From Steroidobacter gossypii (GTDB taxonomy: Bacteria; Pseudomonadota; Gammaproteobacteria; Steroidobacterales; Steroidobacteraceae), in contig NZ_JAEVLS010000001.1 of NCBI RefSeq assembly GCF_016801985.1, positions 930,001-994,000 of the forward strand: a stretch of 64,000 bases of DNA. Reading direction: 5' to 3'. The notes under the pieces are model-generated. The model made no database searches. It was given only the letters and a program-made list of their open reading frames with translations, and was not told the DNA's origin. The stretch's first letter is position 1, and every line of letters begins with the position of its first letter. The position numbers were made by a program, and so were the translations under genes. Below are positions 1-64,000 of the stretch, one piece after another.

Positions 1-884
1 TACCACCCCGCCATCTCCCGTCCCGCTTCGGCGTAACGATCGGCGTAGTCGAACACCACCATGCCCGTCATGCTGGCGCGATTGACCAGCAGCGAAAGGT
101 AGTTGGACGGCCCTTTGACTCCGGTGGTGCTGTTGTATTGTGAGATGGCGCCGCAGATCACGATGCGCGCCTTGCGCGCGAGCTGGGTGAGCACGATGTC
201 GAGAATGTCGCCGCCGACGTTGTCGAAATAAACATCGACGCCTTTCGGGCAATGCTGGCGCAAAGCTTTCTTGACATCCTCGGCTTTGTAGTCGATCGCA
301 GCATCGAAGCCGAGCTGCTGCGTGAGGTACTCGCATTTCTGCTGGCCGCCGGCGATGCCCACCACGCGACAGCCTTTGATCCTGGCAATCTGCCCGACCA
401 CTGTGCCGACCGCACCGGCCGCGCCGGAGACAACGACGGTCTCGCCCGGCTGAGGCTTGCCGATGTCGAGCAAGCCGAAATACGCCGTCATGCCCGGCAT
501 GCCGAAGGCGCCCAGATAAGCAGGCAACGGCGCGAGCGCCGGATCGATTTTGGTCAGCAGCTTGGCCTCCAGCGTGGCGTACTCCTGAACACCCAGCGAG
601 CCGGAGACGAACTCGCCCGGGCTGAACTTCGGATGCCGCGACTCGATCACTTTGCCGACGCCGCCGGCGCGCATGACCTCACCGAGCTGCACCGGGGCAA
701 TGTATGACTTGCCTTCGTTCATCCAGCCCCGCATGGCCGGATCGAGCGATAGATACAAAGTCTTCACCAGCACTTCATTGTCGCCGGGCGCGCGAGTCGG
801 CTCTTCGACGTAGTTGAAGTCGCTGCGCTTGACCGCACCGACCGGTCGGGCTGCCAGACGGAACTGATGATTGCTGAAAGTCAT
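1..884 (-). CDS. NADP-dependent MDR-family oxidoreductase (3' end outside window)
   Basis: Medium-chain reductase of the CurA/YncB/prostaglandin-reductase type, which reduces the double bond of enones and enals with NADPH in the cytoplasm. The N-terminus (MTFSNHQFRLAARPVG) and the segment EVLVKTLYLSLDPAMRGW are typical of this zinc-independent subfamily. The nucleotide-binding glycine motif SGAAGAVGTVVGQIA is intact, followed by GCRVVGIAGG and a YFDNVGG motif. About 294 residues are present of a usual 335-345, so only the C-terminal tail is missing. The ATG at 884 is the natural family start. It is transcribed away from the neighbouring genes. The family is clear, the physiological substrate is not. 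Confidence 0.85.
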   Translation of the reverse strand, partial: MTFSNHQFRLAARPVGAVKRSDFNYVEEPTRAPGDNEVLVKTLYLSLDPAMRGWMNEGKSYIAPVQLGEVMRAGGVGKVIESRHPKFSPGEFVSGSLGVQEYATLEAKLLTKIDPALAPLPAYLGAFGMPGMTAYFGLLDIGKPQPGETVVVSGAAGAVGTVVGQIARIKGCRVVGIAGGQQKCEYLTQQLGFDAAIDYKAEDVKKALRQHCPKGVDVYFDNVGGDILDIVLTQLARKARIVICGAISQYNSTTGVKGPSNYLSLLVNRASMTGMVVFDYADRYAEAGREMAGW

Positions 885-966
885 GCTGCCTCCGGGCGTC
901 ACTGCCGGAGGCAAGCATAAGGGATGTGCGCGAGAAAACTAGCGGCCCGCGCTACCGCGACCAGGA

Positions 967-1530
967 TTACTGCTCCGGAATTTCGTCGGTGTTCTCGTCG
1001 TCATCCATGTCGTCGTCGTCCTCGTCGCCGCAGTCCGGGCCCAGCCAGCGGCCCTTGATCTTGCCCTTGAGCGTGAAGGCGTCCGGGCCTTCGCCAGTCT
1101 TCAAGTCCAGCTCGCCCGTCATGGTCTCCGGCGTGGGCGTAGTCACACGAAACAAGCCCGAGCCCTTGATCTTGCCGGTGCAACTCATGCGGATTTCCTG
1201 AGTGTTGCGCGTCGTGCGCACCACGGTCTGGGTGCAGTCGTCATCAGCGGAGCTGAACGGCTTGTCCAGATCTTCCTGCGTGATGCACTCGCTGCTGACT
1301 TCCTCCTCCGGTTCCTCGGCGGCGGCCGCCTTGAGATCGGCGATCATCTTGGCGCGCTGCTCGGGCGTCATCTTGTCCACCAGTTCCTTGGGCAGCGGCG
1401 GCACGCCGCTGAAGCGCATGATGGAGGTCATTTCCCACAAGCCCAGCTTCACGTTGAGCCGCTCGGCGCCGGCGGCGCTCAGCGTGGTCAGCAAAAGAGC
1501 GGCAAGCGCCATGGATCTCGGGATATTCAT
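967..1530 (-). CDS. DUF3617-family secreted protein with acidic C-terminus
   Basis: Predicted periplasmic protein of unknown function. Residues 1-20 (MNIPRSMALAALLLTTLSAAGA) form a signal peptide. The mature part has the DUF3617 hallmarks: an early KLGLWEMTS motif, paired cysteines (SSECIT, DDDCTQ, MSCTG) and a central beta-rich segment ending in LKGKIKGRWLGPDC. The last 20 residues are almost all Asp/Glu (DEDDDDMDDDEN), an unusual acidic tail. I chose the ATG at 1530 over an upstream in-frame ATG because it places the signal peptide at the N-terminus. It is divergent from the ligase gene, with about 96 bp between the start codons. Confidence 0.75.
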   Translation of the reverse strand: MNIPRSMALAALLLTTLSAAGAERLNVKLGLWEMTSIMRFSGVPPLPKELVDKMTPEQRAKMIADLKAAAAEEPEEEVSSECITQEDLDKPFSSADDDCTQTVVRTTRNTQEIRMSCTGKIKGSGLFRVTTPTPETMTGELDLKTGEGPDAFTLKGKIKGRWLGPDCGDEDDDDMDDDENTDEIPEQ

Positions 1531-1626
1531 TGTGGTTCTCTGTGAGCTCTCTATCGAAGGAACGTGACACGGATCTACGGCGTTCCCGCATACCACCGGC
1601 GCGATTTTTCACCGCAGAGGTGCGAT

Positions 1627-4473
1627 GTGGCAACCCAGAAACTCTCCCGCTATCGCGCGATGCGCGACTTCACCAAGACGGCTGAGCCGAGCGGCCGGCA
1701 AAAAGTGACCAGGTCGCCGCAGCTGCGCTTCGTGGTCCAGAAGCACGCCGCGACCCGTTTGCACTACGACCTGCGTCTGGAGCTGGGCGGCGTCTTCAAG
1801 TCCTGGGCGGTCACACGCGGACCTTCGCTGAATCCTCAGGACAAGCGCCTCGCCGTGGAAGTCGAAGATCATCCGCTGGATTACGGCGACTTTGAAGGCA
1901 CCATCCCGAAAGGCCAATACGGCGGAGGTACAGTACAACTTTGGGATCGCGGCTATTGGCGCCCGATCGGCGAGCGTTCCGCCGAAGAGCAGCTCAAGCG
2001 CGGCGAGCTCAAGTTCGAACTGGCTGGCACGCGCTTGAACGGCAGCTTCGTGATCGTCCGCATGAAGAACGATCGCTACGGCGGCAAACGCACCAACTGG
2101 CTGTTGATCAAACATCGCGACAAGTTCGCGCTCGACGCGGCAGCGATGGAGCAAGTGATGGAGGAAGATCGCTCGGTCGCTTCCGCCCGGCCCATGGCGG
2201 CGATCGCCGCTGGCAAGGGCCGTTCACCCAAACCGTTCATGCTCAAGAAAGCCGGCAAGGCCGACGCGGTTTGGCATTCGAACCGCGAGTCGGATGAGGA
2301 GGCGCCTTCAACCAAGAAGGTCGCGGCACGCAACACCGCGGTTGCAACCAAGACTGCTCGCTCCAGGTCCGCCGGCGCCAAAGCCAAAACACGGGGTCGG
2401 GCCAAAAAGGCATCCGGCAAGCGTGTGCGAATACCGGACTTCATCGAGCCCGAGTTGTGTAAGCCGATCGACCGTCCGCCCGGCGGCGCCGGCTGGGGCC
2501 ACGAGGTGAAGTTCGACGGTTATCGCCTGCAGCTGCGCATCGCCGATGGCGAAGTGACATTGAAGACGCGCAAAGGCCTGGATTGGACCGACAAATTCCA
2601 AGCCATCGCCGCTGCGGCGCGCGACTTCCCCGACGCCATCATCGATGGCGAAGTCGCCGCGCTGGACGATAACGGCTCGCCCGATTTCGCGGCCTTGCAA
2701 GCGGCGCTGTCGGAGGGACGCACCGACGATCTGATCTTTTTCGCCTTCGACCTGATGTACAGCGAGGAGGGCGACCGCCGCTCGCTGACACTCAGCGAGC
2801 GCAAGGCCGAGCTCAAAGCGTATCTGGAACAGCAGCGACAAGACGCCACCGGGTTGATCCGCTATGTCGATCATTTCGAGACGGCGGGCGAAGCCGTGTT
2901 GCAGTCGGCTTGTCGCATGAACCTCGAAGGCATCATTTCCAAGCGACTGGATTCGACGTACCGAGCGGGGCGCGTGGGCGACTGGACCAAGGCGAAGTGT
3001 CGCGCCGGGCAGGAAGTGGTGATCGGCGGCTGGACGCAAACGGGCAGGAACTTCCGGTCGCTGCTGGTCGGCGTCCATCGGGACGGTCACCTGATTCACG
3101 TAGGCCGCGTCGGCACCGGCTTCGGCGGCGACAAGCTCGCCACGCTGTGGCCCAAGCTGAAGAAGCTCGAGACCGACAGAAATCCGTTCACCGGCAAGAT
3201 GGCGCCGCGCAAAGGCGCGGATGTGCATTGGGCCAAACCGAAGCTGGTGGCCGAGATCGAATTCGCCGGATGGACCGGGGGCGGCAATGTGCGCCAGGCT
3301 GCGTTCAAAGGCCTGCGCATGGACAAGTCGGCGAGCGAGATCGTGGCGGAGCAGCCGGCGCCTGCGCAGGACGTCGATGTGGTAGAGCCAGAACCCAAGA
3401 CAGCTCGAAGCAAAACCGCGCCGGCAAAGGCCGCGAGCAAGTCCGCGAACAAACAAACGTCGACGAAGTCGTCGTCGAGCAAGTCCGCCAGCGATGGCTC
3501 CAATGTCGTCATGGGCGTGCCCATCTCCAGCGCCGACAAGCCGCTGTGGCCGCATGCCAACGACGACCGGCCGGTGACCAAGCTCGACCTCGCCCGTTAT
3601 TACGAAAGCATGGGCGAGTGGATCATGGCGCACATCAAGGGCCGACCCTGTTCAGTGATCCGGGCGCCCGACGGCATTCACAAGGAACGTTTCTTCCAGC
3701 GACATGCCATGCAAGGCACCTCGAACCTGATCACCATGGTGAAAGTGTTCGGCGATCACAAGCCGTACCTGCAGATCGATCGTGTCGAGGCGCTCGCAGC
3801 CATCGCCCAGTCCGCCGGCGTCGAGCTGCATCCATGGAATTGTCAGCCGGACAAACCTGAAACGCCGGGCCGCCTGGTGTTCGATCTCGATCCGGGGCCC
3901 GATGTGTCGTTCACGGCGGTCATCAACGCCGCGAAGGAAATCAAGGAGCGGCTCGAAGCGCTGGGACTGGTCGCGTTTTGCAAAACCACCGGCGGCAAGG
4001 GCCTGCACGTGGTCACGCCGCTGGCCGACTCCAGGAACAATCGTTTGAAATGGCCCGAAGCCAAGGCGTTTGCGCAAGGCGTGTGCTTGCGCATGGCCGA
4101 GGACAGCCCGGATCTGTACCTGGTCAACATGTCGAAGAAACAACGCGGCGGTCGCATCTTCCTGGACTATCTGCGCAACGATCGCCTGTCGACGGCGGTG
4201 GCCCCGCTGTCACCGCGCATGCGAGACGGCGCGACGGTTTCCATGCTGCTGAACTGGTCGCAGGTGAAGGCAGGTCTCGACCCGACGCGCTATACCATGC
4301 GCACGGCGAAGAACTACGTCGGCAAAGCGACCGAGTGGCAACACTACTGTGAGGCGGAACGACCGCTGCAGGATGCGATTCGAAAGTTCGTGCAGGAAGG
4401 CAAGCCCGCTGGCACGCGTAGTCGCTCGGGCCAGCGGCGGCGCGACTCGAATCACGCGCATGCCGTGACGTAA
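1627..4473 (+). CDS. ligD: ATP-dependent DNA ligase D (phosphoesterase-ligase-polymerase)
   Basis: Multifunctional end-joining enzyme, about 948 residues, with the Pseudomonas-type domain order. The 3'-phosphoesterase domain (about 20-190) has [13 protein letters not shown] and [14 protein letters not shown]. The ligase domain (about 275-590) has [10 protein letters not shown] with the adenylated Lys near 295, and IDGEVAALD. The primase-polymerase domain (about 645-930) has the metal-binding VFDLDPGP (Asp 753/755) and [15 protein letters not shown]. Lys/Ala/Ser-rich linkers separate the domains. I take the GTG at 1627, six bases after AGAGG, as the start; an ATG at 1564 would add 21 unrelated residues. 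The family works with Ku in non-homologous end joining, but no ku gene lies in this window. Confidence 0.93.
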
Positions 4474-4482
4474 CATCCAGGC

Positions 4483-5313
4483 ATGAGAAAGTTTGCGAGC
4501 GCCCTGGCCCTGTGTTGTGCATCGATTGCGCCGCCTGCGGTCGCGGATATCGATGATGGTTTGAACGAGATTCGCCGCAAGGGTTGCGACCGGCGGCCAG
4601 GCGTCGCGCAACCCTTGCGTTCCAATCGTGAGTTGGACGTGGTCGCGCGAGAGTGGTCCAAGGGAGGGCGACTGCACGAAGCGATCGCGCGCTCGGATTA
4701 TCGGGCGACCGAGTCGGCGTCCATGCGAGTGGAAGGCTCGACGGACCCGCAGGCCATTCTGGAAGTGCTCCGGAAAAATTATTGCCAGACCATCACCGAT
4801 CCGACCTTCAAGGAGATCGGCACGTACCGACGGGGCGATGCGCTGTGGGTGGTGGTTGCGGCGCCGTTCGTCACACCGTCCGTGAAAGATTCGGCGCAGG
4901 TGAGTCAGCAGGCGTTGGCGCTGGTCAATGCGGCTCGCGCCAAACCCCGCAAGTGTGGACGTTCGTCGTTTCCTGCCGTGGCGCCGCTCAGGTTATCGGC
5001 TGTGCTGAATCGAGCGGCGCTGATTCACAGTCAGGACATGGCGAACAAGGATTTCTTCGAGCACCGGGGATCGGATGGCAGCAAAGTCAGCGACCGCGTG
5101 ACGCGCGTCGGTTATACGTGGCGCACGGTTGGCGAGAATATCGCCATCGGGTCGCAGACGGCCGAGGCGGTCGTGCAGGGCTGGATTGCAAGCCCCGGTC
5201 ATTGTGCCAACATCATGAGCCCCGGCTTCACCGAGATGGGCATCGCTTTCGTAGCCGATCCCAAGAGCGACGCCGGCATCTACTGGACCCAGGTCTTCGC
5301 GACGCCTCGCTGA
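4483..5313 (+). CDS. Secreted CAP/SCP-domain protein (YkwD-like)
   Basis: 276-residue exported protein with a signal peptide (MRKFASALALCCASIAPPAVA). The C-terminal half (about 145-276) is a CAP domain: ALVNAARAKPR, an HSQDMANKDFFEHRGSDG motif carrying the conserved His/Glu, VGENIAIG, and WIASPGHCANIMSPGFTEMGIAF. Bacterial CAP proteins are extracellular or periplasmic, and their biochemical roles are mostly unknown. The N-terminal 130 residues are not recognised. The gene starts 10 bp after ligD on the same strand and is followed by the DUF3565 gene, so the three may be co-transcribed. The domain is certain, the function is not. Confidence 0.85.
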   Translation: MRKFASALALCCASIAPPAVADIDDGLNEIRRKGCDRRPGVAQPLRSNRELDVVAREWSKGGRLHEAIARSDYRATESASMRVEGSTDPQAILEVLRKNYCQTITDPTFKEIGTYRRGDALWVVVAAPFVTPSVKDSAQVSQQALALVNAARAKPRKCGRSSFPAVAPLRLSAVLNRAALIHSQDMANKDFFEHRGSDGSKVSDRVTRVGYTWRTVGENIAIGSQTAEAVVQGWIASPGHCANIMSPGFTEMGIAFVADPKSDAGIYWTQVFATPR

Positions 5314-5321
5314 AATCCACG

Positions 5322-5522
5322 ATGAAACGCAAGATCGTTTCATTCCATCAGGATCATGAGCAGCACTGGGTCGCGCGCCTCGACTGCGGCCACGATCAAC
5401 ACGTTCGTCACAATCCTCCCTGGACCAATCGCCCCTGGGTGGTCACACCCGAAGGCCGCGCGACGGCGCTAGGGTTGGAACTCGATTGCAAGAAGTGCGA
5501 CGAGGGCCGGCCGCCGGATTGA
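5322..5522 (+). CDS. DUF3565 small cysteine-containing protein
   Basis: 66-residue protein. It reads MKRKIVSFHQDHEQHW, then ARLDCGHDQHVRHNPPW, NRPWVVTPEGRA and ends LDCKKCDEGRPPD. The CGH and CKKC pairs look like a small metal site, and the H-P-P-W motif is characteristic of DUF3565. No function is established. The start is fixed by the ATG 9 bp after the CAP gene stop; the reading frame is open further upstream but only as a shadow of the CAP gene. A strong intrinsic terminator follows the stop codon. Confidence 0.75.
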   Translation: MKRKIVSFHQDHEQHWVARLDCGHDQHVRHNPPWTNRPWVVTPEGRATALGLELDCKKCDEGRPPD

Positions 5523-5533
5523 TCATCGAGCGA

Positions 5534-5567
5534 GCGCCGAGGTTTTATCCTCGGCGCCGTCTTTTAT
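5534..5567 (+). terminator. Intrinsic terminator after DUF3565
   Basis: Perfect 9-bp stem GCGCCGAGG / CCTCGGCGC with a TTTTAT loop, followed by CGTCTTTT. It sits between two convergent genes and most plausibly ends the ligD/CAP/DUF3565 transcript. The loop and flanks are T-rich only on the plus strand. Confidence 0.8.
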
Positions 5568-5586
5568 GTCGCAAGTAGAGTCGTCG

Positions 5587-6300
5587 TCACTTCCTCGATG
5601 CGCTTGCCGAACCCTCGCCTGTGGCCGCCAGGCCGCTCTGGGAAGCGGAAGCCGATCCATTCGCGCCCGCCGAGACATCCAGGGCGCCCGATGATTGAGC
5701 TGTGCCTTCATTCCCAGACGGCTCGGGCGCGCTAGGAACAATCGTGTTCTCGCCCCCGCCTGACTGGGCCGGCTCGACACTCGGCACTTCCGACTGCGGT
5801 AGCGTCGCGCCATTCAGCGCGCCACTGCCTGTGGCCTGCGTAGCTCCGGCGAGATTGATTCCGTCGCGGCTCGCGCTCGATGTCGCCGAGCCCGCCATCT
5901 CGGCGGCGCCTTCAACCTGCACGCCATTGATCGCACCCACGGCCGTCGCGGCGGCGGCTGAAGTGGCCGTCGTGGCCGCTTGACGCGTCTCGCCAACTTT
6001 GTCCCGCGCCTCACCCACCTTCCCAGCTGCGCGATTGCGGACGGCGCTGGTCGTATCCCGCACTCGATTGGTTGCCCGGTCAGCAGTGTCACCGGTTGTC
6101 CGACGCAGCGAGCTCGCATCCAGATCGGCGCCGAACGAGCCGTTCACTGTGCCCTGCGTGGCCATGCTCATATCACGCATGCTGCCCGACAATGTGCCCC
6201 CCAATCCGCCGCTCACGCCGCCCAGCCCCTGAGCATTCACCGCAGCGCAATTCAGAGCGGCAGCCATCGCAACACCGATCAGCACGAAACGAGTCTTCAT
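5587..6300 (-). CDS. Low-complexity Ala/Ser/Gly-rich secreted protein
   Basis: 237 residues with a signal peptide ending near VNAQ (about residue 24). The rest is built from small residues. A Gly-rich start (GLGGVSGGLGGTLSGS) is followed by a charged, helix-prone Ala/Arg/Thr block (RDTTSAVRNRAAGKVGEARD, KVGETRQAATTATSAAAATA), then a Ser/Gly/Glu-rich tail. The charged block resembles amphipathic LEA/apolipoprotein-like repeats, but I cannot assign a family. It lies downstream of the protease gene on the same strand (166 bp gap) and could be a substrate or co-regulated envelope protein; that is inference only. Confidence 0.6.
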   Translation of the reverse strand: MKTRFVLIGVAMAAALNCAAVNAQGLGGVSGGLGGTLSGSMRDMSMATQGTVNGSFGADLDASSLRRTTGDTADRATNRVRDTTSAVRNRAAGKVGEARDKVGETRQAATTATSAAAATAVGAINGVQVEGAAEMAGSATSSASRDGINLAGATQATGSGALNGATLPQSEVPSVEPAQSGGGENTIVPSAPEPSGNEGTAQSSGALDVSAGANGSASASQSGLAATGEGSASASRK

Positions 6301-6466
6301 GGAATCTCTCCTCCTGGCGCAGCCAATCTGCGGCCTTTGACTGGAGTACGACGCCGCCCGCCGATTTCTTCCAATGACACCGAATTTTTTTGCTCACCTA
6401 CCGCCCGCTCTACCGCCACGAACCCGCCGCCGACACGTCGGCAGCGTCCTCAGCCCGGCAGACACG

Positions 6467-7777
6467 TCATCTCGACGCCAGTTGCTCCGGCGGACGCAGC
6501 TCGTCGCCGACGAGCCCGTTGCCATAGATCTTGTCGGCGCCGCGAGCACCCAAATCGGCGGCCTGCGCCGCCAAGGCGGCGACGGCGGAGTCCGCGTGGG
6601 TTTTATCGATGGTGTCGAGCTGCCGGGCGAGGAGCCCGGCGACGATGGGGGCAGCGAAGGAGGTGCCGCGGACGACGGCGAAGGGCGACTCGATGCCCGC
6701 GGCGGACATGTTGGCGCCAGGGGCCGAGAAGTCGACGTGTTTGCCGCGGCAGGCTTCAACGAGCACGCGTTGTTTAGCATCGACGCCCGTCACGGCGACA
6801 ACGGAGGGATAAGCCGCGGGGAATAAAGGCGGCGCACTCGGCCCGTCGTTCCCGACGGCGGCGACCACCACATGGCCACGAGCAGTTACAACGCGGATGA
6901 TCTGTTCCAGCAGAACATTCGCTGGCCCGACCAGACTGATATTGATCACTGGAACTTTCTCACGCGCCATCCATGCGAACGCTTCAGCGACTGAATCGAC
7001 GGCGCCTCCGGTTGCGAGCCCGCAGTAAACATCGGCGGCGAACAACTCGGCGCCGGGCGCGGCGCCATGAAACACATCACTGCGGCCGACCAGCAAGGAA
7101 GCGACTGCAGTCCCATGCGAACTGGGGATAGAGCCGGCGCACCCATGCTCATGCACAGTCACACCGCTAAACACTGGATGCGTACGCTGCACGCCGCCGT
7201 CGATCAAGCCGACCTTGTGGTTATCGATCCTTGCTCCACCGCCGCCCTGCGCCGCGGTGGCGGCTGTCCGCGTAGGCGCGGCTAGAATCTCACCGCTCTC
7301 GAGGTAGATATGGTTGTAATCGTATGTCCCCTCCGGATCCGCTCGGCGCAGACGTTCAAGTGCACGACGGGTGGACATGCCGGTGGGTGCTTGCAGGACC
7401 ACGATGGTGACATCCAGCCCTTCCAACACTCGCGTGCGACCAATCCCAAAACCCGCCGCACGCGCGCGGTCGAGCGCGGCCTCAGTGGGCGATAGCGCGA
7501 CGACTTCATTGCGTATGATCGGCGCGCCGCGAGGATCTGCGTCCAACAGGGTGCGATTGGCCCGGAGCAGAGTCCGAATCCGCAGCTGTCGCAGCTCGCG
7601 AAGCTGGCGCGGGTCCGCTCGATCGAGCACGCCGTCTACTGTTCGATTCAACGAATCCGTGGGTAGCCTGGGCAAGTTGGGCAGTTGCGCCGGGGGCAAT
7701 CCCACCTGCGCGCGCGCCGGCCCAGCTGCAGCAAGCAGCAGAATGGCGCAAATTCGAATGAGCTTGGTCGGGAACAT
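6467..7777 (-). CDS. Secreted S8 (subtilisin-like) serine protease
   Basis: 436 residues with a signal peptide (MFPTKLIRICAILLLAAAGPARA). The catalytic triad is complete: Asp193 in GLIDGGVQRTHPVF, His221 in SSHGTAVASLLVG, Ser373 in RGTSFAAPIVAG, with oxyanion Asn310 in AVGNDGP. Residues 25-180 look like a propeptide region with Arg-rich helices. It is transcribed divergently from an ECF sigma/anti-sigma pair across a 195-bp spacer, an arrangement suggesting shared control. Extracytoplasmic proteolysis is certain from the motifs; the target, perhaps the anti-sigma factor or the neighbouring secreted protein, is inference. Confidence 0.9.
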   Translation of the reverse strand: MFPTKLIRICAILLLAAAGPARAQVGLPPAQLPNLPRLPTDSLNRTVDGVLDRADPRQLRELRQLRIRTLLRANRTLLDADPRGAPIIRNEVVALSPTEAALDRARAAGFGIGRTRVLEGLDVTIVVLQAPTGMSTRRALERLRRADPEGTYDYNHIYLESGEILAAPTRTAATAAQGGGGARIDNHKVGLIDGGVQRTHPVFSGVTVHEHGCAGSIPSSHGTAVASLLVGRSDVFHGAAPGAELFAADVYCGLATGGAVDSVAEAFAWMAREKVPVINISLVGPANVLLEQIIRVVTARGHVVVAAVGNDGPSAPPLFPAAYPSVVAVTGVDAKQRVLVEACRGKHVDFSAPGANMSAAGIESPFAVVRGTSFAAPIVAGLLARQLDTIDKTHADSAVAALAAQAADLGARGADKIYGNGLVGDELRPPEQLASR

Positions 7778-7972
7778 AAGTAGGCTTGCCCGTCAGCATA
7801 TACGTCCGGCGCGCCGAAATCCTTCCGCGGGACGCGAGCTCCAGGTCGCCAGCCGGCGACAGATGGCGGCCTCTCGCAGTACCCTAGCGAACGCAATCGC
7901 AGCGTCCGACAAGACAACGCTTGAACAATATTTCGACAACCCTGGATTAAACCGCGCCTCGGACGCGTATTC

Positions 7973-8479
7973 ATGAGCGAGACACCGGCCAGCACGACGT
8001 CTTCTTTGCAGCAGGTCCGCCAGCACATCGTGGCGCTGCTGCCTCGACTGCGCCGTTTCGGCCGCGCCATCACGCGTAACGCGTCGGATGCGGACGACCT
8101 GGTGCAGATCGCGATCGAGCGCGCCTTGCTGCGCCATGAGCAGTGGCGGCCCGAAGCGCCGTTTCACAGCTGGATGTTCGGCATCATGCGCAACGCCTGG
8201 ATCGACGAAGCCCGCGCCCGCAGCCGTCGCGGACAAGTGCTGGCCCCGGAAGAAGCCGGCCTGGATGTAGGCGACAACGCCAGCGAAGCCCAGCAGCGCC
8301 TGTTGTCAGTGCAAAAGGCGATGGCCTCGCTGCCGGACGAGCAGCGCTTGGCCGTGGCGCTGGTGCTGATCGAGGGGCTTTCCTACAAGGAAGCGGCGGA
8401 AGCGCTGGATGTGCCGATAGGAACATTGACCAGCCGTCTGGCGCGCGGCCGCGAAGCGCTGCAGAAGCAGCTGGAGTGA
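7973..8479 (+). CDS. ECF-type RNA polymerase sigma factor
   Basis: 168-residue group-4 sigma factor. Region 2 (about 25-90) has RRFGRAITRNASDADDLVQI and FHSWMFGIMRNAWID. Region 4 (about 108-165) has SLPDEQRLAVALVLIEGLSY, then KEAAEALDVPIGTLTSRLAR, a helix-turn-helix for the -35 element. No sigma regions 1 or 3 are present. The partner anti-sigma gene begins 9 bp downstream. The promoter probably lies in the spacer shared with the divergent protease gene, but I did not find a convincing ECF-type -35/-10 pair there. Confidence 0.92.
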   Translation: MSETPASTTSSLQQVRQHIVALLPRLRRFGRAITRNASDADDLVQIAIERALLRHEQWRPEAPFHSWMFGIMRNAWIDEARARSRRGQVLAPEEAGLDVGDNASEAQQRLLSVQKAMASLPDEQRLAVALVLIEGLSYKEAAEALDVPIGTLTSRLARGREALQKQLE

Positions 8480-8488
8480 AGGTGGATC

Positions 8489-9241
8489 ATGCAGTTCTCC
8501 GATGAAACGCTGATGGCCTATGCGGATGGCGAGCTCGACGCCGATCTGCGGCGCGAGATCGAAGCCGCGATGGCGCTCGATCCTGCCATCGCCGAACGCA
8601 TCGGCAGACATCGCCAGTTGCGGGCCGATCTAGGCGCGGCCTTCGGCCCCGTGCTCGACGAACCGATGCCGGCTCGGTTGCTGGATGCTGCCGCTGCTTC
8701 GCCGGCCTCGAAGCACGCCAGTGTCACCGATCTGAACGCAGCACGCTCAGCGAAACAGCGTGCTGTGAGTCCAAGGAAAGGCTGGTCGTGGCGAGAATGG
8801 GGCGCGATCGCGGCCAGTATGGTCATCGGCGTCCTTGCCGGGCGCACTGCCCTGCAGCCAGCGCGATCGGATTTGTTTGCAACCAGCGCCGCCGGCATCG
8901 TCGCGCGCGGCGAATTGTCCGCGGCGCTCACGGATCAGGTTGGAGGCACGATGCAACGTGGCAACGTTCACATCGGCCTCACCTTCCGCGACCGCGAAGG
9001 TCAATACTGCCGCACATTCGTGACCACCTCGGCCGCGGGCTTCGCCTGTAGAGAAGACAACACCTGGAAGGTGCGTGCATTGAACGAGCCCGTGCCCGGT
9101 CAACCAAGCGGCGAATATCGCATGGCTGGCACGGTGCTGCCGCCAGCCGTCCTCACCGCCGTCGAAGACACCATGACCGGCGAAGCGCTGGATCAGGAAC
9201 AAGAGCAGGCCGCCCGCGCCAGGGATTGGAACAACAAGTAA
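8489..9241 (+). CDS. Membrane anti-sigma factor
   Basis: 250 residues. The N-terminal cytoplasmic part (about 1-60) begins with SDETLMAYADGELDADLRREIE, the helical anti-sigma signature; the Cys/His zinc motif of ZAS proteins is absent. One membrane helix lies at about 103-119 (WGAIAASMVIGVLAG), followed by an extracytoplasmic domain of about 130 residues with two cysteines (GQYCRTF and AGFACRED). It should hold the preceding sigma factor inactive until an envelope signal arrives. Tight spacing to the sigma gene supports the pairing. Confidence 0.87.
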   Translation: MQFSDETLMAYADGELDADLRREIEAAMALDPAIAERIGRHRQLRADLGAAFGPVLDEPMPARLLDAAAASPASKHASVTDLNAARSAKQRAVSPRKGWSWREWGAIAASMVIGVLAGRTALQPARSDLFATSAAGIVARGELSAALTDQVGGTMQRGNVHIGLTFRDREGQYCRTFVTTSAAGFACREDNTWKVRALNEPVPGQPSGEYRMAGTVLPPAVLTAVEDTMTGEALDQEQEQAARARDWNNK

Positions 9242-9296
9242 CGCTGCTGTTCGGGGAAACCCGGACTGGTCTGCAGCGCCGTGGGTCCGCGCCCAC

Positions 9297-9302
9297 TACA
9301 AT
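9297..9302 (+). promoter_or_regulatory. Candidate -10 element immediately upstream of the PLD start
   Basis: TACAAT ends 6 bp before the ATG of the next gene, so a transcript from it would start at or next to the start codon and be leaderless. No good -35 hexamer is visible and there is no Shine-Dalgarno sequence. The same layout occurs before the NRDE and lptM genes. Confidence 0.4.
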
Positions 9303-9308
9303 CCGGCC

Positions 9309-10811
9309 ATGGAATTCGAACTCGAAGAACAATCGGCGCCGCGCCGGCGGTTTCGGAAACGGTGGCTGGGATGGGCATTGCTCGCCTGGTGGGGTGGCGT
9401 CGCCGGCTGGAACGTCGTCAAACCCATGCCGCCGGGCACCGAAGTAAGCTCGCCGGTGGTCACCACCGAAGCCGGCAACGTTCAGTTTCTCTATGACTTG
9501 AGCACCACCGCGCCGACCGGTGAAGACGTGCGTGAGCAACGCATCTTCGACGAGGTGTTCGCCATCATCGGCGGGGCGCAGTCGTTCGTAGTCGCCGACT
9601 TCTTTCTGCTCAACGACATGATGGGCGCGGCGGACAATGTGCATCGACCACTGAGTCGTGAGCTCGCCGATCGCCTGCTGGCGCGCAAGGCGGCGCGGCC
9701 GGACCTCGCCGTTCTGCTGATCACCGATCCTATCAACGATATCTATGGCGGCATGCCCTCGCCGCTGCTGAACGAGCTGCGCGCCGCCGGAATCGACGTA
9801 ATCACCACCGATCTCGACCCGCTGCGCGATTCAAACCCGGCGTACTCGGCGTTCTGGCGCATGTTCCTGCAATGGTGGGGCAATGCTCCCGACGGCGGGT
9901 CGATGATGAATCCGTTCGCGCCGCCTGGCGGTGCGCCGATCACTTTGCGCAGCTGGCTGGCGCTCGCGAACTTCAAAGCGAATCATCGCAAAGTGATCGT
10001 GGCCGACCGCGCCGACGGCACTCTCGATGCACTGGTGACTTCGGCCAACCCGCACGACGGCAGCAGTGCGCATTCAAACGTGGCGGTGCGCTTGAATGGC
10101 GAGCTGGCCAAGCACATCGTAAACAGCGAAATGGCGGTGGCCCGATTTTCCGGCTGGAAAGGTCACATCTACGCCTCCCCGCCCAGCGAGCCCGAGACGC
10201 AATCCAAGGATCCCGTGCAGCTGCAGTTCCTCACCGAACAAGCGATTCGCGAACATCTGCTCGGCGCGATCGATTCGACGCGCAACGGCGACGCCGTGAA
10301 CATCGCAACGTTTTATCTGTCGGACCGAACGATCGTGAAGGCGCTGCTTCGCTCGGCGTCACGCGGGGTGAAAGTCAGATTGATCCTCGATCCGAATCGC
10401 GACGCCTTCGGCCGCCAGAAGGACGGCGTGCCCAACCGGCCGGTCGCCTCGGAGCTGGTCGAACGCAGCGAGGAGAAGATCGAGGTGCGTTGGTATCGCA
10501 CCCACGGCGAGCAGTTTCATACCAAGCTCGCGCTGATCAACCACGGCGATCGCTTGATCGCGTCGCTGGGCTCGGCGAATCTCACTCGCCGCAACATCGG
10601 CAACTACAATCTGGAAGCCAACGTCGCACTGGAGCTGAGCGCCCGCTCAGCGCTGGCGATAGAGCTGATCGGTTATTTCGACCGGTTGTGGAACAACGAT
10701 GGTCCACTCGGGACGAGCTTCACTGCTCCCTACGGCGCCTGGCGCGACGACGATCCCGGCCGCTACTGGCGTTACCGTTTGATGGAAGCCACGGGGTTGA
10801 GCACCTTCTAA
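9309..10811 (+). CDS. Membrane-anchored phospholipase D-like protein
   Basis: 500 residues with one N-terminal membrane helix (about 19-37). It has two HKD-type catalytic motifs: ANHRKVIV (His about 226) followed by TSANPHDGS, and FHTKLALI (His about 404) followed by GSANLTRRNIGNYNLEANV. This two-motif arrangement is that of cardiolipin synthase/phospholipase D enzymes acting on phosphodiesters, here probably at the periplasmic face. The last 165 nt are shared antisense with the nuclease gene. It follows the anti-sigma gene by 67 bp and could belong to that regulon. Substrate not determinable from sequence. Confidence 0.88.
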   Translation: MEFELEEQSAPRRRFRKRWLGWALLAWWGGVAGWNVVKPMPPGTEVSSPVVTTEAGNVQFLYDLSTTAPTGEDVREQRIFDEVFAIIGGAQSFVVADFFLLNDMMGAADNVHRPLSRELADRLLARKAARPDLAVLLITDPINDIYGGMPSPLLNELRAAGIDVITTDLDPLRDSNPAYSAFWRMFLQWWGNAPDGGSMMNPFAPPGGAPITLRSWLALANFKANHRKVIVADRADGTLDALVTSANPHDGSSAHSNVAVRLNGELAKHIVNSEMAVARFSGWKGHIYASPPSEPETQSKDPVQLQFLTEQAIREHLLGAIDSTRNGDAVNIATFYLSDRTIVKALLRSASRGVKVRLILDPNRDAFGRQKDGVPNRPVASELVERSEEKIEVRWYRTHGEQFHTKLALINHGDRLIASLGSANLTRRNIGNYNLEANVALELSARSALAIELIGYFDRLWNNDGPLGTSFTAPYGAWRDDDPGRYWRYRLMEATGLSTF

Positions 10812-11342
10812 CGCCACCGTGGTTTTCTTTGCGTTCTTCTGGCGCTGCTGATATCGATACTGCCACGGCGGCGTCAGGTCCTTGGAGGGCAACGCCCACA
10901 GACCACGCCGACTGGCGCGCGCCTCCTCTTCGAGCTCGATCAGTGAACGATCGTGAACCGTGCGGCGGTAGACCCAAACATGACCGTCGCGCACCAGCGC
11001 TTTGACGACATCGAGCCGATCCGGCTCGCGATATACACGCACGACCTTGCGCCCGTAACGATCGGTGTCGATCACATCCACGAACACTTGCCGATCGCCG
11101 ATCAGTTTGACGAGAGCGGCGCGCGCAGCGTTGCCATACGGTTGACGCTTCTCGGGCGCGTCGATGTCTTGTAGACGCACGTCGACGTCTTTGCCCTGCG
11201 CCGGGCGCACCAGAAAACTGTCGCCATCGAATATCTTTCTGACCGTACCGGAGAAGTCACGGTCATCGGCCCAGGCCGTCGAACAGACAGCCGCACAGAA
11301 CAGCAGGCACAGGCCCGCCAGCAACGAACTTCGCACCATCAC
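10647..11342 (-). CDS. Secreted thermonuclease-like (SNase) protein
   Basis: 231 residues with a signal peptide ending near STAWA (about 25). The SNase fold follows: SGTVRKIFDGDSFLVR, VRLQDIDAPEKRQPYGNAAR, DTDRYGRKVVRVY and HVWVYRRTVHDRSLIELEEE, containing the expected Asp/Arg/Glu catalytic set. The C-terminal 60 residues are an extra tail encoded wholly within the antisense overlap with the PLD gene. Its ATG overlaps the stop codon of the upstream lipoprotein gene by 4 bp (translational coupling), placing a nuclease at the end of a lipid-transport operon. Activity on DNA or RNA in the periplasm is inferred from the family. Confidence 0.85.
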   Translation of the reverse strand: MMVRSSLLAGLCLLFCAAVCSTAWADDRDFSGTVRKIFDGDSFLVRPAQGKDVDVRLQDIDAPEKRQPYGNAARAALVKLIGDRQVFVDVIDTDRYGRKVVRVYREPDRLDVVKALVRDGHVWVYRRTVHDRSLIELEEEARASRRGLWALPSKDLTPPWQYRYQQRQKNAKKTTVALEGAQPRGFHQTVTPVAAGIVVAPGAVGSSEARPEWTIVVPQPVEITDQLYRQR

Positions 11343-12010
11343 TCGGGATCGGTCTGATTGCCTTCGCCGCGCGCCTTGCGAAGTACTGGCTGATCTTCGG
11401 CGACCGCGACCGCCGTTTGCCGCGCAAGGTCCAAAGCCACTTTCTGCGCGGCGGACTCGAACGCCGCCGCGACCGCACTCATGCGTTCCTCACGTGACGC
11501 GACTCGGGCGTCGCTGCTCACGGTTGTCACCAGCTTCCGGTCGAACACGCGGATCAGGCGACCGATGATCATCACGTGCGCTTCGGGATTCGAGCCGTTC
11601 GCGTAGTCGGCCTCGAAGTTGCGCACCTCGATATCCAGCATGTAATCGGTGGCGACGCGCGCCTGCTCGGCAGTCACGCTACGAAACAACTGCTGGTCGT
11701 TGAGGCTGCTGACCAGCATGCTCTGCACGACCTCGACGGTGCGGCCGCCCCAGCGCACGCCGCGGTAGTAGTCGAGCTGCCGTCCCTTGAGCACTGCGAT
11801 GCGTTCGGTATCGAGCCCCGGCGCGAAATCCGGCCGGCCGATGGACAAATCCACCGCCGTCCTCGGCGCACCGCTGACGGAGCCTGCCGGCGCCGACGCG
11901 AGCACATACGAACTGGGCACGGGCAAATCGCTGTCGAACAGCGAGCCGGTGCAAGCGGCGCACAACACGGCGACCGCACCCATCAACCCAGCTTTCATGC
12001 CTGCGCTCAT
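11339..12010 (-). CDS. Mla/Pqi-type ABC transport auxiliary lipoprotein
   Basis: 223 residues. The lipobox VLCAAC puts the lipidated Cys at 20. The body has PSSYVLASAPAG, GRPDFAPGLDTERIAVLKG, then RQLDYYRGVRWGGRT and VVQSMLVSSLNDQQLF, matching the auxiliary lipoprotein family (PqiC-like) found with MCE transporters. It probably sits in the outer or inner membrane facing the periplasm and docks to the MCE protein encoded just upstream, whose stop it overlaps by 4 bp. Confidence 0.85.
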   Translation of the reverse strand: MSAGMKAGLMGAVAVLCAACTGSLFDSDLPVPSSYVLASAPAGSVSGAPRTAVDLSIGRPDFAPGLDTERIAVLKGRQLDYYRGVRWGGRTVEVVQSMLVSSLNDQQLFRSVTAEQARVATDYMLDIEVRNFEADYANGSNPEAHVMIIGRLIRVFDRKLVTTVSSDARVASREERMSAVAAAFESAAQKVALDLARQTAVAVAEDQPVLRKARGEGNQTDPE

Positions 12011-12942
12011 GGCTTGATCTCGACGCCGCTCTCCGGCGGCTCATACAGAATCTGCGACGGATTTTCCTGCAGGCTGCGCGACAGGTCGCGGAATTCCCGG
12101 GCGGCCTGACGCGTCTCGCGCATCAGTCGCTCCAGTTCGAACAAGCCTTGCTCGGTGAAATTGCCCAGCTGCACTTCGCTTTGTTGCGTGAAGCGGTCGA
12201 CTCGCAGCGACGCCTCGGCAAGATTGGTTGCTATATCGTTCATCCGAGCCAACGCCTGCTTCACCTCGGGCCGAGCGTCTTCGCTCATGGCTCGCAGCGA
12301 TTCCGAAGCGCCATGAATCTCGACCACGGTAGCGCGCAGCTCCGAGACCAGCTGCTGCACGTCTTTCGCGGTCTGCGGCATGGTGGCCATGGTGTCGCGC
12401 ATGCCCTTGATGGTTTCGGCGATGCCGTTGAGGTTCTCGTCCGAGACCACGCGTGACAATCGTTCCAGCAAGGTGTTGGCACGCCCCATCAGCTCCGGCA
12501 GGCTGGCCAGGAAGGCGTCGAAATCGGATTCGACCGCTTCGATCACGGGATAGTTTTCGCCCTGAAGCAACGGCGCATTGCGATCGACATCGGAGGCTTC
12601 TTTCAGGTTCACATACAACAGGCCGGTGACGCCTTGCAGCCCGAGGCTGGCGCGCGTTGCTGCCGAGATCGGCGCGCTCTTATCAACCTCGACCACCACG
12701 TGCACCCGAGTGGCGTCGCTCGAGTCGATGGCGAGCCGGCGCACCCTGCCCACATCCACGCCGAGAAAGCGTACCGGGCTGCCGCGATCCAGGCCGCTGA
12801 CCGAGCCGGTGAAATAAATCTCGTAACGGGTGTACTCGCGGCCGTCGTTCGCGTCGGTGTACCAGAGCACGAAGCCGATGGCCATGGCGACCACCAGCAG
12901 AATGAAGGCGCCGACCGCGACGTAATGAGCGTCTCGTTCCAT
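12007..12942 (-). CDS. MCE-domain substrate-binding protein (MlaD-like)
   Basis: 311 residues: membrane helix about 8-29, MCE domain about 38-120 (GSVSGLDRGSPVRFLGVDVG, RVRRLA, LGLQGVTGLLYVNL), then a long helical, coiled-coil-prone segment to residue 300. MCE proteins form hexameric rings that carry lipids across the periplasm. At 311 residues it is longer than E. coli MlaD (about 180) and closer to longer MCE proteins of beta- and gammaproteobacteria. It lies third in a compact operon with an ATPase and a permease. Confidence 0.9.
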   Translation of the reverse strand: MERDAHYVAVGAFILLVVAMAIGFVLWYTDANDGREYTRYEIYFTGSVSGLDRGSPVRFLGVDVGRVRRLAIDSSDATRVHVVVEVDKSAPISAATRASLGLQGVTGLLYVNLKEASDVDRNAPLLQGENYPVIEAVESDFDAFLASLPELMGRANTLLERLSRVVSDENLNGIAETIKGMRDTMATMPQTAKDVQQLVSELRATVVEIHGASESLRAMSEDARPEVKQALARMNDIATNLAEASLRVDRFTQQSEVQLGNFTEQGLFELERLMRETRQAAREFRDLSRSLQENPSQILYEPPESGVEIKP

Positions 12943-12945
12943 GAG

Positions 12946-13764
12946 CTACCGCGCGACCTCGCTGGCGGAAGCCCCATTGGCAGAGACCTGGGCCGCTCGG
13001 GAGCGAGGCCCGTGGAAGTACTCCTGGATCCACGGATGTGGGTTTTTCATGATGCCGTCGAGCGTATCGACCACGATTTTTCTGTCAACCAGCACCGCCA
13101 CGCGGCTGCAGGTGGCCAGCAACGTATCCAGGTCGTGCGTGATCATCACGATGGTCAGCTTCAGGCTGCGATGCAGATAGGTTACCAACTCGTCGAAGCC
13201 GGCCGCGGAGATGGGGTCGAGACCGGCGGTGGGCTCGTCTAGAAACAACAGGGCGGGATCCAGCGCCAGCGCGCGCGCCAGCGCCGCGCGCTTGACCATG
13301 CCACCGGACAGCTGCGACGGCAGTTTCGCGCCCGCGTCCACCGGCAGCCCGACCATGCGCAATCGCAGCTCGGTCAGCGCCTCCAGCGCGGCGGGCGAAG
13401 CATCGAAGTACTCGCGAATGGGCAGCTGGATGTTTTCCGCCACGCTCAGCGAGCTGAACAACGCGCCATGCTGGAAAGTCACGCCGTAACGCCGTTTGAC
13501 GGACAGCAGTTCCGCGCCGCTCATCTGAGTGATGTCGCGACCTTCGATCAGCACTTGTCCCGACCAAGGGCGCTGCAGCCCCAGCATGGTCCTGAGCAGT
13601 ACCGACTTGCCGCTGCCCGAGCCGCCGACGATGCCGAGCACCTCGCCGGGCATCACATCCAGGTTGACGCCGTCGTGCACGACCTGCTGGCCGAAGCGGT
13701 TGACCAGGTTGCGCACCGATATGATGGGTGTCTGATCCGAGGAGGTCTGGGGGTTGGAGCTCAT
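12946..13764 (-). CDS. ABC transporter ATP-binding protein (MlaF-like)
   Basis: 272-residue ATPase. Walker A is GGSGSGKSVLL, the signature is LSGGMVKRAALARAL, Walker B is ALLFLDEPTAGLDP, and the switch His is in MITHDLDTLLA. It energises lipid movement with the adjacent permease and MCE protein at the inner membrane. It starts 2 bp after the permease stop and ends 3 bp before the MCE start. The family assignment rests mainly on these neighbours. Confidence 0.92.
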   Translation of the reverse strand: MSSNPQTSSDQTPIISVRNLVNRFGQQVVHDGVNLDVMPGEVLGIVGGSGSGKSVLLRTMLGLQRPWSGQVLIEGRDITQMSGAELLSVKRRYGVTFQHGALFSSLSVAENIQLPIREYFDASPAALEALTELRLRMVGLPVDAGAKLPSQLSGGMVKRAALARALALDPALLFLDEPTAGLDPISAAGFDELVTYLHRSLKLTIVMITHDLDTLLATCSRVAVLVDRKIVVDTLDGIMKNPHPWIQEYFHGPRSRAAQVSANGASASEVAR

Positions 13765-13766
13765 GA

Positions 13767-14978
13767 TCAGAAATCCAGCTCCACGAACACGATCGCGAAG
13801 ATGGCATCGGCGAAGATCACGAGGAAGATCGACTGCACCACCGCGACGGTGGTGAGGCGACCCAGTTCGCGGGACGAGTCGCGCACCTGCATGCCTCGAT
13901 ACGTACCGACCAGTGCGATCAACATGGCGAACACGGGCGCTTTGACCAGGCCCGCCCAGAAGGTGGTCGGCGCCAGCGCGTCCTGCACTCTCGGAATGAA
14001 TTGTGATAACGAAATGTCCAGCAGTAGCGACGACAGCAGCGCGCCGCCCGCCAGGCCCATGGCATCGGCCACGATGGTCAGCAACGGCAAGGCGATCAGC
14101 AGGCCGATCAGACGCGGCACCACCAGCACCTCGTAAATGTCCACGCCCATGGACTCCAGCGCATCGATTTCGTCATTGAGTCGCATCACGCCGATCTCGG
14201 CGGCAAACGCGCTGCCCGAGCGACCGGCCACGATAATGGAAGTGAGCAGCACGCCCATCTCGCGCAACACGGAGATGGCCACCAGATCGACAGTGAAAAT
14301 TTCCGCACCGAACTGTCGCAACTGTTGCGCACCGAGATAGGCCACGATGACGCTGATCAGGAACGCGATCAGCGACACGATGGGAATGGCCTGAATGCCG
14401 GTCTCATATATATGTCGCGCGATCGACGGCAGGCGCAGGTGATGGGCGCTGCGCATGGCACGCAGCCAGGTCATGGTGATGCGGCCGAAGAAGCCGATGG
14501 CGTCGCGGCTTTGCTTGGCTTGCTGAACCGCGCCCCGGCCAACCCAAACCACGGCATCGCGCAGCGACGAGTCGGCCGATTGTTGCGGTGGAGTCTTGCC
14601 GCCTTTCTGTTCCAGCAGCTCATCCAGGAAGGCGAAGTGCGACGGCCGCTTGCCGACCACTGCCATGCGCCCTCCGGCCCGGCTGCGCTCCAGCCAGTTG
14701 CGCAGCAGCCAGGCGCCGGACAGATCCATCGTTTGGATGTCGCTGAAATCGAGCCTGGTGTAGCGGCCCCGCTGCTCGAGCTGCGCCAGCGTGGTCTCCA
14801 TTTCGGGAAGATTGTCGATGCACCAGGCGCCGCACAGACGCAGCGTGGAGTCATCGCCAGTTCGTTCCGATTTGAATAGCACCGGGTCGGTTACCGTTAC
14901 ACAGGACGCGCGCAAGATTAACAGATGTGGCTGAAGACCCACCCCCTGGCCCCGCCCGCGCGCGGCAGGGCAAGTCAT
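13767..14978 (-). CDS. MlaE-type permease with N-terminal STAS domain
   Basis: Residues about 35-130 form a STAS-like domain (TLRLCGAWCIDNL, LDFSDIQTMDLSGAWLL). From about 165 the MlaE permease follows, with ETGIQAIPIVSLIAFLISVI, ELGRLT and five or six membrane helices. In E. coli the STAS function is a separate protein (MlaB); here it is fused. The start is uncertain. The ATG at 14978 has a weak GGAA upstream but adds about 30 residues that look unrelated to the family. A GTG at 14882 (VLFKSERTGD) gives 371 residues, nearer the usual length. It heads the operon and is divergent from the MscS gene. Confidence 0.87.
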   Translation of the reverse strand: MTCPAARGRGQGVGLQPHLLILRASCVTVTDPVLFKSERTGDDSTLRLCGAWCIDNLPEMETTLAQLEQRGRYTRLDFSDIQTMDLSGAWLLRNWLERSRAGGRMAVVGKRPSHFAFLDELLEQKGGKTPPQQSADSSLRDAVVWVGRGAVQQAKQSRDAIGFFGRITMTWLRAMRSAHHLRLPSIARHIYETGIQAIPIVSLIAFLISVIVAYLGAQQLRQFGAEIFTVDLVAISVLREMGVLLTSIIVAGRSGSAFAAEIGVMRLNDEIDALESMGVDIYEVLVVPRLIGLLIALPLLTIVADAMGLAGGALLSSLLLDISLSQFIPRVQDALAPTTFWAGLVKAPVFAMLIALVGTYRGMQVRDSSRELGRLTTVAVVQSIFLVIFADAIFAIVFVELDF

Positions 14979-15112
14979 TTTGTTTCCGCCGAAGGAACCT
15001 CAGGCTCGGCGTAACAAATACATGGCGCGCCGGCGACGTAAGACCGGGCTGCCTTCGGGCAGCCACGTCGCGATATCCTGCGCGATCCTTCCTGTGTGGG
15101 GCGGGCTTGCTG

Positions 15113-16225
15113 ATGAACGAAGTCGAGCAGCTGGTGGACGCCACTTACATGGGCAACACCCTATGGCAGCTGACAGTGGCCGGCGGCATCGCCGTGGCTG
15201 CGTTCCTGATTCTGCTGCTGGTCCGCCGCGCCGTGCGCGCCCGGTACGAAAAGCTGGCCGCGACGCCGGAGATCGAGTTACTGGAGCTGCCATTGCGCAT
15301 CGCCAGCCGTACGACGGTGCTGTTCCTGATCATCGCGGCGCTGTTCATAGGCGCGCAATGGCTCAAGCTGCCCGTGGCGGTCAGCAAGGCGTTGCTGACC
15401 ATCTTCACTATCGCGGTGTTCTGGCAGATCGGGCTGTGGGCCACGGTAGCCGTCGTGGCCGCGCTGGCTCGCAAACAACGCGCGACGCTGGCTACTGACG
15501 CGGCGGCCGCGAGCTCGATAGGGATCATCGGCTTCCTTGCACGCGCCACGATCTGGTCGTTCGTTCTGCTGTTGACCCTGGACAACCTGGGCATTCAGAT
15601 CAAGCCGCTGCTGGCCGGTCTGGGTATCGGCGGCATCGCGGTAGCCCTGGCGGCGCAGAACATCCTCGGCGACTTGTTCGCGTCGCTATCCATCACGCTC
15701 GACCGGCCGTTCGTAGTCGGCGACGCCCTGCAGGTCGACGACTTCAGCGGCACGGTCGAATACATTGGTGTGAAGAGCACTCGCCTGCGCAGCGTGAATG
15801 GCGAGCAGATCATCATGCCGAACGCGAATCTGCTCAGCAGCCGCGTGCGCAACCACTCACGACTGGTGCAGCGACGCGTGGTGATCAATGTCAGCGTCGA
15901 TCAACAAACGCCGGTGGCGAAGTTACGGATGATCGCCGGCAAGCTGCGCGAGCTGATCGAATCTCACGAGCCGATCAGGTTCGACCGCGCGCACTTTGCC
16001 AAGATCGGCCCGTCGTCGTTCGACTTCGAAGCGGTGTACTTCGTGCTCACCAACAACTACGGCAAACACATGGACATCCTGCAGGACATCAACCTGCGGC
16101 TAGTGGAATGGTTCGACAAGGAACGCATCGTGTTTTCGACACCGCAGCGGGTGTACTACGTGGAGCAGGCGCGCTCCAATCCGATGAGCGAGGGCGAACC
16201 GGGTCCGGCGCCGCGAAGTATCTGA
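15113..16225 (+). CDS. MscS-family mechanosensitive channel
   Basis: 370 residues. Four or so membrane helices precede the MscS core, in which the pore helix GLGIGGIAVALAAQNILGDL and then FASLSITLDRPFVVGD are diagnostic, followed by the beta domain (GTVEYIGVKSTRLRS, GEQIIMPNANLLSSRVRN) and a C-terminal alpha/beta domain. It opens on membrane tension during hypo-osmotic shock. I use the ATG at 15113 because the 62 residues encoded upstream in frame lack any membrane or family character. Confidence 0.9.
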   Translation: MNEVEQLVDATYMGNTLWQLTVAGGIAVAAFLILLLVRRAVRARYEKLAATPEIELLELPLRIASRTTVLFLIIAALFIGAQWLKLPVAVSKALLTIFTIAVFWQIGLWATVAVVAALARKQRATLATDAAAASSIGIIGFLARATIWSFVLLLTLDNLGIQIKPLLAGLGIGGIAVALAAQNILGDLFASLSITLDRPFVVGDALQVDDFSGTVEYIGVKSTRLRSVNGEQIIMPNANLLSSRVRNHSRLVQRRVVINVSVDQQTPVAKLRMIAGKLRELIESHEPIRFDRAHFAKIGPSSFDFEAVYFVLTNNYGKHMDILQDINLRLVEWFDKERIVFSTPQRVYYVEQARSNPMSEGEPGPAPRSI

Positions 16226-16239
16226 TCGAACGGCCCTGA

Positions 16240-17664
16240 TCAAATGGCGGTGTGCTTGACGCTGGTGATGGCCCGCACACGGCTGTCGGCGACCTGCGCC
16301 TGTTCGAGCGCTTCCATGAAGCGCCGTGTCCAGGCGGCGATGTCGTTGCGACGGAGCACTTTCATCATGTCGGCGTGACGCTCGCGCCGCTCGTTGAGGG
16401 GCATCGACAGCGCCGCCTGCATCGCATGACTGACGCCGCGAACATCATAGGGATTCACGAGCAGCGCCGACGTCAGCTCGCGCGCGGCGCCTGCGAGACT
16501 GGACAAGATCAACACACCCGGATCCGCGGGATCCTGAGCGGCGACGAACTCCTTCGCCACCAGATTCATGCCATCGCGCAGCGGTGTCACCAGGCCCACT
16601 TTGGCCGCGCGAATGAAGCCCATCAGCGTGGCGTGCGGGAAGTTACGATTCAGATAACGGATCGGCGTCCAGTCGGTGTCGGCGAAACGTCCGTTGGTTC
16701 TGCCCGCCGCCTGCTCGAGCGCCTGACGAATTTCCGCGTAGGCGCGCACGTCGGTGCGCGACAGCGGCGCAATCTGCAAATATGTGATGCGGCCGAGATT
16801 CTCGGGGTGCGTCTCGAGAAACTGCTGATAGGCTGAAAAGCGCTCCACCAGTCCCTTGCTGTAGTCCAGACGATCCACGCCCATCATCAACGAGCGGCCC
16901 ATCAAGCTGTCGGTCATGCGACGCACGACTTCGGTGGCGCTGGCGTCGATGGCCTCGGCTTCGACCGCCCCGACATCGATGCCTATAGGGAACACTTCGG
17001 CCCGGATCAAACGATCGCCGATGCGGATGCGACCGTCCGAGCGCAGCGCGTCGGCGCCGAACAAATGTTCGATGCCGCTGTGAAACGAACGCAGATCGTT
17101 CTGCGTCTGAAAGCCGACCACGTCATAACTGGTGAGATCGCGCAGTAGCTCCGCATAACACGGCAGCACGCGCAGCATCTCGATGTTGGGAAACGGAATG
17201 TGCAGGAAAAACCCGAGCGGCTGCTGCACGCCGAGCTCCCGCAGACGTCGGCCCAGCGGAATCAAGTGATAGTCGTGGGCCCAGATCAGATCGCGAGGCT
17301 GCAACAAAGGCAGCAAGCGCTGCGCGAAGATCCGGTTGACGTTCTCGTAGGCCTCGCGCTGCTCGTTGGAATAGCGCATGCCCTTGGAGAAGTAATGAAA
17401 CAACGGCCACAGCACGTCGTTCGAGTAACCGTTGTAGTAAAGCTCGAACTCGTGTTTGCGCAGCTCGATGGTGGCGTAGGTCACGCCTTCGCGAATATGA
17501 ATATCGGGCTCGCCCGGCTCGCCCTCGCACGTCTCGCCGCCCCAACCGAACCACAATCCACCGGTACGCTTCAGGGCGCTGAGAATCCCCACCGCCAGCC
17601 CGCCCGGCGCAGCCGACTTGCGCGGCAGTGAGATTCGGTTGGAAACGCAGACAAGTCGTTTCAT
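16240..17664 (-). CDS. otsA: Trehalose-6-phosphate synthase
   Basis: 474-residue GT20 glycosyltransferase making trehalose-6-phosphate from UDP-glucose and glucose-6-phosphate. Family motifs are all present: SNRISLP, GGLAVGI, WFGWGG, WAHDYHLIPL, FFLHIPFPN, DVVGFQT, FPIGID, GVDRLDYSKGL, NLVAKEFVAAQ and a final LVNPYD. Length equals the E. coli enzyme. The usual partner phosphatase gene otsB is not adjacent. It is convergent with the MscS gene, 14 bp apart; both are osmotic-stress functions, though no co-regulation is visible. Confidence 0.95.
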   Translation of the reverse strand: MKRLVCVSNRISLPRKSAAPGGLAVGILSALKRTGGLWFGWGGETCEGEPGEPDIHIREGVTYATIELRKHEFELYYNGYSNDVLWPLFHYFSKGMRYSNEQREAYENVNRIFAQRLLPLLQPRDLIWAHDYHLIPLGRRLRELGVQQPLGFFLHIPFPNIEMLRVLPCYAELLRDLTSYDVVGFQTQNDLRSFHSGIEHLFGADALRSDGRIRIGDRLIRAEVFPIGIDVGAVEAEAIDASATEVVRRMTDSLMGRSLMMGVDRLDYSKGLVERFSAYQQFLETHPENLGRITYLQIAPLSRTDVRAYAEIRQALEQAAGRTNGRFADTDWTPIRYLNRNFPHATLMGFIRAAKVGLVTPLRDGMNLVAKEFVAAQDPADPGVLILSSLAGAARELTSALLVNPYDVRGVSHAMQAALSMPLNERRERHADMMKVLRRNDIAAWTRRFMEALEQAQVADSRVRAITSVKHTAI

Positions 17665-18003
17665 CTAGTCCATGTACTCGTGTGGCACCTGCAGAAATCT
17701 GCGGCTTATGCTTTGGCTACAACGTTGCTTAACGTCGCGCCGCGCCTGAAAGTTTCACCATGGCCAGCGTTGTCTCGGCCAGCCCTGGCGCGCGTGAGGC
17801 GGATCACGATAGTCGCCCGGGCCCGCCAGGGCAACCCAAGGCCGGCAATTTTCTCCAGCCGATTCAACCGATTGAGCTGCCGACGCGGCGAGCGAAGGCT
17901 GCGTTCACCGGACAATAAAGCCGCCTGACGCGTCTAACGGCGCCGAAAACGCTAGAATTCGCGCCCCTTCGATGCATCTCGTCGTACCTTGGAGCTGCGG
18001 TCC
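17665..18003. other. Divergent intergenic region between otsA and mdh
   Basis: This 339-bp spacer must hold both promoters. On the plus strand TAGAAT (17953-17958) is a plausible -10 for mdh about 45 bp before its ATG, without a convincing -35. No repeat, RNA gene or conserved small ORF stands out. Confidence 0.4.
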
Positions 18004-18981
18004 ATGAAAAAGCCCGTCAATGTTGCCATCACCGGCGCGGCCGGCCAGATCGGCTATGCCCTCGCGTTCCGTGTCGCCTCCGGCGCCATGCTCGGCCCGG
18101 ATCAGCCGATCAACCTGCACCTGCTCGAAATCACGCCGGCGCTGAACGCGCTGCAAGGTGTAGTGATGGAGCTCAACGACTGCGCCTTCCCGACCCTCAA
18201 CAAGATTGTCGCTACCGACGACGCCAAAGTTGCATTCAAGGATTGCGATGTGGCGCTGCTGGTCGGCGCGCGGCCGCGCGGCCCGGGCATGGAACGTAAA
18301 GATCTGCTGCTCGCCAACGCGCAGATTTTCTCGGCTCAGGGCAAGGCCCTCGACGCGGTTGCGAATCGCAACGTGCGCGTGCTGGTCGTCGGCAACCCGG
18401 CGAACACCAATGCGTTGATCGCCCAGCGCAACGCGCCCGGCCTGAACCCCCGCAACTTCACCGCGATGGTTCGTCTCGATCACAACCGCGCGTTGTCGCA
18501 GCTGGCCGAGAAGACCGGCTCGCACAGCACGCAGATCAAGAAGGCCATCATCTGGGGCAATCACTCGGCCACTCAGTATCCCGACCTGCACCACACGCTG
18601 GTGGACGGCAAACAGGCGCTGTCGCTGGTGGATCAGAAGTGGTACGCCGAAACATTCATTCCGGTCGTGCAGCAGCGCGGCGCGGCGATCATCAAGGCGC
18701 GCGGTCAGTCGTCGGCCGCCTCGGCCGCCTCGGCCGCCATCGATCACATTCGCGATTGGGTGCTGGGCACTCCGGAAGGCGACTGGGTCAGCATGGCCGT
18801 GCCGTCGGATGGCAGCTATGGCATTCCGGAAGGTGTCATCTACGGTTATCCGGTGACCTGCAAGGATGGCGACTATCAGATCGTGCAGGGCCTGCAGATC
18901 AACGACTTCAGCCGCCAGCGCATGGACGCCACGCATAAGGAACTGCTGGAAGAGAAGGACGGCGTCAAAGAGTTGATCTGA
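18004..18981 (+). CDS. mdh: Malate dehydrogenase (NAD, type 2)
   Basis: 325-residue TCA-cycle enzyme interconverting malate and oxaloacetate. It has the dinucleotide motif [15 protein letters not shown], substrate-binding arginines in [15 protein letters not shown], the [13 protein letters not shown] motif and the catalytic His in [12 protein letters not shown]. This matches the longer malate dehydrogenase of Xanthomonas and many betaproteobacteria rather than the 312-residue enteric form. The ATG at 18004 lies 11 bp after GGAG. A strong terminator follows the stop. Confidence 0.95.
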
Positions 18982-19013
18982 TCCAGACAAGTCCCGGCAG
19001 GTTCGTACCAGCC

Positions 19014-19056
19014 AACGGCGAGCGCGTCTCATACGATGCGCTCGCCGTTTGTTTTT
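19014..19056 (+). terminator. Intrinsic terminator after mdh
   Basis: Perfect 12-bp stem AACGGCGAGCGC / GCGCTCGCCGTT with a 12-nt loop, followed by TGTTTTT. It starts 32 bp after the mdh stop and separates mdh from the fadE transcript. Confidence 0.88.
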
Positions 19057-19207
19057 GTGCCACGTCCGACTTGCTGTCATACGCCGCGCAGGCTACTGTC
19101 GTCGGCACCGCGCGACGGGCACGCCACGCCTGCATTGTCGGACATTCCGACTGAAATTTCGCCGCCCCTTCCGGCGTGCCGCGCACAGCTTCGCAGAGGT
19201 TCATGTC

Positions 19208-21685
19208 GTGAGCAGCGTGATCTGGTTTGTCTTGTTCGTGCTGGGCGCCCTGACGCTCGCCTACAACCGCGCCTCCTTGCTGACGACCACGCTGGCCTAC
19301 GGCGCCGGCCTGCTCGCCTATGCCTTGTTCGGCGCAGGCTCGACCGCCTGGCTGATCGTGTTGTGGAGCATCCTGGGCGTGCTGGTGTTCTTGAACATCG
19401 ATACGCTCCGCATTCGTTTCATCTCGCGCCCGTTCCTGCGCACCTATCGACGCATGCTGCCGTCGATGTCACAAACCGAAAAAGATGCATTGGAAGCCGG
19501 CACCGTGTGGTGGGACGGCGAGTTGTTCACCGGCGGCCCGGATTGGGAAAAGCTGTTGTCGGCCGCCGCGCCCAAGCTCACCGCGGAAGAGCAGGCGTTC
19601 ATCGACGGTCCGTGCGAGGAGCTGTGCCGCATGATCGACGACTGGGACATCACCCACCGTCGCGCCGATCTGCCGCCGCACATCTGGGAGTACGTGAAGA
19701 GCAAAGGCTTCTTCGCCATGATCATCCCGAAGAAATATGGCGGCCTGGAGTTTTCGGCGTACGCGCACTCGTGCGTGCTGGTGAAACTTTCGAGTCGTTC
19801 CGGCGTGGTTGCATCCACGGTGGCGGTGCCCAACTCGCTCGGCCCTGGCGAGTTGCTGCTCCATTACGGCACTCAGGAACAACGCGATTACTACCTGCCG
19901 CGATTGGCGCGCGGCGAAGAGATTCCGTGCTTCGCGTTGACCGGACCACGAGCCGGCTCCGATGCGGCTTCGATTCCGGACACCGGCGTCGTTTGCAAAG
20001 GGATGTTCGAAGGTCGCGAGATCGTCGGCGTGCGGCTGAACTTCAGCAAGCGTTACATCACGCTGGCGCCGATCGCGACGGTGATCGGTCTGGCGTTCAA
20101 GCTGTTCGATCCCGACAAGCTGCTGGGCGAGGACAAGACCGATTACGGCATCACCTGCGCGCTGATTCCGCGCAACACGCCGGGCATCACCATCGGTCGT
20201 CGTCACTTCCCGATGAATGCGCCGTTCCAGAACGGACCGATCCAGGGCAAGGACGTGTTCGTGCCGCTCGACTTCCTGATCGGCGGCGTGAAGATGGCCG
20301 GCCAGGGCTGGCGCATGCTGGTCGAGCAATTGTCGGTGGGACGTTGCATCTCGCTGCCCTCCAGCGCCACGGGCGCCGCCAAAGCGGCAGTGTTCGCCAC
20401 TGGCGCGTACTCGCGCATTCGCCGGCAGTTCAATGTTTCGGTTGGCCAGTTCGAAGGCGTGATGGAAGTGCTGGCTCGCATGACCGGTACCACGTACATC
20501 ATGGACGCGGCCCGCTCGGTCACTGCTGGCGCAATCGATGGCGGCGAAAAGCCGTCGGTGCCCTCGGCCATGCTGAAGTATCACCTGACCGAATACGGTC
20601 GCGTGATCGCCAACGATGCGATGGACATCCACGGCGGCAAGGGCATCTGCCTCGGGCCCAAGAATTATCTCGGGCGCGGTTATCAGCTGGTGCCGGTGGC
20701 GATCACCGTGGAAGGCGCCAACCTGCTGACGCGCAGTCTGATCATCTTCGGCCAGGGCGCGATCCGCTGCCACCCGTTCGTATTGCGTGAGATGAATGCC
20801 GCGCGCGAGAAGGACAAGCGCAAAGGCCTGATCGAATTCGACGCCGCGCTGTTTGGGCATATCGGCTTCACGATCAGCAACGCGGTGCGCTCGATGGTGA
20901 TGGCGTTGACGCTGGCGCGCTTCTCTCGCGTGCCGGACACGGGCGCGACTCAGCGCTTCTATCAGCACATCAATCGCTTCAGCGCCTCGTTCGCGTTTGC
21001 CACCGACGTGGCCATGCTGACCTTGGGCGGCTATCTCAAGAAGAAGGAAAGCCTGTCGGCGCGGCTCGCCGATGTCCTGTCGTGCATGTACCTGGCGTCG
21101 ATGGTGCTCAAGCACTACGAGAACCAGGGTCGGCAAGAGGCGGATCTGCCGCTGGTGGAATGGGCTTGCCGCAACCTGCTCTATAAAGCTCAGGAACAAC
21201 TGCACAGCTTTCTGCGCAACTTCCCGAACCGCTTCATCGCGGGGTTCATGCGAGTATTCATCTTCCCGCGCGGTCAAACGTATCACGCGCCTTCGGATCC
21301 GCTGAGCCACGAGCTGGTCAAGCAGGTCATGCATCCGACTGTGACTCGCGACCGTCTGACGGACGGCGTGTATCGCACCGTCGAGCCCACCAATCCGCTC
21401 GGCTTGCTGCATGAAGCGTTGCTGTTGAGCGAAACGGCGGAGCCGCTGGAGAAGCGCATCCGTGTCGAGGGCGTGAAGACTGGGAAAATCACCGCGCTCG
21501 ATCTGCCAGGTCAAATTCAGCAGGCGCTGGCCGCGGGCATCGTGTCCGAGACGGAAGCGGCGATGTTGCGTGACTATGACCGGCGCGTGATGGACATCAT
21601 CAACGTCGACGACTTCGCCACGGAGGATCTGGCGGCGGGCCAGCAGCCCGTGGAGATGCGACCGGCTCGGGTGAGCAACGCGTAA
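19208..21685 (+). CDS. fadE: FadE-type acyl-CoA dehydrogenase
   Basis: About 825 residues, close to E. coli FadE (814), the first enzyme of fatty-acid beta-oxidation. The N-terminus has two hydrophobic segments (IWFVLFVLGALTLAY and AYGAGLLAYALFGAG) as in FadE. The dehydrogenase core contains CFALTGPRAGSDAASIPDTG, RNTPGITIGRRHFPMN, and the flavin/substrate region DIHGGKGICLGPKNYLGRGY. I take the GTG at 19208, eight bases after AGAGG; the upstream extension is Arg-rich and unlike the family. The very long antisense reading frame inside it is a high-GC shadow. Confidence 0.92.
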   Translation: MSSVIWFVLFVLGALTLAYNRASLLTTTLAYGAGLLAYALFGAGSTAWLIVLWSILGVLVFLNIDTLRIRFISRPFLRTYRRMLPSMSQTEKDALEAGTVWWDGELFTGGPDWEKLLSAAAPKLTAEEQAFIDGPCEELCRMIDDWDITHRRADLPPHIWEYVKSKGFFAMIIPKKYGGLEFSAYAHSCVLVKLSSRSGVVASTVAVPNSLGPGELLLHYGTQEQRDYYLPRLARGEEIPCFALTGPRAGSDAASIPDTGVVCKGMFEGREIVGVRLNFSKRYITLAPIATVIGLAFKLFDPDKLLGEDKTDYGITCALIPRNTPGITIGRRHFPMNAPFQNGPIQGKDVFVPLDFLIGGVKMAGQGWRMLVEQLSVGRCISLPSSATGAAKAAVFATGAYSRIRRQFNVSVGQFEGVMEVLARMTGTTYIMDAARSVTAGAIDGGEKPSVPSAMLKYHLTEYGRVIANDAMDIHGGKGICLGPKNYLGRGYQLVPVAITVEGANLLTRSLIIFGQGAIRCHPFVLREMNAAREKDKRKGLIEFDAALFGHIGFTISNAVRSMVMALTLARFSRVPDTGATQRFYQHINRFSASFAFATDVAMLTLGGYLKKKESLSARLADVLSCMYLASMVLKHYENQGRQEADLPLVEWACRNLLYKAQEQLHSFLRNFPNRFIAGFMRVFIFPRGQTYHAPSDPLSHELVKQVMHPTVTRDRLTDGVYRTVEPTNPLGLLHEALLLSETAEPLEKRIRVEGVKTGKITALDLPGQIQQALAAGIVSETEAAMLRDYDRRVMDIINVDDFATEDLAAGQQPVEMRPARVSNA

Positions 21686-21756
21686 GCCTGTTCAGCAGTC
21701 TTGAGCTGCGACGTGGCAAAATGCCTTACCTTGACGTCGCTAAGGATGCTCCAAGA

Positions 21757-22209
21757 ATGAACCAGGCATTGAAGACTCGAATCGCGCTCGCCGCGGCTGT
21801 TGTTTCGCTCGGCGCGGGCTTCGGCCTCGCCGGTATGGCCATGGCCGATGCGCAGCGGACGCCCTCGCCCGCGGGCGCGGAGGTTTACTTCATCGCGCCC
21901 GCGGATGGCGCGACCGTTACCAGTCCCGTGACCGTGAAGTTCGGCCTCAAGGGCATGGGCATCGCCCCGGCCGGGATCACGTTCGACAACACGGGTCATC
22001 ATCACCTCATCATCGACGCGGATCTGCCGCCGCTCGGAGCTCCCATTCCGACGGACGCGCAGCACGTGCACTTCGGCAAGGGCCAGACCGAGACCACACT
22101 CGAGCTCAAGCCCGGCAAGCACACGTTGCAGCTGTTGCTCGGTGACTTCGGCCACATCCCGCACGACCCGGTGGTGGCGTCGAAGAAAATCACGATCACG
22201 GTGAAGTGA
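21757..22209 (+). CDS. DUF4399 secreted protein
   Basis: 150 residues with a signal peptide (MNQALKTRIALAAAVVSLGA...MAMA). The mature domain begins EVYFIAPADGATVTSPVTVKFGL and contains a His-rich DNTGHHHLIID and QHVHFGKGQTE, then KHTLQLLLGDFGHIPHD, which are DUF4399 features. The histidines suggest metal binding, but no function is established. Its stop overlaps the dinB start by 4 bp, so translation may be coupled. The start at 21757 is preferred over 21721 because it places the signal peptide at the N-terminus. Confidence 0.8.
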   Translation: MNQALKTRIALAAAVVSLGAGFGLAGMAMADAQRTPSPAGAEVYFIAPADGATVTSPVTVKFGLKGMGIAPAGITFDNTGHHHLIIDADLPPLGAPIPTDAQHVHFGKGQTETTLELKPGKHTLQLLLGDFGHIPHDPVVASKKITITVK

Positions 22210-23378
22210 CGCGATCCATCCTGCATGTCGACATGGACGCGTTCTACGCGTCCGTGGAGATGCGCGACAATCCCGAGTTGCGCGGCAAACCTGTGATCGT
22301 GGGCGGCCTCGGCGGACGTGGCGTCGTCGCGGCCGCTTCCTACGAAGTGCGCAAGTACGGCGTGCATTCCGCCATGCCGATGCGCGAAGCTTTGCGACGC
22401 TGTCCGCATGCGGTGTGCGTGAAGCCGCGGTTCGATCAGTACAAGGCGGTTTCCAACACGGTCTTCGAGATCTTTCATCGCTTCACGCCGCTGGTTCAGG
22501 GGCTGTCGCTCGATGAAGCGTTCCTGGACGTGACTCAAAGTGAGCGCGCGCTCGGCTCCGCGGAATCCATCGCGAAGCAGATCAAACAGCTCATTCTTCA
22601 GCAGACGCAGCTGACCGCGTCGGTGGGCGTTGCCCCCAACAAACTGGTTGCGAAGATTGCGTCGGACTTGCGGAAGCCGGATGGGCTGGTCGTCGTTCCT
22701 CCCGATCAGGTGACGGCGATCTTGGATCCGTTACCAATTCGTCGCTTGCATGGCCTTGGTAATAAAACCGCGCCGCTGCTCGAGCGCTTCGGCATCGTCA
22801 CTCTTCGCGACCTTCGTCTCGCACCCGAGGCCACGCTTCGCTCAGTTTTCGGCAAGTACGCCGCGCAGATCAAAGCTCGCGCGGCGGGCGAAGACGATCG
22901 GCCGGTGATTCCGGATTACGACGAGAAACAGATTTCCTCGGAAACTACGTTCGACAGGGACATTGTCGATCCGTCAAAGCTTCACGCCGAACTCGCGGAG
23001 CTCGCTGACCGCACCGCTGCGCGGCTGCGCGCGCAGGGCTGGTTGTCTGAGCGCGTGACCGTGAAGATTCGTCGTCACGACTTCAAAACATACACCCGCC
23101 AATGCGCGGTCCGGCCCGCCACCCAAGAAACCCGCCCCCTCGCGGCCGCCGCCGCGAAACTCCTCGACGAATGGCTCGCCGCCCAACCTCACACCCCCAT
23201 CCGCCTCCTCGGCGTCGGCGCCGGCGACCTCACCGCCCAACCCCAACTCGACCTGTTCTCCATGCCGGAGTCCAAACGCAACCAACATCTCGACGCCGCC
23301 CTCGACGACATCCGTGCAAAATTCGGCAGCTCCGCCGTCTCTCGCGCAAGCTCCCTGCGCTCTCGCGACCCTCGCTAA
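22206..23378 (+). CDS. dinB: DNA polymerase IV (Y-family, translesion)
   Basis: 390 residues. Catalytic acidic residues lie in HVDMDAFYASVE and SLDEAFLDVT. Also present are GVHSAMPMREAL, ASVGVAPNKLVAKIASD, PIRRLHGLGNKTA (helix-hairpin-helix) and SSETTFDRDI, opening the little-finger domain. It starts with GTG (GTGACG) overlapping the preceding stop. The last codons are unusually C-rich. The C-terminus lacks an obvious clamp-binding QxxLF, though QLDLFSM about 30 residues from the end fits one. No LexA-type operator was recognised. Confidence 0.94.
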   Translation: MTRSILHVDMDAFYASVEMRDNPELRGKPVIVGGLGGRGVVAAASYEVRKYGVHSAMPMREALRRCPHAVCVKPRFDQYKAVSNTVFEIFHRFTPLVQGLSLDEAFLDVTQSERALGSAESIAKQIKQLILQQTQLTASVGVAPNKLVAKIASDLRKPDGLVVVPPDQVTAILDPLPIRRLHGLGNKTAPLLERFGIVTLRDLRLAPEATLRSVFGKYAAQIKARAAGEDDRPVIPDYDEKQISSETTFDRDIVDPSKLHAELAELADRTAARLRAQGWLSERVTVKIRRHDFKTYTRQCAVRPATQETRPLAAAAAKLLDEWLAAQPHTPIRLLGVGAGDLTAQPQLDLFSMPESKRNQHLDAALDDIRAKFGSSAVSRASSLRSRDPR

Positions 23379-23541
23379 GTGGGCCAGCCCGCAGGAACCA
23401 ACTTGATGTCGCAATTCGCTACATCAAGGCGGTAGCCTGCGTTGGAGCCCTGCAGCAGAGACATAACGTCCGCGACTTACACTTAAGGCATATCGCGAGC
23501 CATACAACTCTAGTTACATTTGCACGCGGTTCGGTTATGAG

Positions 23542-24327
23542 TCATTTAGGTTTGGGATCCTCGACATGGAAAGAAGTTGGGTTGGAAGTCACGCGAGGCG
23601 CCATCTGAAGTTTCCGAGCGCGGAGGCGAGGGGAGGCGACGATGGGGGTGCGAGGGCGGCTTAGTTCGCAGGCGACTTCGAGTTCCTGGGCGATGAGTTG
23701 CAGGCCTTGCAGGCGAGTGATTTGCAGACGGCGAGTGTCGTTCATGCCGGCGAAGCGAATGAGATCGGGCCAGAACGCGGTGTTGGTAGGCCAGCGAGGC
23801 ATCATCAGCATGCCGTAACTCGCAGCGATGCACCGGATCTGCCACAGAGGCGTGCGCGCGAGGCGCTGCGCGGTGGCGTAGGGCATAGCGTAGACGACGC
23901 GAGCGGCCATGATGTTGGTAGCCGCGACGTGCCACGCATGGAACAGCGCCAACTCACAAAACACATAGTGCGCTGATTCATCTCCCATACGTGCGTATCG
24001 ATGCGTCAGGACATCCGGCCTGACCGCGGTGGCATTCACCGACACAGCGCTCCAGAACTTCTCATCTTCGAAGCCCAGCGAATACAACGTATAGGGCATA
24101 GCTGCGACGGAGCGCAAAGCTTCTGGCGATAACAGCGCCATCGCCGCGCGTTGTCGTGGCGGCAGGTACTGCAGCTGGGAAACGCCCGGAGCAGTGTCGC
24201 GCTCCGAAACGAGCAATTCCAGATAGTCCAGATTCAGCTGATGTATGCGCGCGAGCAGCGCCGGATCCAGCACCGGCGCGAGAGCATCGTTGTTCGTTAC
24301 AGATTCTTCCATGTGAGCTTGTGACAT
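23542..24327 (-). CDS. FlhD-like regulator, apparent tandem FlhD domains
   Basis: 261 residues. Residues 22-95 line up by eye with E. coli FlhD: LLARIHQLNLDYLELLVSE, then LSPEALRSVAAMPYTLYSLG and EDEKFW correspond to FlhD's INLSYLLLAQ and LTLPQMVKLAETNQLVCHF. Residues about 124-193 repeat the pattern (LFHAWHVAATNIMAARVV, RTPLWQIRCIAASYGMLMM, NTAFWPDLIRFA), suggesting a fused FlhD-FlhD. The C-terminal 65 residues are basic and unassigned. The start at 24327 has AGGA six bases upstream and a good promoter. It is divergent from an FlhC-like gene. The FlhD similarity is from memory, not a search. Confidence 0.65.
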   Translation of the reverse strand: MSQAHMEESVTNNDALAPVLDPALLARIHQLNLDYLELLVSERDTAPGVSQLQYLPPRQRAAMALLSPEALRSVAAMPYTLYSLGFEDEKFWSAVSVNATAVRPDVLTHRYARMGDESAHYVFCELALFHAWHVAATNIMAARVVYAMPYATAQRLARTPLWQIRCIAASYGMLMMPRWPTNTAFWPDLIRFAGMNDTRRLQITRLQGLQLIAQELEVACELSRPRTPIVASPRLRARKLQMAPRVTSNPTSFHVEDPKPK

Positions 24328-24360
24328 ACGGCGTCCTGCGTAGTTGAGAGAGCGTGCAGA

Positions 24361-24389
24361 TTTAAATTCCCTATTTACGCGCAGGTCAA
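24361..24389 (-). promoter_or_regulatory. Sigma70-type promoter for the FlhD-like gene
   Basis: On the minus strand TTGACC (24389-24384), a 17-bp spacer and TTTAAA (24366-24361). The predicted start is about 26 nt before the ATG, leaving room for the AGGA ribosome site. Confidence 0.6.
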
Positions 24390-24462
24390 TACGGACGACA
24401 CTACCCCCGACTCCCATCCGGAAGACAAGTCAACGGCCGACCTCTCGAACAAGGAAGTTCTC

Positions 24463-25077
24463 ATGAACCACAGCAACGATTCCTATCGCCACGAGCGTCA
24501 TCGACAAGATCTCGCGCTTCGCATGATTCGTCACGAAGCGCGGACGTGCACGATTCGCGAGTGCACGGGCCTCACCGACGATCGCATTCGACGTCTCTAT
24601 CGCTCGTACGCGCACGAGCTGAGCGAAGGGCCCGTGAGACGACGCCGCGGGAAGTCGCCGCGCCAAACGACATTCTTCATCCGAAACACCCGAGCGCAGT
24701 TCGAATCGTCGCTGCTCGCTAGCGCCTTCGCAGCATTTGGCTTGTTGCAAGGAGAAGCAAAGAAATCCCCCCGCCTGCAGATCAGCGCGGTCGAGTACGG
24801 TCGCCTGTTCTGTGACGCCTATGAAACGCACCAGCAGCTGCTCGACTCGCCAACGTTATCGTTCGAGCATGCATGGTTTCTGTTACAGCTCCTCAACCGA
24901 AACGGTGAACTGCAACCCGCGCGCTGCAGACATTGCGACAGCTACTACCTGCGGAACCGCTTCAATGTATGGCGCCACACCTGCCCAACCTGCAGATTGA
25001 AACGGATGCGCGCTCGCTGCAGAAAGTCGCGCCGGCTTCGCCAATGTTCGAATTCCCGCGCGGTGTCGCACGGCTGA
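24463..25077 (+). CDS. FlhC-like transcriptional regulator
   Basis: 204 residues. The N-terminal helices (RHRQDLALRMIRHEARTCTI, GLTDDRIRRLYRSY) align with E. coli FlhC's DNA-binding N-terminus. The C-terminal zinc site is Cys155-x2-Cys158 ... Cys174-x2-Cys177 (CRHC...CPTC), spacing 3/16/3 against 3/17/3 in FlhC. The tail is very Arg/Lys-rich. FlhC pairs with FlhD to activate sigma70 promoters. The divergent neighbour is FlhD-like, so the two probably form a complex. AAGGAAG precedes the ATG. No flagellar or chemoreceptor genes surround it, so its regulon is unknown. Confidence 0.72.
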   Translation: MNHSNDSYRHERHRQDLALRMIRHEARTCTIRECTGLTDDRIRRLYRSYAHELSEGPVRRRRGKSPRQTTFFIRNTRAQFESSLLASAFAAFGLLQGEAKKSPRLQISAVEYGRLFCDAYETHQQLLDSPTLSFEHAWFLLQLLNRNGELQPARCRHCDSYYLRNRFNVWRHTCPTCRLKRMRARCRKSRRLRQCSNSRAVSHG

Positions 25078-25089
25078 TAGACTGAGGGC

Positions 25090-26043
25090 ATGCCACCGCG
25101 CCCGCCAAACACTCTCGCCGGTCCGTATCTCGAACGCGCCGCGCATCGTCGCAAGGACGAAGCTCTTCTGCAGGCCGCGCTCGCCAATCCGGAGACGCTG
25201 TTCGTTCCCGTGTGGGAAACGCGCAGCTCCATCCTGCGCCGGGGCGAGCTGCTGACCGCCCACTTCGTGACTGGCATACAGGCACTGCCCGGCGTGGATC
25301 CACGCGAGTTGGTCTGGCTGGGCGAGTTCCGCGGGCAAGCCGTTTTTGCCGTCGGTCTGTCGGGCGAACGCCCGCAGCTGACCGACCCCACCGTGGACTT
25401 CCAGGATCTGCGCATGATCGCCGGCGCGCTGCCACCCGAAGAGGCCGGCCTGCTCGCCTACGCTCGCGCCATGATCCACTGGCGCGACACCCATCGATTC
25501 TGCGGCCGATGCGGCTCGCCGACGCAACCGAGCGAGAGCGGCCATGTGCTCAGATGCAGTAACGAAGCGTGCCGTTCGCAGCAGTTTCCGCGCATCGATC
25601 CGGCGGTGATCGTCCTGGTCACGGACGGCGAACGCGCCCTGCTGGGTCGGCAGGCGTCGTGGCCGCCCGGCCGTTATTCCACGATCGCCGGCTTCGTCGA
25701 ACCGGGCGAGAGTCTAGAAGACGCAGTCGTCCGCGAGGTGCACGAGGAAACCGGAGTGGGAGTGGAGTCGGTGGACTACCATTCGTCGCAGCCGTGGCCC
25801 TTCCCGTCGTCGTTGATGCTCGGCTTCACGGCGTACGCCAATCGCACCGATATCTTGCGCGTCGATGACGAGCTCGAAGACGTGCGCTGGTGGACGCGCG
25901 CCGACATCGCCAACGGCGCGGTCGCCCTGCCCATCACCCATTCGATCTCCTTCCGGCTGGTCGAGGACTGGTACGACTCGGGCGCGACGCGGCCGCTGCG
26001 CGAGGAACCCGGCGTCCGGCTGTGGCAACTGCCGCGCCGTTGA
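25090..26043 (+). CDS. nudC: NAD(H) diphosphatase / RNA deNADding enzyme NudC
   Basis: 317 residues. The zinc ribbon is Cys138-x2-Cys141 and Cys156-x4-Cys161. The Nudix box begins at GFVEPGESLEDAVVREVHEE (201-220). The downstream SQPWPFPSSLM (233-243) is the NudC-specific array that selects NAD. The enzyme hydrolyses NADH and removes NAD caps from RNA. The ATG follows GAGG closely. It starts 12 bp after the FlhC-like gene, so read-through between them is possible. Confidence 0.95.
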   Translation: MPPRPPNTLAGPYLERAAHRRKDEALLQAALANPETLFVPVWETRSSILRRGELLTAHFVTGIQALPGVDPRELVWLGEFRGQAVFAVGLSGERPQLTDPTVDFQDLRMIAGALPPEEAGLLAYARAMIHWRDTHRFCGRCGSPTQPSESGHVLRCSNEACRSQQFPRIDPAVIVLVTDGERALLGRQASWPPGRYSTIAGFVEPGESLEDAVVREVHEETGVGVESVDYHSSQPWPFPSSLMLGFTAYANRTDILRVDDELEDVRWWTRADIANGAVALPITHSISFRLVEDWYDSGATRPLREEPGVRLWQLPRR

Positions 26044-26102
26044 TCACGCCAGCCATGCGTCCTTTTTCAGGGCCTATTCATCCACCGTTAGAACTGCTGC
26101 TC

Positions 26103-26108
26103 TACAAT
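26103..26108 (+). promoter_or_regulatory. Candidate -10 close to the NRDE start codon
   Basis: TACAAT ends 7 bp before the ATG, with no visible Shine-Dalgarno sequence, so any transcript from it would be leaderless. It shares the string TACAATTCCG with a site upstream of the cytochrome c4 gene (49639). Confidence 0.4.
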
Positions 26109-26115
26109 TCCGGTC

Positions 26116-26964
26116 ATGTGCCTGCTCGTCCTCGCCTGGAAACACCACCCTCGTTACCGCCTGATCCTCGCCGGCAACCGCGACGAGTTTCATGACCGTC
26201 CGGCCGCGCCGCTGAACTGGTGGCAGGACGATCCGCGGATTCTTGGCGGGCGCGACCTGAAGGCGGGTGGCACCTGGCTCGGCGTGGCCCGCTCGGGCCG
26301 TTTCGGTATCGTCACCAACTACCGTGACTTGCAGGCGCCCGTCGAAAACGCACCGTCGCGTGGGCAACTGGTGCCAAGGTTCCTCACGGGTGCGACTTCG
26401 CCGAAGGAGTTCCTGGACGACCTGCGCGGCGCGGCGCCTCGCTACTCGGGCTTCAACCTCCTGGTGGGTGGCAGTCGAGCGCTGTACTACTTTTCCAATC
26501 GTGGGCCAGGTGCGCCAACCGCCCTCGCGCCGGGCGTGTACGGGCTGAGCAATCATTTGCTAGACACGCCGTGGCCAAAATTGGCCCGCACTCGCGAGCG
26601 CTTCAACACATTGCTGGCGCAACCCGAAGTCTCGCCGGAAGATCTGTTCGCCATGCTCGCCGATCGCGAGCAGGCGTTGGGACCGGACCTGCCGTCCACC
26701 GGGCTGCCTGAGGACTGGGAGCGCGTAGTGTCGGCGCCCTTCATCGTCAACGAGCGCTACGGCACGCGCTGCTCGAGCGTGCTGCTGGTGGAGCGCACGG
26801 GTCGCACCATTCTCCAGGAACGTCGCTTCGACGCCGCCGGCGTCCAGAGCGGCAACTCGCGGTTCGAATTCACCAGCACCGAAGTGCCGGAAGTGTGGTT
26901 CGAAGCCGGGGATCCGAACGAGACCGTCGCGACCGACACTTCCTTCGATTCCTCACCGGAATAG
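26116..26964 (+). CDS. NRDE-family (TANGO2-like) protein
   Basis: 282 residues. It begins MCLLVLAWKHHPRYRLILAG followed by NRDEFHDRP, and continues with WLGVARSGRFGIVTNYRD, GLSNHLLDTPWPK and GTRCSSVLLV, all signatures of the NRDE/TANGO2 family. The N-terminal Cys2 is reminiscent of N-terminal nucleophile hydrolases, and human TANGO2 has been linked to haem or lipid handling; the bacterial role is unsettled. The TamA gene follows 20 bp downstream. Confidence 0.87.
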   Translation: MCLLVLAWKHHPRYRLILAGNRDEFHDRPAAPLNWWQDDPRILGGRDLKAGGTWLGVARSGRFGIVTNYRDLQAPVENAPSRGQLVPRFLTGATSPKEFLDDLRGAAPRYSGFNLLVGGSRALYYFSNRGPGAPTALAPGVYGLSNHLLDTPWPKLARTRERFNTLLAQPEVSPEDLFAMLADREQALGPDLPSTGLPEDWERVVSAPFIVNERYGTRCSSVLLVERTGRTILQERRFDAAGVQSGNSRFEFTSTEVPEVWFEAGDPNETVATDTSFDSSPE

Positions 26965-26984
26965 TTGCTGAAGGCGGCGCTCTC

Positions 26985-28745
26985 GTGACAGCGAGGATGC
27001 GTGCGATGGCGGGAGTGCTGGCGGCGGCGTTGCTGTCGCCATTGCCGGCCGCCGCCAAGATCGATATCGACATCCCCGAAGTCAGCGAAGCCATCGAGAC
27101 CAACGTTCGCGCCTTCCTGAGCCTGACTCGCTACGCCGACCGCGACGATGTCACCGACGACGTAATGAGCCGCTTGCAACGGCGCATCGTCAACGAAACG
27201 CGCCAGGCGCTCGAGCCTCTCGGCTACTACGAACCGAATGTCACTTACGACGTCGCCAAGCAAGGCGAGTCCTGGAAGGTGACGATTCACATCGAGCCCG
27301 GCCGGCCGGTGCGATTGTCCGAAGTCAACGTCAATGTCACCGGCCCGGGCGCGAACGATCGCATCATTCGCGAGTTGGTTGAAGCCGACGACATCAAGCC
27401 GGGCCTGCGTCTGAATCACGGCACGTACGAGCGCGTGAAAGGCAACCTGGTGCGGGTGGCCAAGAACGAGGGTTATCTCGACGCCAGACTCACCAAGCAT
27501 GACTTGGTGATCGATCGCGTCGAGCGCCGCGCGACCGTCGATCTCGAGGCCGACACAGGCGAGCGTTACAGCTTCGGACAGATCGATATCGCACAGGATG
27601 TGATCACCGATGAAGCCATGCGACGGTTGTTACGCATGCACCCGGGCGAGCCGTACACGCTGGACACGCTGCTGCGAACGCAGTACGTGCTGGACGACAC
27701 CCAATACTTTTCTGTCGTCGACATCGAAAGCGGCGACCCCGATCCCGAGACTCGCACGGTCCCGGTCAGGGTGACCGCCGAGCCGAGCAGGAAACATCGC
27801 TATGCGGCGGCGGTCGGTTACGGCACGGATACCAGGGCGCGTGGCAAGTTCACCTGGGACAATCGACGCGTCAACGAGAGCGGCCACAAGTTCAAGCTGG
27901 AGTTGCTCGGCTCCTCCATCGTCACCGATCTCACCGGCAGATACATCGTGCCGGTCATGGACATCGCGCTGGAGAAACTGGAATTCACCGGCACGCTCAG
28001 AGACGAAGAGCTCGGCGACACCCAGTCCGAGCGTGCCGAAGTCGGCGCCGGCCTGACGCAAGTGCTGGGCCGCTGGCAGCGCGTGCTGCAGGTCCGGCTC
28101 TCGGACGAAACCACCACCGAAGCCGACGGCACCAAGAACACCAACTTCTACCTGGTGCCGAGCGTCAGTTACTCGACGTTGCCGAGTTATATCGTCGGCG
28201 GCCGCAAGCGACCGTACTTTTTCTCGGCGGAGCTGCGCGGCTCGCCGGAAACGTTGGGCTCCGACGCGTCGTTCCTGCAGCTGAGATTGAAGGGCGAGCG
28301 CGTCTTCGACCTGAGCGAGCTGTGGCACCTGCATCTACGCAGCGAGCTGGGCATCAGCCGCATCGCGGCCACGTCGGATCTGCCCGCGTCACAACGTTTC
28401 TTCGCCGGCGGTGAAGGCAGCGTGCGCGGCTTCGCACTGAACGAACTCTCGCCACGTGACGAGCGAAGCCGCACGGTTGGCGGACGCAATCTCGCCACCG
28501 GCACGATCGAGATCGTTCGCGATCTGCCACGCAACTTCGGCGTCGCCGCCTTCTACGATATCGGCAATGCCTTCAACGATTTCGACGATCCGATGCTGGC
28601 GTATTCCGTCGGGCTCGGCGTGCGTTACAACATCGCGGTCGCAAGCTTCGGCATCGACGTGGCCCAGGCCCTGTCGGAACCCGGTCGCGAACCCGAGCCC
28701 GACCACTCGCCGCGCTTTCATCTGTACATCGCGACTCAGTTCTGA
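26985..28745 (+). CDS. tamA: Outer-membrane translocation/assembly protein TamA
   Basis: About 586 residues with a signal peptide (residues about 8-23), three POTRA-like domains (to about 270) and an Omp85 beta-barrel ending in the aromatic terminus FHLYIATQF. The barrel contains RFFAGGEGSVRGF, the conserved lid-lock VRGF motif, and FYDIGNAF. TamA partners TamB in outer-membrane protein or lipid transport. GTG at 26985 is chosen because it gives the signal peptide; ATGs at 26997 and 27003 are alternatives. The stop overlaps the tamB ATG (TGATG). Confidence 0.9.
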   Translation: MTARMRAMAGVLAAALLSPLPAAAKIDIDIPEVSEAIETNVRAFLSLTRYADRDDVTDDVMSRLQRRIVNETRQALEPLGYYEPNVTYDVAKQGESWKVTIHIEPGRPVRLSEVNVNVTGPGANDRIIRELVEADDIKPGLRLNHGTYERVKGNLVRVAKNEGYLDARLTKHDLVIDRVERRATVDLEADTGERYSFGQIDIAQDVITDEAMRRLLRMHPGEPYTLDTLLRTQYVLDDTQYFSVVDIESGDPDPETRTVPVRVTAEPSRKHRYAAAVGYGTDTRARGKFTWDNRRVNESGHKFKLELLGSSIVTDLTGRYIVPVMDIALEKLEFTGTLRDEELGDTQSERAEVGAGLTQVLGRWQRVLQVRLSDETTTEADGTKNTNFYLVPSVSYSTLPSYIVGGRKRPYFFSAELRGSPETLGSDASFLQLRLKGERVFDLSELWHLHLRSELGISRIAATSDLPASQRFFAGGEGSVRGFALNELSPRDERSRTVGGRNLATGTIEIVRDLPRNFGVAAFYDIGNAFNDFDDPMLAYSVGLGVRYNIAVASFGIDVAQALSEPGREPEPDHSPRFHLYIATQF

Positions 28746-31700
28746 TGCGCACGCGAATCATCCTGATCATTGTCGCCGCGATCTTGCTGGCGCCCTTGGT
28801 TGGGGTGGCCGTGCTGCTGTATTCAGAAGCCGGACTGCAGCTGATCGCCGGTCAGCTATGGCGACTGGAGCGCTTCAACGTAAAGATCGAAGGCGTGTCC
28901 GGCACGATCTCGGGTCCACTGCGTGTCGCTCGCTTCGAGCTGAATCACCCTCGCGTGCACGTAGTCGTGAACGACATCGTGATCGATCCGCAACTGCGCG
29001 GGCTGTTCATTCAAACTTTGCGAGCAGGATCGGTGACCGCGCGCTACTCAGTCGTCGAAGTGCGCCAGGCGGATATGCCAGAGAACAGGCGGCAGCCCAG
29101 ATTCCTGCCGTCGTTCCTGCGCATCGATGCACACAACATCGAACTCACCAATGTACGCTACGTGCATCTCAACGGCACCGCCGTCGATGCCAGAACCGTG
29201 CGCGGCCGCGTGACGATCACTTCCCATCGTCTGCGCGCGCGTGGCTTCGCCATCGATTCCGATCTGTTCGACGCTACCGGCAACCTGGTGCTACGAGCGG
29301 CCCCGGCCTGGGATCAACCCATGGGCCTGGAAGGCGAGGCCAGCGGCCGGCTGCATCTGCCCGATGTGGATCTGGTGCTCAAGGCCTCGGCTCGAGGCAC
29401 CATCGACGAGCTGAACATGCAAGGCGAGATGCTCGAGCCTAACATGGTGCGCGCTACGGCGGTGCTCACCCGCCCGGAAGACAGCTGGAATATCGCGGGC
29501 AAGGTCAGCTCGCAGCAGTTCCTGCTCGATTCGTGGCTGGAGAATCCACCACTGACCTTTCGTAACATCGCTCTGGATGTGGAGATGAACCCGAACGGTG
29601 TGCACGCCAAGGGCAAGGTGGGCGTGCCGGAGATCGACCAGCAGGATCTGATCGTCGAGGCGAGCGGCCGGTATGCCAATCGCAGATTGTTTTTAACCGA
29701 TTCCAACCTGCAGCTGCAGGATTCCCCGGCGACTTTGCAGACCACCGGCCAGCTGCTGTTCGACGGCTCCGCCCCGACGCTCGATCTCACCGCCAAGTGG
29801 GCCCACTTCCAGTGGCCCTTGCGCGGAGCCCCGATAGTCACCAGCGCAAGTGGCGACGGCACACTGCGTGGACCTTTGCCATACGACTTCACCATCACAG
29901 CCAGCCTGGCCGGACCGAACTTCCCCTCGGGCGCCGGCTCGGCCACCGGCGTGTTGTCGAAGGAACAAGTGACATTCGCAAGCTACTCGGTCAACGCACT
30001 GGAAGGCTCGCTGACCGGCAACGGTGAGCTGCAGTTCGCGCAGCCGCGCGCCTGGCGAGTTCACACGCGCACCACGAATGTGAATCCGGCCGGATTGTTC
30101 AAGGACTTCCCCGGCAGCATCAACATGATCGCAAACGCGTCGGGCGAAGGCTTCGATAAACAAGCGGTGTTCACCGCAGATGTGAGCGAGCTGCGCGGCA
30201 CTTTGCGCGGCGAACCGATTCAAGGCCGCGGCTTCGTGCAAAGAGATCGCAAAGGCTGGACGGTGCGCGGCGCGAATCTGGGCCTGGCCGATGCTCGGCT
30301 CACGCTCGATGGCATCTGGAAGGAAACCATCGAGGCGACCTGGTCATTGAACGTGCCGTCGGTGGACCGGCTGTTGCCCGAGGCCAGCGGCCGGATTGTT
30401 TCCAACGGCAAAGCGAGTGGCCCGCTCAAGGCGCTGCACGTCACCGGCGACCTGGACGCGCACGATATCCGCTACCAGGGGTGGCAAGCCGGACAACTCA
30501 CGGTGGAAGGCGATATCGACGCCAGCGGCAAATCGCCGTCACGACTGGTTGCCTCCGCCACTCGCGTGGGCGGAGTGGGCGACCCTCTGATCGCGAGTAT
30601 GCAGCTGACCGGCCAGGGAACCGCGCTCGATCATCGCATCGACCTGAATGTGACAGGCGCGGCGGCGACGCCGAGAGACACGCCGCCCAGCGCTGAGATG
30701 CAGATCGTGGGCGGCTACGATCAAAAGCTTTGGAATGCAACAGTCACCACCACCAGGCTGGTCACCGGCAAGGCCGACGACAAGATCTCCATCGCCGAAC
30801 CCGCCAAGCTCGTTGCGTCCAGCGATCGCGCGCAGCTCGATAACTTCTGCCTGATCGCCGGCGCCGGCCGCATCTGCGCCAGTGGCAAATGGCAACGCGC
30901 CGGGCCTTGGGAAGGCACGGTGTCCGGTTATGAAATTCCACTCGCCTTGTTGCTGCCGCCTCCGGGCGAAGAAGCCGAGTATGGTGGACGGGTGGAAGGC
31001 CGCGTACACGCGTTCGGCGCTCCGAAGCAGTCATGGCAGGGCGAAGCGGGCATGCGCATCATCGACGCCGCGATCATCTATCGTCCCCAGGGTGGCGAGC
31101 CCGAAACTTTGAATCTCGGCACCGGCGGTCTGGCCGCCACCGCCAGACCGGAACGCATCGATTTCTCGTTCGGTGTGCAGGCATTCACCGACACGTTCTT
31201 GTTTGCCAACGCCCGAATCGAGCGCAATGACAGCAACGACCTGCTGCATTTGCCACTGACCGGCGACATGCGCGCACGCGCGGCCGACGCAAACATTTTG
31301 CCGCTGGTGTTCTCGGAAGTGGACAACGCCGCCGGCCTGCTCACCGCGAACGCAGACATCGGTGGCACGCTAGCCGAGCCCGAGATCAACGGTCGCATCG
31401 AGCTGGCCAACGGCGAGCTCGACTCGTATCGAGTCAACTTCGCGCTGCGCAATCTGAACCTCGTGGCTGAACTGGCCAACAACGCCCTGGCCTTCCGAGG
31501 CACCGGCCGAGCCGGCGAGGGTGAATTGCAAACCGACGGCACCTTCACCTGGAGCGAGGGAAAGTCACAAGGTCGTCTGCACCTGCGCGGCGAGAATCTG
31601 CTGGTCGCCGATCTGCCCGAGTATCGTGTGGTCGCTTCGCCCGATCTGTACTTCAACATCGACGGCAACAACGTCGGCGTCAGCGGCGACGTACTGATTC

Positions 31701-32515
31701 CAAGCGCTCGCGTCCAACCGAATCAGATCACCGGCGCAGTGCGCGCCTCCGATGACGCCCGTTACACGCACGAGACAGAGGCTGAGCGCGACGGGCGCAT
31801 GACAATCCAAAGCGAAGTGAAGGTGGCGATCGGCGACGACGTGCGCGTCGATGCATTCGGATTGCAAGGCCGGCTCGCCGGCGCCGTCGGCACGACAGTG
31901 AAGACCGGCGAGATCCCCATTGGACGCGGTGAGCTGAACGTGGTCGATGGGCGCTACGAAGCCTACGGACAGAAGCTGGAGATCAACAAAGGTCAGCTGC
32001 TGTTCGAAGCTTCGCCACTGGACGATCCCGGCCTGGACATCGAGGCTCGCCGCAAGATCGAAACCGTGACCGTCGGCTTGAACGTGCGCGGCACGCTGCA
32101 GGAGCCGCGCCTGTCGTTCTTCTCCGATCCCACGATGCCGCAGACGCAGATCGTCACATACCTTCTGACCGGCAAAGCGCCGGACTCCATGACCGGCACG
32201 GATACCGCCACGATGGCCTCGGCGCGCGACACACTGACGTTACAAGGCGGCGGGCTGCTGGCGTCGCAGATCGGCCGGCGCCTGGGCTTGGAAGAAGTCG
32301 GCGTCGAAAGCTCGCTGGGCAGCGATGGCACCTCCAACACGGCCTTGGTGCTCGGTAAGTTCCTGTCGCCGCGCCTGTTCATCAGCTACGGCATCTCGCT
32401 CACCGAGTCCATCAACACCTTGAAGCTGCGTTACACGATCAGCGACAAATGGGTGTTCAAGACCGAAGCCGGCGAGAACCAAAGCGCCGATTTCGAGTAC
32501 ACCATCGAGCAGTAA
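28745..32515 (+). CDS. tamB: Translocation/assembly protein TamB (AsmA-like bridge)
   Basis: 1256 residues, matching E. coli TamB (1259). One N-terminal membrane helix (about 5-26, ILIIVAAILLAPLVGVAVLL) anchors it in the inner membrane. A long repetitive beta-rich region spans the periplasm. The C-terminal DUF490 domain includes GRGELNVVDGRYEAYGQKLE, LLFEASPLDDPGLDIEARR and IVTYLLTGKAP. It forms a hydrophobic groove proposed to move phospholipids or support OMP assembly with TamA. Overlapping start with tamA shows an operon. It ends 6 bp from the convergent hydrolase gene. Confidence 0.95.
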   Translation: MRTRIILIIVAAILLAPLVGVAVLLYSEAGLQLIAGQLWRLERFNVKIEGVSGTISGPLRVARFELNHPRVHVVVNDIVIDPQLRGLFIQTLRAGSVTARYSVVEVRQADMPENRRQPRFLPSFLRIDAHNIELTNVRYVHLNGTAVDARTVRGRVTITSHRLRARGFAIDSDLFDATGNLVLRAAPAWDQPMGLEGEASGRLHLPDVDLVLKASARGTIDELNMQGEMLEPNMVRATAVLTRPEDSWNIAGKVSSQQFLLDSWLENPPLTFRNIALDVEMNPNGVHAKGKVGVPEIDQQDLIVEASGRYANRRLFLTDSNLQLQDSPATLQTTGQLLFDGSAPTLDLTAKWAHFQWPLRGAPIVTSASGDGTLRGPLPYDFTITASLAGPNFPSGAGSATGVLSKEQVTFASYSVNALEGSLTGNGELQFAQPRAWRVHTRTTNVNPAGLFKDFPGSINMIANASGEGFDKQAVFTADVSELRGTLRGEPIQGRGFVQRDRKGWTVRGANLGLADARLTLDGIWKETIEATWSLNVPSVDRLLPEASGRIVSNGKASGPLKALHVTGDLDAHDIRYQGWQAGQLTVEGDIDASGKSPSRLVASATRVGGVGDPLIASMQLTGQGTALDHRIDLNVTGAAATPRDTPPSAEMQIVGGYDQKLWNATVTTTRLVTGKADDKISIAEPAKLVASSDRAQLDNFCLIAGAGRICASGKWQRAGPWEGTVSGYEIPLALLLPPPGEEAEYGGRVEGRVHAFGAPKQSWQGEAGMRIIDAAIIYRPQGGEPETLNLGTGGLAATARPERIDFSFGVQAFTDTFLFANARIERNDSNDLLHLPLTGDMRARAADANILPLVFSEVDNAAGLLTANADIGGTLAEPEINGRIELANGELDSYRVNFALRNLNLVAELANNALAFRGTGRAGEGELQTDGTFTWSEGKSQGRLHLRGENLLVADLPEYRVVASPDLYFNIDGNNVGVSGDVLIPSARVQPNQITGAVRASDDARYTHETEAERDGRMTIQSEVKVAIGDDVRVDAFGLQGRLAGAVGTTVKTGEIPIGRGELNVVDGRYEAYGQKLEINKGQLLFEASPLDDPGLDIEARRKIETVTVGLNVRGTLQEPRLSFFSDPTMPQTQIVTYLLTGKAPDSMTGTDTATMASARDTLTLQGGGLLASQIGRRLGLEEVGVESSLGSDGTSNTALVLGKFLSPRLFISYGISLTESINTLKLRYTISDKWVFKTEAGENQSADFEYTIEQ

Positions 32516-32521
32516 TCGCGC

Positions 32522-33394
32522 TCAGTACAACAGCGCTCGCAAGGCCGCAACCAGCGACAGCGGCTGATCCAGCATCACGTGGTGGTGCGATTCGGGAATC
32601 GCAATCGGGCCGTGACAGTTTGGAATGAGTGCGACGAGCTCCGCCGCATGCTCATGAGAAACGATGGCGCTGGCGTCGCCATAGACGATCGACACTGGCG
32701 TCACCATCCGCGCCAGCATCCCGGAAACGTTGTGATGGACGGCGAGCCGCGGCTTCGTATCGTCGAACTTCCAGGTATAGCCGTCGTCGACTCGCTTGAT
32801 GGAATGTTCGGCGATGTAGTTGATCACATAGCCCGCCGCTCGATTCTCCGGCGGGATCAAGCGAAAACGCGCTCGCGCGGCTTCATACGTCGGATAGATC
32901 TTTTTCGGCCGCAGCTCCTGGGCGCGGATCCGCGGCTCGCCATCGTGAAGATGGAAGAACGAGTCGACGACGATCGCGCGGCCGACGCATTCCGGATGAG
33001 CGGCGCACATTTGCAGCACCTGCCGGCCGCCGAAGCTGTGACCCACGACCGCGGGACGATCGAAACCGGCGTCGTCGATCACGGCGAGCAGATCGCGCGC
33101 ATAGTTCTCGTGGGTGTATTGATCTCGATTGCCGCTGTCGCCCATGCCGCCGAAATCGAGCGCCACCACTCGAAAGCGCTCGGTGAGAAACGGCGCGATG
33201 AAACTCCACCATCGCGCATGCGCACGAAAGCCGTGCGCCAGCACCAGGCCGGGCTTGTCCGTTTCGTGACGGTTCCAGCTCAGGTAATGAATGGCCGCGC
33301 CGGCGGCATCGACGTACCGCGACTCGCACGGAGCATTCACCGCACGGGTGAACCATTCGGGCGGCAACAGATCCGATGCAGTCTCGTGAGTCAT
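32522..33394 (-). CDS. Alpha/beta hydrolase
   Basis: 290 residues. Motifs in order: LVLAHGFRAHARWW (oxyanion loop), VALDFGGMGDSGN, the nucleophile elbow VGHSFGGRQVLQM with the likely Ser, and a C-terminal ESHHHVMLDQP supplying the His. The acid is probably the Asp in VYGDASAIV. Fold certain, substrate unknown. It lies 18 bp downstream of the Nudix gene on the same strand, probably co-transcribed. Confidence 0.85.
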   Translation of the reverse strand: MTHETASDLLPPEWFTRAVNAPCESRYVDAAGAAIHYLSWNRHETDKPGLVLAHGFRAHARWWSFIAPFLTERFRVVALDFGGMGDSGNRDQYTHENYARDLLAVIDDAGFDRPAVVGHSFGGRQVLQMCAAHPECVGRAIVVDSFFHLHDGEPRIRAQELRPKKIYPTYEAARARFRLIPPENRAAGYVINYIAEHSIKRVDDGYTWKFDDTKPRLAVHHNVSGMLARMVTPVSIVYGDASAIVSHEHAAELVALIPNCHGPIAIPESHHHVMLDQPLSLVAALRALLY

Positions 33395-33412
33395 CGGTCG
33401 GTCGGATCCGTA

Positions 33413-34024
33413 TCAGTCGAACTCGGTGGGCAGCGAGCGATCGAGGTGATGCACGTACGCACGTTTGATTTGCGCCTCCGTGGTGCGGCCGGTGGACAGC
33501 TCCGGCAGCTGCTCCACCGGAAAAAACTTCACATCCGTGGTTTCGTAGCTGGTGCGGAAGTCGCCGCCGGTGATTTCGCAGATAAAGAACATCTTCCAGA
33601 CGTGGTACAGGAACTTGGGGTGATTGTGCTTGTTGCGGTCGAAGACCGCCGCCAGCTTGACGGCGCGCGCCGTGAACCCTGACTCCTGCTCTATCTCTTT
33701 TTCCACGGCGCGGGACGGCGTGTCGTTCACGTCGGCCCAGCCCCCTGGCAAGGTCCACTTGCCATCGACGCGTTCCTTGACCATCAGCACCTGATCGCCC
33801 CGAAACACCGCGCCGCGCACGTCCACTTTGGGCGTGGAATACCCGTCTTCCACCATCCAGGCGGCACGCAATTGCTCCGGACTCTGCTGGGATTCCAGCG
33901 CCAGCAACTGCCCGGCGATCTCGCCCATTTCGCGATAACGCTCGCGATCGTATTCCTCCTGCGAAAAATGCAGGCCGGTCTGTGACAGCGCCAACAGGCG
34001 GCGCGAAAGGTCGAGCACTGACAT
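33413..34024 (-). CDS. Nudix hydrolase with NUDIX_N2 N-terminal domain
   Basis: 203 residues. The N-terminal helical domain (SRRLLALSQTGLHFSQEEYD) is the NUDIX_N2 type. The Nudix box is GGWADVNDTPSRAVEKEIEQ, then ESG. Relative to GX5EX7REUXEEXGU it has Asp for the first Glu, Lys for Arg and Gln for one Glu; Lys there is common in this family. The substrate is a nucleoside-diphosphate-linked compound, unspecified. I chose the ATG at 34024, where family members start; an ATG at 34105 is also in frame. It is divergent from rarD. Confidence 0.82.
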   Translation of the reverse strand: MSVLDLSRRLLALSQTGLHFSQEEYDRERYREMGEIAGQLLALESQQSPEQLRAAWMVEDGYSTPKVDVRGAVFRGDQVLMVKERVDGKWTLPGGWADVNDTPSRAVEKEIEQESGFTARAVKLAAVFDRNKHNHPKFLYHVWKMFFICEITGGDFRTSYETTDVKFFPVEQLPELSTGRTTEAQIKRAYVHHLDRSLPTEFD

Positions 34025-34137
34025 GGATTGGATGCGGGACGGCGAATGAGAGACCGGAAGCTTCTCTCGCCCGAGGAGCACATGCAACTTCGGCATAGCC
34101 GACATATCATTGCCGCCCAGCCGACCGTTCCGCCCCC

Positions 34138-35067
34138 ATGAATGACTCCTCCCGCGTGGCCGACGCCACGCCCGCCGCCTCGCGCATCGATGGCCGCGGT
34201 CTGTCCGCCGCTCTAGCCGCCTTCCTCATGTGGGGATTGTTCCCTCTGTACATGAAGTTGTTGCAAGCCGTGCCGGTTCTGCAATTCACCGCGCATCGCA
34301 TGGCGTGGGGCTTTCTCTTCGGCTTTTGCTGGCTGGCCTGGCGCGGCGAGGTGAGTCAGATGTGGCAAGCGCTCGGCGATCCGCAAACGCGACTGAAGCT
34401 GTGCGCGTCGGCGGCATTCATCGCCATCAACTGGTCCATTTTCATGTGGGGCATCGCCACCAACCACGTGGTGGAAATCAGCCTCGGCTACTTCATCGGT
34501 CCGCTGCTCAACGTGGCGCTCGGCGTGGTGTGTTTTCGGGAGCGGCTCAATCGCGTGCAGTGGCTATCGGTGATGATCGCCGCCGCCGCCGTGCTGTATC
34601 TGACCTGGTCGGCAGGCCGCCCGCCCTATGTGTCCCTGGCGCTGGCGTTGACCTTCGGCCTGTACGGCCTGGTGCGCAAAGTGGCCAAGGTGGAAGCACT
34701 GCCCGGCTTCACCGGCGAGACGCTGATATTGCTGCCGTTCGCGGCCGGCTATGTGATCTGGTGCGAGCTCACCGGCGTCGGCGCCATGAGTCAGTCGTCG
34801 CTCGGCATCAACCTGCTCTTATTATTAGGCGGCCCTCTCACCGCCGTGCCGCTGGTGCTGTTTGCCGTTGGCGCACGGCGGATTCCGTTGTTCACGGTCG
34901 GACTATTGCAGTACATCGCGCCCAGCCTGCAACTGATGTGTGCGGTGCTGGTGTTTGGCGAGCCCTTCAGCGGCCCCCGTGTCGTCGGCTTCGCGATGAT
35001 CTGGACGGCGCTCGGCCTGTTCGCCCTGGATGGCCTGCGGGTGATGCGTCGACGCGCCCGACTCTGA
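34138..35067 (+). CDS. rarD: RarD-type EamA/DMT permease
   Basis: 309 residues with ten predicted membrane helices. The start AALAAFLMWGLFPLYMKLLQ with HRMAWGF, and IAINWSIFMWGI, EISLGYFIGPLLNVALG and QYIAPSLQLMCAV are the RarD signature. E. coli RarD is linked to chloramphenicol resistance, but the native substrate of the group is not known. The frame that runs through rarD into argR is a shadow, not a fusion. Confidence 0.88.
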   Translation: MNDSSRVADATPAASRIDGRGLSAALAAFLMWGLFPLYMKLLQAVPVLQFTAHRMAWGFLFGFCWLAWRGEVSQMWQALGDPQTRLKLCASAAFIAINWSIFMWGIATNHVVEISLGYFIGPLLNVALGVVCFRERLNRVQWLSVMIAAAAVLYLTWSAGRPPYVSLALALTFGLYGLVRKVAKVEALPGFTGETLILLPFAAGYVIWCELTGVGAMSQSSLGINLLLLLGGPLTAVPLVLFAVGARRIPLFTVGLLQYIAPSLQLMCAVLVFGEPFSGPRVVGFAMIWTALGLFALDGLRVMRRRARL

Positions 35068-35079
35068 ACCTAGCCGTTA

Positions 35080-35128
35080 TTGACAGCCCGTGCATAATTA
35101 TGCACGATGCACGCCTTTTTATGCATCC
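35080..35128 (+). promoter_or_regulatory. Promoter and ARG-box-like palindrome upstream of argR
   Basis: TTGACA (35080-35085) is a perfect -35; at 17 bp only a weak CACGAT (35103-35108) serves as -10. Between them lies the perfect palindrome TGCATAATTATGCA (35091-35104), two symmetrical substitutions from the E. coli ARG core TGAATAATTATTCA. A second, looser inverted repeat ATGCA...TGCAT follows (35107-35126). Binding here would cover the promoter, so autorepression of the argR-led cluster is likely. Confidence 0.62.
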
Positions 35129-35183
35129 GGGCGTCCGGCCGCTGTCGCGGTCCCACTCGGTGCGAGGCGTACAGACCGGCGAC

Positions 35184-35639
35184 ATGGCTGCAGAAATTCA
35201 TCAATCGGTGGCGCGACGGGCCGCGATTCTCCGCATCATCGGAGAGTCGACCGTGCGCAATCAGGATGAATTGGTGAAAGTGCTGCGCAAGCAGGGCTTC
35301 GACGCCACGCAGTCCAGCGTCAGCCGCGACCTGCGCGAGCTGGGCGTAGCCAAGGCCGGTGACCGGTACATTCTGCCGGCCCAGGATGCGGGTGCGGCGA
35401 ACAACCCGTTCGCCGCCGTCGCCAAGTTCGTGGTCGATATCAAGACTGCCGGCTCGTCGCTCACGGTGCTCAAGACCACCACCGGCACGGCGCAAAGCGT
35501 CGCGGTGGCCATCGACAGCTCGGACTGGCACGAAGTGGTCGGCACCATTTCGGGCGACGACACCATCTTCATCGCCACCGACGAGCCCAAAGATCAGAAG
35601 AAACTGCGCGAAAGGCTGCGCGGCATCTTTGGCATCTGA
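35184..35639 (+). CDS. argR: Arginine repressor ArgR
   Basis: 151 residues. The winged-helix domain (about 1-75) has RNQDELVKVLRKQGFDATQS followed by SVSRDLRELGVAK, matching the ArgR recognition helix. The C-terminal arginine-binding/oligomerisation domain has GTAQSVAVAIDSS and GTISGDDTIFIAT (GTIAGDDTIF in E. coli). It leads the arginine gene cluster, so local and autogenous control is expected. An 11-bp direct repeat (GGCATCTGATT) spans its stop codon. Confidence 0.93.
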   Translation: MAAEIHQSVARRAAILRIIGESTVRNQDELVKVLRKQGFDATQSSVSRDLRELGVAKAGDRYILPAQDAGAANNPFAAVAKFVVDIKTAGSSLTVLKTTTGTAQSVAVAIDSSDWHEVVGTISGDDTIFIATDEPKDQKKLRERLRGIFGI

Positions 35640-35719
35640 TTGGGGCATCTGATTCGCACGTCGGCCGCAAGCGCGAGCCCATCCAACTCACCGGCTATTT
35701 GATTTCCACGGAAACGAGC

Positions 35720-36943
35720 ATGAGCACACTTCCTCCCGGCAACGAACCGATTCTGCTGGCTTTCTCCGGCGGCCTGGACACCTCCTTCCTGGTGCCGTGG
35801 CTGGCGGAGAACTACAAGCGGCCGATCATCACGGTCACGGTCGATACGGGCGGCATCGATGCAGACGCGGCGAAGGTGCTGGATCAGCGCGCGCGTGCGC
35901 TCGGCGCGAAGGATCACATCCTGGTCGAAGCCAAGAAGGATTACTTCGAGCAGGTGATCAAGTATTTGATCATGGGCAACGTGAAGCGCGGCCAGATGTA
36001 TCCGTTGTGCGTCGGCGCGGAGCGCGTGATGCAGGCGCAGACCATCGCTGAGTACGCGAAGAAGCTGGGCACCAAGGTTATCGCGCACGGCTGCACCGCC
36101 GCTGGCAACGACCAGGTGCGCTTCGAAGTCGCGCTGCGCACGCTCGCGCCCGAGCTGACCATTCTTGCGCCGGTGCGCGATCAGGCGTTCAAGCGCCCCG
36201 ACCAGTTGCAGTACCTGCAGGATCGCAATCTCACCATTCCTCCGTATGGCGCGGCTTACTCGGTGAATCGCGGCCTGTGGGGCGTAACCATCGGCGGCAA
36301 GGAAACACTGACCTCCGACGGCAGCATTCCCGATCATGCTTGGGTGCTGTCGAAGGATGCGTTCACCAATCCGCAGCCGGCGGAAACTCACACCATCGGT
36401 TTCGAGAAGGGCGTGCCTGCAAGCCTGGACGGCGCGCGACTCGATCCGGTGAGCGTGATCGAGAAATTGGAAACGATCGGCGCGAAGTTCGGCGTCGGCC
36501 GCGGCATCCACCTGGGCGACACCATCATCGGCACCAAGGGCCGCGTGGCGTTCGAGGCGCCGGCCGCCGAAGTGCTGATCAGCGCGCATCGCGAGCTGGA
36601 GAAGCTGGTGATGACCGGGCGCCAGCAACGCATCAAGGAAATGTTGTCCGGCCCGTACGGCGACCTGGTGCACGAAGGCCAGCATCTGGACCCGGTGTGT
36701 CGCGACATGGAAGCGCTGTTCGTGAATTCACAGGCGCGCGTCACTGGCGAAGTGAAGGTGCAGTACCGCCCGGGCAACGCATTCGTCGCCGGCGTGACCT
36801 CACCCTATTCGATCATGGCCGCCTCGAAGGGCGTCTATGGCGAAGCGGCCGGCGAGTGGACCGCGGCCGACGCGCTGGGCTTCTCCAAGATGGTGGGCCT
36901 GCCCGGCATGTTCTGGACCCGTGCGGGTCAAAACAAAGGTTGA
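35720..36943 (+). CDS. argG: Argininosuccinate synthase
   Basis: 407 residues. It ligates citrulline and aspartate using ATP. The N-type ATP pyrophosphatase loop is LAFSGGLDTSFLVPW. The citrulline/aspartate motif HGCTAAGNDQVRFEVALRTL (standard GCTGKGNDQVRFE) and PVRDQAFKRPDQ mark the Xanthomonas/Bacteroidetes-like branch. ATG at 35720 with GGAA upstream is chosen; TTG at 35699 is the alternative. It is the first enzyme gene after argR. Confidence 0.93.
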   Translation: MSTLPPGNEPILLAFSGGLDTSFLVPWLAENYKRPIITVTVDTGGIDADAAKVLDQRARALGAKDHILVEAKKDYFEQVIKYLIMGNVKRGQMYPLCVGAERVMQAQTIAEYAKKLGTKVIAHGCTAAGNDQVRFEVALRTLAPELTILAPVRDQAFKRPDQLQYLQDRNLTIPPYGAAYSVNRGLWGVTIGGKETLTSDGSIPDHAWVLSKDAFTNPQPAETHTIGFEKGVPASLDGARLDPVSVIEKLETIGAKFGVGRGIHLGDTIIGTKGRVAFEAPAAEVLISAHRELEKLVMTGRQQRIKEMLSGPYGDLVHEGQHLDPVCRDMEALFVNSQARVTGEVKVQYRPGNAFVAGVTSPYSIMAASKGVYGEAAGEWTAADALGFSKMVGLPGMFWTRAGQNKG

Positions 36944-36982
36944 GTTGTTTCTTCCAACGTTACAGGTGCATTGAACACAGCC

Positions 36983-38062
36983 ATGAAAACCGTAGTCGTC
37001 GACAAGATCGCGTCCATCACCCAGGCCCTCAACCTGGGGCATGAGCTGCGCGTCGCCACCGACAACATTCCTTGCGAGGAAGGCGTGGTGCTGGTTGTCG
37101 AGATCCTCAACAACAAGTCGACCTACAACACCCTGGAGCTGACCAGCGGGCGCATGGCCAAGGCCGCCAAGGGCGACGTGATCGTCGGCGCGCTCGGCCA
37201 TCGCCAGGCGCTGTTCGGCTATTCGGGTCATTTGCCGACCTCGGTCAAGGAAGGCGACACCATCCAGGTGCTGAACATCGGCGGCGTGCTCGGCGTGGTC
37301 GATTCTGTGAACCCGGAAAAGGGCACGCCGTTCAACGCCAGGGTGATCGGCGTAGTGCTGCAGTTCCCATATCTCGGGGAACGTATCGGCGTGCCGGCTC
37401 GTGTGGGTTATCGACGCCTCGACCACAACGCGGCGGTGAACACCCGCAATGTGCCGGTCGTGGCGCTCGCGGGCACCTGCATGGAAGCGGGCAAGACGGC
37501 GGCGGCGTGCGCCATCGTCGCTCGCATGCGGCATCGGGGCTTGAACGTGCATGCATTCAAGGCGACCGGCGTTTCCCTGCGTCGTGACATTCTCGCGATG
37601 GAAGACGCCGGCGCGCGCCGGAGCATGATCTTCACCGATCTTGGCGTGGTGACCACCACTGCCAAGAACGGTCCGGCGATCACGCGCTCGCTGCTGACCG
37701 AGATGTCGCAAGGCGAGCCCGACGTGATCGTGTTCGAGCTGGGCGACGGCATTCTGGGCGCCTATGGCGTCGAAGCGATTCTGTCCGCGCCCGATATTCG
37801 CAGCGCGCTGACTTCGGTGGTGCTGTCGGCGAACGATCCGGTCGCGGCGTGGGGCGGCGTGAAGCTGCTGCGCGAGCAGTTCGGCATCGAGCCGGCGGTG
37901 GTGACGGGCCCGGCCACGGACAACGCCGTCGGCGTCAACATCATTAAAGACAAGTTCGGGGTGCCGGCGTTCAACGCCATCACCGACGGCGCGGCCCTGG
38001 GCGATTGTGTCATCGACTCGCTGAAGTTGAAGCCGCGGGTCAAGACGGAAGAAGTGGAATGA
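36983..38062 (+). CDS. Uncharacterised P-loop protein in the arginine cluster
   Basis: About 359 residues, not a known arginine enzyme. The N-terminal half (1-150) is beta-rich (VVLVVEILNNKSTYN, GDTIQVLNIGGVLGVVD). The C-terminal half begins with a Walker A loop, GTCMEAGKT (164-172), then HAFKATGVSLRRD, EPDVIVFELGDGILGAYGVE and VLSANDPVAAWGG. The order recalls DUF1611 or dethiobiotin-synthetase-like (SIMIBI) P-loop proteins. It lies between argG and argC and overlaps the argC start by 4 bp, so it is made with the pathway. ATG at 36983 is used; TTG at 36971 is possible. Function unknown; a regulatory or ligase role is a guess. Confidence 0.75.
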   Translation: MKTVVVDKIASITQALNLGHELRVATDNIPCEEGVVLVVEILNNKSTYNTLELTSGRMAKAAKGDVIVGALGHRQALFGYSGHLPTSVKEGDTIQVLNIGGVLGVVDSVNPEKGTPFNARVIGVVLQFPYLGERIGVPARVGYRRLDHNAAVNTRNVPVVALAGTCMEAGKTAAACAIVARMRHRGLNVHAFKATGVSLRRDILAMEDAGARRSMIFTDLGVVTTTAKNGPAITRSLLTEMSQGEPDVIVFELGDGILGAYGVEAILSAPDIRSALTSVVLSANDPVAAWGGVKLLREQFGIEPAVVTGPATDNAVGVNIIKDKFGVPAFNAITDGAALGDCVIDSLKLKPRVKTEEVE

Positions 38063-39120
38063 GCGAAACGATTCCTGTCATCGTCCTGGGCGGCACCGGC
38101 TATGTATCGGGCGAGCTGTTGCGCCTGATCGCCGGGCATCCGCGCCTGGCGCTCAGGGCCATTCTCTCGGACAGCCAGCCCGGCGAGCCGGTGGCGAAGT
38201 TCTTCGCGCATCTCGCGCCGATCTATCCTGAGCTCAAGTTCTCGAGCCTGGATGAAGTGAAGGCGCTGGTCGGCTCGCTGCCGACGTCCGCCGTGATCTC
38301 GGCGGCTCCGCACGGCGTGGCCGCCAAGCTCATCGACGAGATCCTCGTAGCTGCCGAAGCGAAGGGCACCAAGCCGCGAGTGATCGATATCTCGGCGGAC
38401 TATCGCTACAGCTCGGCCGGCGCGTATGAAGCAGTCTACAAGCATGCGCACGGCGCGCCGAATCGCATCGCGCAGTTCAGCTGCGCGGTGCCGGAACATT
38501 TGGGCAAGCTGACGACGCCGCATGTCGCCCATCCGGGCTGCTTCGCCACGGCCTTGTTGTTGTCCAGCGTGCCGTTGTTGTCGCTGGGCCTGATCGAGCC
38601 CCGTTTGTTTGCTACGGGCGTGACGGGCAGCACCGGGTCGGGCCGCACACCTTCAGCGGGAACGCATCATCCGCAGCGACATAGCGATCTGTACGCGTAC
38701 AATCCGCTCGGCCATCGCCATACCCCGGAGGTCGCGGCGTTGGCGCAGGTCGCCTCGCAGGTGCAGGCCGAATTCAATTTCGTTCCGCATTCCGGACCGT
38801 TTGCGCGCGGCATTCATGTCACGGTGCAAGCCAAGGCGAGCAAACCCATCAAGACGCCGGAGCTGCTCGAGGCGTTGCGCGGCTTCTATCGTGACAAGCC
38901 GTTCGTGCGTGTGGTCAACGAGATGCCGCACTTGAAGGACGTGGCGGCGAGCAACTATGCGTTCCTGAGCGCCGCCGCGAACGGCGATTCGGTCGCCGTG
39001 ATGTGCGCCATCGACAACCTGGTCAAGGGTGCGGCTGGCGGCGCAATGCAGTTGTTGAATCGAGTGTTCGACCTGGACGAGACCACCGGATTGACCACGC
39101 CGGCCGCCGGCTGGACTTGA
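38059..39120 (+). CDS. argC: N-acetyl-gamma-glutamyl-phosphate reductase
   Basis: 353 residues. The NADP motif is VLGGTGYVSGELLRLI, the catalytic cysteine is in VAHPGCFATALLL, and VTGSTGSGRTPSAGTHHP and RGIHVTV follow. It converts the acyl-glutamyl phosphate from ArgB to the semialdehyde. The ATG overlaps the stop of the P-loop gene (ATGA). If the pathway uses a succinyl group, this enzyme would have to accept it; the sequence does not decide. Confidence 0.92.
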   Translation: MSETIPVIVLGGTGYVSGELLRLIAGHPRLALRAILSDSQPGEPVAKFFAHLAPIYPELKFSSLDEVKALVGSLPTSAVISAAPHGVAAKLIDEILVAAEAKGTKPRVIDISADYRYSSAGAYEAVYKHAHGAPNRIAQFSCAVPEHLGKLTTPHVAHPGCFATALLLSSVPLLSLGLIEPRLFATGVTGSTGSGRTPSAGTHHPQRHSDLYAYNPLGHRHTPEVAALAQVASQVQAEFNFVPHSGPFARGIHVTVQAKASKPIKTPELLEALRGFYRDKPFVRVVNEMPHLKDVAASNYAFLSAAANGDSVAVMCAIDNLVKGAAGGAMQLLNRVFDLDETTGLTTPAAGWT

Positions 39121-39161
39121 GGAGAAGGCCGGCGCGGTTGCCGGCCCGACGACAAGAGAAC

Positions 39162-40340
39162 ATGAGTTCGATGAGCAATTCAGTTTCCGCTGCCAATGCC
39201 CCGGCCGATCATCTCGCGCCGGTTTATGCCCAGTTTCCGTTGCAGATCACCGATGCGCGCGGCGTATTCCTGCACAAGCCCGATGGCGGCAAAGTGCTGG
39301 ATCTCTACGGCGGTCACGCCGTGGCGGCGCTTGGCTACGGCCATCCGCGCTGGGTCGAAGCGCTCACCGAGCAGGCGAAATCGCTTTGTTTCCAGACCAA
39401 TGCGGTCGCGCTCGACGTGCGTCGTCGCGCCGCCACCCGGCTGGCGAAATTCTGCGGCCTGGGGCTCGATACTGTGTTCTTCGTCAACTCCGGCGCGGAA
39501 GCCAACGAGAACGCGCTGAAGCTCGCTTGCAAGATGACCGGCGGCACGCAGGTGATCGCCGTCGAAGGCAGCTTCCACGGTCGCACGGCCGCGGCCGGTG
39601 CGGTGACCTGGGGCGCGGACAAGAAGTGGTACGGTTTTCCGAACACGCCGTTCGAAGTGAAGTTCATCAAGCCGACCACCACGGCCGCCGAGTTGAGCAC
39701 GCTGATCAACGATCAGACGGCCGCGGTCATCGTCGAGCCGGTGCAGGGCGTCGCCGGCGCGGTCGACCTGCCCAAGGAATTCCTGCAAGCGCTGCGGTTC
39801 CGCTGCAGCGAGAACGGCAGCGTGCTGATCTTCGACGAAGTTCAGTGCGGCTTCGGACGCACCGGCCATCCGTTCGCGGCCAACATGTATGAAGTAACGC
39901 CGGACATCATCACCACTGCCAAGGCGCTCGGCGCCGGCTTCCCTGTATCAGCCATGTTGGTGGCCGACCATGTCGCGCCGTATCTCAAGATGGACTCGCT
40001 GGGCACGACGTTCGGCGGCGGCCCGATGGCCTGCGCCGTCGTCGAGACCGTGATCGACATCATCGAGTCGGAAGGTTTGTTGAAAAACGTCCAGCAGCGT
40101 TCTGCCGAGATTCGCGAGACCTGCAAGGTCGGCCCGGTGGTCGGCTCGCAAGGCGCCGGCCTGCTGCTGGGCCTGCGCACCTCGCGACCGGCCAAGGACG
40201 TGCAAGCCGAGCTGTTGAAGTTGAACATTCTCACGGGCACCAGCGCCGATCCCAACGTGCTGCGCATCCTCGCGCCGTTCGTGCTGGAGAGTGAGCACGT
40301 CGACTTGCTGCGGCAGGCGTTGGCGCAACTGCCCAAATGA
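39162..40340 (+). CDS. argD: N-acylornithine aminotransferase
   Basis: 392-residue class-III PLP aminotransferase. Cofactor motifs: FVNSGAEANENALKLA, GSFHGRTAAA, LIFDEVQCGFGRTG and ITTAKALGAGFPVSAM with the Schiff-base lysine, then GTTFGGGPMAC. It forms N-acylornithine from the semialdehyde. The start at 39162 has a GAGA upstream; an upstream in-frame extension lies inside argC and is rejected. Confidence 0.92.
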   Translation: MSSMSNSVSAANAPADHLAPVYAQFPLQITDARGVFLHKPDGGKVLDLYGGHAVAALGYGHPRWVEALTEQAKSLCFQTNAVALDVRRRAATRLAKFCGLGLDTVFFVNSGAEANENALKLACKMTGGTQVIAVEGSFHGRTAAAGAVTWGADKKWYGFPNTPFEVKFIKPTTTAAELSTLINDQTAAVIVEPVQGVAGAVDLPKEFLQALRFRCSENGSVLIFDEVQCGFGRTGHPFAANMYEVTPDIITTAKALGAGFPVSAMLVADHVAPYLKMDSLGTTFGGGPMACAVVETVIDIIESEGLLKNVQQRSAEIRETCKVGPVVGSQGAGLLLGLRTSRPAKDVQAELLKLNILTGTSADPNVLRILAPFVLESEHVDLLRQALAQLPK

Positions 40341-40365
40341 GTTTGCTCATCGAGAAATACAACAT

Positions 40366-41364
40366 ATGAACCGCTTTCTGGACCTGGCCGAATTTCCGCG
40401 CGAGCAAGTGAAGGACCTGCTGGGCCTCGCGGCGCGCTTGCAAGATACGCCGCAACCGCAGGCCCTGGCCGGCAAGGTGCTCGGCTTGCTGTTCCTGAAT
40501 CCGTCGTTGCGGACGCTCGCGTCGTTTCAGAGCGCGATGATGCGTCTGGGCGGCACCGCGGTCGTAATCACCCCGGGCCAGGGAACGTGGCAGATGGAAA
40601 CGCGCTCCGGCGCCATCATGAATGGCGCGGCTGCCGAGCACGTGCGCGAAGCAGTGCCGGTGCTCGCTTCCTACTGCGACGCCATTGGCATTCGCATGTT
40701 CGCCGAAGGACGCAATCTCGCCGCCGATCTGGCCGAGACCGGCTTCCGCATGATGGCGGATCTTTGTGACAAGCCGCTGGTGAACATGGAATCGGCCATG
40801 GCGCATCCGTGCCAGGCGCTGGCCGACTGGCACACCATGGATGAGCTGCGCGTGCCGGACCGTGGCAAGTTCGTGTTGAGCTGGGCGAATCATCCTCGCG
40901 CGCTGCCGCTGGCCGTGCCGTCGTCGACAGTGCATATGGCCGCGATGCGCGGCATGGAAGTCGTCGTGCTGCGCCCGGAGGGCTTCGCGTTGCCCGACCC
41001 CGTGATGGAAAAGGCGCGCCAGGCGGCCAAGGCGTCGGGCGGTTCAGTACGAGAGACCGACAATCGCGCCGAAGCGCTCGAAGGCGCGCACGTGATTTAC
41101 GCCAAGGAATGGGGTTCGCCGCAGCACTACGGCGACGACGAAGCCGACAAGCGCTTGCGCGAGTATTTGAGCGATTGGTGCATCAAGGAAAGCTGGTTCA
41201 AGGTCGCGGACCCCAGCTGCCATTTCATGCATTGCCTGCCGGTACGGCGTAATGTCGCCGTGGCGGACGAGGTGCTCGACGGCCCGCGCAGCGTGGTGAT
41301 TCGCGAGGCCTTCAATCGCATGGTCGTGCAGATGGCAGTCCTCTATCGTCTGCTGCGTGGCTGA
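40366..41364 (+). CDS. argF': N-acylornithine carbamoyltransferase (ArgF')
   Basis: 332 residues. It resembles the Bacteroides N-succinylornithine enzyme more than the Xanthomonas N-acetyl one: QGTWQMETRSGAIMNG, VPVLASYCDAIGIRMFAE, SWANHPRALPLAVPSS, AKEWGSP and FMHCLPVRRNVAVAD. Carbamoyl-phosphate motif is NPSLRTLAS, with Leu51 in place of the second Arg of SxRTR. At the residue that sets acyl specificity (Pro90 in the succinyl, Glu92 in the acetyl enzyme), this protein has Ala90 (NGAAAEHV). So it takes an acylated ornithine, but which acyl group cannot be told. The numbering comparison is from memory. Confidence 0.85.
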   Translation: MNRFLDLAEFPREQVKDLLGLAARLQDTPQPQALAGKVLGLLFLNPSLRTLASFQSAMMRLGGTAVVITPGQGTWQMETRSGAIMNGAAAEHVREAVPVLASYCDAIGIRMFAEGRNLAADLAETGFRMMADLCDKPLVNMESAMAHPCQALADWHTMDELRVPDRGKFVLSWANHPRALPLAVPSSTVHMAAMRGMEVVVLRPEGFALPDPVMEKARQAAKASGGSVRETDNRAEALEGAHVIYAKEWGSPQHYGDDEADKRLREYLSDWCIKESWFKVADPSCHFMHCLPVRRNVAVADEVLDGPRSVVIREAFNRMVVQMAVLYRLLRG

Positions 41365-41419
41365 CCTGTTGTCGCGTCATCCTGGTTACTAGTCCATCAT
41401 TCAATTCAAGGAATCTGCC

Positions 41420-42340
41420 GTGGTGCTTCGTTCCGATCCCTCCGTCGCCGTTCGTGCGCTGCGCAGCGCCGCTCCGTACATTCGCATGTACAAGGGCAAG
41501 GTGTTCGTCATCAAGGCGAGCGGCGGCGTGTTCGGCGACATCGAGTCCACTCGTACGCTGATCGAGCAAGTCGCGATCCTGCATCAGGTGGGCATCCGCG
41601 TCGTGCTGGTGCACGGTGGCGGTCCGCAGCTGTCGCAGATTCAGGAAACATTGGGCATCACGCCCCGCATGGTCGCGGGTCGTCGCGTCACCGACGAGAA
41701 ATCCATGGAAGTCACCAGCATGGTGCTGAACGGTCTGGTGAACACCCAGATCCTCGGCATCTGCCGTGAGCTGGATATTGCCGCCGTGGGCGTGAGCGGC
41801 GTCGACGCGGGGCTGGTGCGCGCTCACAAGCGCCCGCCGGTGCAGGTCGAAGGTCAGACGGTGGACTACGGCTTCGTGGGCGACATCGATCTGATCGACG
41901 CGAAAGTGCTCCAGCAGTTGCTCGACGACGGCCTGATGCCGGTCGTGAGCCCGGTGTCGGCGGACGACAAGGGCACGTTGCTGAACATCAATGCGGACAC
42001 GGTCGCTGCAGGCATCGGGGCGGCGCTCAAGGCCGAAAAGTTGATGCTGGTCACCGGCGCCCCCGGCATTCTCGAGTCACTGGACGATCCGCGCTCCATC
42101 ATTTCGTACACCGACCTGGCGGGGCTGAAGAAGCTCAAGGAGCAGGGCAGCCTGAAGGAAGGCATGCTGCCCAAGGCCAAGGCCATTGAAGAAGCGATTC
42201 GCGGCGGCGTGCGTCGCGTGCACGTGATCTCGTACAAGAGCCAGGACAGCATCCTGGCTGAAGTGTTCACCAACGAGGGCACGGGCACGCTGGTCGTAGA
42301 AAACATCAGCGCGCTGAGCCCGGCCGAGCAGCATGCGTAA
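41420..42340 (+). CDS. argB: N-acetylglutamate kinase
   Basis: 306 residues, amino-acid kinase fold. Key motifs: FVIKASGGVFGD, VLVHGGGPQLSQ, RRVTDEKSMEV, LLNINADTVAAGIGAALKAE and LVTGAPGIL. There is no fused acetyltransferase (GNAT) domain, unlike the Xanthomonas ArgA/B fusion, and no argA lies in the window. The GTG start has AAGGA eight bases upstream. Two strong stem-loops separate it from argH. Confidence 0.93.
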   Translation: MVLRSDPSVAVRALRSAAPYIRMYKGKVFVIKASGGVFGDIESTRTLIEQVAILHQVGIRVVLVHGGGPQLSQIQETLGITPRMVAGRRVTDEKSMEVTSMVLNGLVNTQILGICRELDIAAVGVSGVDAGLVRAHKRPPVQVEGQTVDYGFVGDIDLIDAKVLQQLLDDGLMPVVSPVSADDKGTLLNINADTVAAGIGAALKAEKLMLVTGAPGILESLDDPRSIISYTDLAGLKKLKEQGSLKEGMLPKAKAIEEAIRGGVRRVHVISYKSQDSILAEVFTNEGTGTLVVENISALSPAEQHA

Positions 42341-42363
42341 CGCTGCCATAGTTTCGTTTTCCG

Positions 42364-42436
42364 GGATCTCGGTCCGCGAGATCCTGAATAAAGGAATGAT
42401 TTCCGGGTTTTTGGCAAGCTCGCCGGGCGAGCTTGC
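42364..42436 (+). other. Two stem-loops between argB and argH
   Basis: GGATCTCG / CGAGATCC (42364-42371, 42377-42384; 5-nt loop) and GCAAGCTCGC / GCGAGCTTGC (42414-42423, 42427-42436; 3-nt loop). Neither is followed by a T run, so they are not standard terminators. The second ends 27 bp before the argH ATG and could affect argH translation or mRNA processing. Confidence 0.55.
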
Positions 42437-42463
42437 TCATAAAAGAAATGTTGTGGTGGCGTC

Positions 42464-43651
42464 ATGAGCCGCCTATGGGACAAAGGCGCGCCGCTCGACG
42501 AGCGGGTGCTGCGTTACACGGCCGGCGAGGATCACGCGCTCGACAATCGCTTGGTCGAGTACGACGTGCGCGCGTCGATCGCGCATGCCGAAATGCTCAA
42601 CGCGCAAGGCTTGTTGTCGAGCGCCGATCTCGACGCGATCCGTCGCGGCCTGACTGAGATCGCCGCCGAGCACGCCGCGGGCAAGTGGCAGGTTCGGCTG
42701 GAACACGAAGACGGCCAGACGGCGCTGGAAAATCTGCTGACCGAGCGCATCGGCGAGGCCGGCAAGCGCGTGCATCTGGCTCGCTCACGCAACGACCAGG
42801 TGCTCACTGCCGTGCGCTTGTATCTGCGCGACGCCGTCGATGAGTTGAAACGCCGCGTAGAAGGCGTTGCGTCGGCGCTTGATGAACTGGCTGCGCGCGA
42901 GGGTGATCTCCCCCTGCCCGGCTACACACACATGCAGCAGGCCATGCCGAGCTCGGTGACTTTGTGGGCCGGCGGTTTCGCGGCCGAGTTGCGGGACGAT
43001 GCCGAAGGTTTGCAACAGGTGCAGCGGCGTTTGTCCAAAAGCCCCCTCGGTTCCGCTGCTGGCTACGGTTCGCCGAACCTGCCCATCGATCGCGCAGCCA
43101 CTGCGAACAAGCTGGCGTTTGCCTCCGTGCAAACGCCGGTGACGTCGGTGCAGCTGTCGCGCGGCAAGGCCGAGGCACAGCTGTTGTTCGAGATTGCGCT
43201 GGTGATGCAGGACGTGGCGCGCCTGGCCTCCGACCTGCTGTTGTTCTACACCCAGGAATTCTCGTTCGTGGCGCTGCCGGATGCGTTCACCACCGGCTCG
43301 TCCATCATGCCGCAGAAGCGCAACCCCGATGTTTTCGAACTGATCCGCGGCCGCAGCGCGACGGCGCAGGCCTGTCTGTTGGAAGTGATGGGCATCGTCG
43401 CCAAGCTGCCCTCGGGCTATCAACGCGATCTGCAGCTGATCAAAGTGCCATTGTTCCGTGGCATCGACGTCTGTCTGGACACGCTCGACATCCTGCCCGC
43501 GGCACTTGCCGGTGTGACCTTCCGGAAAGATCGGATTCGGCTCGATCCGTCCATTCATGCGGCGGCCGAGGCCAACGAGCTGGTCGTGAAACAAGGAATT
43601 TCATTCCGCGAGGCTTATCGCCGCATCGGCGATAAACTGCGCAAGAAATAG
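42464..43651 (+). CDS. argH: Argininosuccinate lyase
   Basis: 395 residues of the fumarase/aspartase superfamily. It has LEDGQTALENLLTERIG-like HEDGQ, HLARSRNDQVLTAVRLYLRD, LPGYTHMQQAMPSSV with the catalytic His, and the signature GSSIMPQKRNPDVFEL. It releases arginine and fumarate. About 118 residues follow the signature, against about 175 in E. coli ArgH, so the C-terminal domain is short; no frameshift is visible. It closes the arginine cluster. Confidence 0.92.
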   Translation: MSRLWDKGAPLDERVLRYTAGEDHALDNRLVEYDVRASIAHAEMLNAQGLLSSADLDAIRRGLTEIAAEHAAGKWQVRLEHEDGQTALENLLTERIGEAGKRVHLARSRNDQVLTAVRLYLRDAVDELKRRVEGVASALDELAAREGDLPLPGYTHMQQAMPSSVTLWAGGFAAELRDDAEGLQQVQRRLSKSPLGSAAGYGSPNLPIDRAATANKLAFASVQTPVTSVQLSRGKAEAQLLFEIALVMQDVARLASDLLLFYTQEFSFVALPDAFTTGSSIMPQKRNPDVFELIRGRSATAQACLLEVMGIVAKLPSGYQRDLQLIKVPLFRGIDVCLDTLDILPAALAGVTFRKDRIRLDPSIHAAAEANELVVKQGISFREAYRRIGDKLRKK

Positions 43652-43665
43652 CGACGGGACTCGCC

Positions 43666-44088
43666 ATGTCGATCTGGTTCAAACCTTACACGCTGGCCGA
43701 TCTCACCCTGCGCATCGGCATGGCCAAGCATCTCGGCATCGAGTTCACCGAGATCGGCCCGGATTACTTGCGCGGCCGCATGCCGGTGGACGATCGCACT
43801 CATCAGCCCTACGGCATCCTGCATGGCGGCGCATCGGTTGCGCTCGCTGAAACGCTGGGCAGCTATGCGGCCATGCTGGTGGTGGACCAGAGCAGATATC
43901 GCTGCCTCGGTCAGGAGATCAATGCCAACCATATTCGGGGCGTCGCCAGCGGCTTTGTGATCGGCACTGCGCGGCCGGTGCACATCGGCCGCCGCAGTCA
44001 CGTGTGGGAAATTCGGATCACCGACCAGCGCGACAAGCTGGTGTGTATTTCCCGTCTCACCATGGCGGTCATCGACGCGCCTACATGA
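43666..44088 (+). CDS. Hotdog-fold acyl-CoA thioesterase (YdiI/PaaI-like)
   Basis: 140 residues. HQPYGILHGGASVALAETLG is the hotdog catalytic segment, where the Glu is the likely general base. MAKHLGIEFTEIGPDYLRGR and NANHIRGVASG follow the YdiI/MenI pattern. It hydrolyses acyl- or aroyl-CoA thioesters. It starts 14 bp after argH and may be carried on the same transcript, though no link to arginine is evident. Confidence 0.88.
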   Translation: MSIWFKPYTLADLTLRIGMAKHLGIEFTEIGPDYLRGRMPVDDRTHQPYGILHGGASVALAETLGSYAAMLVVDQSRYRCLGQEINANHIRGVASGFVIGTARPVHIGRRSHVWEIRITDQRDKLVCISRLTMAVIDAPT

Positions 44089-44167
44089 TCGGCTGACAGC
44101 CTCCGTCATGGATTGGTCACGGATGGGCGTCATGGATGGCAGCGTCCATGATCGGGGACGCTTCCTT

Positions 44168-44173
44168 TATACT
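44168..44173 (+). promoter_or_regulatory. Candidate -10 for lptM, leaderless spacing
   Basis: TATACT ends 6 bp before the lptM ATG with no ribosome-binding sequence between. The hexamer expected 17 bp upstream (TCCATG) is poor. Third example in this window of a -10 nearly touching the start codon. Confidence 0.42.
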
Positions 44174-44179
44174 GCGCCG

Positions 44180-44497
44180 ATGAAATCATCCGCGCGTAAA
44201 ACCTGGATCTTGATGCCGGTGCTGCTGTTCAACCTGGCCGGTTGTGGCAAGCAGGGCGATCTGTATCTGCCTGACGAACGGCAGGAAGCCGTGCCAGAGA
44301 CCGCCCGCAAGCCAGTGCTGGAAGGCGGCCGGGTGCGCACTTTGCCGCCGGCGCCTCAGTCGCAAAAGAAAGATCGCGAGCGCCAGGAGCGTTCGTCCTC
44401 AGGGTCCGCGTCAGAGCCGTCGCAATCGCAGCCACCGCCGGTCTCACCGCCCGATCCTGACCGCCCCGCCACGACTCCGCCGCCGCCGAGGCAGTGA
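44180..44497 (+). CDS. lptM: LptM (YifL)-like small lipoprotein
   Basis: 105 residues. Lipobox LAGC gives lipidated Cys22; the conserved LptM motif follows at once: GCGKQGDLYLPDE (GCGxxGPLYLP in enterics). LptM helps oxidative maturation of the LptD lipopolysaccharide translocon. The rest is an unusually long Pro/Ser/Gln tail (PPPVSPPDPDRP). Its stop overlaps the polA start region. The alternative upstream start at 44108 would remove the signal sequence from the N-terminus. Confidence 0.8.
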   Translation: MKSSARKTWILMPVLLFNLAGCGKQGDLYLPDERQEAVPETARKPVLEGGRVRTLPPAPQSQKKDRERQERSSSGSASEPSQSQPPPVSPPDPDRPATTPPPPRQ

Positions 44498-47238
44498 TGG
44501 CTGCACAACGCAAGCTCGTCCTGGTGGACGGCTCGGGCTATCTGTATCGCGCGTTTCACGCGTTGCCACCGCTGACCAATTCGCGTGGCGAGCCGACGGG
44601 CGCGGTGCTCGGCGTGCTCAACATGTTGCAGAAGCTGCGCAAGGAAGAAACACCCGATCTGATCGCGGTGGTCTTCGACGCGCCCGGTAAAACATTCCGC
44701 GACGCGCTGTTCGAATCTTATAAGGCGCAGCGCACCCCGATGCCCGACGACCTGCGCTCGCAGTTGCAACCTTTGCTCGACAGCGTCAATGCGCTGGGAT
44801 TGCCGTGTCTGCGCGTTGATGGCGTGGAAGCGGACGACGTGATCGGCACCCTGGCGCAGCAGGCCGCTGCGCAGGGTTACGACGTCATCATCTCCACCGG
44901 GGATAAGGACATGGCGCAGCTGGTGAACGATCGCATCACGCTGGTCAACACCATGACCGGCTCGCGGCTGAACCGCGAGGGTGTGAAAGCGAAATTCGAT
45001 GTCTATCCCGAGCAGATCGTCGACTATCTCGCCCTGGTCGGTGACACCTCGGACAACATTCCCGGCATTCCCAAGGTCGGGCCGAAAACGGCCGCCAAAT
45101 GGCTAGGGGAATACGGCACCCTGGACAAGGTGGTGGAGAACGCCGCCTCGATCACTGGCAAAGTGGGCGAAAATCTGCGCGCCGGCATGAAAGAGCTGGA
45201 GCTGTCCCGCAAGCTCGCCACGCTCGATTGCAATGTGAAGCTGGACACTCCGTTTGAAACATTGCGCGTCGGCGAACCCGATCGGGAACGTTTGAAGGAG
45301 CTGTTCACGCGGCTCGAGTTTCGTGCGTTGTTGCGTCAGGTGGTCGGAGGCGATGCGGCGGACGAGGCGGCCTCTTCGGCTTCGCCAGCCGCACCGGCCG
45401 CGGAAGGCGCTCCGATACCCGCTCCGGTACCGCGCAATTACGAAACTGTGCTGACAGCCGCGGCGTTGGAAATATGGGTCGCGCAATTGAAATCTGCGAA
45501 CGTGATTTCGCTGAATCTCGCGACCACTTCGGCCGGCTACATGCAGGCTGACATCGTCGGCATCGCCTTCAGCATCGAGCCCGGCACGGTCGCATACGTG
45601 CCCATGAGTCACGACTATCCCGGCGCGCCTGCGCAGCTCTCGCGCGACGCGGTCCTGCAGGCCCTGCGCCCGGTATTGGAATCCGAGCAGCCGCTCAAGG
45701 TCGGTTACGACCTGAAATACAAAGGCCACGTGCTCAAGCGCGCCGGCATCGAGCTGCGCGGCGATAAGTTCGACATCATGCTCGAGTCGTACGTGCTGAA
45801 CAGCACCGCGACCAAACACGAGCTGTCGGCCATTTCGCGCCGCTATCTCGGCATCGATCCGATCGCTTACGAGAGCGTCGCCGGTAAAGGCGCGAAGCAG
45901 CTGCAGCTCAACCAGGTGGGCATCGATGTGGCCACCAACTTCGTCGCCGAAGAAGCCGATCTTGCGCTCCAGCTGCATCGCCTGCTGTGGCCACGCCTGG
46001 AAGGGCTGCCGGCGCTGCAAGGGTTGTATGAAACCATCGAGCAACCGCTGCTGCCAGTGCTGCTGCGAATGGAGCAAGCCGGCGTACTCCTCGATGGCGA
46101 CTTGTTACGCAAACAAAGCGGCGAACTGGCTACGCGCATGCGCGAGATCGAATCTCAAGCGTACGCGGCGGCAGGCGGACCGTTCTCGCTCGAATCGCCC
46201 AAGCAGTTACAGGAAGTGCTGTTCGGCAAGCTCGGCCTGCCCGTGATACGCAAGACTCCGACGGGTCAGCCATCCACGGCGGAAGATGTGCTCGAGGAGC
46301 TCGCAGCGAGTTACGAGCTGCCGAAGCTGATCATGGACTATCGCGCGTTCGCGAAGTTGAAGTCCACGTACACGGACAAGCTGCCGTTGCAGATCAATCG
46401 TTCGACGCAACGCGTGCACACTTGTTATCAACAAGCCATCGCCGCGACCGGTCGCTTGTCGTCGGCGGATCCGAATCTGCAGAATATTCCGATTCGCACA
46501 CCGGAAGGCCGTCGCATCCGGCAGGCGTTCGTGGCGCCGTCGGGCCAGTGTATCGTTGCCGCCGATTATTCGCAGATCGAACTGCGCATCATGGCGCACC
46601 TGTCCGGCGACGAGGGCCTGTTGCAGGCGTTCGGCGAGGATCGCGACATCCATCTGGCAACCGCGGCCGAAGTATTTAGCATGACGCTCGACACGGTCAG
46701 CGCCGACCAGCGCCGCACCGCCAAGATGATCAATTTCGGTTTGATTTATGGCATGTCGCCGTTCGGGCTGGCGTCGCGACTGGGCATCGAGCGCAGCGTC
46801 GCGGCCAAATATGTCGATTTGTATTTCCAGCGCTATCCGGGCGTGCGCCGTTATATGGATGAAACACGGCAGCTGGCGCACGAGCGCGGCTATGTGGAAA
46901 CGGTGTTCGGTCGTCGTTTGTATCTGAACGACATCAACGCCCGCAACGCCGGCCTGCGTCAGGCCGCGGAGCGCGCCGCGATCAATGCACCGATGCAGGG
47001 TACGGCGGCGGATATCATCAAACGCGCCATGATTCAGGTGGATCATTGGCTGCAGCAATCCAAGCTGCCGGCGCGGCTGTTGTTGCAGGTGCATGACGAA
47101 CTTGTCTTCGAAGTGCGACGCGATCTGGCCGAGGACTTGATCGCGCACGTGCGCGAACTGATGAGCGGCGCGGCGGAACTGCGCGTGCCGTTGAAAGTCG
47201 ACGCCGGCATCGGTGAAAACTGGGACGAGGCGCACTGA
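44497..47238 (+). CDS. polA: DNA polymerase I with a dead 3'-5' exonuclease site
   Basis: 913 residues. The 5'-nuclease domain (about 1-290) is intact (VDGVEADDVIGTLA, STGDKDMAQLV, GDTSDNIPGIPKVGPKTA). The polymerase domain (about 500-913) is intact (DYSQIELRIMAHLS, RRTAKMINFGLIYGMS, QVHDELVFEV). The middle domain aligns with E. coli, offset 15 residues throughout, but every proofreading residue has changed: Asp355 to Asn340, Glu357 to Ala342, Asp424 to Lys409, Tyr497 to Phe482, Asp501 to Glu486. Proofreading is therefore predicted absent while the fold is kept. ATG at 44497 is used; GTG at 44494 is equally close. Confidence 0.95.
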   Translation: MAAQRKLVLVDGSGYLYRAFHALPPLTNSRGEPTGAVLGVLNMLQKLRKEETPDLIAVVFDAPGKTFRDALFESYKAQRTPMPDDLRSQLQPLLDSVNALGLPCLRVDGVEADDVIGTLAQQAAAQGYDVIISTGDKDMAQLVNDRITLVNTMTGSRLNREGVKAKFDVYPEQIVDYLALVGDTSDNIPGIPKVGPKTAAKWLGEYGTLDKVVENAASITGKVGENLRAGMKELELSRKLATLDCNVKLDTPFETLRVGEPDRERLKELFTRLEFRALLRQVVGGDAADEAASSASPAAPAAEGAPIPAPVPRNYETVLTAAALEIWVAQLKSANVISLNLATTSAGYMQADIVGIAFSIEPGTVAYVPMSHDYPGAPAQLSRDAVLQALRPVLESEQPLKVGYDLKYKGHVLKRAGIELRGDKFDIMLESYVLNSTATKHELSAISRRYLGIDPIAYESVAGKGAKQLQLNQVGIDVATNFVAEEADLALQLHRLLWPRLEGLPALQGLYETIEQPLLPVLLRMEQAGVLLDGDLLRKQSGELATRMREIESQAYAAAGGPFSLESPKQLQEVLFGKLGLPVIRKTPTGQPSTAEDVLEELAASYELPKLIMDYRAFAKLKSTYTDKLPLQINRSTQRVHTCYQQAIAATGRLSSADPNLQNIPIRTPEGRRIRQAFVAPSGQCIVAADYSQIELRIMAHLSGDEGLLQAFGEDRDIHLATAAEVFSMTLDTVSADQRRTAKMINFGLIYGMSPFGLASRLGIERSVAAKYVDLYFQRYPGVRRYMDETRQLAHERGYVETVFGRRLYLNDINARNAGLRQAAERAAINAPMQGTAADIIKRAMIQVDHWLQQSKLPARLLLQVHDELVFEVRRDLAEDLIAHVRELMSGAAELRVPLKVDAGIGENWDEAH

Positions 47239-47362
47239 TTCCCGCCGCGTTCGCCTGAACAGTGCGCAGTCGTTAGCGTTTGTAACTTAGTCACTTCACA
47301 TTGCATTCAGCTCGAGCGTGCATGCTGCACGGGCGGGCGATTATCTGACCCAAGGAGATCTC

Positions 47363-47884
47363 ATGCGTAAAGCAATTCTGGCGACGGCGTTGGTGATGGC
47401 GAGCACCGGCGCCATGGCGGCCGACAACGGCATCTACCTGGGCGCGAGCATCGGCGACGCCAATGTCGAGATCGACCAGGGCTTGGCGCAGGTGGACAGC
47501 GACGACACCGGCTTCAAGTTCATCGCCGGCATCCGGCCGCTCGACTGGTTCGGTGTCGAAGCGAGCTATGTGAATTTCGGCGAAGCCGAAGATGGCATCC
47601 TGGCCGCGGAGTCGGACGGCATCACTGGATTCGGCGTGTTCTTCGCGCCGGTGGGACCGGTCGATGTGTTCGCCAAGGTCGGTCTGGTCAGCTTCGACAC
47701 CACGGTCGAAGTCGACGGCTTCGGTGACATCTATCGAGAAGACGGCACCGATCTGGCCTATGGCATCGGCGTGCAGTTTCGTCTGCTGAGCCTGGGCGTG
47801 CGCGCCGAGTACGAGAAGTTCGACATCGACGATGTCGAGGACGCCAACATGTTGTCGATCGGTGTGACTTACACGTTCCTCTGA
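47363..47884 (+). CDS. Small outer-membrane beta-barrel protein (1)
   Basis: 173 residues with a signal peptide (MRKAILATALVMASTGAMA). The mature part begins GIYLGASIGDANVEIDQGLA and shows alternating hydrophobic strands (FIAGIRPLDWFGVEASYVNF, LGVRAEYEKFDID) and ends in the barrel signal SIGVTYTFL. It fits the eight-stranded OmpA/OmpW-like porin-family fold. It is acidic. AAGGAGA precedes the ATG. The next gene is a paralogue, so the two likely arose by tandem duplication. Confidence 0.82.
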   Translation: MRKAILATALVMASTGAMAADNGIYLGASIGDANVEIDQGLAQVDSDDTGFKFIAGIRPLDWFGVEASYVNFGEAEDGILAAESDGITGFGVFFAPVGPVDVFAKVGLVSFDTTVEVDGFGDIYREDGTDLAYGIGVQFRLLSLGVRAEYEKFDIDDVEDANMLSIGVTYTFL

Positions 47885-47928
47885 GCGTTCGACATAGACG
47901 AACCCCTCAATCACAACGGATCACAACC

Positions 47929-48510
47929 ATGCGTCGCCTACTGTTGCCTTTGGTGCTGCTCGCGGCCAGCCCCGCAGCGATGGCCATCGACCCTGAATTG
48001 CAGGGCCTGTACATCGGCGGTGGCATCGGCGAGGCCACGGTGGAGTTGGAGAACGAGGATTCGTTCGCCGACTTCAAGGGCGACGACACGGGCTACAAGT
48101 TCATCCTGGGCTACCGGATCATCGATTGGGTGGCGGTGGAGCTGAACTACGCCCGGTATGGCGAGGCCGAGGACGAGTTCCTCGGCTTCACCATCGAAAA
48201 CGAGTTCACCGCGCTGTCGGTGAGCGCGCTGGGCATGCTGCCGCTGGGTCAATGGGACCTGTTCGGCCGGGCGGGCATCGCCAACGTGGAGGGTGACTTC
48301 CGCGTGGTCAATCTTCCCGGGTCGGCGGACAGCGATGACAACATCGAGCCCATGTTCGGGCTCGGCGCCCAGTTCCGGCCCATGCCCAACCTTGGTTTGC
48401 GCGTGGAGTGGGAGCTCATCTCGCTCGATATCGACGACGATGACGACGACGATCGGGATGGGGACGACTGGGTCGACATGATTTCGTTCGGCGTCACGTA
48501 TAAGTTCTGA
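47929..48510 (+). CDS. Small outer-membrane beta-barrel protein (2), Asp-rich loop
   Basis: 193 residues, paralogue of the preceding barrel: signal peptide ends near AAMA, then GLYIGGGIGEATVELENED, KFILGYRIIDWVAVELNYAR, LRVEWELISLDI and the terminal SFGVTYKF. Just before the last strand is a run of acidic residues (DIDDDDDDDRDGDDW), probably an external loop or periplasmic turn that could bind divalent cations. It begins 44 bp after its paralogue. Function unknown. Confidence 0.82.
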   Translation: MRRLLLPLVLLAASPAAMAIDPELQGLYIGGGIGEATVELENEDSFADFKGDDTGYKFILGYRIIDWVAVELNYARYGEAEDEFLGFTIENEFTALSVSALGMLPLGQWDLFGRAGIANVEGDFRVVNLPGSADSDDNIEPMFGLGAQFRPMPNLGLRVEWELISLDIDDDDDDDRDGDDWVDMISFGVTYKF

Positions 48511-48672
48511 GCCACCCAACTGGTCAGGCCAATTTGTTGCCCACGTGCCACAAAAGCCACAGAAGCGGCCCCACACAACGCTTCTGGCTGTGGTGTCTCC
48601 GTCGCACCTGGGCAACGGTTAAGCACCTGAAAAAATAAAGATTTTTTCACGCGAGTCGAGCGAACCCACGGC
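48511..48672. other. Spacer between OMP 2 and the sRNA promoter
   Basis: No gene. A bulged hairpin (CCACAGAAGCG ... CGCTTCTGGCTGTGG, 48561-48586 region) lacks a T run but may end the barrel-gene transcript. The AT-rich inverted repeat GAAAAAAT / ATTTTTTC (48629-48648) is the only AT island in the region and lies 25 bp upstream of the sRNA promoter. Confidence 0.4.
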
Positions 48673-48701
48673 GGAACTTTCGCCCCTGGCGGGCGTCATA
48701 A
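48673..48701 (+). promoter_or_regulatory. SigmaE/AlgU-type promoter
   Basis: GGAACTT (48673-48679), a 15-bp spacer, then GTCATAA (48695-48701). The -35 is a perfect match to the extracytoplasmic-stress sigma consensus GGAACTT, and GTCATAA is close to the -10 GTCTAA/GTCAAA at correct distance. It drives the candidate sRNA that follows. Confidence 0.68.
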
Positions 48702-48706
48702 CTCCC

Positions 48707-48824
48707 GAGCGTCGGCCAGGACGCTCCCGTCCGCTGACCTCCCTGAGTGGACGGTAACCCGGTCCATCCCCATGCCGGGTAATACTGCCCCGGTGGCTTT
48801 CAGAGTCGCCGGGGTTCTTTTTTT
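48707..48824 (+). ncRNA. Candidate trans-acting sRNA at the Spot 42/ErsA locus
   Basis: About 118 nt, non-coding. Predicted order: hairpin 1 GAGCGTC/GACGCTC (48707-48726), hairpin 2 with an 8-bp stem at 48728-48735/48746-48753, hairpin 3 ACCCGG/CCGGGT (48757-48780), terminator hairpin with T run. The loop of hairpin 2 (GACCTCCCTG) and that of hairpin 3 (TCCATCCCCATG) are pyrimidine-rich; CCTCC is complementary to Shine-Dalgarno sequences, typical of sRNAs blocking ribosome binding. Location between polA and engB is that of enteric Spot 42 and Pseudomonas ErsA, and ErsA is also under a sigmaE-family factor. Identity as an ErsA analogue is inference. Confidence 0.68.
48788..48824 (+). terminator. 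Intrinsic terminator of the sRNA
   Basis: 11-bp stem CCCCGGTGGCT / AGTCGCCGGGG (two G-U pairs), loop TTCAG, tail TTCTTTTTTT. No coding gene ends within 270 bp upstream on this strand, so it implies a separate non-coding transcript. Confidence 0.88.
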
Positions 48825-48870
48825 CTGGAAAGCGACTCGGGCATCCTGCCACTCGCGCTTTCGCGCCCTA

Positions 48871-48892
48871 CGAAAAAGGCGTGACTTTTTCG
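48871..48892 (-). terminator. Weak terminator-like hairpin downstream of engB
   Basis: CGAAAAAG / CTTTTTCG (8 bp, 6-nt loop) lies 67 bp beyond the engB stop on the minus strand; GC hairpins at 48901-48938 come before it. Together they probably end the engB message. Evidence is sequence symmetry only. Confidence 0.45.
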
Positions 48893-48958
48893 CGGGCGCC
48901 GCCGCCATAGGCGGCGGGCACATCCCTGTGCCTGGGGTGGTCCCCTTCGTCCTAAGTG

Positions 48959-49579
48959 CTATCCCGAAGCGTTGTCGACCGGGCCGTGCGATAGCCGTGT
49001 TGCCAGCATCTTCAGGACCTCTTTGCGGGCTTCGTCCACGCCGGCTTTGCTGACCGCGGAGAACAGCTGGGCGGTTACGCCCTCGCCCACGGTGGAGCGC
49101 ACTTTCTTCAGGGTGGCCATGGATTCGCCGCGGCCGAGCTTGTCGGCCTTGGTGAGCAGCAGATGCACGGGCAGGTTCTGCGCGCCAGTCCATTCCAGCA
49201 TTTGCCAATCGAACTCCGTCAGCGGATGTCGCGAGTCCATCACGATGACCACCCCGCCCAGCGACGCGCGCGTCTCGACGTAGCGCTCCATCAGCTGCCG
49301 CCAGTGATCGCGCATTTTCTCGGGCACCTTGGCGTAGCCATACCCAGGCAGGTCCGCCAGCCGCTGCTGCTCGTTGAGAGCGAAGAAGTTGATGAGCTGC
49401 GTGCGGCCGGGCGTCTTGCTGGTCCGCGCCAGGTCCTTGCGTCCGGTAATGGCGTTCAAGGCGCTGGACTTGCCGGCGTTTGAGCGGCCCGCGAAGGCCA
49501 CCTCCGCGCCGACGTCGGCGGGAAACTGGCGGGGCTGCCACGAACTGGTCAGGAACTCGACGGATGGAAACTGGGGCAT
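48959..49579 (-). CDS. engB: Ribosome-biogenesis GTPase EngB (YsxC/YihA)
   Basis: 206 residues. G motifs are complete: G1 [13 protein letters not shown]2 around [15 protein letters not shown]3 [10 protein letters not shown]4 [11 protein letters not shown]5 FSAVSKAG. EngB is needed for large ribosomal subunit assembly. It lies head-to-head with the cytochrome c4 gene (107 bp) and tail-to-tail with the sRNA. Neighbour order matches Pseudomonas and E. coli. Confidence 0.95.
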
Positions 49580-49686
49580 GGTAGGAGAGCTATACGGCGG
49601 AATGCGGCGGAGGCTGCAGGCAAGTGGTATCGCTAGTGTACAATTCCGCGCCTTTTGGCCAGCCGCCGCTACCGGAGTTGCGAATA

Positions 49687-50313
49687 ATGAAGTTGAAGTC
49701 GATGGTCCTGCTCACCGTTCTGTGCGGCCTGCAGGCGGGCGTTGTTCTCGCGGCCGAGCAGCCCGTGGCCGGCTCGGCGGAAAAGGGCCAGGCCAAGTCC
49801 GCGCCCTGCGTCGCCTGTCACGGCGTCAACGGCAACAGCGTGAACCCGGAGTGGCCCAACTTGGCCGGCCAGAACGAAGCTTACATTCGCCGCCAGTTGG
49901 CCGCGTTCAAGAACGACCAGCGGCAGAATCCGCTGATGACGCCCATGGCCAAGCCGCTCTCGGAGGAGGACATGGCCGATCTCGGCGCGTTCTACGCCAC
50001 CCAGAAACTCACCGGCATGCTGGAAGCCGAGCCCTCGAAGGTGGCGCTCGGGCAGAAGCTGTTCCGCGGCGGCGACCCGGCGAAGGGCATTCCGGCCTGC
50101 GCAGCCTGCCACAGCCCGGATGGCGCCGGTATTGCGCCCGCGGGCTACGCCCAGCTGAAGGGCCAGCACGCCACTTACACCATCGCGCAGCTGAAAGCGT
50201 ATCGCTCGGGAACACGCCAGACCGATCCGAATCAAATGATGCGCAATGTGGCCGCCGCGCTCAGCGACGAACAGATCGACGCAGTGGCCTCGTACATCCA
50301 GGGCCTGCGCTGA
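49687..50313 (+). CDS. Dihaem cytochrome c4
   Basis: 208 residues with a signal peptide ending near VLAA (about 23). Two haem-binding motifs, CVACH (41-45) and CAACH (139-143), lie in two similar halves, each followed by a Met ligand region ([16 protein letters not shown]). Such periplasmic proteins donate electrons to terminal oxidases. TACAAT at 49639 is a candidate -10 giving a leader of about 40 nt. The lipoprotein DsbA gene follows, as in Pseudomonas. Confidence 0.92.
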
Positions 50314-50386
50314 TCGAACCCTTGCCATTCAGGTTGGAGTCGATGCCGCTCGCCACCACCGCGACAACAATTGCTCGGAACGACGC

Positions 50387-51253
50387 ATGAACAAACTCGC
50401 TGCCCTGCTATCGACCCTGGTTCTGCTCGCCGCCTGCGGTAAGCAGGAACCGACTCCGGCTTCACCGTCGGCTGCTGCCCCAGCTGCAGAGCAACCCGCT
50501 GCGCCAGCCCAAGGCGACGCCAGCGCGCCCACCGAGCAAGCGGCTGCGGATCAAGCCGCGAGCGAAGCTCCCGCTGAAACCGTCAGCGAAGTGGACGACG
50601 AGCCTACGACCTCAGGACAGCAGACCGCCTCGACCACGCAGCCGTCTCTGAAGCTGGGCGGCCCGGCCAGCGGCCCGCCGACCTCCGCGCGGTTCAAGGA
50701 AGGCGCCAACTATCAGAAGATCGTGCCGGCGCAGCCGACCAACGCCGGTCCCGGCAAGGTCGAAGTGGCCGAAGTGTTCTGGTATGGCTGCGGCCACTGT
50801 TTCACGCTGGATCCGGCCATCGAATCCTGGCGCTCCAAGACCAAGCCGCAGTACGTGGAGTTCTCGCGCATCCCGGCGATGTGGAATGAAACGACGCGCA
50901 TGCATGCGCGCGTCTTCTACACCGCGGAGCTGCTTGGCAAGCTCGAGCAGTTGCACTCGCTGATCTTTCGCGAGATGCACGTCAACGGCAATCAGCTGAA
51001 CAGCGTCGACAAGATCGCGGACTTCTTCCAGAAGCACGGCGTCAGCAAGGATGAATTCACCAAGGCGTTCTCGTCGTTCGCCGTGGAGTCCAAGCTGCAG
51101 CGCGCCGACTTCCTGAACAAGCGCTACAAGGTGCAGTCCGTGCCGATGATGGTGGTGAACGGCAAGTACAGCACCGACGTGGGCTCCGCCGGCAGCGAGA
51201 GTCAGCTGTTCGCATTGATCGACGAGTTGGCCGCCCACGAGCACGGCGGCTGA
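50387..51253 (+). CDS. dsbA: Lipid-anchored DsbA-type thiol:disulfide oxidoreductase
   Basis: 288 residues. The lipobox LLAAC makes Cys17 the lipidated residue. Residues about 20-100 are an Ala/Pro/Glu/Gln-rich flexible linker. The thioredoxin fold follows with active site CGHC (135-138, in FWYGCGHCF) and the cis-proline segment SVPMM. It introduces disulfides into exported proteins. Classic DsbA is soluble; membrane-anchored versions are known in Neisseria. The linker would let the catalytic domain reach far into the periplasm, perhaps to c-type cytochromes such as its neighbour. Confidence 0.9.
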   Translation: MNKLAALLSTLVLLAACGKQEPTPASPSAAAPAAEQPAAPAQGDASAPTEQAAADQAASEAPAETVSEVDDEPTTSGQQTASTTQPSLKLGGPASGPPTSARFKEGANYQKIVPAQPTNAGPGKVEVAEVFWYGCGHCFTLDPAIESWRSKTKPQYVEFSRIPAMWNETTRMHARVFYTAELLGKLEQLHSLIFREMHVNGNQLNSVDKIADFFQKHGVSKDEFTKAFSSFAVESKLQRADFLNKRYKVQSVPMMVVNGKYSTDVGSAGSESQLFALIDELAAHEHGG

Positions 51254-51289
51254 GGCCAGACGGCGCGCCGCACGGACTCGCCTCAGCTC

Positions 51290-52273
51290 ATGCTGAATAT
51301 CTTCGTCCCCACGGCGCAGGGCCTGACGAAGGTCGAGGCGGGCAACGGCGACGACGGCCCGCCGATTCCCACGCAAGCCGTGTGGCTCGATTTGCTCGAG
51401 CCCACGGTCGACGAGGAGAAGCTGGTGGAAGCCTCGCTCGGCGTCGAAGTGCCGACGCGCGAGGAAATGAAGGAGATCGAGACCTCGAACCGCCTGTACG
51501 AGGACAACGGCGCTCTCTACATGACCACTACCATCGCCGCGCAGCTCGATACCGATCGGCCGGTCAGCATGGCGGTCACCTTCATCCTCACCGGCAATCG
51601 CCTGGTGACCAATCGTTACCTCGACACCAAGCCGTTCCAGCTGTTCATCTCCTACGCCGGCAAGCATCCGGCGGCCTGCCAGAGCCCGGTGGCCATCCTG
51701 GCCGGCTTGATGGAAGCGTTCGTGGAACGCACCGCCGACCTGCTCGAGCGAGTGGGCGCCGATCTGGACAATGTTTCCTCCAGCATCTTCGCGCGCCACG
51801 GCAACGGCACACCGACCAGTCAGGACCTGCGCGCCATGATCGAGCGCATCGGCTTCAACGGCGAGCTCAACAGCAAAGGTCGCGAGAGCCTGGTGAGCCT
51901 GGGCCGCATGCTGATGTTCGTGCAGCAGTCCGTGGCCGGCATTTCCGCCGAGCACCGCGACCGCTTCCACTCGATCAGCCGCGACGTGCTGTCGCTGTCC
52001 GACCATGCCTCGTTCCTGGGCTCCAAGATCTCGTTCCTGCTGGAAGCCACGCTCGGCCTGATCAACGTCGAACAGAACAACATCATCAAGATCTTTTCGG
52101 TGGCGGCGGTGCTGTTCCTGCCGCCCACGCTGATCGCCAGCATCTACGGCATGAACTTTCATCTGCTGCCGGAACTGCCCGGTCAGTACAGCAATTTTCT
52201 GTTTTCCATCGGGCTGATGATCGGCTCGATGGGCGTCACTTACGCGCTGTTCAAACGCAAGGGTTGGTTATAG
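51290..52273 (+). CDS. corA: CorA-family magnesium/divalent cation transporter
   Basis: 327 residues. The long cytoplasmic N-terminal domain ends in the stalk helix. Two C-terminal membrane helices flank the signature YGMNFH loop, and the C-terminus is basic (FKRKGWL), all as in CorA. It forms a pentameric channel for Mg2+, possibly Co2+/Ni2+. The NYN gene starts at the very next base after its stop, indicating co-transcription and probable translational coupling. Confidence 0.92.
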   Translation: MLNIFVPTAQGLTKVEAGNGDDGPPIPTQAVWLDLLEPTVDEEKLVEASLGVEVPTREEMKEIETSNRLYEDNGALYMTTTIAAQLDTDRPVSMAVTFILTGNRLVTNRYLDTKPFQLFISYAGKHPAACQSPVAILAGLMEAFVERTADLLERVGADLDNVSSSIFARHGNGTPTSQDLRAMIERIGFNGELNSKGRESLVSLGRMLMFVQQSVAGISAEHRDRFHSISRDVLSLSDHASFLGSKISFLLEATLGLINVEQNNIIKIFSVAAVLFLPPTLIASIYGMNFHLLPELPGQYSNFLFSIGLMIGSMGVTYALFKRKGWL

Positions 52274-53116
52274 ATGGCTCATAGCATCACGAGCATGGCG
52301 CTGTTCTGCGATTTCGAGAACATCGCGCTCGGTGTGCGTGACGCGCAGTACGCCAAGTTCGACATCGATCGCGTGCTGGAGCGGCTGCTGCTCAAGGGCA
52401 GCATCGTGGTCAAGAAGGCGTACTGCGACTGGGATCGCTACAAGGATTTCAAGAAGCCGATGCACGAGGCGTCGTTCGAGCTGATCGAAATCCCGCACGT
52501 GAAGATCTCGGGCAAGAACTCCGCCGACATCCGCCTGGTGGTGGACGCACTGGACCTTTGTTACACCAAGGCGCACGTCGACACGTTCGTCATCATCAGC
52601 GGCGACTCGGATTTCTCGCCGCTGGTCAGCAAGCTGCGCGAGAACAACAAGACGGTCATCGGCGTGGGCGTGAAGAGCTCGACGTCCGACCTGCTGATCG
52701 CCAATTGCGACGAGTTCATTTATTACGACGACCTGGTGCGGCAGGAAGAAAAGAAACGTCATCAGCGCGCCCGGCGCAAACAGCCCTCCACCAGCAAAGC
52801 CTCGCACGCCGGCGCCGAGACGCCGAAGGCCGCCAAGCCCGAGGCGTCCGAGGAAGATCGCAAGCAGCAGGCGTTCGATCTGGTGGTCGACACCATCGAC
52901 GCGCTGGCCGAAGAGCGCGATCAGGACGAGAAGATCTGGGGCTCGATGGTCAAGCAGACTCTGAAACGGCGCAATCCCGGTTTCAACGAGAGTTACTTCG
53001 GCTTTCGCACTTTCAGTGAACTGCTGGAGGAAGCTCAGGTTCGCAAGCTCTTGACCCTGGAGCCCGATCTGAAGTCGGGCGGCTACATCATCCGGCGCGG
53101 GGGCCGGGCCGAATAA
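52274..53116 (+). CDS. NYN-domain putative ribonuclease with OST-HTH/LOTUS domain
   Basis: 280 residues. The NYN (PIN-like, LabA/DUF88) domain (about 5-150) has the acidic metal-binding set: FCDFENIALG, KNSADIRLVVDALDL, IISGDSDFSPLV. A Lys/Arg-rich linker follows, then an OST-HTH/LOTUS-like domain (about 195-275) ending GFRTFSELLEEAQVRKLL. The pairing suggests an RNA-cleaving protein with its own RNA-binding domain. No ribosome site is visible; the start abuts the corA stop. Target RNA unknown. Confidence 0.87.
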   Translation: MAHSITSMALFCDFENIALGVRDAQYAKFDIDRVLERLLLKGSIVVKKAYCDWDRYKDFKKPMHEASFELIEIPHVKISGKNSADIRLVVDALDLCYTKAHVDTFVIISGDSDFSPLVSKLRENNKTVIGVGVKSSTSDLLIANCDEFIYYDDLVRQEEKKRHQRARRKQPSTSKASHAGAETPKAAKPEASEEDRKQQAFDLVVDTIDALAEERDQDEKIWGSMVKQTLKRRNPGFNESYFGFRTFSELLEEAQVRKLLTLEPDLKSGGYIIRRGGRAE

Positions 53117-54073
53117 CTACTGCTGCAGCGTCAGGTCGGCAACGATCGGCAGATGGTCCGAGCCCAAGAAAGGGCCGACGCGCGTCGATACGCTGCGCCA
53201 CTGCGGCGATAACAAACAATGATCGATACGTATGCCCGCAGGCGCGAACTGCGCCGGCCAGCTGCGCGCCAGGCCGAAGCCGCGTGCTGCGTCGTGCAGG
53301 CCAGATTGTTCCAGGGCCTTGCTGAAATATCCCGACCATGGCGTGAGATTGAAATCGCCCGCCACGATCAGCGGCCCGGGCTGCGCCTTGCTGAATCGCA
53401 CCAGCTCGTTCAACTCCTGATTGCGGAACTCTGAATTGCGCGGCCCGAGCGGCCAGTTCAGATGCACACCGAGCACCGTCACCGGCGCGCCTCGCCAATC
53501 CAACTTCAGCTTCGCGGCCACCGCGCCTCCCGGCGCCAATGGCACGGACTCAGCCTCGAGCACCGGCCATTTGGTGAACACGGCCGCGCCCATGCGGCTG
53601 GGTTCAATGTGGTAGTAGGGGTAACTCGGCAGCAATGGCGCCAGCTGTTCCGCCTGCGGCGGCGTCAGCTCGAGCAACACCACCGCATCGGCCTGCGATT
53701 GTTCGATGTACTGCGCGGTGGGGACGAGATCCGGGTTACGAAACCAAACATTGAAGGAGACGAGGCGAAATGTTTCTTCGCGCGGCGTAGCGATCGCCGC
53801 GGACACGGGCTGGTCGCTCACGTAGGGAAACAGCGGCACGACGCTGATAGCGAAACCCAGTAGCGCCGCGCTCGCATGCACGTAATGCCGTAGCAGCAAC
53901 GTTATGACGGCGAGCACGGCGAACAGCGCCGCGTACTGCACGCGAAAGTGCGCGAACAGATCGAGCGGCCAGGCCCAACGGCCGAGGAGGCCAGCCAGCA
54001 GCGCCAGCCACAGACCGACCAAAGCGAGGCTGGCCAGCTGAACGCTTTTGCGAAGAACGGTATCTCGGGACAA
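53117..54073 (-). CDS. Membrane endonuclease/exonuclease/phosphatase-family protein (YafD-like)
   Basis: 318 residues. Three N-terminal membrane helices (about 14-33, 38-60, 65-83) precede an EEP catalytic domain: SFNVWFRNPD, VLLELTPPQAEQ, VLGVHLNWPLG, the Asp/Asn pair in AGDFNLTPWSG, and the final GSDHLPIVADL with the catalytic His. Enzymes of this fold cut phosphodiester bonds in nucleic acids or lipids. It shares no gap with the convergent NYN gene: its stop begins 1 bp after the NYN stop. Confidence 0.87.
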   Translation of the reverse strand: MSRDTVLRKSVQLASLALVGLWLALLAGLLGRWAWPLDLFAHFRVQYAALFAVLAVITLLLRHYVHASAALLGFAISVVPLFPYVSDQPVSAAIATPREETFRLVSFNVWFRNPDLVPTAQYIEQSQADAVVLLELTPPQAEQLAPLLPSYPYYHIEPSRMGAAVFTKWPVLEAESVPLAPGGAVAAKLKLDWRGAPVTVLGVHLNWPLGPRNSEFRNQELNELVRFSKAQPGPLIVAGDFNLTPWSGYFSKALEQSGLHDAARGFGLARSWPAQFAPAGIRIDHCLLSPQWRSVSTRVGPFLGSDHLPIVADLTLQQ

Positions 54074-54139
54074 TTCGATGGACCTGCGCCGCTGATGGAT
54101 GCGCGGTGAGGGAAGATCGGGGAGGACTACGCCAAAACG

Positions 54140-54610
54140 TTACATCAACACCTTGGCAGGTGCACGCCAGCGCGGCGCGGAAGTGCGGCCGGTGGCGTAG
54201 TACAGATCCATGGTGCGAACGCCTTTGACACGACGAGTCGAGCGCCGGACTTCGCGCAGCAGCTTCAGCAGCAGTTGTTCGTTGGCGCGGCGACCGCCGC
54301 TGGCGAATTCCGCGCTGATGCCAACATGAACGACTGTCACGTGCTCGATGTCCTGACGCGCATAGACCGCCACGCCGACCGGCCGGCCGGTCTCGGTGTC
54401 GATCGCGAACAGGGACTGCACTTCCGGCAGGCCTTTCACATGAATGCGCAGCCGGTCGCGATCGGCGACGATCTCCGGCGAGCCGAACTTCTCGATGGCG
54501 TCGGCGATGCAGGCGCTGACGCGCTCCTGGCAAGAATTGAAAAACAGCAGCGCTTCCAGCGCCGGCTTCTGCGCGACCGGCACATGCGATTTAAATTCTA
54601 TTTTGCTCAT
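54140..54610 (-). CDS. Small hypothetical protein, possibly GNAT-like
   Basis: 156 residues. The segment VTVVHVGISAEFASGGRRAN then EQLLLKLLREVRR resembles the beta4-alpha3 acetyl-CoA site of GNAT acetyltransferases, but the Q/RxxGxG/A motif is only loosely matched (FASGGRRA). Otherwise unrecognised: VKGLPEVQSLFAIDTETGRP and a basic C-terminus. ATG at 54610 is preferred to 54634. It lies 66 bp upstream of the YafD-like gene on the same strand. Coding is likely, function is not assignable. Confidence 0.6.
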   Translation of the reverse strand: MSKIEFKSHVPVAQKPALEALLFFNSCQERVSACIADAIEKFGSPEIVADRDRLRIHVKGLPEVQSLFAIDTETGRPVGVAVYARQDIEHVTVVHVGISAEFASGGRRANEQLLLKLLREVRRSTRRVKGVRTMDLYYATGRTSAPRWRAPAKVLM

Positions 54611-55171
54611 GAGCCTACCGATCCGAGGCCACACCGTATCGATCCGTTCGCAAGGAGCGCATCATGAGCGGCGCCCGCGGCCTTGTCGAGCATCACAAGT
54701 TACCTCTTACGGTGCGTAACTGCCGGCAACGACGCTGAAAACGACCTCTTATCGCCGGCTTGTTGCATTCCGGCGGCATTGACTTGACCGGGCCCGGACA
54801 GGCAAAACGTATGCTGCAGCGCCTTCGGCAATGTATCGGGGGCCGGCTGTTGCATGGATGTCACAGCAATGAAACAGCGGCGAACCGAACTTTCCGGAAG
54901 TCACAGCCCGGCAAGGGGTTCAGGCGGTGCGCGAAACTTTGAACTGGCGCAAGTTTTCGGGATTAAAAAACGGGAACTAAGTCGAGCGACAGGCAAAGTG
55001 CTTATTGTCAGATTAGACACTCGTTCATCAGGGAGCGGAAAGACGGCAGTCTGGGAAGACGAAGCCTGCGCGGTTGTGACCGCTAACGGCTGAAGGGGCT
55101 GGCTTTCTGCGCATTCCGGCTTGAGGTAGGTCAGTCGCGGCCCGTGGGGCGTGCGGCCAAGGGGAAGGTAC
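54611..55171. other. 561-bp non-coding stretch upstream of the kinase operon
   Basis: Two small open frames here have no ribosome site and no protein-like composition, so I treat the region as non-coding. It is less GC-rich than its surroundings around 54940-55025. TTGAAC (54938-54943) and ATTAAA (about 54961) at a 17-bp spacing are a weak promoter candidate for the downstream operon. I see no repeat or stable RNA. Confidence 0.4.
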
Positions 55172-57475
55172 ATGGGAATTCTTGATCTGGGTCGGTACAA
55201 AGGAATCGTATTCGCGATCACCGGCTTTCTGGTGTTCATCGCCATCATTCTGGCGGTGAACCACGGCAAGGCGGGCCAGTTCTCGGACAACGTCGCGGGC
55301 GTGCGCTTCCTCGAGAATCGGGCGAAGCAGCCGGGCGCCGTGTACGACATCAGCGTGCAGCTGGCCGAACGCCTGCGGCAGGGCGAAAAAATCGACGAAA
55401 CGTTGAGCAGCCTGCAAAAAGCCGCCGCCGCCTTCGACAACTCCCTGAACAGCCTCGCCAACGGCGGCATGATCACCGACGCCAGCGGCGACGTGTTCGT
55501 GCTGCCGACCATGACCACGCCGGCGGCGGTCGAACGCCTCAAGAACGCCAGCAAGCTGTGGGACGGCTACAAGGCCAAGCTGAACCCGGTCATCAACTTC
55601 TCCGGTTCGCCCTACTACACGGCCCAGCCTGCGCCGGCTCCGGCCGCCGCCAACGGCAAAGCCCCGGCAGCTGCTCCCGCCGCGCCCGCGGAACCGACGG
55701 TTCAATACAGCCCGCGCGGACGTCGCCTGCAGGCGGCCCTGAACGATCTCGTTCAGTACGGCAACACCGCTCACGGCCAGCTGGCCAAGGTGATGACCGA
55801 CCTGTCCGTGGAAGTGGAAGCTGCCAGCCGCACGGAAACCGGCACGCTACGCGCCATTCAGGTCGGCGGCATGGTTGCGGCCCTGCTGTTGCTGGGCGCG
55901 ATCTTCCTGTTCTTCGCCCGCAACCTGCGTAAAGAAGAAGCCGCCTCGAACCGACAGCGCAAGGAAACCCAGGACATTCTGCGCACCGTGAACGAAGGCC
56001 TGTTCCTGCTGGACAAGGACCTCAAGCTCGGTAGCGAGCGCTCCATGGCGCTCAACGGCATCTTCCGTCGCGAAGACTTCAGCGACCTGACCTTCGACAA
56101 GCTGCTCAAGGACATCGTGCCGGAGAAGACCCTGAAGACCGCGATGGACTACGTCGCGCTGCTGTGGGGCGAGCGGGTCAACGAGAAGCTGGTGAAAACC
56201 ATCAACCCGCTGAACGAAGTCGAAGTGCACTTCGACAATCCGGCCGGCGGTTTCGACACGCACTTCCTGGAATTCGACTTCAACCGCGTGAAATCCGAAG
56301 GCTCGCTGTCCCACCTGCTGGTGACGGTGAACGACGTGACCAAGCGCGTGATGCTGTCGCGCGAACTGCAGGATTCGCAGGAAAAGGCGCAGGCCCAGCT
56401 GGACCTGCTGTTGCGCATCCTGCACGTGGAGCCGGACAGCCTGACCAGCTTCCTCACCGACGCCGACGTGTCGTTGAAGATGGTCAACTCCATCCTGAAA
56501 GAGCCGGCCCGCGAGGAAACGGCGTTCCGCGCCAAGATCGACGGCATCTACCGTCAGGTGCACGCGGTCAAGGGCGAAGCGGCGGCGCTGGGCCTGAAGA
56601 CCGTCGAGCAGCGCGCGCATGCCTTTGAAGAATCGTTGAACGACCTGAAAGGCCGCCCGTCCCTGTCGGGCAGCGACTTCCTGCCGCTGGTGGTGAAGCT
56701 GGACGATCTGTTCAACCACCTGGCGCAGGTCCGCGAGATGCTGAGCCGACTGGTCGATCTGCACCACGCCATCGCCAGCAAGCGCAGCGCCGGCGGCGAA
56801 GTCGCCGCCGAGAAGGTGGATCAGTGGCTTGCTGGTCAGGAACAGACGCAGATCACCAAGGCGCTGGTCGCGCCGCCGGCCGATGTCGCGGAAGCCACCG
56901 GCGCAATCGGCGGCCTGGAGCGCACCCTCGAAGACCTGGCCGCGCGCGTCGCGAGCAGCCAGTCCAAGCGGGTCAATCTGCGTTGCACGGGTCTGGACGC
57001 GGTGCCGGAGGCGTATCGTCGCGCCGTCAAGGACATCACCATTCAGCTGGTACGCAACGCCGTGGTCCACGGCATCGAGGAGCCGAGCGAGCGCGCCAAG
57101 GCCAACAAGGCCGAGACTGGCGCGTTGGCGGTTGAATTCTCACCGCGCGGCGCCGACGGCTACGAGCTGATCGTGCAGGACGACGGCCGTGGCTTGCAGC
57201 TGGATCGCATCAAGGAAGTGGCCGTGGAACGCGGCCTGATCACGCCGGCCCAGGCCGCGCTGCTGGATCCGCGCCAGACCATGGCGTTGATCTTCCGCCC
57301 TGGCTTCTCCACCGCCGACCGGGTCACCACCGACGCCGGTCGCGGCGCCGGCATGGATCTGGTGCGCATCCTCGTGGCCGAGCTGGGCGGGCGCGTCGGC
57401 CTGGCCTCGGCGGGCGGCAAATTCTCCAAATTCAAGATCTGGCTGCCGACGGCGCAAAGCGCCGCCGCCGCCTGA
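55172..57475 (+). CDS. Membrane CheA-like histidine kinase (HPt + HATPase)
   Basis: 767 residues. TM1 is about 10-28 and TM2 about 229-250, enclosing a 200-residue sensor part with an Ala/Pro-rich insert. A PAS-like segment (about 260-390: VNEGLFLLDKDLKLGSERSM) follows, then an HPt domain with phospho-His464 (QVHAVKGEAAALGL) and a CheA-type HATPase (Asn629 in LVRNAVVHGIEEPSERAK, VQDDGRGLQLD, RGAGMDLVRIL). No CheW domain closes it, so it is not a chemotaxis-array CheA. GGGAAGG precedes the ATG. It is the first gene of a four-gene signalling operon. Confidence 0.85.
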   Translation: MGILDLGRYKGIVFAITGFLVFIAIILAVNHGKAGQFSDNVAGVRFLENRAKQPGAVYDISVQLAERLRQGEKIDETLSSLQKAAAAFDNSLNSLANGGMITDASGDVFVLPTMTTPAAVERLKNASKLWDGYKAKLNPVINFSGSPYYTAQPAPAPAAANGKAPAAAPAAPAEPTVQYSPRGRRLQAALNDLVQYGNTAHGQLAKVMTDLSVEVEAASRTETGTLRAIQVGGMVAALLLLGAIFLFFARNLRKEEAASNRQRKETQDILRTVNEGLFLLDKDLKLGSERSMALNGIFRREDFSDLTFDKLLKDIVPEKTLKTAMDYVALLWGERVNEKLVKTINPLNEVEVHFDNPAGGFDTHFLEFDFNRVKSEGSLSHLLVTVNDVTKRVMLSRELQDSQEKAQAQLDLLLRILHVEPDSLTSFLTDADVSLKMVNSILKEPAREETAFRAKIDGIYRQVHAVKGEAAALGLKTVEQRAHAFEESLNDLKGRPSLSGSDFLPLVVKLDDLFNHLAQVREMLSRLVDLHHAIASKRSAGGEVAAEKVDQWLAGQEQTQITKALVAPPADVAEATGAIGGLERTLEDLAARVASSQSKRVNLRCTGLDAVPEAYRRAVKDITIQLVRNAVVHGIEEPSERAKANKAETGALAVEFSPRGADGYELIVQDDGRGLQLDRIKEVAVERGLITPAQAALLDPRQTMALIFRPGFSTADRVTTDAGRGAGMDLVRILVAELGGRVGLASAGGKFSKFKIWLPTAQSAAAA

Positions 57476-57532
57476 TGCCTGGCTGGGACGGACCGGAAAA
57501 CGACTGGATATCGAAGACTAAGAGGGACTGTA

Positions 57533-57952
57533 ATGGCGAGCGCCAACGCTAAAGCTCAACCGTTGACGAACGGTAAGCTCAAGCTCATGATTTGTGACGA
57601 TTCAAACATCATTCGCCGCAAGATCGAGCGAGAGCTGCAGATCGAGCGTCTGCAGGTCATCGCGACCGCGGCGAATGGGAAGCAGGCTGTCGAGGCCTTC
57701 CGCAAGGAGCCGGCGGACGTTGTCACCATGGACATCACGATGCCCGAGATGGATGGCATCGAATGCGTCGAGAACCTGGTGAAGATCAAGCCTGACGTTC
57801 TCATCCTGGTGATTTCCGCGCTCTCCGACAAGGCCACCGCCATCGAAGCTTTGAAGAAGGGGGCCAATGGCTTTCTGTGCAAGCCGTTCACGGATCGCCA
57901 GCTGACAGAAGCGCTCGAAGAGCTGCTGAGGGGCGCCGGCAATGATGACTAA
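57533..57952 (+). CDS. CheY-like single-domain response regulator
   Basis: 139 residues, receiver domain only. Acidic pair in LMICDDSNIIRR, phospho-Asp67 in VVTMDITMPEMDG, Ser/Thr in ILVISALSDK, Lys in FLCKPFTDRQ. With no output domain it must act by protein contact or as a phosphate carrier. It is probably phosphorylated by the preceding kinase. Its last 11 nt overlap the CheX start. Confidence 0.92.
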   Translation: MASANAKAQPLTNGKLKLMICDDSNIIRRKIERELQIERLQVIATAANGKQAVEAFRKEPADVVTMDITMPEMDGIECVENLVKIKPDVLILVISALSDKATAIEALKKGANGFLCKPFTDRQLTEALEELLRGAGNDD

Positions 57953-58391
57953 AGTTGAGTTGGAAACCTTCGTCGAAGGCACCACGCATTATTTCGCGAC
58001 CGCGGCCAATCAGCCCGCCTCGGTGGGCTCGCCCTACATCGTGCAGGAAGGCAAGCCGACCATCCAGGAGTTCACCGGCCTGATCTCCATCGCCGGTAAG
58101 CGTCGCGGCATCGTTTACTTCACCGCATCGCGGCCGATGCTCACGGTCATGCTGATGCGCATGGGCGAAACCGAGCTCACCCAGGAGAACATGTGCGACC
58201 TGGTGGGCGAAGTGGCCAACACCATCTCGGGCAACGCGCGCCGGGATTTCGGCAAGGACTTCATGATCTCGGTGCCGACCGTGGTGGCCGGCGAGCCGGA
58301 AAAGGTCGTCACGCCCGACAACATCCGCTCCTTCGTCATCCCGATCAACTGGCGCAGTCATTCGGCGCAGCTGGTCGTTTGCCTGGAGTGA
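57942..58391 (+). CDS. CheX-type CheY phosphatase
   Basis: 149 residues. The key ExxN catalytic pair is Glu90/Asn93 in VGEVANTISGNARRDFG, as in Thermotoga CheX. FTGLISIAGKRRGIVYFTAS and PMLTVMLMRM match the family beta sheet. It should dephosphorylate the CheY-like protein, with which it overlaps, resetting the circuit. ATG at 57942 or 57945. Confidence 0.88.
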   Translation: MMTKVELETFVEGTTHYFATAANQPASVGSPYIVQEGKPTIQEFTGLISIAGKRRGIVYFTASRPMLTVMLMRMGETELTQENMCDLVGEVANTISGNARRDFGKDFMISVPTVVAGEPEKVVTPDNIRSFVIPINWRSHSAQLVVCLE

Positions 58392-58446
58392 TCCGCCATG
58401 CCTGGTCGAAAGCGGCCGCGGCCCTTTCGATAGTCGAGATGATGAC

Positions 58447-60282
58447 GTGCCCAGTACGCGGCCCGAAGATTTCCTTTCCACGGTCCGCACCACGGCGGCG
58501 CGGCCGGGCCAGGTTCTTGATGTCGTCGTACTGAGTTCGGATGCGACCCTGCTCGAGGCCCTGCGCTCCGGCGCCGGGTCCGAGCACGCACTCTGGGATG
58601 TTCCTTCCGCCGACGCGGCCGTCGACTATCTGGTCGGCGGTCGCTGCGACGTGCTGATCGCCGATGTCGGCACTCTGGGCGGCGCTGTGGCCGCGCTGAT
58701 CGATCGCCTGCAGGCGCAATTTCCCGAGTTGATCTTCATGGCCACCGGCCGGCGGGAAGAGGAAGGCGCGGTCGCGTCCCTGCTCAGCAGCGGTCGTCTT
58801 TATCGGTTCTTGCACAAGCCGGTGTCGCCGGGGCGTGCTTTTCAATTCCTCAACGCAGCCACGCGTCGCTATAACGAGCTGGGCGATATTCCGGTCGCTC
58901 GACAATCGGTGCGGACCATTGCCGGCAAGCGCGCCCATTTCGGCAAGGTTGCGGCTGCCGCGGGCGGCATTGTCGCGGCGGTGGTCGCATTCGTGATCTG
59001 GCAATCGCGCGATCAGGGCCTGCCGGCGACACTGCAAACGACGCAGGTCGCGGACGCGCCAGTGGAGGATGTCGTCAAGTCGAAGCTGGGTAGCGCACAG
59101 ATCGCCTATCTCAGCGGCAGGCTGCTCGATCCTCGTGGCGACAATGCATTGGAATATTATAGAGCGGTGCTGGCGCTGCAGGCGGACAACGCCGAAGCAA
59201 AAGCCGGCGTGCAGAAAGTCATCGACACACTGGAGCAGCGTGTCCTCAAAGGTTTGCAGGAACGCAATGCGCCTGGCGTGGTGAAGGCGTGGACGGCGTT
59301 GCAACGCGCGGCACCAGATCATCCCCGGTTGGATGCTTTGCGAGCGCAGCTGTTAGCGCTGTCTCGCACGGCGCCGGCGCCCTCGCCGGCTGCTGTCGCG
59401 AGCAACTCGCGGCCCACGCGCGCCGAGTCGAGCACGCAGGTTTCGGCTTCATCGCGTGCGGGCGCGGCCAGCTCAAATATTTCTTCGGCAGGGCCGGGCT
59501 CGGCACGTGGTGACGAAGTTGCGGCAGTTGTTACGAACGTTCCCGGGCCCGAGTTGGCTGCCGCTGATGTCGCCGAGCGCGAGCTGGCCGAGGCCATTGC
59601 ACGCGAGCTCGCGGAGCAGGAAGCTGCGTCCAATGCGGCGTCGCTCGAGCAGGTCGCCGATGTTCCTGTCGAACAAGGTCCGTCGCTGGCCGAGCAGCTC
59701 GCCGCTGTCACCGCTCTCCGCGAACGCGGCGCGCTGATCGCGCCTGCTGGTAACAATGCGTTTGACGCGGTGATGGCGCTTCGCGAGCGTTATCCCGATG
59801 CGGAAGAAGTCCGTGGCGAACAGCAACGCCTCGCGTTTCTTTTGCTGGATCGTTCCAGGACGGCGCTGGCTGCAAACGACATCGATCAAGCTGCAGTAGC
59901 GATCGATCGAGCCAATACACTCGTGCCTGGCGCTCAAGCCGTGCGCGCCTTGCAGGAGCAGCTGTCGGCGGCTCGGGAGCAACGGGATTTCTACAGGAAC
60001 GTCGCGGCCGCCGCGAGCTTGAAGCGTGTTCGCGAAGTACCGCCTGTTTACCCGCGCGAGGCCGCCCGCAAAGGCACCGAAGGCTGGGTGCAAGTTGAAT
60101 TCACCATCGCGCCGGACGGCACGACCCAGGACTTGCAGGTTCGCGACTCCCAACCGGCGCAGGTCTTCGACAAAGCGGCCCTCGATTCAGTCAGCAAGTG
60201 GCGCTTCGAACCGATCCGCAGGAACGGCGCGCCAGTGGCCCAGCGCGCCATATTGCAAGTGAAGTTCGTAGTCACCGACTGA
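58447..60282 (+). CDS. Receiver-TM-TonB fusion protein
   Basis: 611 residues. Residues 22-145 read as a receiver domain: VVVLSSDATLLEAL, Asp73 in VLIADVGTLGG, Thr in FMATGR, Lys124 in LHKPVSPG; only one Asp of the usual acidic pair is present, so phosphorylation is uncertain. One membrane helix is at about 168-186. An Ala/Glu-rich periplasmic stretch with TPR-like pieces follows, ending in a TonB C-terminal domain (about 535-608: YPREAARKGTEGWVQVEFTI, VSKWRFEPIRRNG). It starts with GTG. It would receive a cytoplasmic signal and contact outer-membrane receptors. No exbB/exbD is nearby. Confidence 0.85.
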   Translation: MPSTRPEDFLSTVRTTAARPGQVLDVVVLSSDATLLEALRSGAGSEHALWDVPSADAAVDYLVGGRCDVLIADVGTLGGAVAALIDRLQAQFPELIFMATGRREEEGAVASLLSSGRLYRFLHKPVSPGRAFQFLNAATRRYNELGDIPVARQSVRTIAGKRAHFGKVAAAAGGIVAAVVAFVIWQSRDQGLPATLQTTQVADAPVEDVVKSKLGSAQIAYLSGRLLDPRGDNALEYYRAVLALQADNAEAKAGVQKVIDTLEQRVLKGLQERNAPGVVKAWTALQRAAPDHPRLDALRAQLLALSRTAPAPSPAAVASNSRPTRAESSTQVSASSRAGAASSNISSAGPGSARGDEVAAVVTNVPGPELAAADVAERELAEAIARELAEQEAASNAASLEQVADVPVEQGPSLAEQLAAVTALRERGALIAPAGNNAFDAVMALRERYPDAEEVRGEQQRLAFLLLDRSRTALAANDIDQAAVAIDRANTLVPGAQAVRALQEQLSAAREQRDFYRNVAAAASLKRVREVPPVYPREAARKGTEGWVQVEFTIAPDGTTQDLQVRDSQPAQVFDKAALDSVSKWRFEPIRRNGAPVAQRAILQVKFVVTD

Positions 60283-60290
60283 TCTTCTGG

Positions 60291-61637
60291 TCAATGGGGC
60301 GAACCGGACGGTCGCACGGTCGCGCTCGCTGCCACGCGATCGCCTTGCAGCTTCTCTTTGTCTTCGAAGCGCCGGCCCAGCCACCAACCCAACCCAGCCC
60401 ACAATGCCGCCACCGCCGCACCCAGCCAGGCCACGGCGGCGATACCGAACCCAGCTCCCGCGACGGCATTGTTCAATTGCGCCGACAACGCATCGGAGGC
60501 GCGATACACGGGCACATCCACCGTGTTCTTGGCTTTGTATTTGGTTTCTTTATCGAGCGGGCTCCACAACATCTCCCGGCCCGGTCGCACAAACGCATAT
60601 TCCATTGCGCGGCGTGCGATCACGACCACCGTGAGCACCGCGAAAGCGCCCGACATCGCGAGCGCGCCGAAAGCGAAGATCATGATCACCGGCACGAAAG
60701 TGATGAGCGTCTTCACGCCGAACTTAGCGGCGATCCGACCGGTGAGGAAGATCTGCGATAGCACCGTCAGAGTCTGCACCACCCAATCGAAGCGGGCGAA
60801 AATCTGCGTGCGATTCTCCAGGTTTGGGAAGTGCTCCTCGACCATGCGCAGCTGTTCGAAATACAACAGCGTGTTCACGCAGGAAATGCCGACCACGAAT
60901 AGCGCGATTCCGAGCACGTAGGGCGACTTCAGGATCAGCGGCACACCGGCAAAGGGATTGCCTCCGATCGGTCGATCTTCGGCTTTGGTGGTGGCGTCCG
61001 CGCGCTCCGACCAGACGCCCAGCAGGATTCGCTGGCAGAAGATCGCCACGACGAACAGCCCGGCGCCGAAGAACAACACGCCGCTGTTGCCGATGAGCGG
61101 CACCACCAGATCCGACACGAAGGGGCCGAACAGAGCGCCGGCGCTGCCACCGGCGGCGATCACGCCGAACAGGCGCTTGGTCTGCTGACGATCGAACAGC
61201 TCGAGCAGGAAGCTCCAGAACACCGACAGCAGGAACAGGTTGACCACGCTGATGAACACGTAGAAGAACTTGCCCGCCGCCAGGTTGATCGCATCCTGGC
61301 GCAGCGCCAGCCCGGTGATCACCAGCACCACCGCGACGATGCCGTACATCCAGGGCAGGAACATGCTGCGGCGGAACCGCGCCACCACCGCTCCATACAG
61401 CGGAATGATCAGCACCGAGACGATGGAAGTGATGATCCAGATATCGGCCAGCTTGTCGCGGCCGATGATGGTGCCGATGGTCTCGCGCACCGGTCGCACC
61501 GAGAAATAACCGCTCCACATGAAAAAGAACAGGAAGAAAGCGGCGACCACCGCCGCGGTCTCGGCCGGCTGGATCGGCGCGAGTCGCGACAGGAACCGGC
61601 CGAAGGGCGAGGATGGCGGCTGAGCAGGTGTATTCAT
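60291..61637 (-). CDS. NTP/NDP-exchanger-like (TLC/MFS-type) membrane transporter
   Basis: 448 residues with about 12 membrane helices. SGYFSVRPVRETIGTIIGRD near the start, QQTKRLFGVIAAGGSAGALF and REMLWSPLDKETKYKAKNTV resemble the nucleotide-exchanger (Npt/TLC) family first known from Rickettsia and Chlamydia. Free-living proteobacteria carry related proteins of unknown substrate. An ordinary MFS permease is the alternative. It is convergent with the receiver-TonB gene, 8 bp apart. Confidence 0.65.
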   Translation of the reverse strand: MNTPAQPPSSPFGRFLSRLAPIQPAETAAVVAAFFLFFFMWSGYFSVRPVRETIGTIIGRDKLADIWIITSIVSVLIIPLYGAVVARFRRSMFLPWMYGIVAVVLVITGLALRQDAINLAAGKFFYVFISVVNLFLLSVFWSFLLELFDRQQTKRLFGVIAAGGSAGALFGPFVSDLVVPLIGNSGVLFFGAGLFVVAIFCQRILLGVWSERADATTKAEDRPIGGNPFAGVPLILKSPYVLGIALFVVGISCVNTLLYFEQLRMVEEHFPNLENRTQIFARFDWVVQTLTVLSQIFLTGRIAAKFGVKTLITFVPVIMIFAFGALAMSGAFAVLTVVVIARRAMEYAFVRPGREMLWSPLDKETKYKAKNTVDVPVYRASDALSAQLNNAVAGAGFGIAAVAWLGAAVAALWAGLGWWLGRRFEDKEKLQGDRVAASATVRPSGSPH

Positions 61638-61724
61638 GCAGTGGTTATTCTCGGTTCGCTGCTATGTTTCCGAAACGATCGTTCAATGAGGCCGCACTGT
61701 GCGCGACCGACGCCAACGCTCCGC

Positions 61725-63188
61725 TTACATGGCGCTGACAGGCTCGACCGCGCCGTACTTTTCCAGGACCTTGCCGAGCGCCTTGGCATCGCCCACCGCG
61801 ACGATCTGCAGCCGCTCGCGGTCGTAGTATTTTTTCGCGACCCGCTGGATATCGGCCGGCGTGACCGCTTCGACCCGCTGGGGATAGGTATCCCAGTAAT
61901 CGGCCGGTAGACGATAGATCTTCTGAGTCGCCAGATTGCCCATCAAGGCTTGCGGAGAGTCGAGCGAGAGCGCGAATCGCCCGATCAGTGCGCGGCGCGC
62001 ATTGATCAGTTCCTGGCTCGAGACCGGTTCGCTGGCGATACGCTGCAGCTCCACACTCAACTCGTGCATTGCGCCCTCCGTGACCGCGGTACGCACATCG
62101 GTGCTGGCGACCACCACCCCTGGGAAAGTGGTTCCGGTAAACGAGCTATAGACCCCGTAGGTATAGCCCTTGTCCTCCCGAAGATTCATGAACAGTCGCG
62201 ACGCTGGCCCGCCGCCGAGGATGTGATTCATGACCAGCATGGCGAAGTAATCGTCGTGATCCCGCTGGATGCCGAGCGCGCCCACCCACAGCGAGGTTTG
62301 CACCGAGCCCGGCCGGTCGACCAGCAGCACGCGCGCCTTGTCCGGACCTTTGGGCGGGGGCAGCGAGATCTGATCGAGCTCCGCTTTGGGCCAGTCGCCG
62401 AAGTGCCGCTCCAGTCTGGCCACCAGATCTTTCAGAGAGATGTCGCCGTGCGCGATCAGAAACCCGTTGTTGGGCGGATAGCGCGCCGCGTGGAACGCAG
62501 CCAGATCGGCGCGGCTCAGTTGTTTCATCACCGCTTCGCTCGGCACCACCAGTGCGCCGGGATGCTCGCCGTAGACGGCTCGCATGAACTGCTCTTGCGC
62601 CTGGAAGCTCGGATTCGCACGTCGAAGCTCCAGCTGCGCCAGGAAACGCGTGCGGAATTTTTCCAGCTCGGAGTCGGGGAAGGTGGGATTGCGAATCACA
62701 TCGGCGACCAGCGCGATGGTCGGATCCACGTAATCGCTCAAGCCGGTCACCGACACGACGCTCTCGCCCGAAGCCGGGCCGGAGCTCGAGGACAGGCTGG
62801 CGCCAAGCGTCGCGAGTTGCTCGGCGATCTCGCGGCTGGAACGGTTCTTGGTGCCCTCACGCAGCAGACTTGCTGTGACCATCGAGACGCCGCGTTTGTC
62901 CGGCGGATCCGCCAGACCGCCGCCGTTGAACCACAGCTGCAGCGAGAACGTCGGCAGTTTGCGATCTTCCAGCAGCGACACGCGCAAGCCGTTCGACAGC
63001 ACGGCCTCTTGAGGCTTGGGCAATTGCACGCGCAACGTCTGCGGATTGACGGGGGCTTTGCCTTTCAGCTCGACGCCTTTGGTCGAGGCGCCAGCGGGAG
63101 CGTCCGCCGGCGTTTGCGCAGCGGCCGGCACGAACATCAGCGCCGACAACAGCGCCAGCAGGAAATGTTTGGATGTAAGCATGGTCAT
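61725..63188 (-). CDS. M16-family peptidase, non-catalytic partner
   Basis: 487 residues with a signal peptide (MTMLTSKHFLLALLSALMFV...AAA). The region where active M16 enzymes carry HxxEH reads GGGLADPPDKRGVSMVTASL, so the zinc site is absent. The second-half substrate-binding Arg/Tyr motif NLREDKGYTYGVYSSF is intact. This is the pattern of the beta-type partner in two-gene M16 systems, where one subunit supplies zinc and the other the R/Y pair. It lies 11 bp downstream of the other M16 gene. Confidence 0.87.
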   Translation of the reverse strand: MTMLTSKHFLLALLSALMFVPAAAQTPADAPAGASTKGVELKGKAPVNPQTLRVQLPKPQEAVLSNGLRVSLLEDRKLPTFSLQLWFNGGGLADPPDKRGVSMVTASLLREGTKNRSSREIAEQLATLGASLSSSSGPASGESVVSVTGLSDYVDPTIALVADVIRNPTFPDSELEKFRTRFLAQLELRRANPSFQAQEQFMRAVYGEHPGALVVPSEAVMKQLSRADLAAFHAARYPPNNGFLIAHGDISLKDLVARLERHFGDWPKAELDQISLPPPKGPDKARVLLVDRPGSVQTSLWVGALGIQRDHDDYFAMLVMNHILGGGPASRLFMNLREDKGYTYGVYSSFTGTTFPGVVVASTDVRTAVTEGAMHELSVELQRIASEPVSSQELINARRALIGRFALSLDSPQALMGNLATQKIYRLPADYWDTYPQRVEAVTPADIQRVAKKYYDRERLQIVAVGDAKALGKVLEKYGAVEPVSAM

Positions 63189-63199
63189 AGCCTGCTCGC

Positions 63200-64000
63200 T
63201 TACGGTCCCGGGGTCGGGGTCGGAGCCGCCGCTGGCGCGGGCAGCGTCGTCAGCACGGTACGATTCGTGGGCTGCAAATATTTCTTGGCGACACGCTGCA
63301 CATCCGCGCGCGTCACCGCTTCGATCTTAGCCAGACGCGTGTTGATCAAGTGTGGATCGCGGAACAGGATGGTGTAAGTGCCCAGGATTCTCGCGCGGTT
63401 CTGCGCACTGCGAATGCTCTGCAAATAACCCATGCGTGTGGCATTGCGCGCCTTCTGCAATTCCCAATCGGCGATGGGGTGTTCGACGATCCTGGAGATC
63501 TCCTCGTAGATCGCGGCCTCCACTTCTTCCGGCTTGCGATCCGGCCGCACCGTGGCGGTGATATAGAAACCGCCGGTGCCGATGCGCTCCTCGACGTAGC
63601 CGCCGATTCCGGTCACCAGCTCCTTTTCCTTGCTGATGGTCTGATACAGCCGCGAGCTGTCGCCGCTTTGGAGCACCGAGGACAGGACTTGCAGCGCCGC
63701 CTGATCCGGGCCGTTGCCGACATCGCCTTTGTAGCCGATGAGCAGTTGCGCCGCGCGCGCCAGCGGATCGGTCAGCGTCTCTCTACGCTCCGCCTTCTGC
63801 GGAGGATCGATCAGATCCACCGGTGGCGGCGCCGGTTGACGGGGGATGTCTTCGAAGTACTTGCGAATCAGCGCCAGCGCGTCGTCGCGCTTGAAGTCGC
63901 CGACCACCGAGAGCACGGCATTGTTGGGCGCGTAATAGATGCGAAAGAACTCGGCCACGTCCTCCACGCTCGCGGCGTTCAAGTCTTCCATCGAGCCGAT
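63200..64000 (-). CDS. M16-family peptidase (5' part outside window)
   Basis: The last 266 residues of an M16 metallopeptidase; the frame stays open to the window edge, so the N-terminal half with the expected zinc motif cannot be seen. Visible features are VEDVAEFFRIYYAPNNAVLS, VVGDFKRDDALALIRKYFED and the C-terminal domain with LYQTISKEKELVTGIGGYVE. It ends in a short Pro/Thr/Ala tail. By operon logic it is the catalytic partner of the following gene. Which one carries the active zinc site is inference. Confidence 0.82.
   Translation of the reverse strand: MGSMEDLNAASVEDVAEFFRIYYAPNNAVLSVVGDFKRDDALALIRKYFEDIPRQPAPPPVDLIDPPQKAERRETLTDPLARAAQLLIGYKGDVGNGPDQAALQVLSSVLQSGDSSRLYQTISKEKELVTGIGGYVEERIGTGGFYITATVRPDRKPEEVEAAIYEEISRIVEHPIADWELQKARNATRMGYLQSIRSAQNRARILGTYTILFRDPHLINTRLAKIEAVTRADVQRVAKKYLQPTNRTVLTTLPAPAAAPTPTPGP

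Follow-up and report, generated by a model that had tools for sequence, protein, structure and literature searches.

Among the described systems with which the present locus can be compared, the modular TolA/TonB-like proteins GltG/GltJ (PglI/AgmX) belong to the Agl-Glt gliding machine of Myxococcus xanthus, as set out in excerpts of PMC3169522 and PMC5349195. GltG consists of a cytoplasmic domain, a transmembrane helix, a periplasmic helical part and a TonB_C domain, an architecture shared by a fusion protein encoded in the 64,000-nucleotide stretch of Steroidobacter gossypii DNA analysed here (the window). Where GltG has an FHA domain, however, the fusion has a pseudo-receiver (FHA gave no Pfam match, and the N-terminus folds as a receiver). 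GltG moreover interacts with the motor protein AglR, and the match of the fusion to the AgmX/PglI C-terminal profile stays below the cut-off (NF033768, 2.6e-5). With canonical TonB the fusion shares a TonB_C domain, which in the fusion scores above the Pfam cut-off, but it adds the N-terminal pseudo-receiver and a TPR-like spacer and is without the transmembrane histidine of the SHLS motif. The adjacent genes resemble CheA-CheY-CheX chemotaxis circuits in encoding a kinase with Hpt and CheA-type HATPase domains, a stand-alone CheY and a CheX, and differ from them in that the kinase is without a CheW domain and that no chemotaxis proteins (CheW, chemoreceptor or flagellar protein) were found among the ten neighbouring proteins scanned. 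Pseudo-receivers (PsR) are defined, in the part of PMC12632262 consulted, as receiver folds in which one or more of the five active-site residues are missing; the same part discusses a model in which they work via heterodimers with other two-component parts, and terms their switching a mystery. The pseudo-receiver of the fusion differs from other PsR domains in being joined to a transmembrane helix and TonB_C and in an Asp (D73) that is invariant, being found in all 90 of 90 relatives aligned.

The four genes occupy positions 55172-60282 of the window on the + strand, within the coordinates stated in the earlier note, and its description of a four-gene operon for a CheW-less membrane CheA-like kinase, a CheY, a CheX and a receiver-TonB fusion is borne out by ORFs, Pfam and fold. 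ORF and Pfam evidence identifies a membrane histidine kinase of 767 aa (55172..57475, +), a stand-alone CheY-like receiver (57533..57952, +) and a CheX phosphatase (57942..58391, +), the last two overlapping by 11 nt, while Pfam and structure prediction define the fusion of 611 aa (58447..60282, +), which starts with GTG 55 nt after CheX. Two flanking genes are probably outside the unit: a small conserved gene transcribed divergently from that of the kinase (54140..54634, -), matching no Pfam family at E 0.001, and a convergent MFS/TLC-type transporter gene (60291..61637, -), a frequent neighbour of receiver-TonB genes. Two promoter-like sites, the first within cheY and the second at 54661-54689 on the - strand, were found at the locus against 0.4 expected, and terminator-like sites were at chance level, which gives nothing firm on operon structure.

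The kinase matches Hpt (2.5e-7) and HATPase_c (7.8e-12) and not CheW (P5) in Pfam, and ends just after the HATPase; its predicted layout, judged by eye, is two transmembrane helices flanking a periplasmic region of about 200 aa, followed by a PAS-like linker. The candidate phosphorylation site of its Hpt domain, His464, is present in 75 of the 75 non-gap rows (78 rows in total), and this histidine together with the CheA-type HATPase places the kinase in the CheA class, with a match to the CheA equivalog models that is far below their cut-offs. The active site of CheY (Response_reg, 3.8e-29) is complete, all five residues (D22, D23, D67, S95 and K117) being present in 79 of 79 rows. In CheX (PF13690, 9.4e-20), the only CheX match of the genome, the E and N of E90-x-x-N93 are found in 80 of 80 rows; this ExxN is what we take to be the catalytic motif.

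Throughout Steroidobacteraceae this kinase-CheY-CheX cassette is tied to a gene for a TonB_C protein, a result in support of the earlier note: among the best 80 of 168 CheX loci found, such a gene adjoins the cassette at 67 of the 68 assessable loci (the other 12 are cut by contig ends), the one exception (L122) having room on both sides. The partner lies upstream in 55 cases and downstream, as in the window, in 12; in 44 of the 55 its end falls within the longest ORF of the kinase or no more than 38 nt from it, and in the remaining 11 a single Ser/Thr-kinase gene stands between them. The unit is present in named strains of Steroidobacter, Peristeroidobacter and Povalibacter. On a tree made by a quick method with a midpoint root, from only about half of the upstream-type rows and with long branches for L126, L055 and G297, the partners belong to three or more subfamilies: the upstream type forms one clade (support 100), the window type is placed among the stand-alone type, and the partner at L125 groups with a paralogue type. 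Outside the family no TonB_C gene was detected beside the cassette with our own profile at any of 18 loci (0 of 12 outside the family and 0 of 6 in the order's other families; at L225 and L303 one flank is truncated). From this linkage it follows that the four genes very likely act together, and a chance neighbourhood was rejected on the same count. Adjacency by inheritance alone, with no joint function, would fit the presence of receiver-TonB genes elsewhere with conserved neighbours of their own, but partners from three subfamilies on either side of the cassette, in a genome whose 7.1 Mb contain only 15 TonB_C matches, make it extremely improbable. The refuting condition set in the earlier note gave a mixed outcome: cassettes have a TonB neighbour, but the converse expectation, that relatives of the fusion have the kinase and CheX beside them, fails at 28 of 40 fetched receiver-TonB loci, and in 12 of those 28 genomes, several of which are incomplete, no convincing CheX was found at all.

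The fusion protein begins with the pseudo-receiver domain (58510..58884, +, residues 22-146), followed by a single predicted transmembrane helix (58945..59004, +, about residues 167-186), two periplasmic TPR-like helical domains obtained by structure prediction (59062..59370, +, residues 206-308, and 59686..60000, +, residues 414-518) with a linker between them (59371..59685, +, residues 309-413) that is mostly of low confidence and has a helix at 371-397, and a TonB_C domain recognised by Pfam and structure match (60040..60270, +, residues 532-608). TPR families of Pfam match up to 7 of 30 members of the fusion family, and the inner-membrane protein looks built for reaching the outer membrane. 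Response_reg is not matched in the window fusion at E 0.1 (9 of 30 family members reach it weakly, at best with 0.0025) and BLASTP misses the receiver too, so the domain was examined by fold prediction and by comparing profiles. These upheld the proposal of a receiver fold at the N-terminus: AlphaFold2 gave a clean (beta-alpha)5 receiver for residues 21-164 (pLDDT 87), Foldseek agreed with 235 PDB matches at E<=0.001, the best being the HupR receiver, and hhalign against a CheY-like profile (probability 93%, E 3.2e-7, 78 columns) set D73 on D67. N-terminal domains of the upstream type are homologous to that of the window (hhalign probability 96.7, E 4.4e-10, 123 columns), through which their link to receivers runs, the direct comparison with the CheY profile giving a probability of 5.5.

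As to the active site, the window fusion does keep D73, T100 and K124, but it had been held to lack one residue of the acidic pair, and both now look lost, since the strand/helix layout puts the two positions on Ser30-Ser31, Asp32 being the residue after; this placement combines the layout with a gapless CheY comparison by eye, the hhalign match omitting that stretch. Among the relatives these positions hold Ser/Thr and a variable residue, the position of T100 is not conserved (T in 6, A in 4 and I in 2 of 12 in the downstream type) and the Lys is lost in two subfamilies. By its sequence, the fusion carries a receiver fold in which the phosphorylation set (DD pair, D, T/S, K) is incomplete, and its N-terminal domain is probably a pseudo-receiver that is not phosphorylated. 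Direct phosphorylation of the fusion, which the earlier note had favoured, was rejected as the main reading on the missing acidic pair, although some residual phosphorylation may take place, D73 being invariant and the window protein still having T100 and K124. A beta5-alpha5 motif, YRFLHKPxS, would be our choice of docking face. Its conservation is limited to the window type and the stand-alone type and does not extend to the upstream type, the commonest partner, which speaks against docking.

The TonB_C domain itself is unambiguous for Pfam (PF03544, 6e-22, 78.3 bits against a cut-off of 24.6), and its closest solved structure is the Pseudomonas aeruginosa TonB CTD (6i97, 6fip), which in the matched structure is in complex with FoxA. 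The role of the transmembrane His in coupling to ExbB is described in the part of PMC12215075 consulted. This residue is absent from the helix of the window fusion, just before which His164 lies, and from all 89 credible transmembrane stretches (92 rows with a call, less 3 that were weak, cut or fragmentary); in 8 of the 89 a His stands at most five residues before the stretch. Eleven other TonB_C proteins of the genome have such a His in their most hydrophobic stretch in five cases (L276 twice, L277, L013 and L282) and none in six. TonB_C is moreover missing from the N-domain protein at 4 of 40 loci, namely in orthologues from two genus members (L072 and L073), where none appeared on reading three frames, and apparently at L059 and L082. 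The fusion is thus probably not energised by ExbBD as TonB is, and ordinary Ton transport, against which both the absent His and the two orthologues speak, was rejected as a main reading. A phosphorylated receiver switching a TonB that works with ExbB/ExbD to power TonB-dependent receptors could call on D73, T100 and K124, on the likeness to the FoxA-bound CTD and on eight ExbD matches in the genome, but none of the eight is on the contig of the window, the acidic pair is missing, the Thr varies even in the downstream type, and other TonB_C proteins of the same genome do have the histidine, so that it is very unlikely. Of the output first proposed, transport switched by phosphorylation is not supported, and a trans-envelope output of a CheA-type circuit stands as the leading idea.

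Sequence comparison shows genetic linkage between an intact kinase/CheY/CheX relay and a bitopic protein with receiver-fold, TPR-like and TonB_C parts. The best explanation, to which we give a probability of about 0.4, is a family-specific envelope-signalling operon in which the pseudo-receiver is the docking site of CheY~P (or of the kinase) and a periplasm-spanning arm, resembling GltG to some extent, is thereby controlled; that catalytic residues are invariant in the kinase, CheY and CheX, but not in the N-terminal domain of the fusion, was counted in its favour. The kinase would sense a periplasmic cue and phosphorylate CheY, CheX would take the phosphate off, and CheY~P, or the kinase, would bind the pseudo-receiver and so alter the state, clustering or reach of an arm whose TonB_C would contact an outer-membrane or cell-wall partner, presumably without the usual ExbB/ExbD energy supply. 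That docking of CheY~P is the switch can be advanced only tentatively.

Between members of the genus, identity reaches 88-99% in CheY and CheX but 42-81% in the segments of the fusion that align, a divergence unlike that of a tightly constrained direct partner and one expected of a sensor. The signal could also run in reverse, TonB_C and the TPR-like part reading the state of the outer membrane or wall and the pseudo-receiver signalling to the kinase or CheY, by analogy with FecR-like logic. The predicted bitopic topology and the position of the gene upstream of the kinase in 55 of the 67 linked loci agree with this, but the kinase has a putative periplasmic region of its own and cassettes outside Steroidobacteraceae manage without such a partner; we regard the reversal as unlikely. 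Receiver-like domains also serve in FrzS and TadZ/CpaE, a precedent for a fusion that only positions the signalling complex in the envelope, its TonB_C statically bound to the wall or outer membrane. Foldseek matches the N-terminal domain to the receivers of FrzS and TadZ, among others, and TPR-like domains and members without TonB_C would suit a scaffold, but most members retain TonB_C, and this role is distinctly unlikely. Returning to docking on the pseudo-receiver, the broader proposition that non-energised TonB-like arms have, on more than one occasion in Steroidobacteraceae, become coupled to a CheA-type relay, via a phosphorylation-dead receiver reading CheY~P, is doubtful. If true, it would constitute a new class of trans-envelope output, a phospho-controlled linkage of inner to outer membrane without transcription factor or flagellar motor. 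Conserved across the family and comprising only four or five genes, the unit is a tractable case for how pseudo-receivers are switched and for whether TonB_C proteins can be signal-controlled envelope linkers as opposed to pmf-driven transporters.

The titles and abstracts listed by literature searches, with most subscription papers outside the coverage, contained nothing on a receiver-TonB fusion or on the four-gene operon. Within the class, eight loci with weaker CheX matches (L235-L242) have CheX alone, with no kinase or CheY of the cassette type. A class-wide search with the N-domain profile gave matches in 121 of 370 genomes, taken to be general receivers except in G000, G003 and G297, the last being the one opened. 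Full-length receiver-TonB matches were confined to the window's own genome in a phylum-wide search of 397 genomes with the full-length profile (E cut-off 1e-18, three candidates scored per genome, with misses possible); a match in G806 from that search, also opened, was rejected as a TonB fusion, being a protein kinase with two receivers. Homologues of the small gene at 54140..54634 are found in other genera, where they are divergent from stand-alone receiver-TonB genes.

Kinase (55172-57475), CheY (57533-57952), CheX (57942-58391) and the fusion of receiver-like domain, membrane helix and TonB_C (58447-60282, 611 aa) are encoded in this order on the plus strand of a 7.1-Mb genome, which bears out the four-gene layout proposed for 55172-60282; the CheY and CheX genes share 11 nt, and gaps of 57 and 55 nt precede CheY and the fusion gene, respectively. 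The kinase, taken in the earlier note for a CheA-like protein lacking CheW, does match Hpt and HATPase and has nothing C-terminal of HATPase; its best long models are those of CheA, at 143.9 bits where the equivalog cut-off is 950, a shortfall that makes it CheA-class but not CheA, and a PilJ-like sensor match is sub-cut-off. In the named loci no variation was seen at the Hpt His (75/75 non-gap rows of 78), the kinase N-box Asn (77/77 non-gap rows), CheY D22, D23, D67, S95 and K117 (79/79) or CheX E90 and N93 (80/80), and judged by sequence the three proteins are a working kinase-carrier-phosphatase set. The closest CheX genes (97–99% identity) belong to Peristeroidobacter agariperforans, P. 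soli, Steroidobacter agaridevorans, Povalibacter uvarum and Steroidobacter MAGs, which marks the host as a Steroidobacter-like bacterium of the Steroidobacteraceae. Divergent from the kinase lies the gene of a conserved 164-aa protein (54140-54634, minus strand) matching no Pfam family at E 0.001; in other genera, genes of this type are divergent from stand-alone receiver-TonB genes.

A CheX profile scan within Steroidobacteraceae, one genome per species, yielded 168 relatives, and in the best 80, which were retained, a TonB_C gene lies upstream of kinase-CheY-CheX in 55 and downstream, as in the window, in 12, so that the expected co-occurrence holds from the cassette's side. A further 12 loci are truncated by contig ends, and only L122 has room on both sides of its cassette and no TonB_C gene; it comes from genome G123, whose fusion orthologue stops before TonB_C, and a receiver-TM-TPR protein is therefore present there too. 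The upstream TonB_C gene ends at most 38 nt from, or inside, the longest ORF of the kinase in 44 of the 55 cases, and in the remaining 11 a single Ser/Thr kinase gene fills the intervening 1.3–1.4 kb (Pfam Pkinase; among them loci L132:4048-5397, L139:4011-5381, L169:4097-5413 and L179:4029-5375). By eye only, these intervening kinases (11/80 loci) have a receiver-like N-terminus. In a second sample, which overlaps the species pool of the first and comprises 20 of 83 CheX-positive genomes, TonB was found upstream in 18, the other two loci being cut. The sequences compared show an intact relay with a constant partner.

Outside the family the TonB_C profile found no such partner. The CheX profile matches 33 of 370 genomes of the class. 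Each of the 12 strong loci from other families (10 genomes; L225 cut on one side) has kinase-CheY-CheX, and the TonB_C profile scored none of their genes; eight weaker loci of the class lack a kinase and CheY of this type, and in other families of the order TonB_C is absent from 6/6 cassette loci (L303 cut). Since cassettes outside the family lack a scored TonB_C, the TonB partner seems to have been added within Steroidobacteraceae. Two such cassettes, both without a TonB gene, adjoin a gene of the receiver-Ser/Thr kinase kind (L226:8113-9357, by Pfam; L304:11115-12443, divergent, by our own profile), and in L227 TonB-like and ExbD-like ORFs were seen by eye some 3.5 kb past CheX, two genes of opposite orientation lying between. 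Locus L228:5742-13431 holds two cassettes, one with two consecutive CheX genes.

The N-terminal domain, modelled alone with AlphaFold2 (pLDDT 87.4, pTM 0.81), matched 235 PDB chains at E<=0.001, with HupR first (E 1.2e-6, TM 0.70); almost every one of the best 50, FrzS and TadZ among them, carries a description as receiver or response regulator, as the claimed receiver fold predicts. The active site was compared in 92 rows (window protein, its paralogue present twice, 12 downstream, 26 stand-alone, 4 paralogue-type and 48 of 55 upstream proteins; of the seven upstream rows left out, five lacked a TM call and two were cut short). The phosphoacceptor-position Asp is retained in 12/12, 26/26, 4/4 and 48/48, respectively. 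The Thr and Lys reported for the window protein vary among relatives: the Thr position holds T6 A4 I2 in the downstream, A22 T2 V1 I1 in the stand-alone and A4 in the paralogue type and mostly Phe in the upstream type, and Lys is kept in 12/12 downstream and 24/26 stand-alone proteins (Arg in two) and absent from the other two types. The loss of one acid in the earlier note appears to extend to both: in an alignment gappy here, most of all for the upstream type, the pair positions hold Ser/Thr and a variable residue, followed by a mostly conserved Asp. The domain thus appears to combine a receiver fold with an absent metal-binding pair and, lacking the full five-residue set, is a pseudo-receiver by the definition in PMC12632262, under which the absence of any one of the five active-site residues suffices.

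In the full-length AlphaFold2 model (30 aligned sequences; mean pLDDT 81.7), whose pTM of 0.39 makes relative domain placement untrustworthy, the receiver (22-146) leads into a long helix that crosses the membrane stretch; helical domains span 206-308 and 414-518, and TonB_C starts at about 524. The full-length model is matched best by the TonB CTD in 6i97, a FoxA-TonB complex (TM 0.89 by target). The fusion accordingly has the predicted make-up of a bitopic protein with a TPR-TonB_C arm. In the proposed mechanism CheY~P or the kinase would dock on the pseudo-receiver, and docking would change this periplasmic arm; the window and stand-alone types have a YRFLHKPxS motif that the upstream type does not share, which counts against a single docking face. 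That the fusion instead passes an envelope signal inward to the relay is a somewhat less likely alternative, and a role as a mere anchor is slightly less likely still.

The TonB-type transport suggested by the earlier note is not supported. In PMC12215075 the SHLS-motif His of the TonB TM helix is reported to be essential and to contact ExbB. TM stretches were selected by hydropathy, a single polar or charged residue being the most allowed, so that one His would be admitted; a TM call was made in 92 rows and is credible in 89 (12 downstream, 26 stand-alone, 4 paralogue-type, 47 upstream), and none of the 89 stretches contains His. A His lies within five residues before the stretch in 8 of 89, and likewise in the window fusion (His164). 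Among other TonB_C proteins of the genome the most hydrophobic stretch holds His in 5/11 (L276 twice, L277, L013, L282); several of the six without it look like signal peptides. The genome has 15 TonB_C and 8 ExbD matches, none of the latter on the window's contig. On this comparison the fusion is probably not an ordinary TonB. The nearest precedent (PMC3169522 and PMC5349195) is GltG with GltJ, GltG being a 640-aa FHA-TM-TonB_C protein; the window fusion is similar to both in plan but does not belong to that group, its head being a receiver fold rather than FHA. Searches of titles and abstracts listed neither a receiver-TonB fusion nor a kinase-CheY-CheX-fusion operon; the modules are known, and their family-wide combination would be new.

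Seen from the fusion, linkage is looser, and the expectation of kinase/CheX neighbours was borne out in 12 of 40 hand-picked receiver-TonB loci of the family and not in 28. Many of these 28 adjoin, like the window fusion, a gene of the 54140 type, a counterpart of the window's MFS/TLC-type transporter gene (60291-61637, minus strand) or both; their genomes, some incomplete, carry CheX elsewhere in 16 cases and none in 12 (a weak match in G062, E 9.8e-4, being counted as none). In two of the 28, at L049:10504-12633 and L056:9547-10605, a kinase of this type lies near the receiver-TonB gene, with no CheY or CheX in the locus. Four of the 40 loci (L059, L072, L073, L082) hold an N-domain protein without TonB_C, including fusion orthologues stopping before it at L072:5750-6928, in a one-contig genome, and L073:7351-8919; TonB_C can be absent from a protein that keeps the receiver-TM-TPR part. 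A 421-aa TM-TPR-TonB_C protein without receiver (L012:4829-6094), whose neighbouring gene by eye resembles one for a Ycf48/BNR repeat protein, is perhaps the fusion's architecture minus its signalling head. In another family of the order, L275:6723-9614 encodes a 963-aa protein composed of a pair of receiver domains, a TM stretch, several TPR-like repeats and TonB_C, in a genome without a CheX match.

In a tree of 68 proteins the 24 upstream-type rows included form a single clade (support 100), the window type falls inside the stand-alone group, and the partner at L125 groups with the window's paralogue. The strongest indication of function is taken to be this pairing of cassettes with at least three subfamilies of one architecture. 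Identity within the genus is 91–99% for CheX, 88–99% for CheY and 70–89% for the kinase; the fusion varies more (42–81% over aligned segments). The paralogue (689 aa; L009:14727-16796, contig 1004727-1006796) is encoded some 11 kb beyond the end of the window, and its receiver-like domain has Thr at the position of Lys124; by eye, the next gene resembles one for a MATE transporter. Several genus members have a paralogue at a similar distance.
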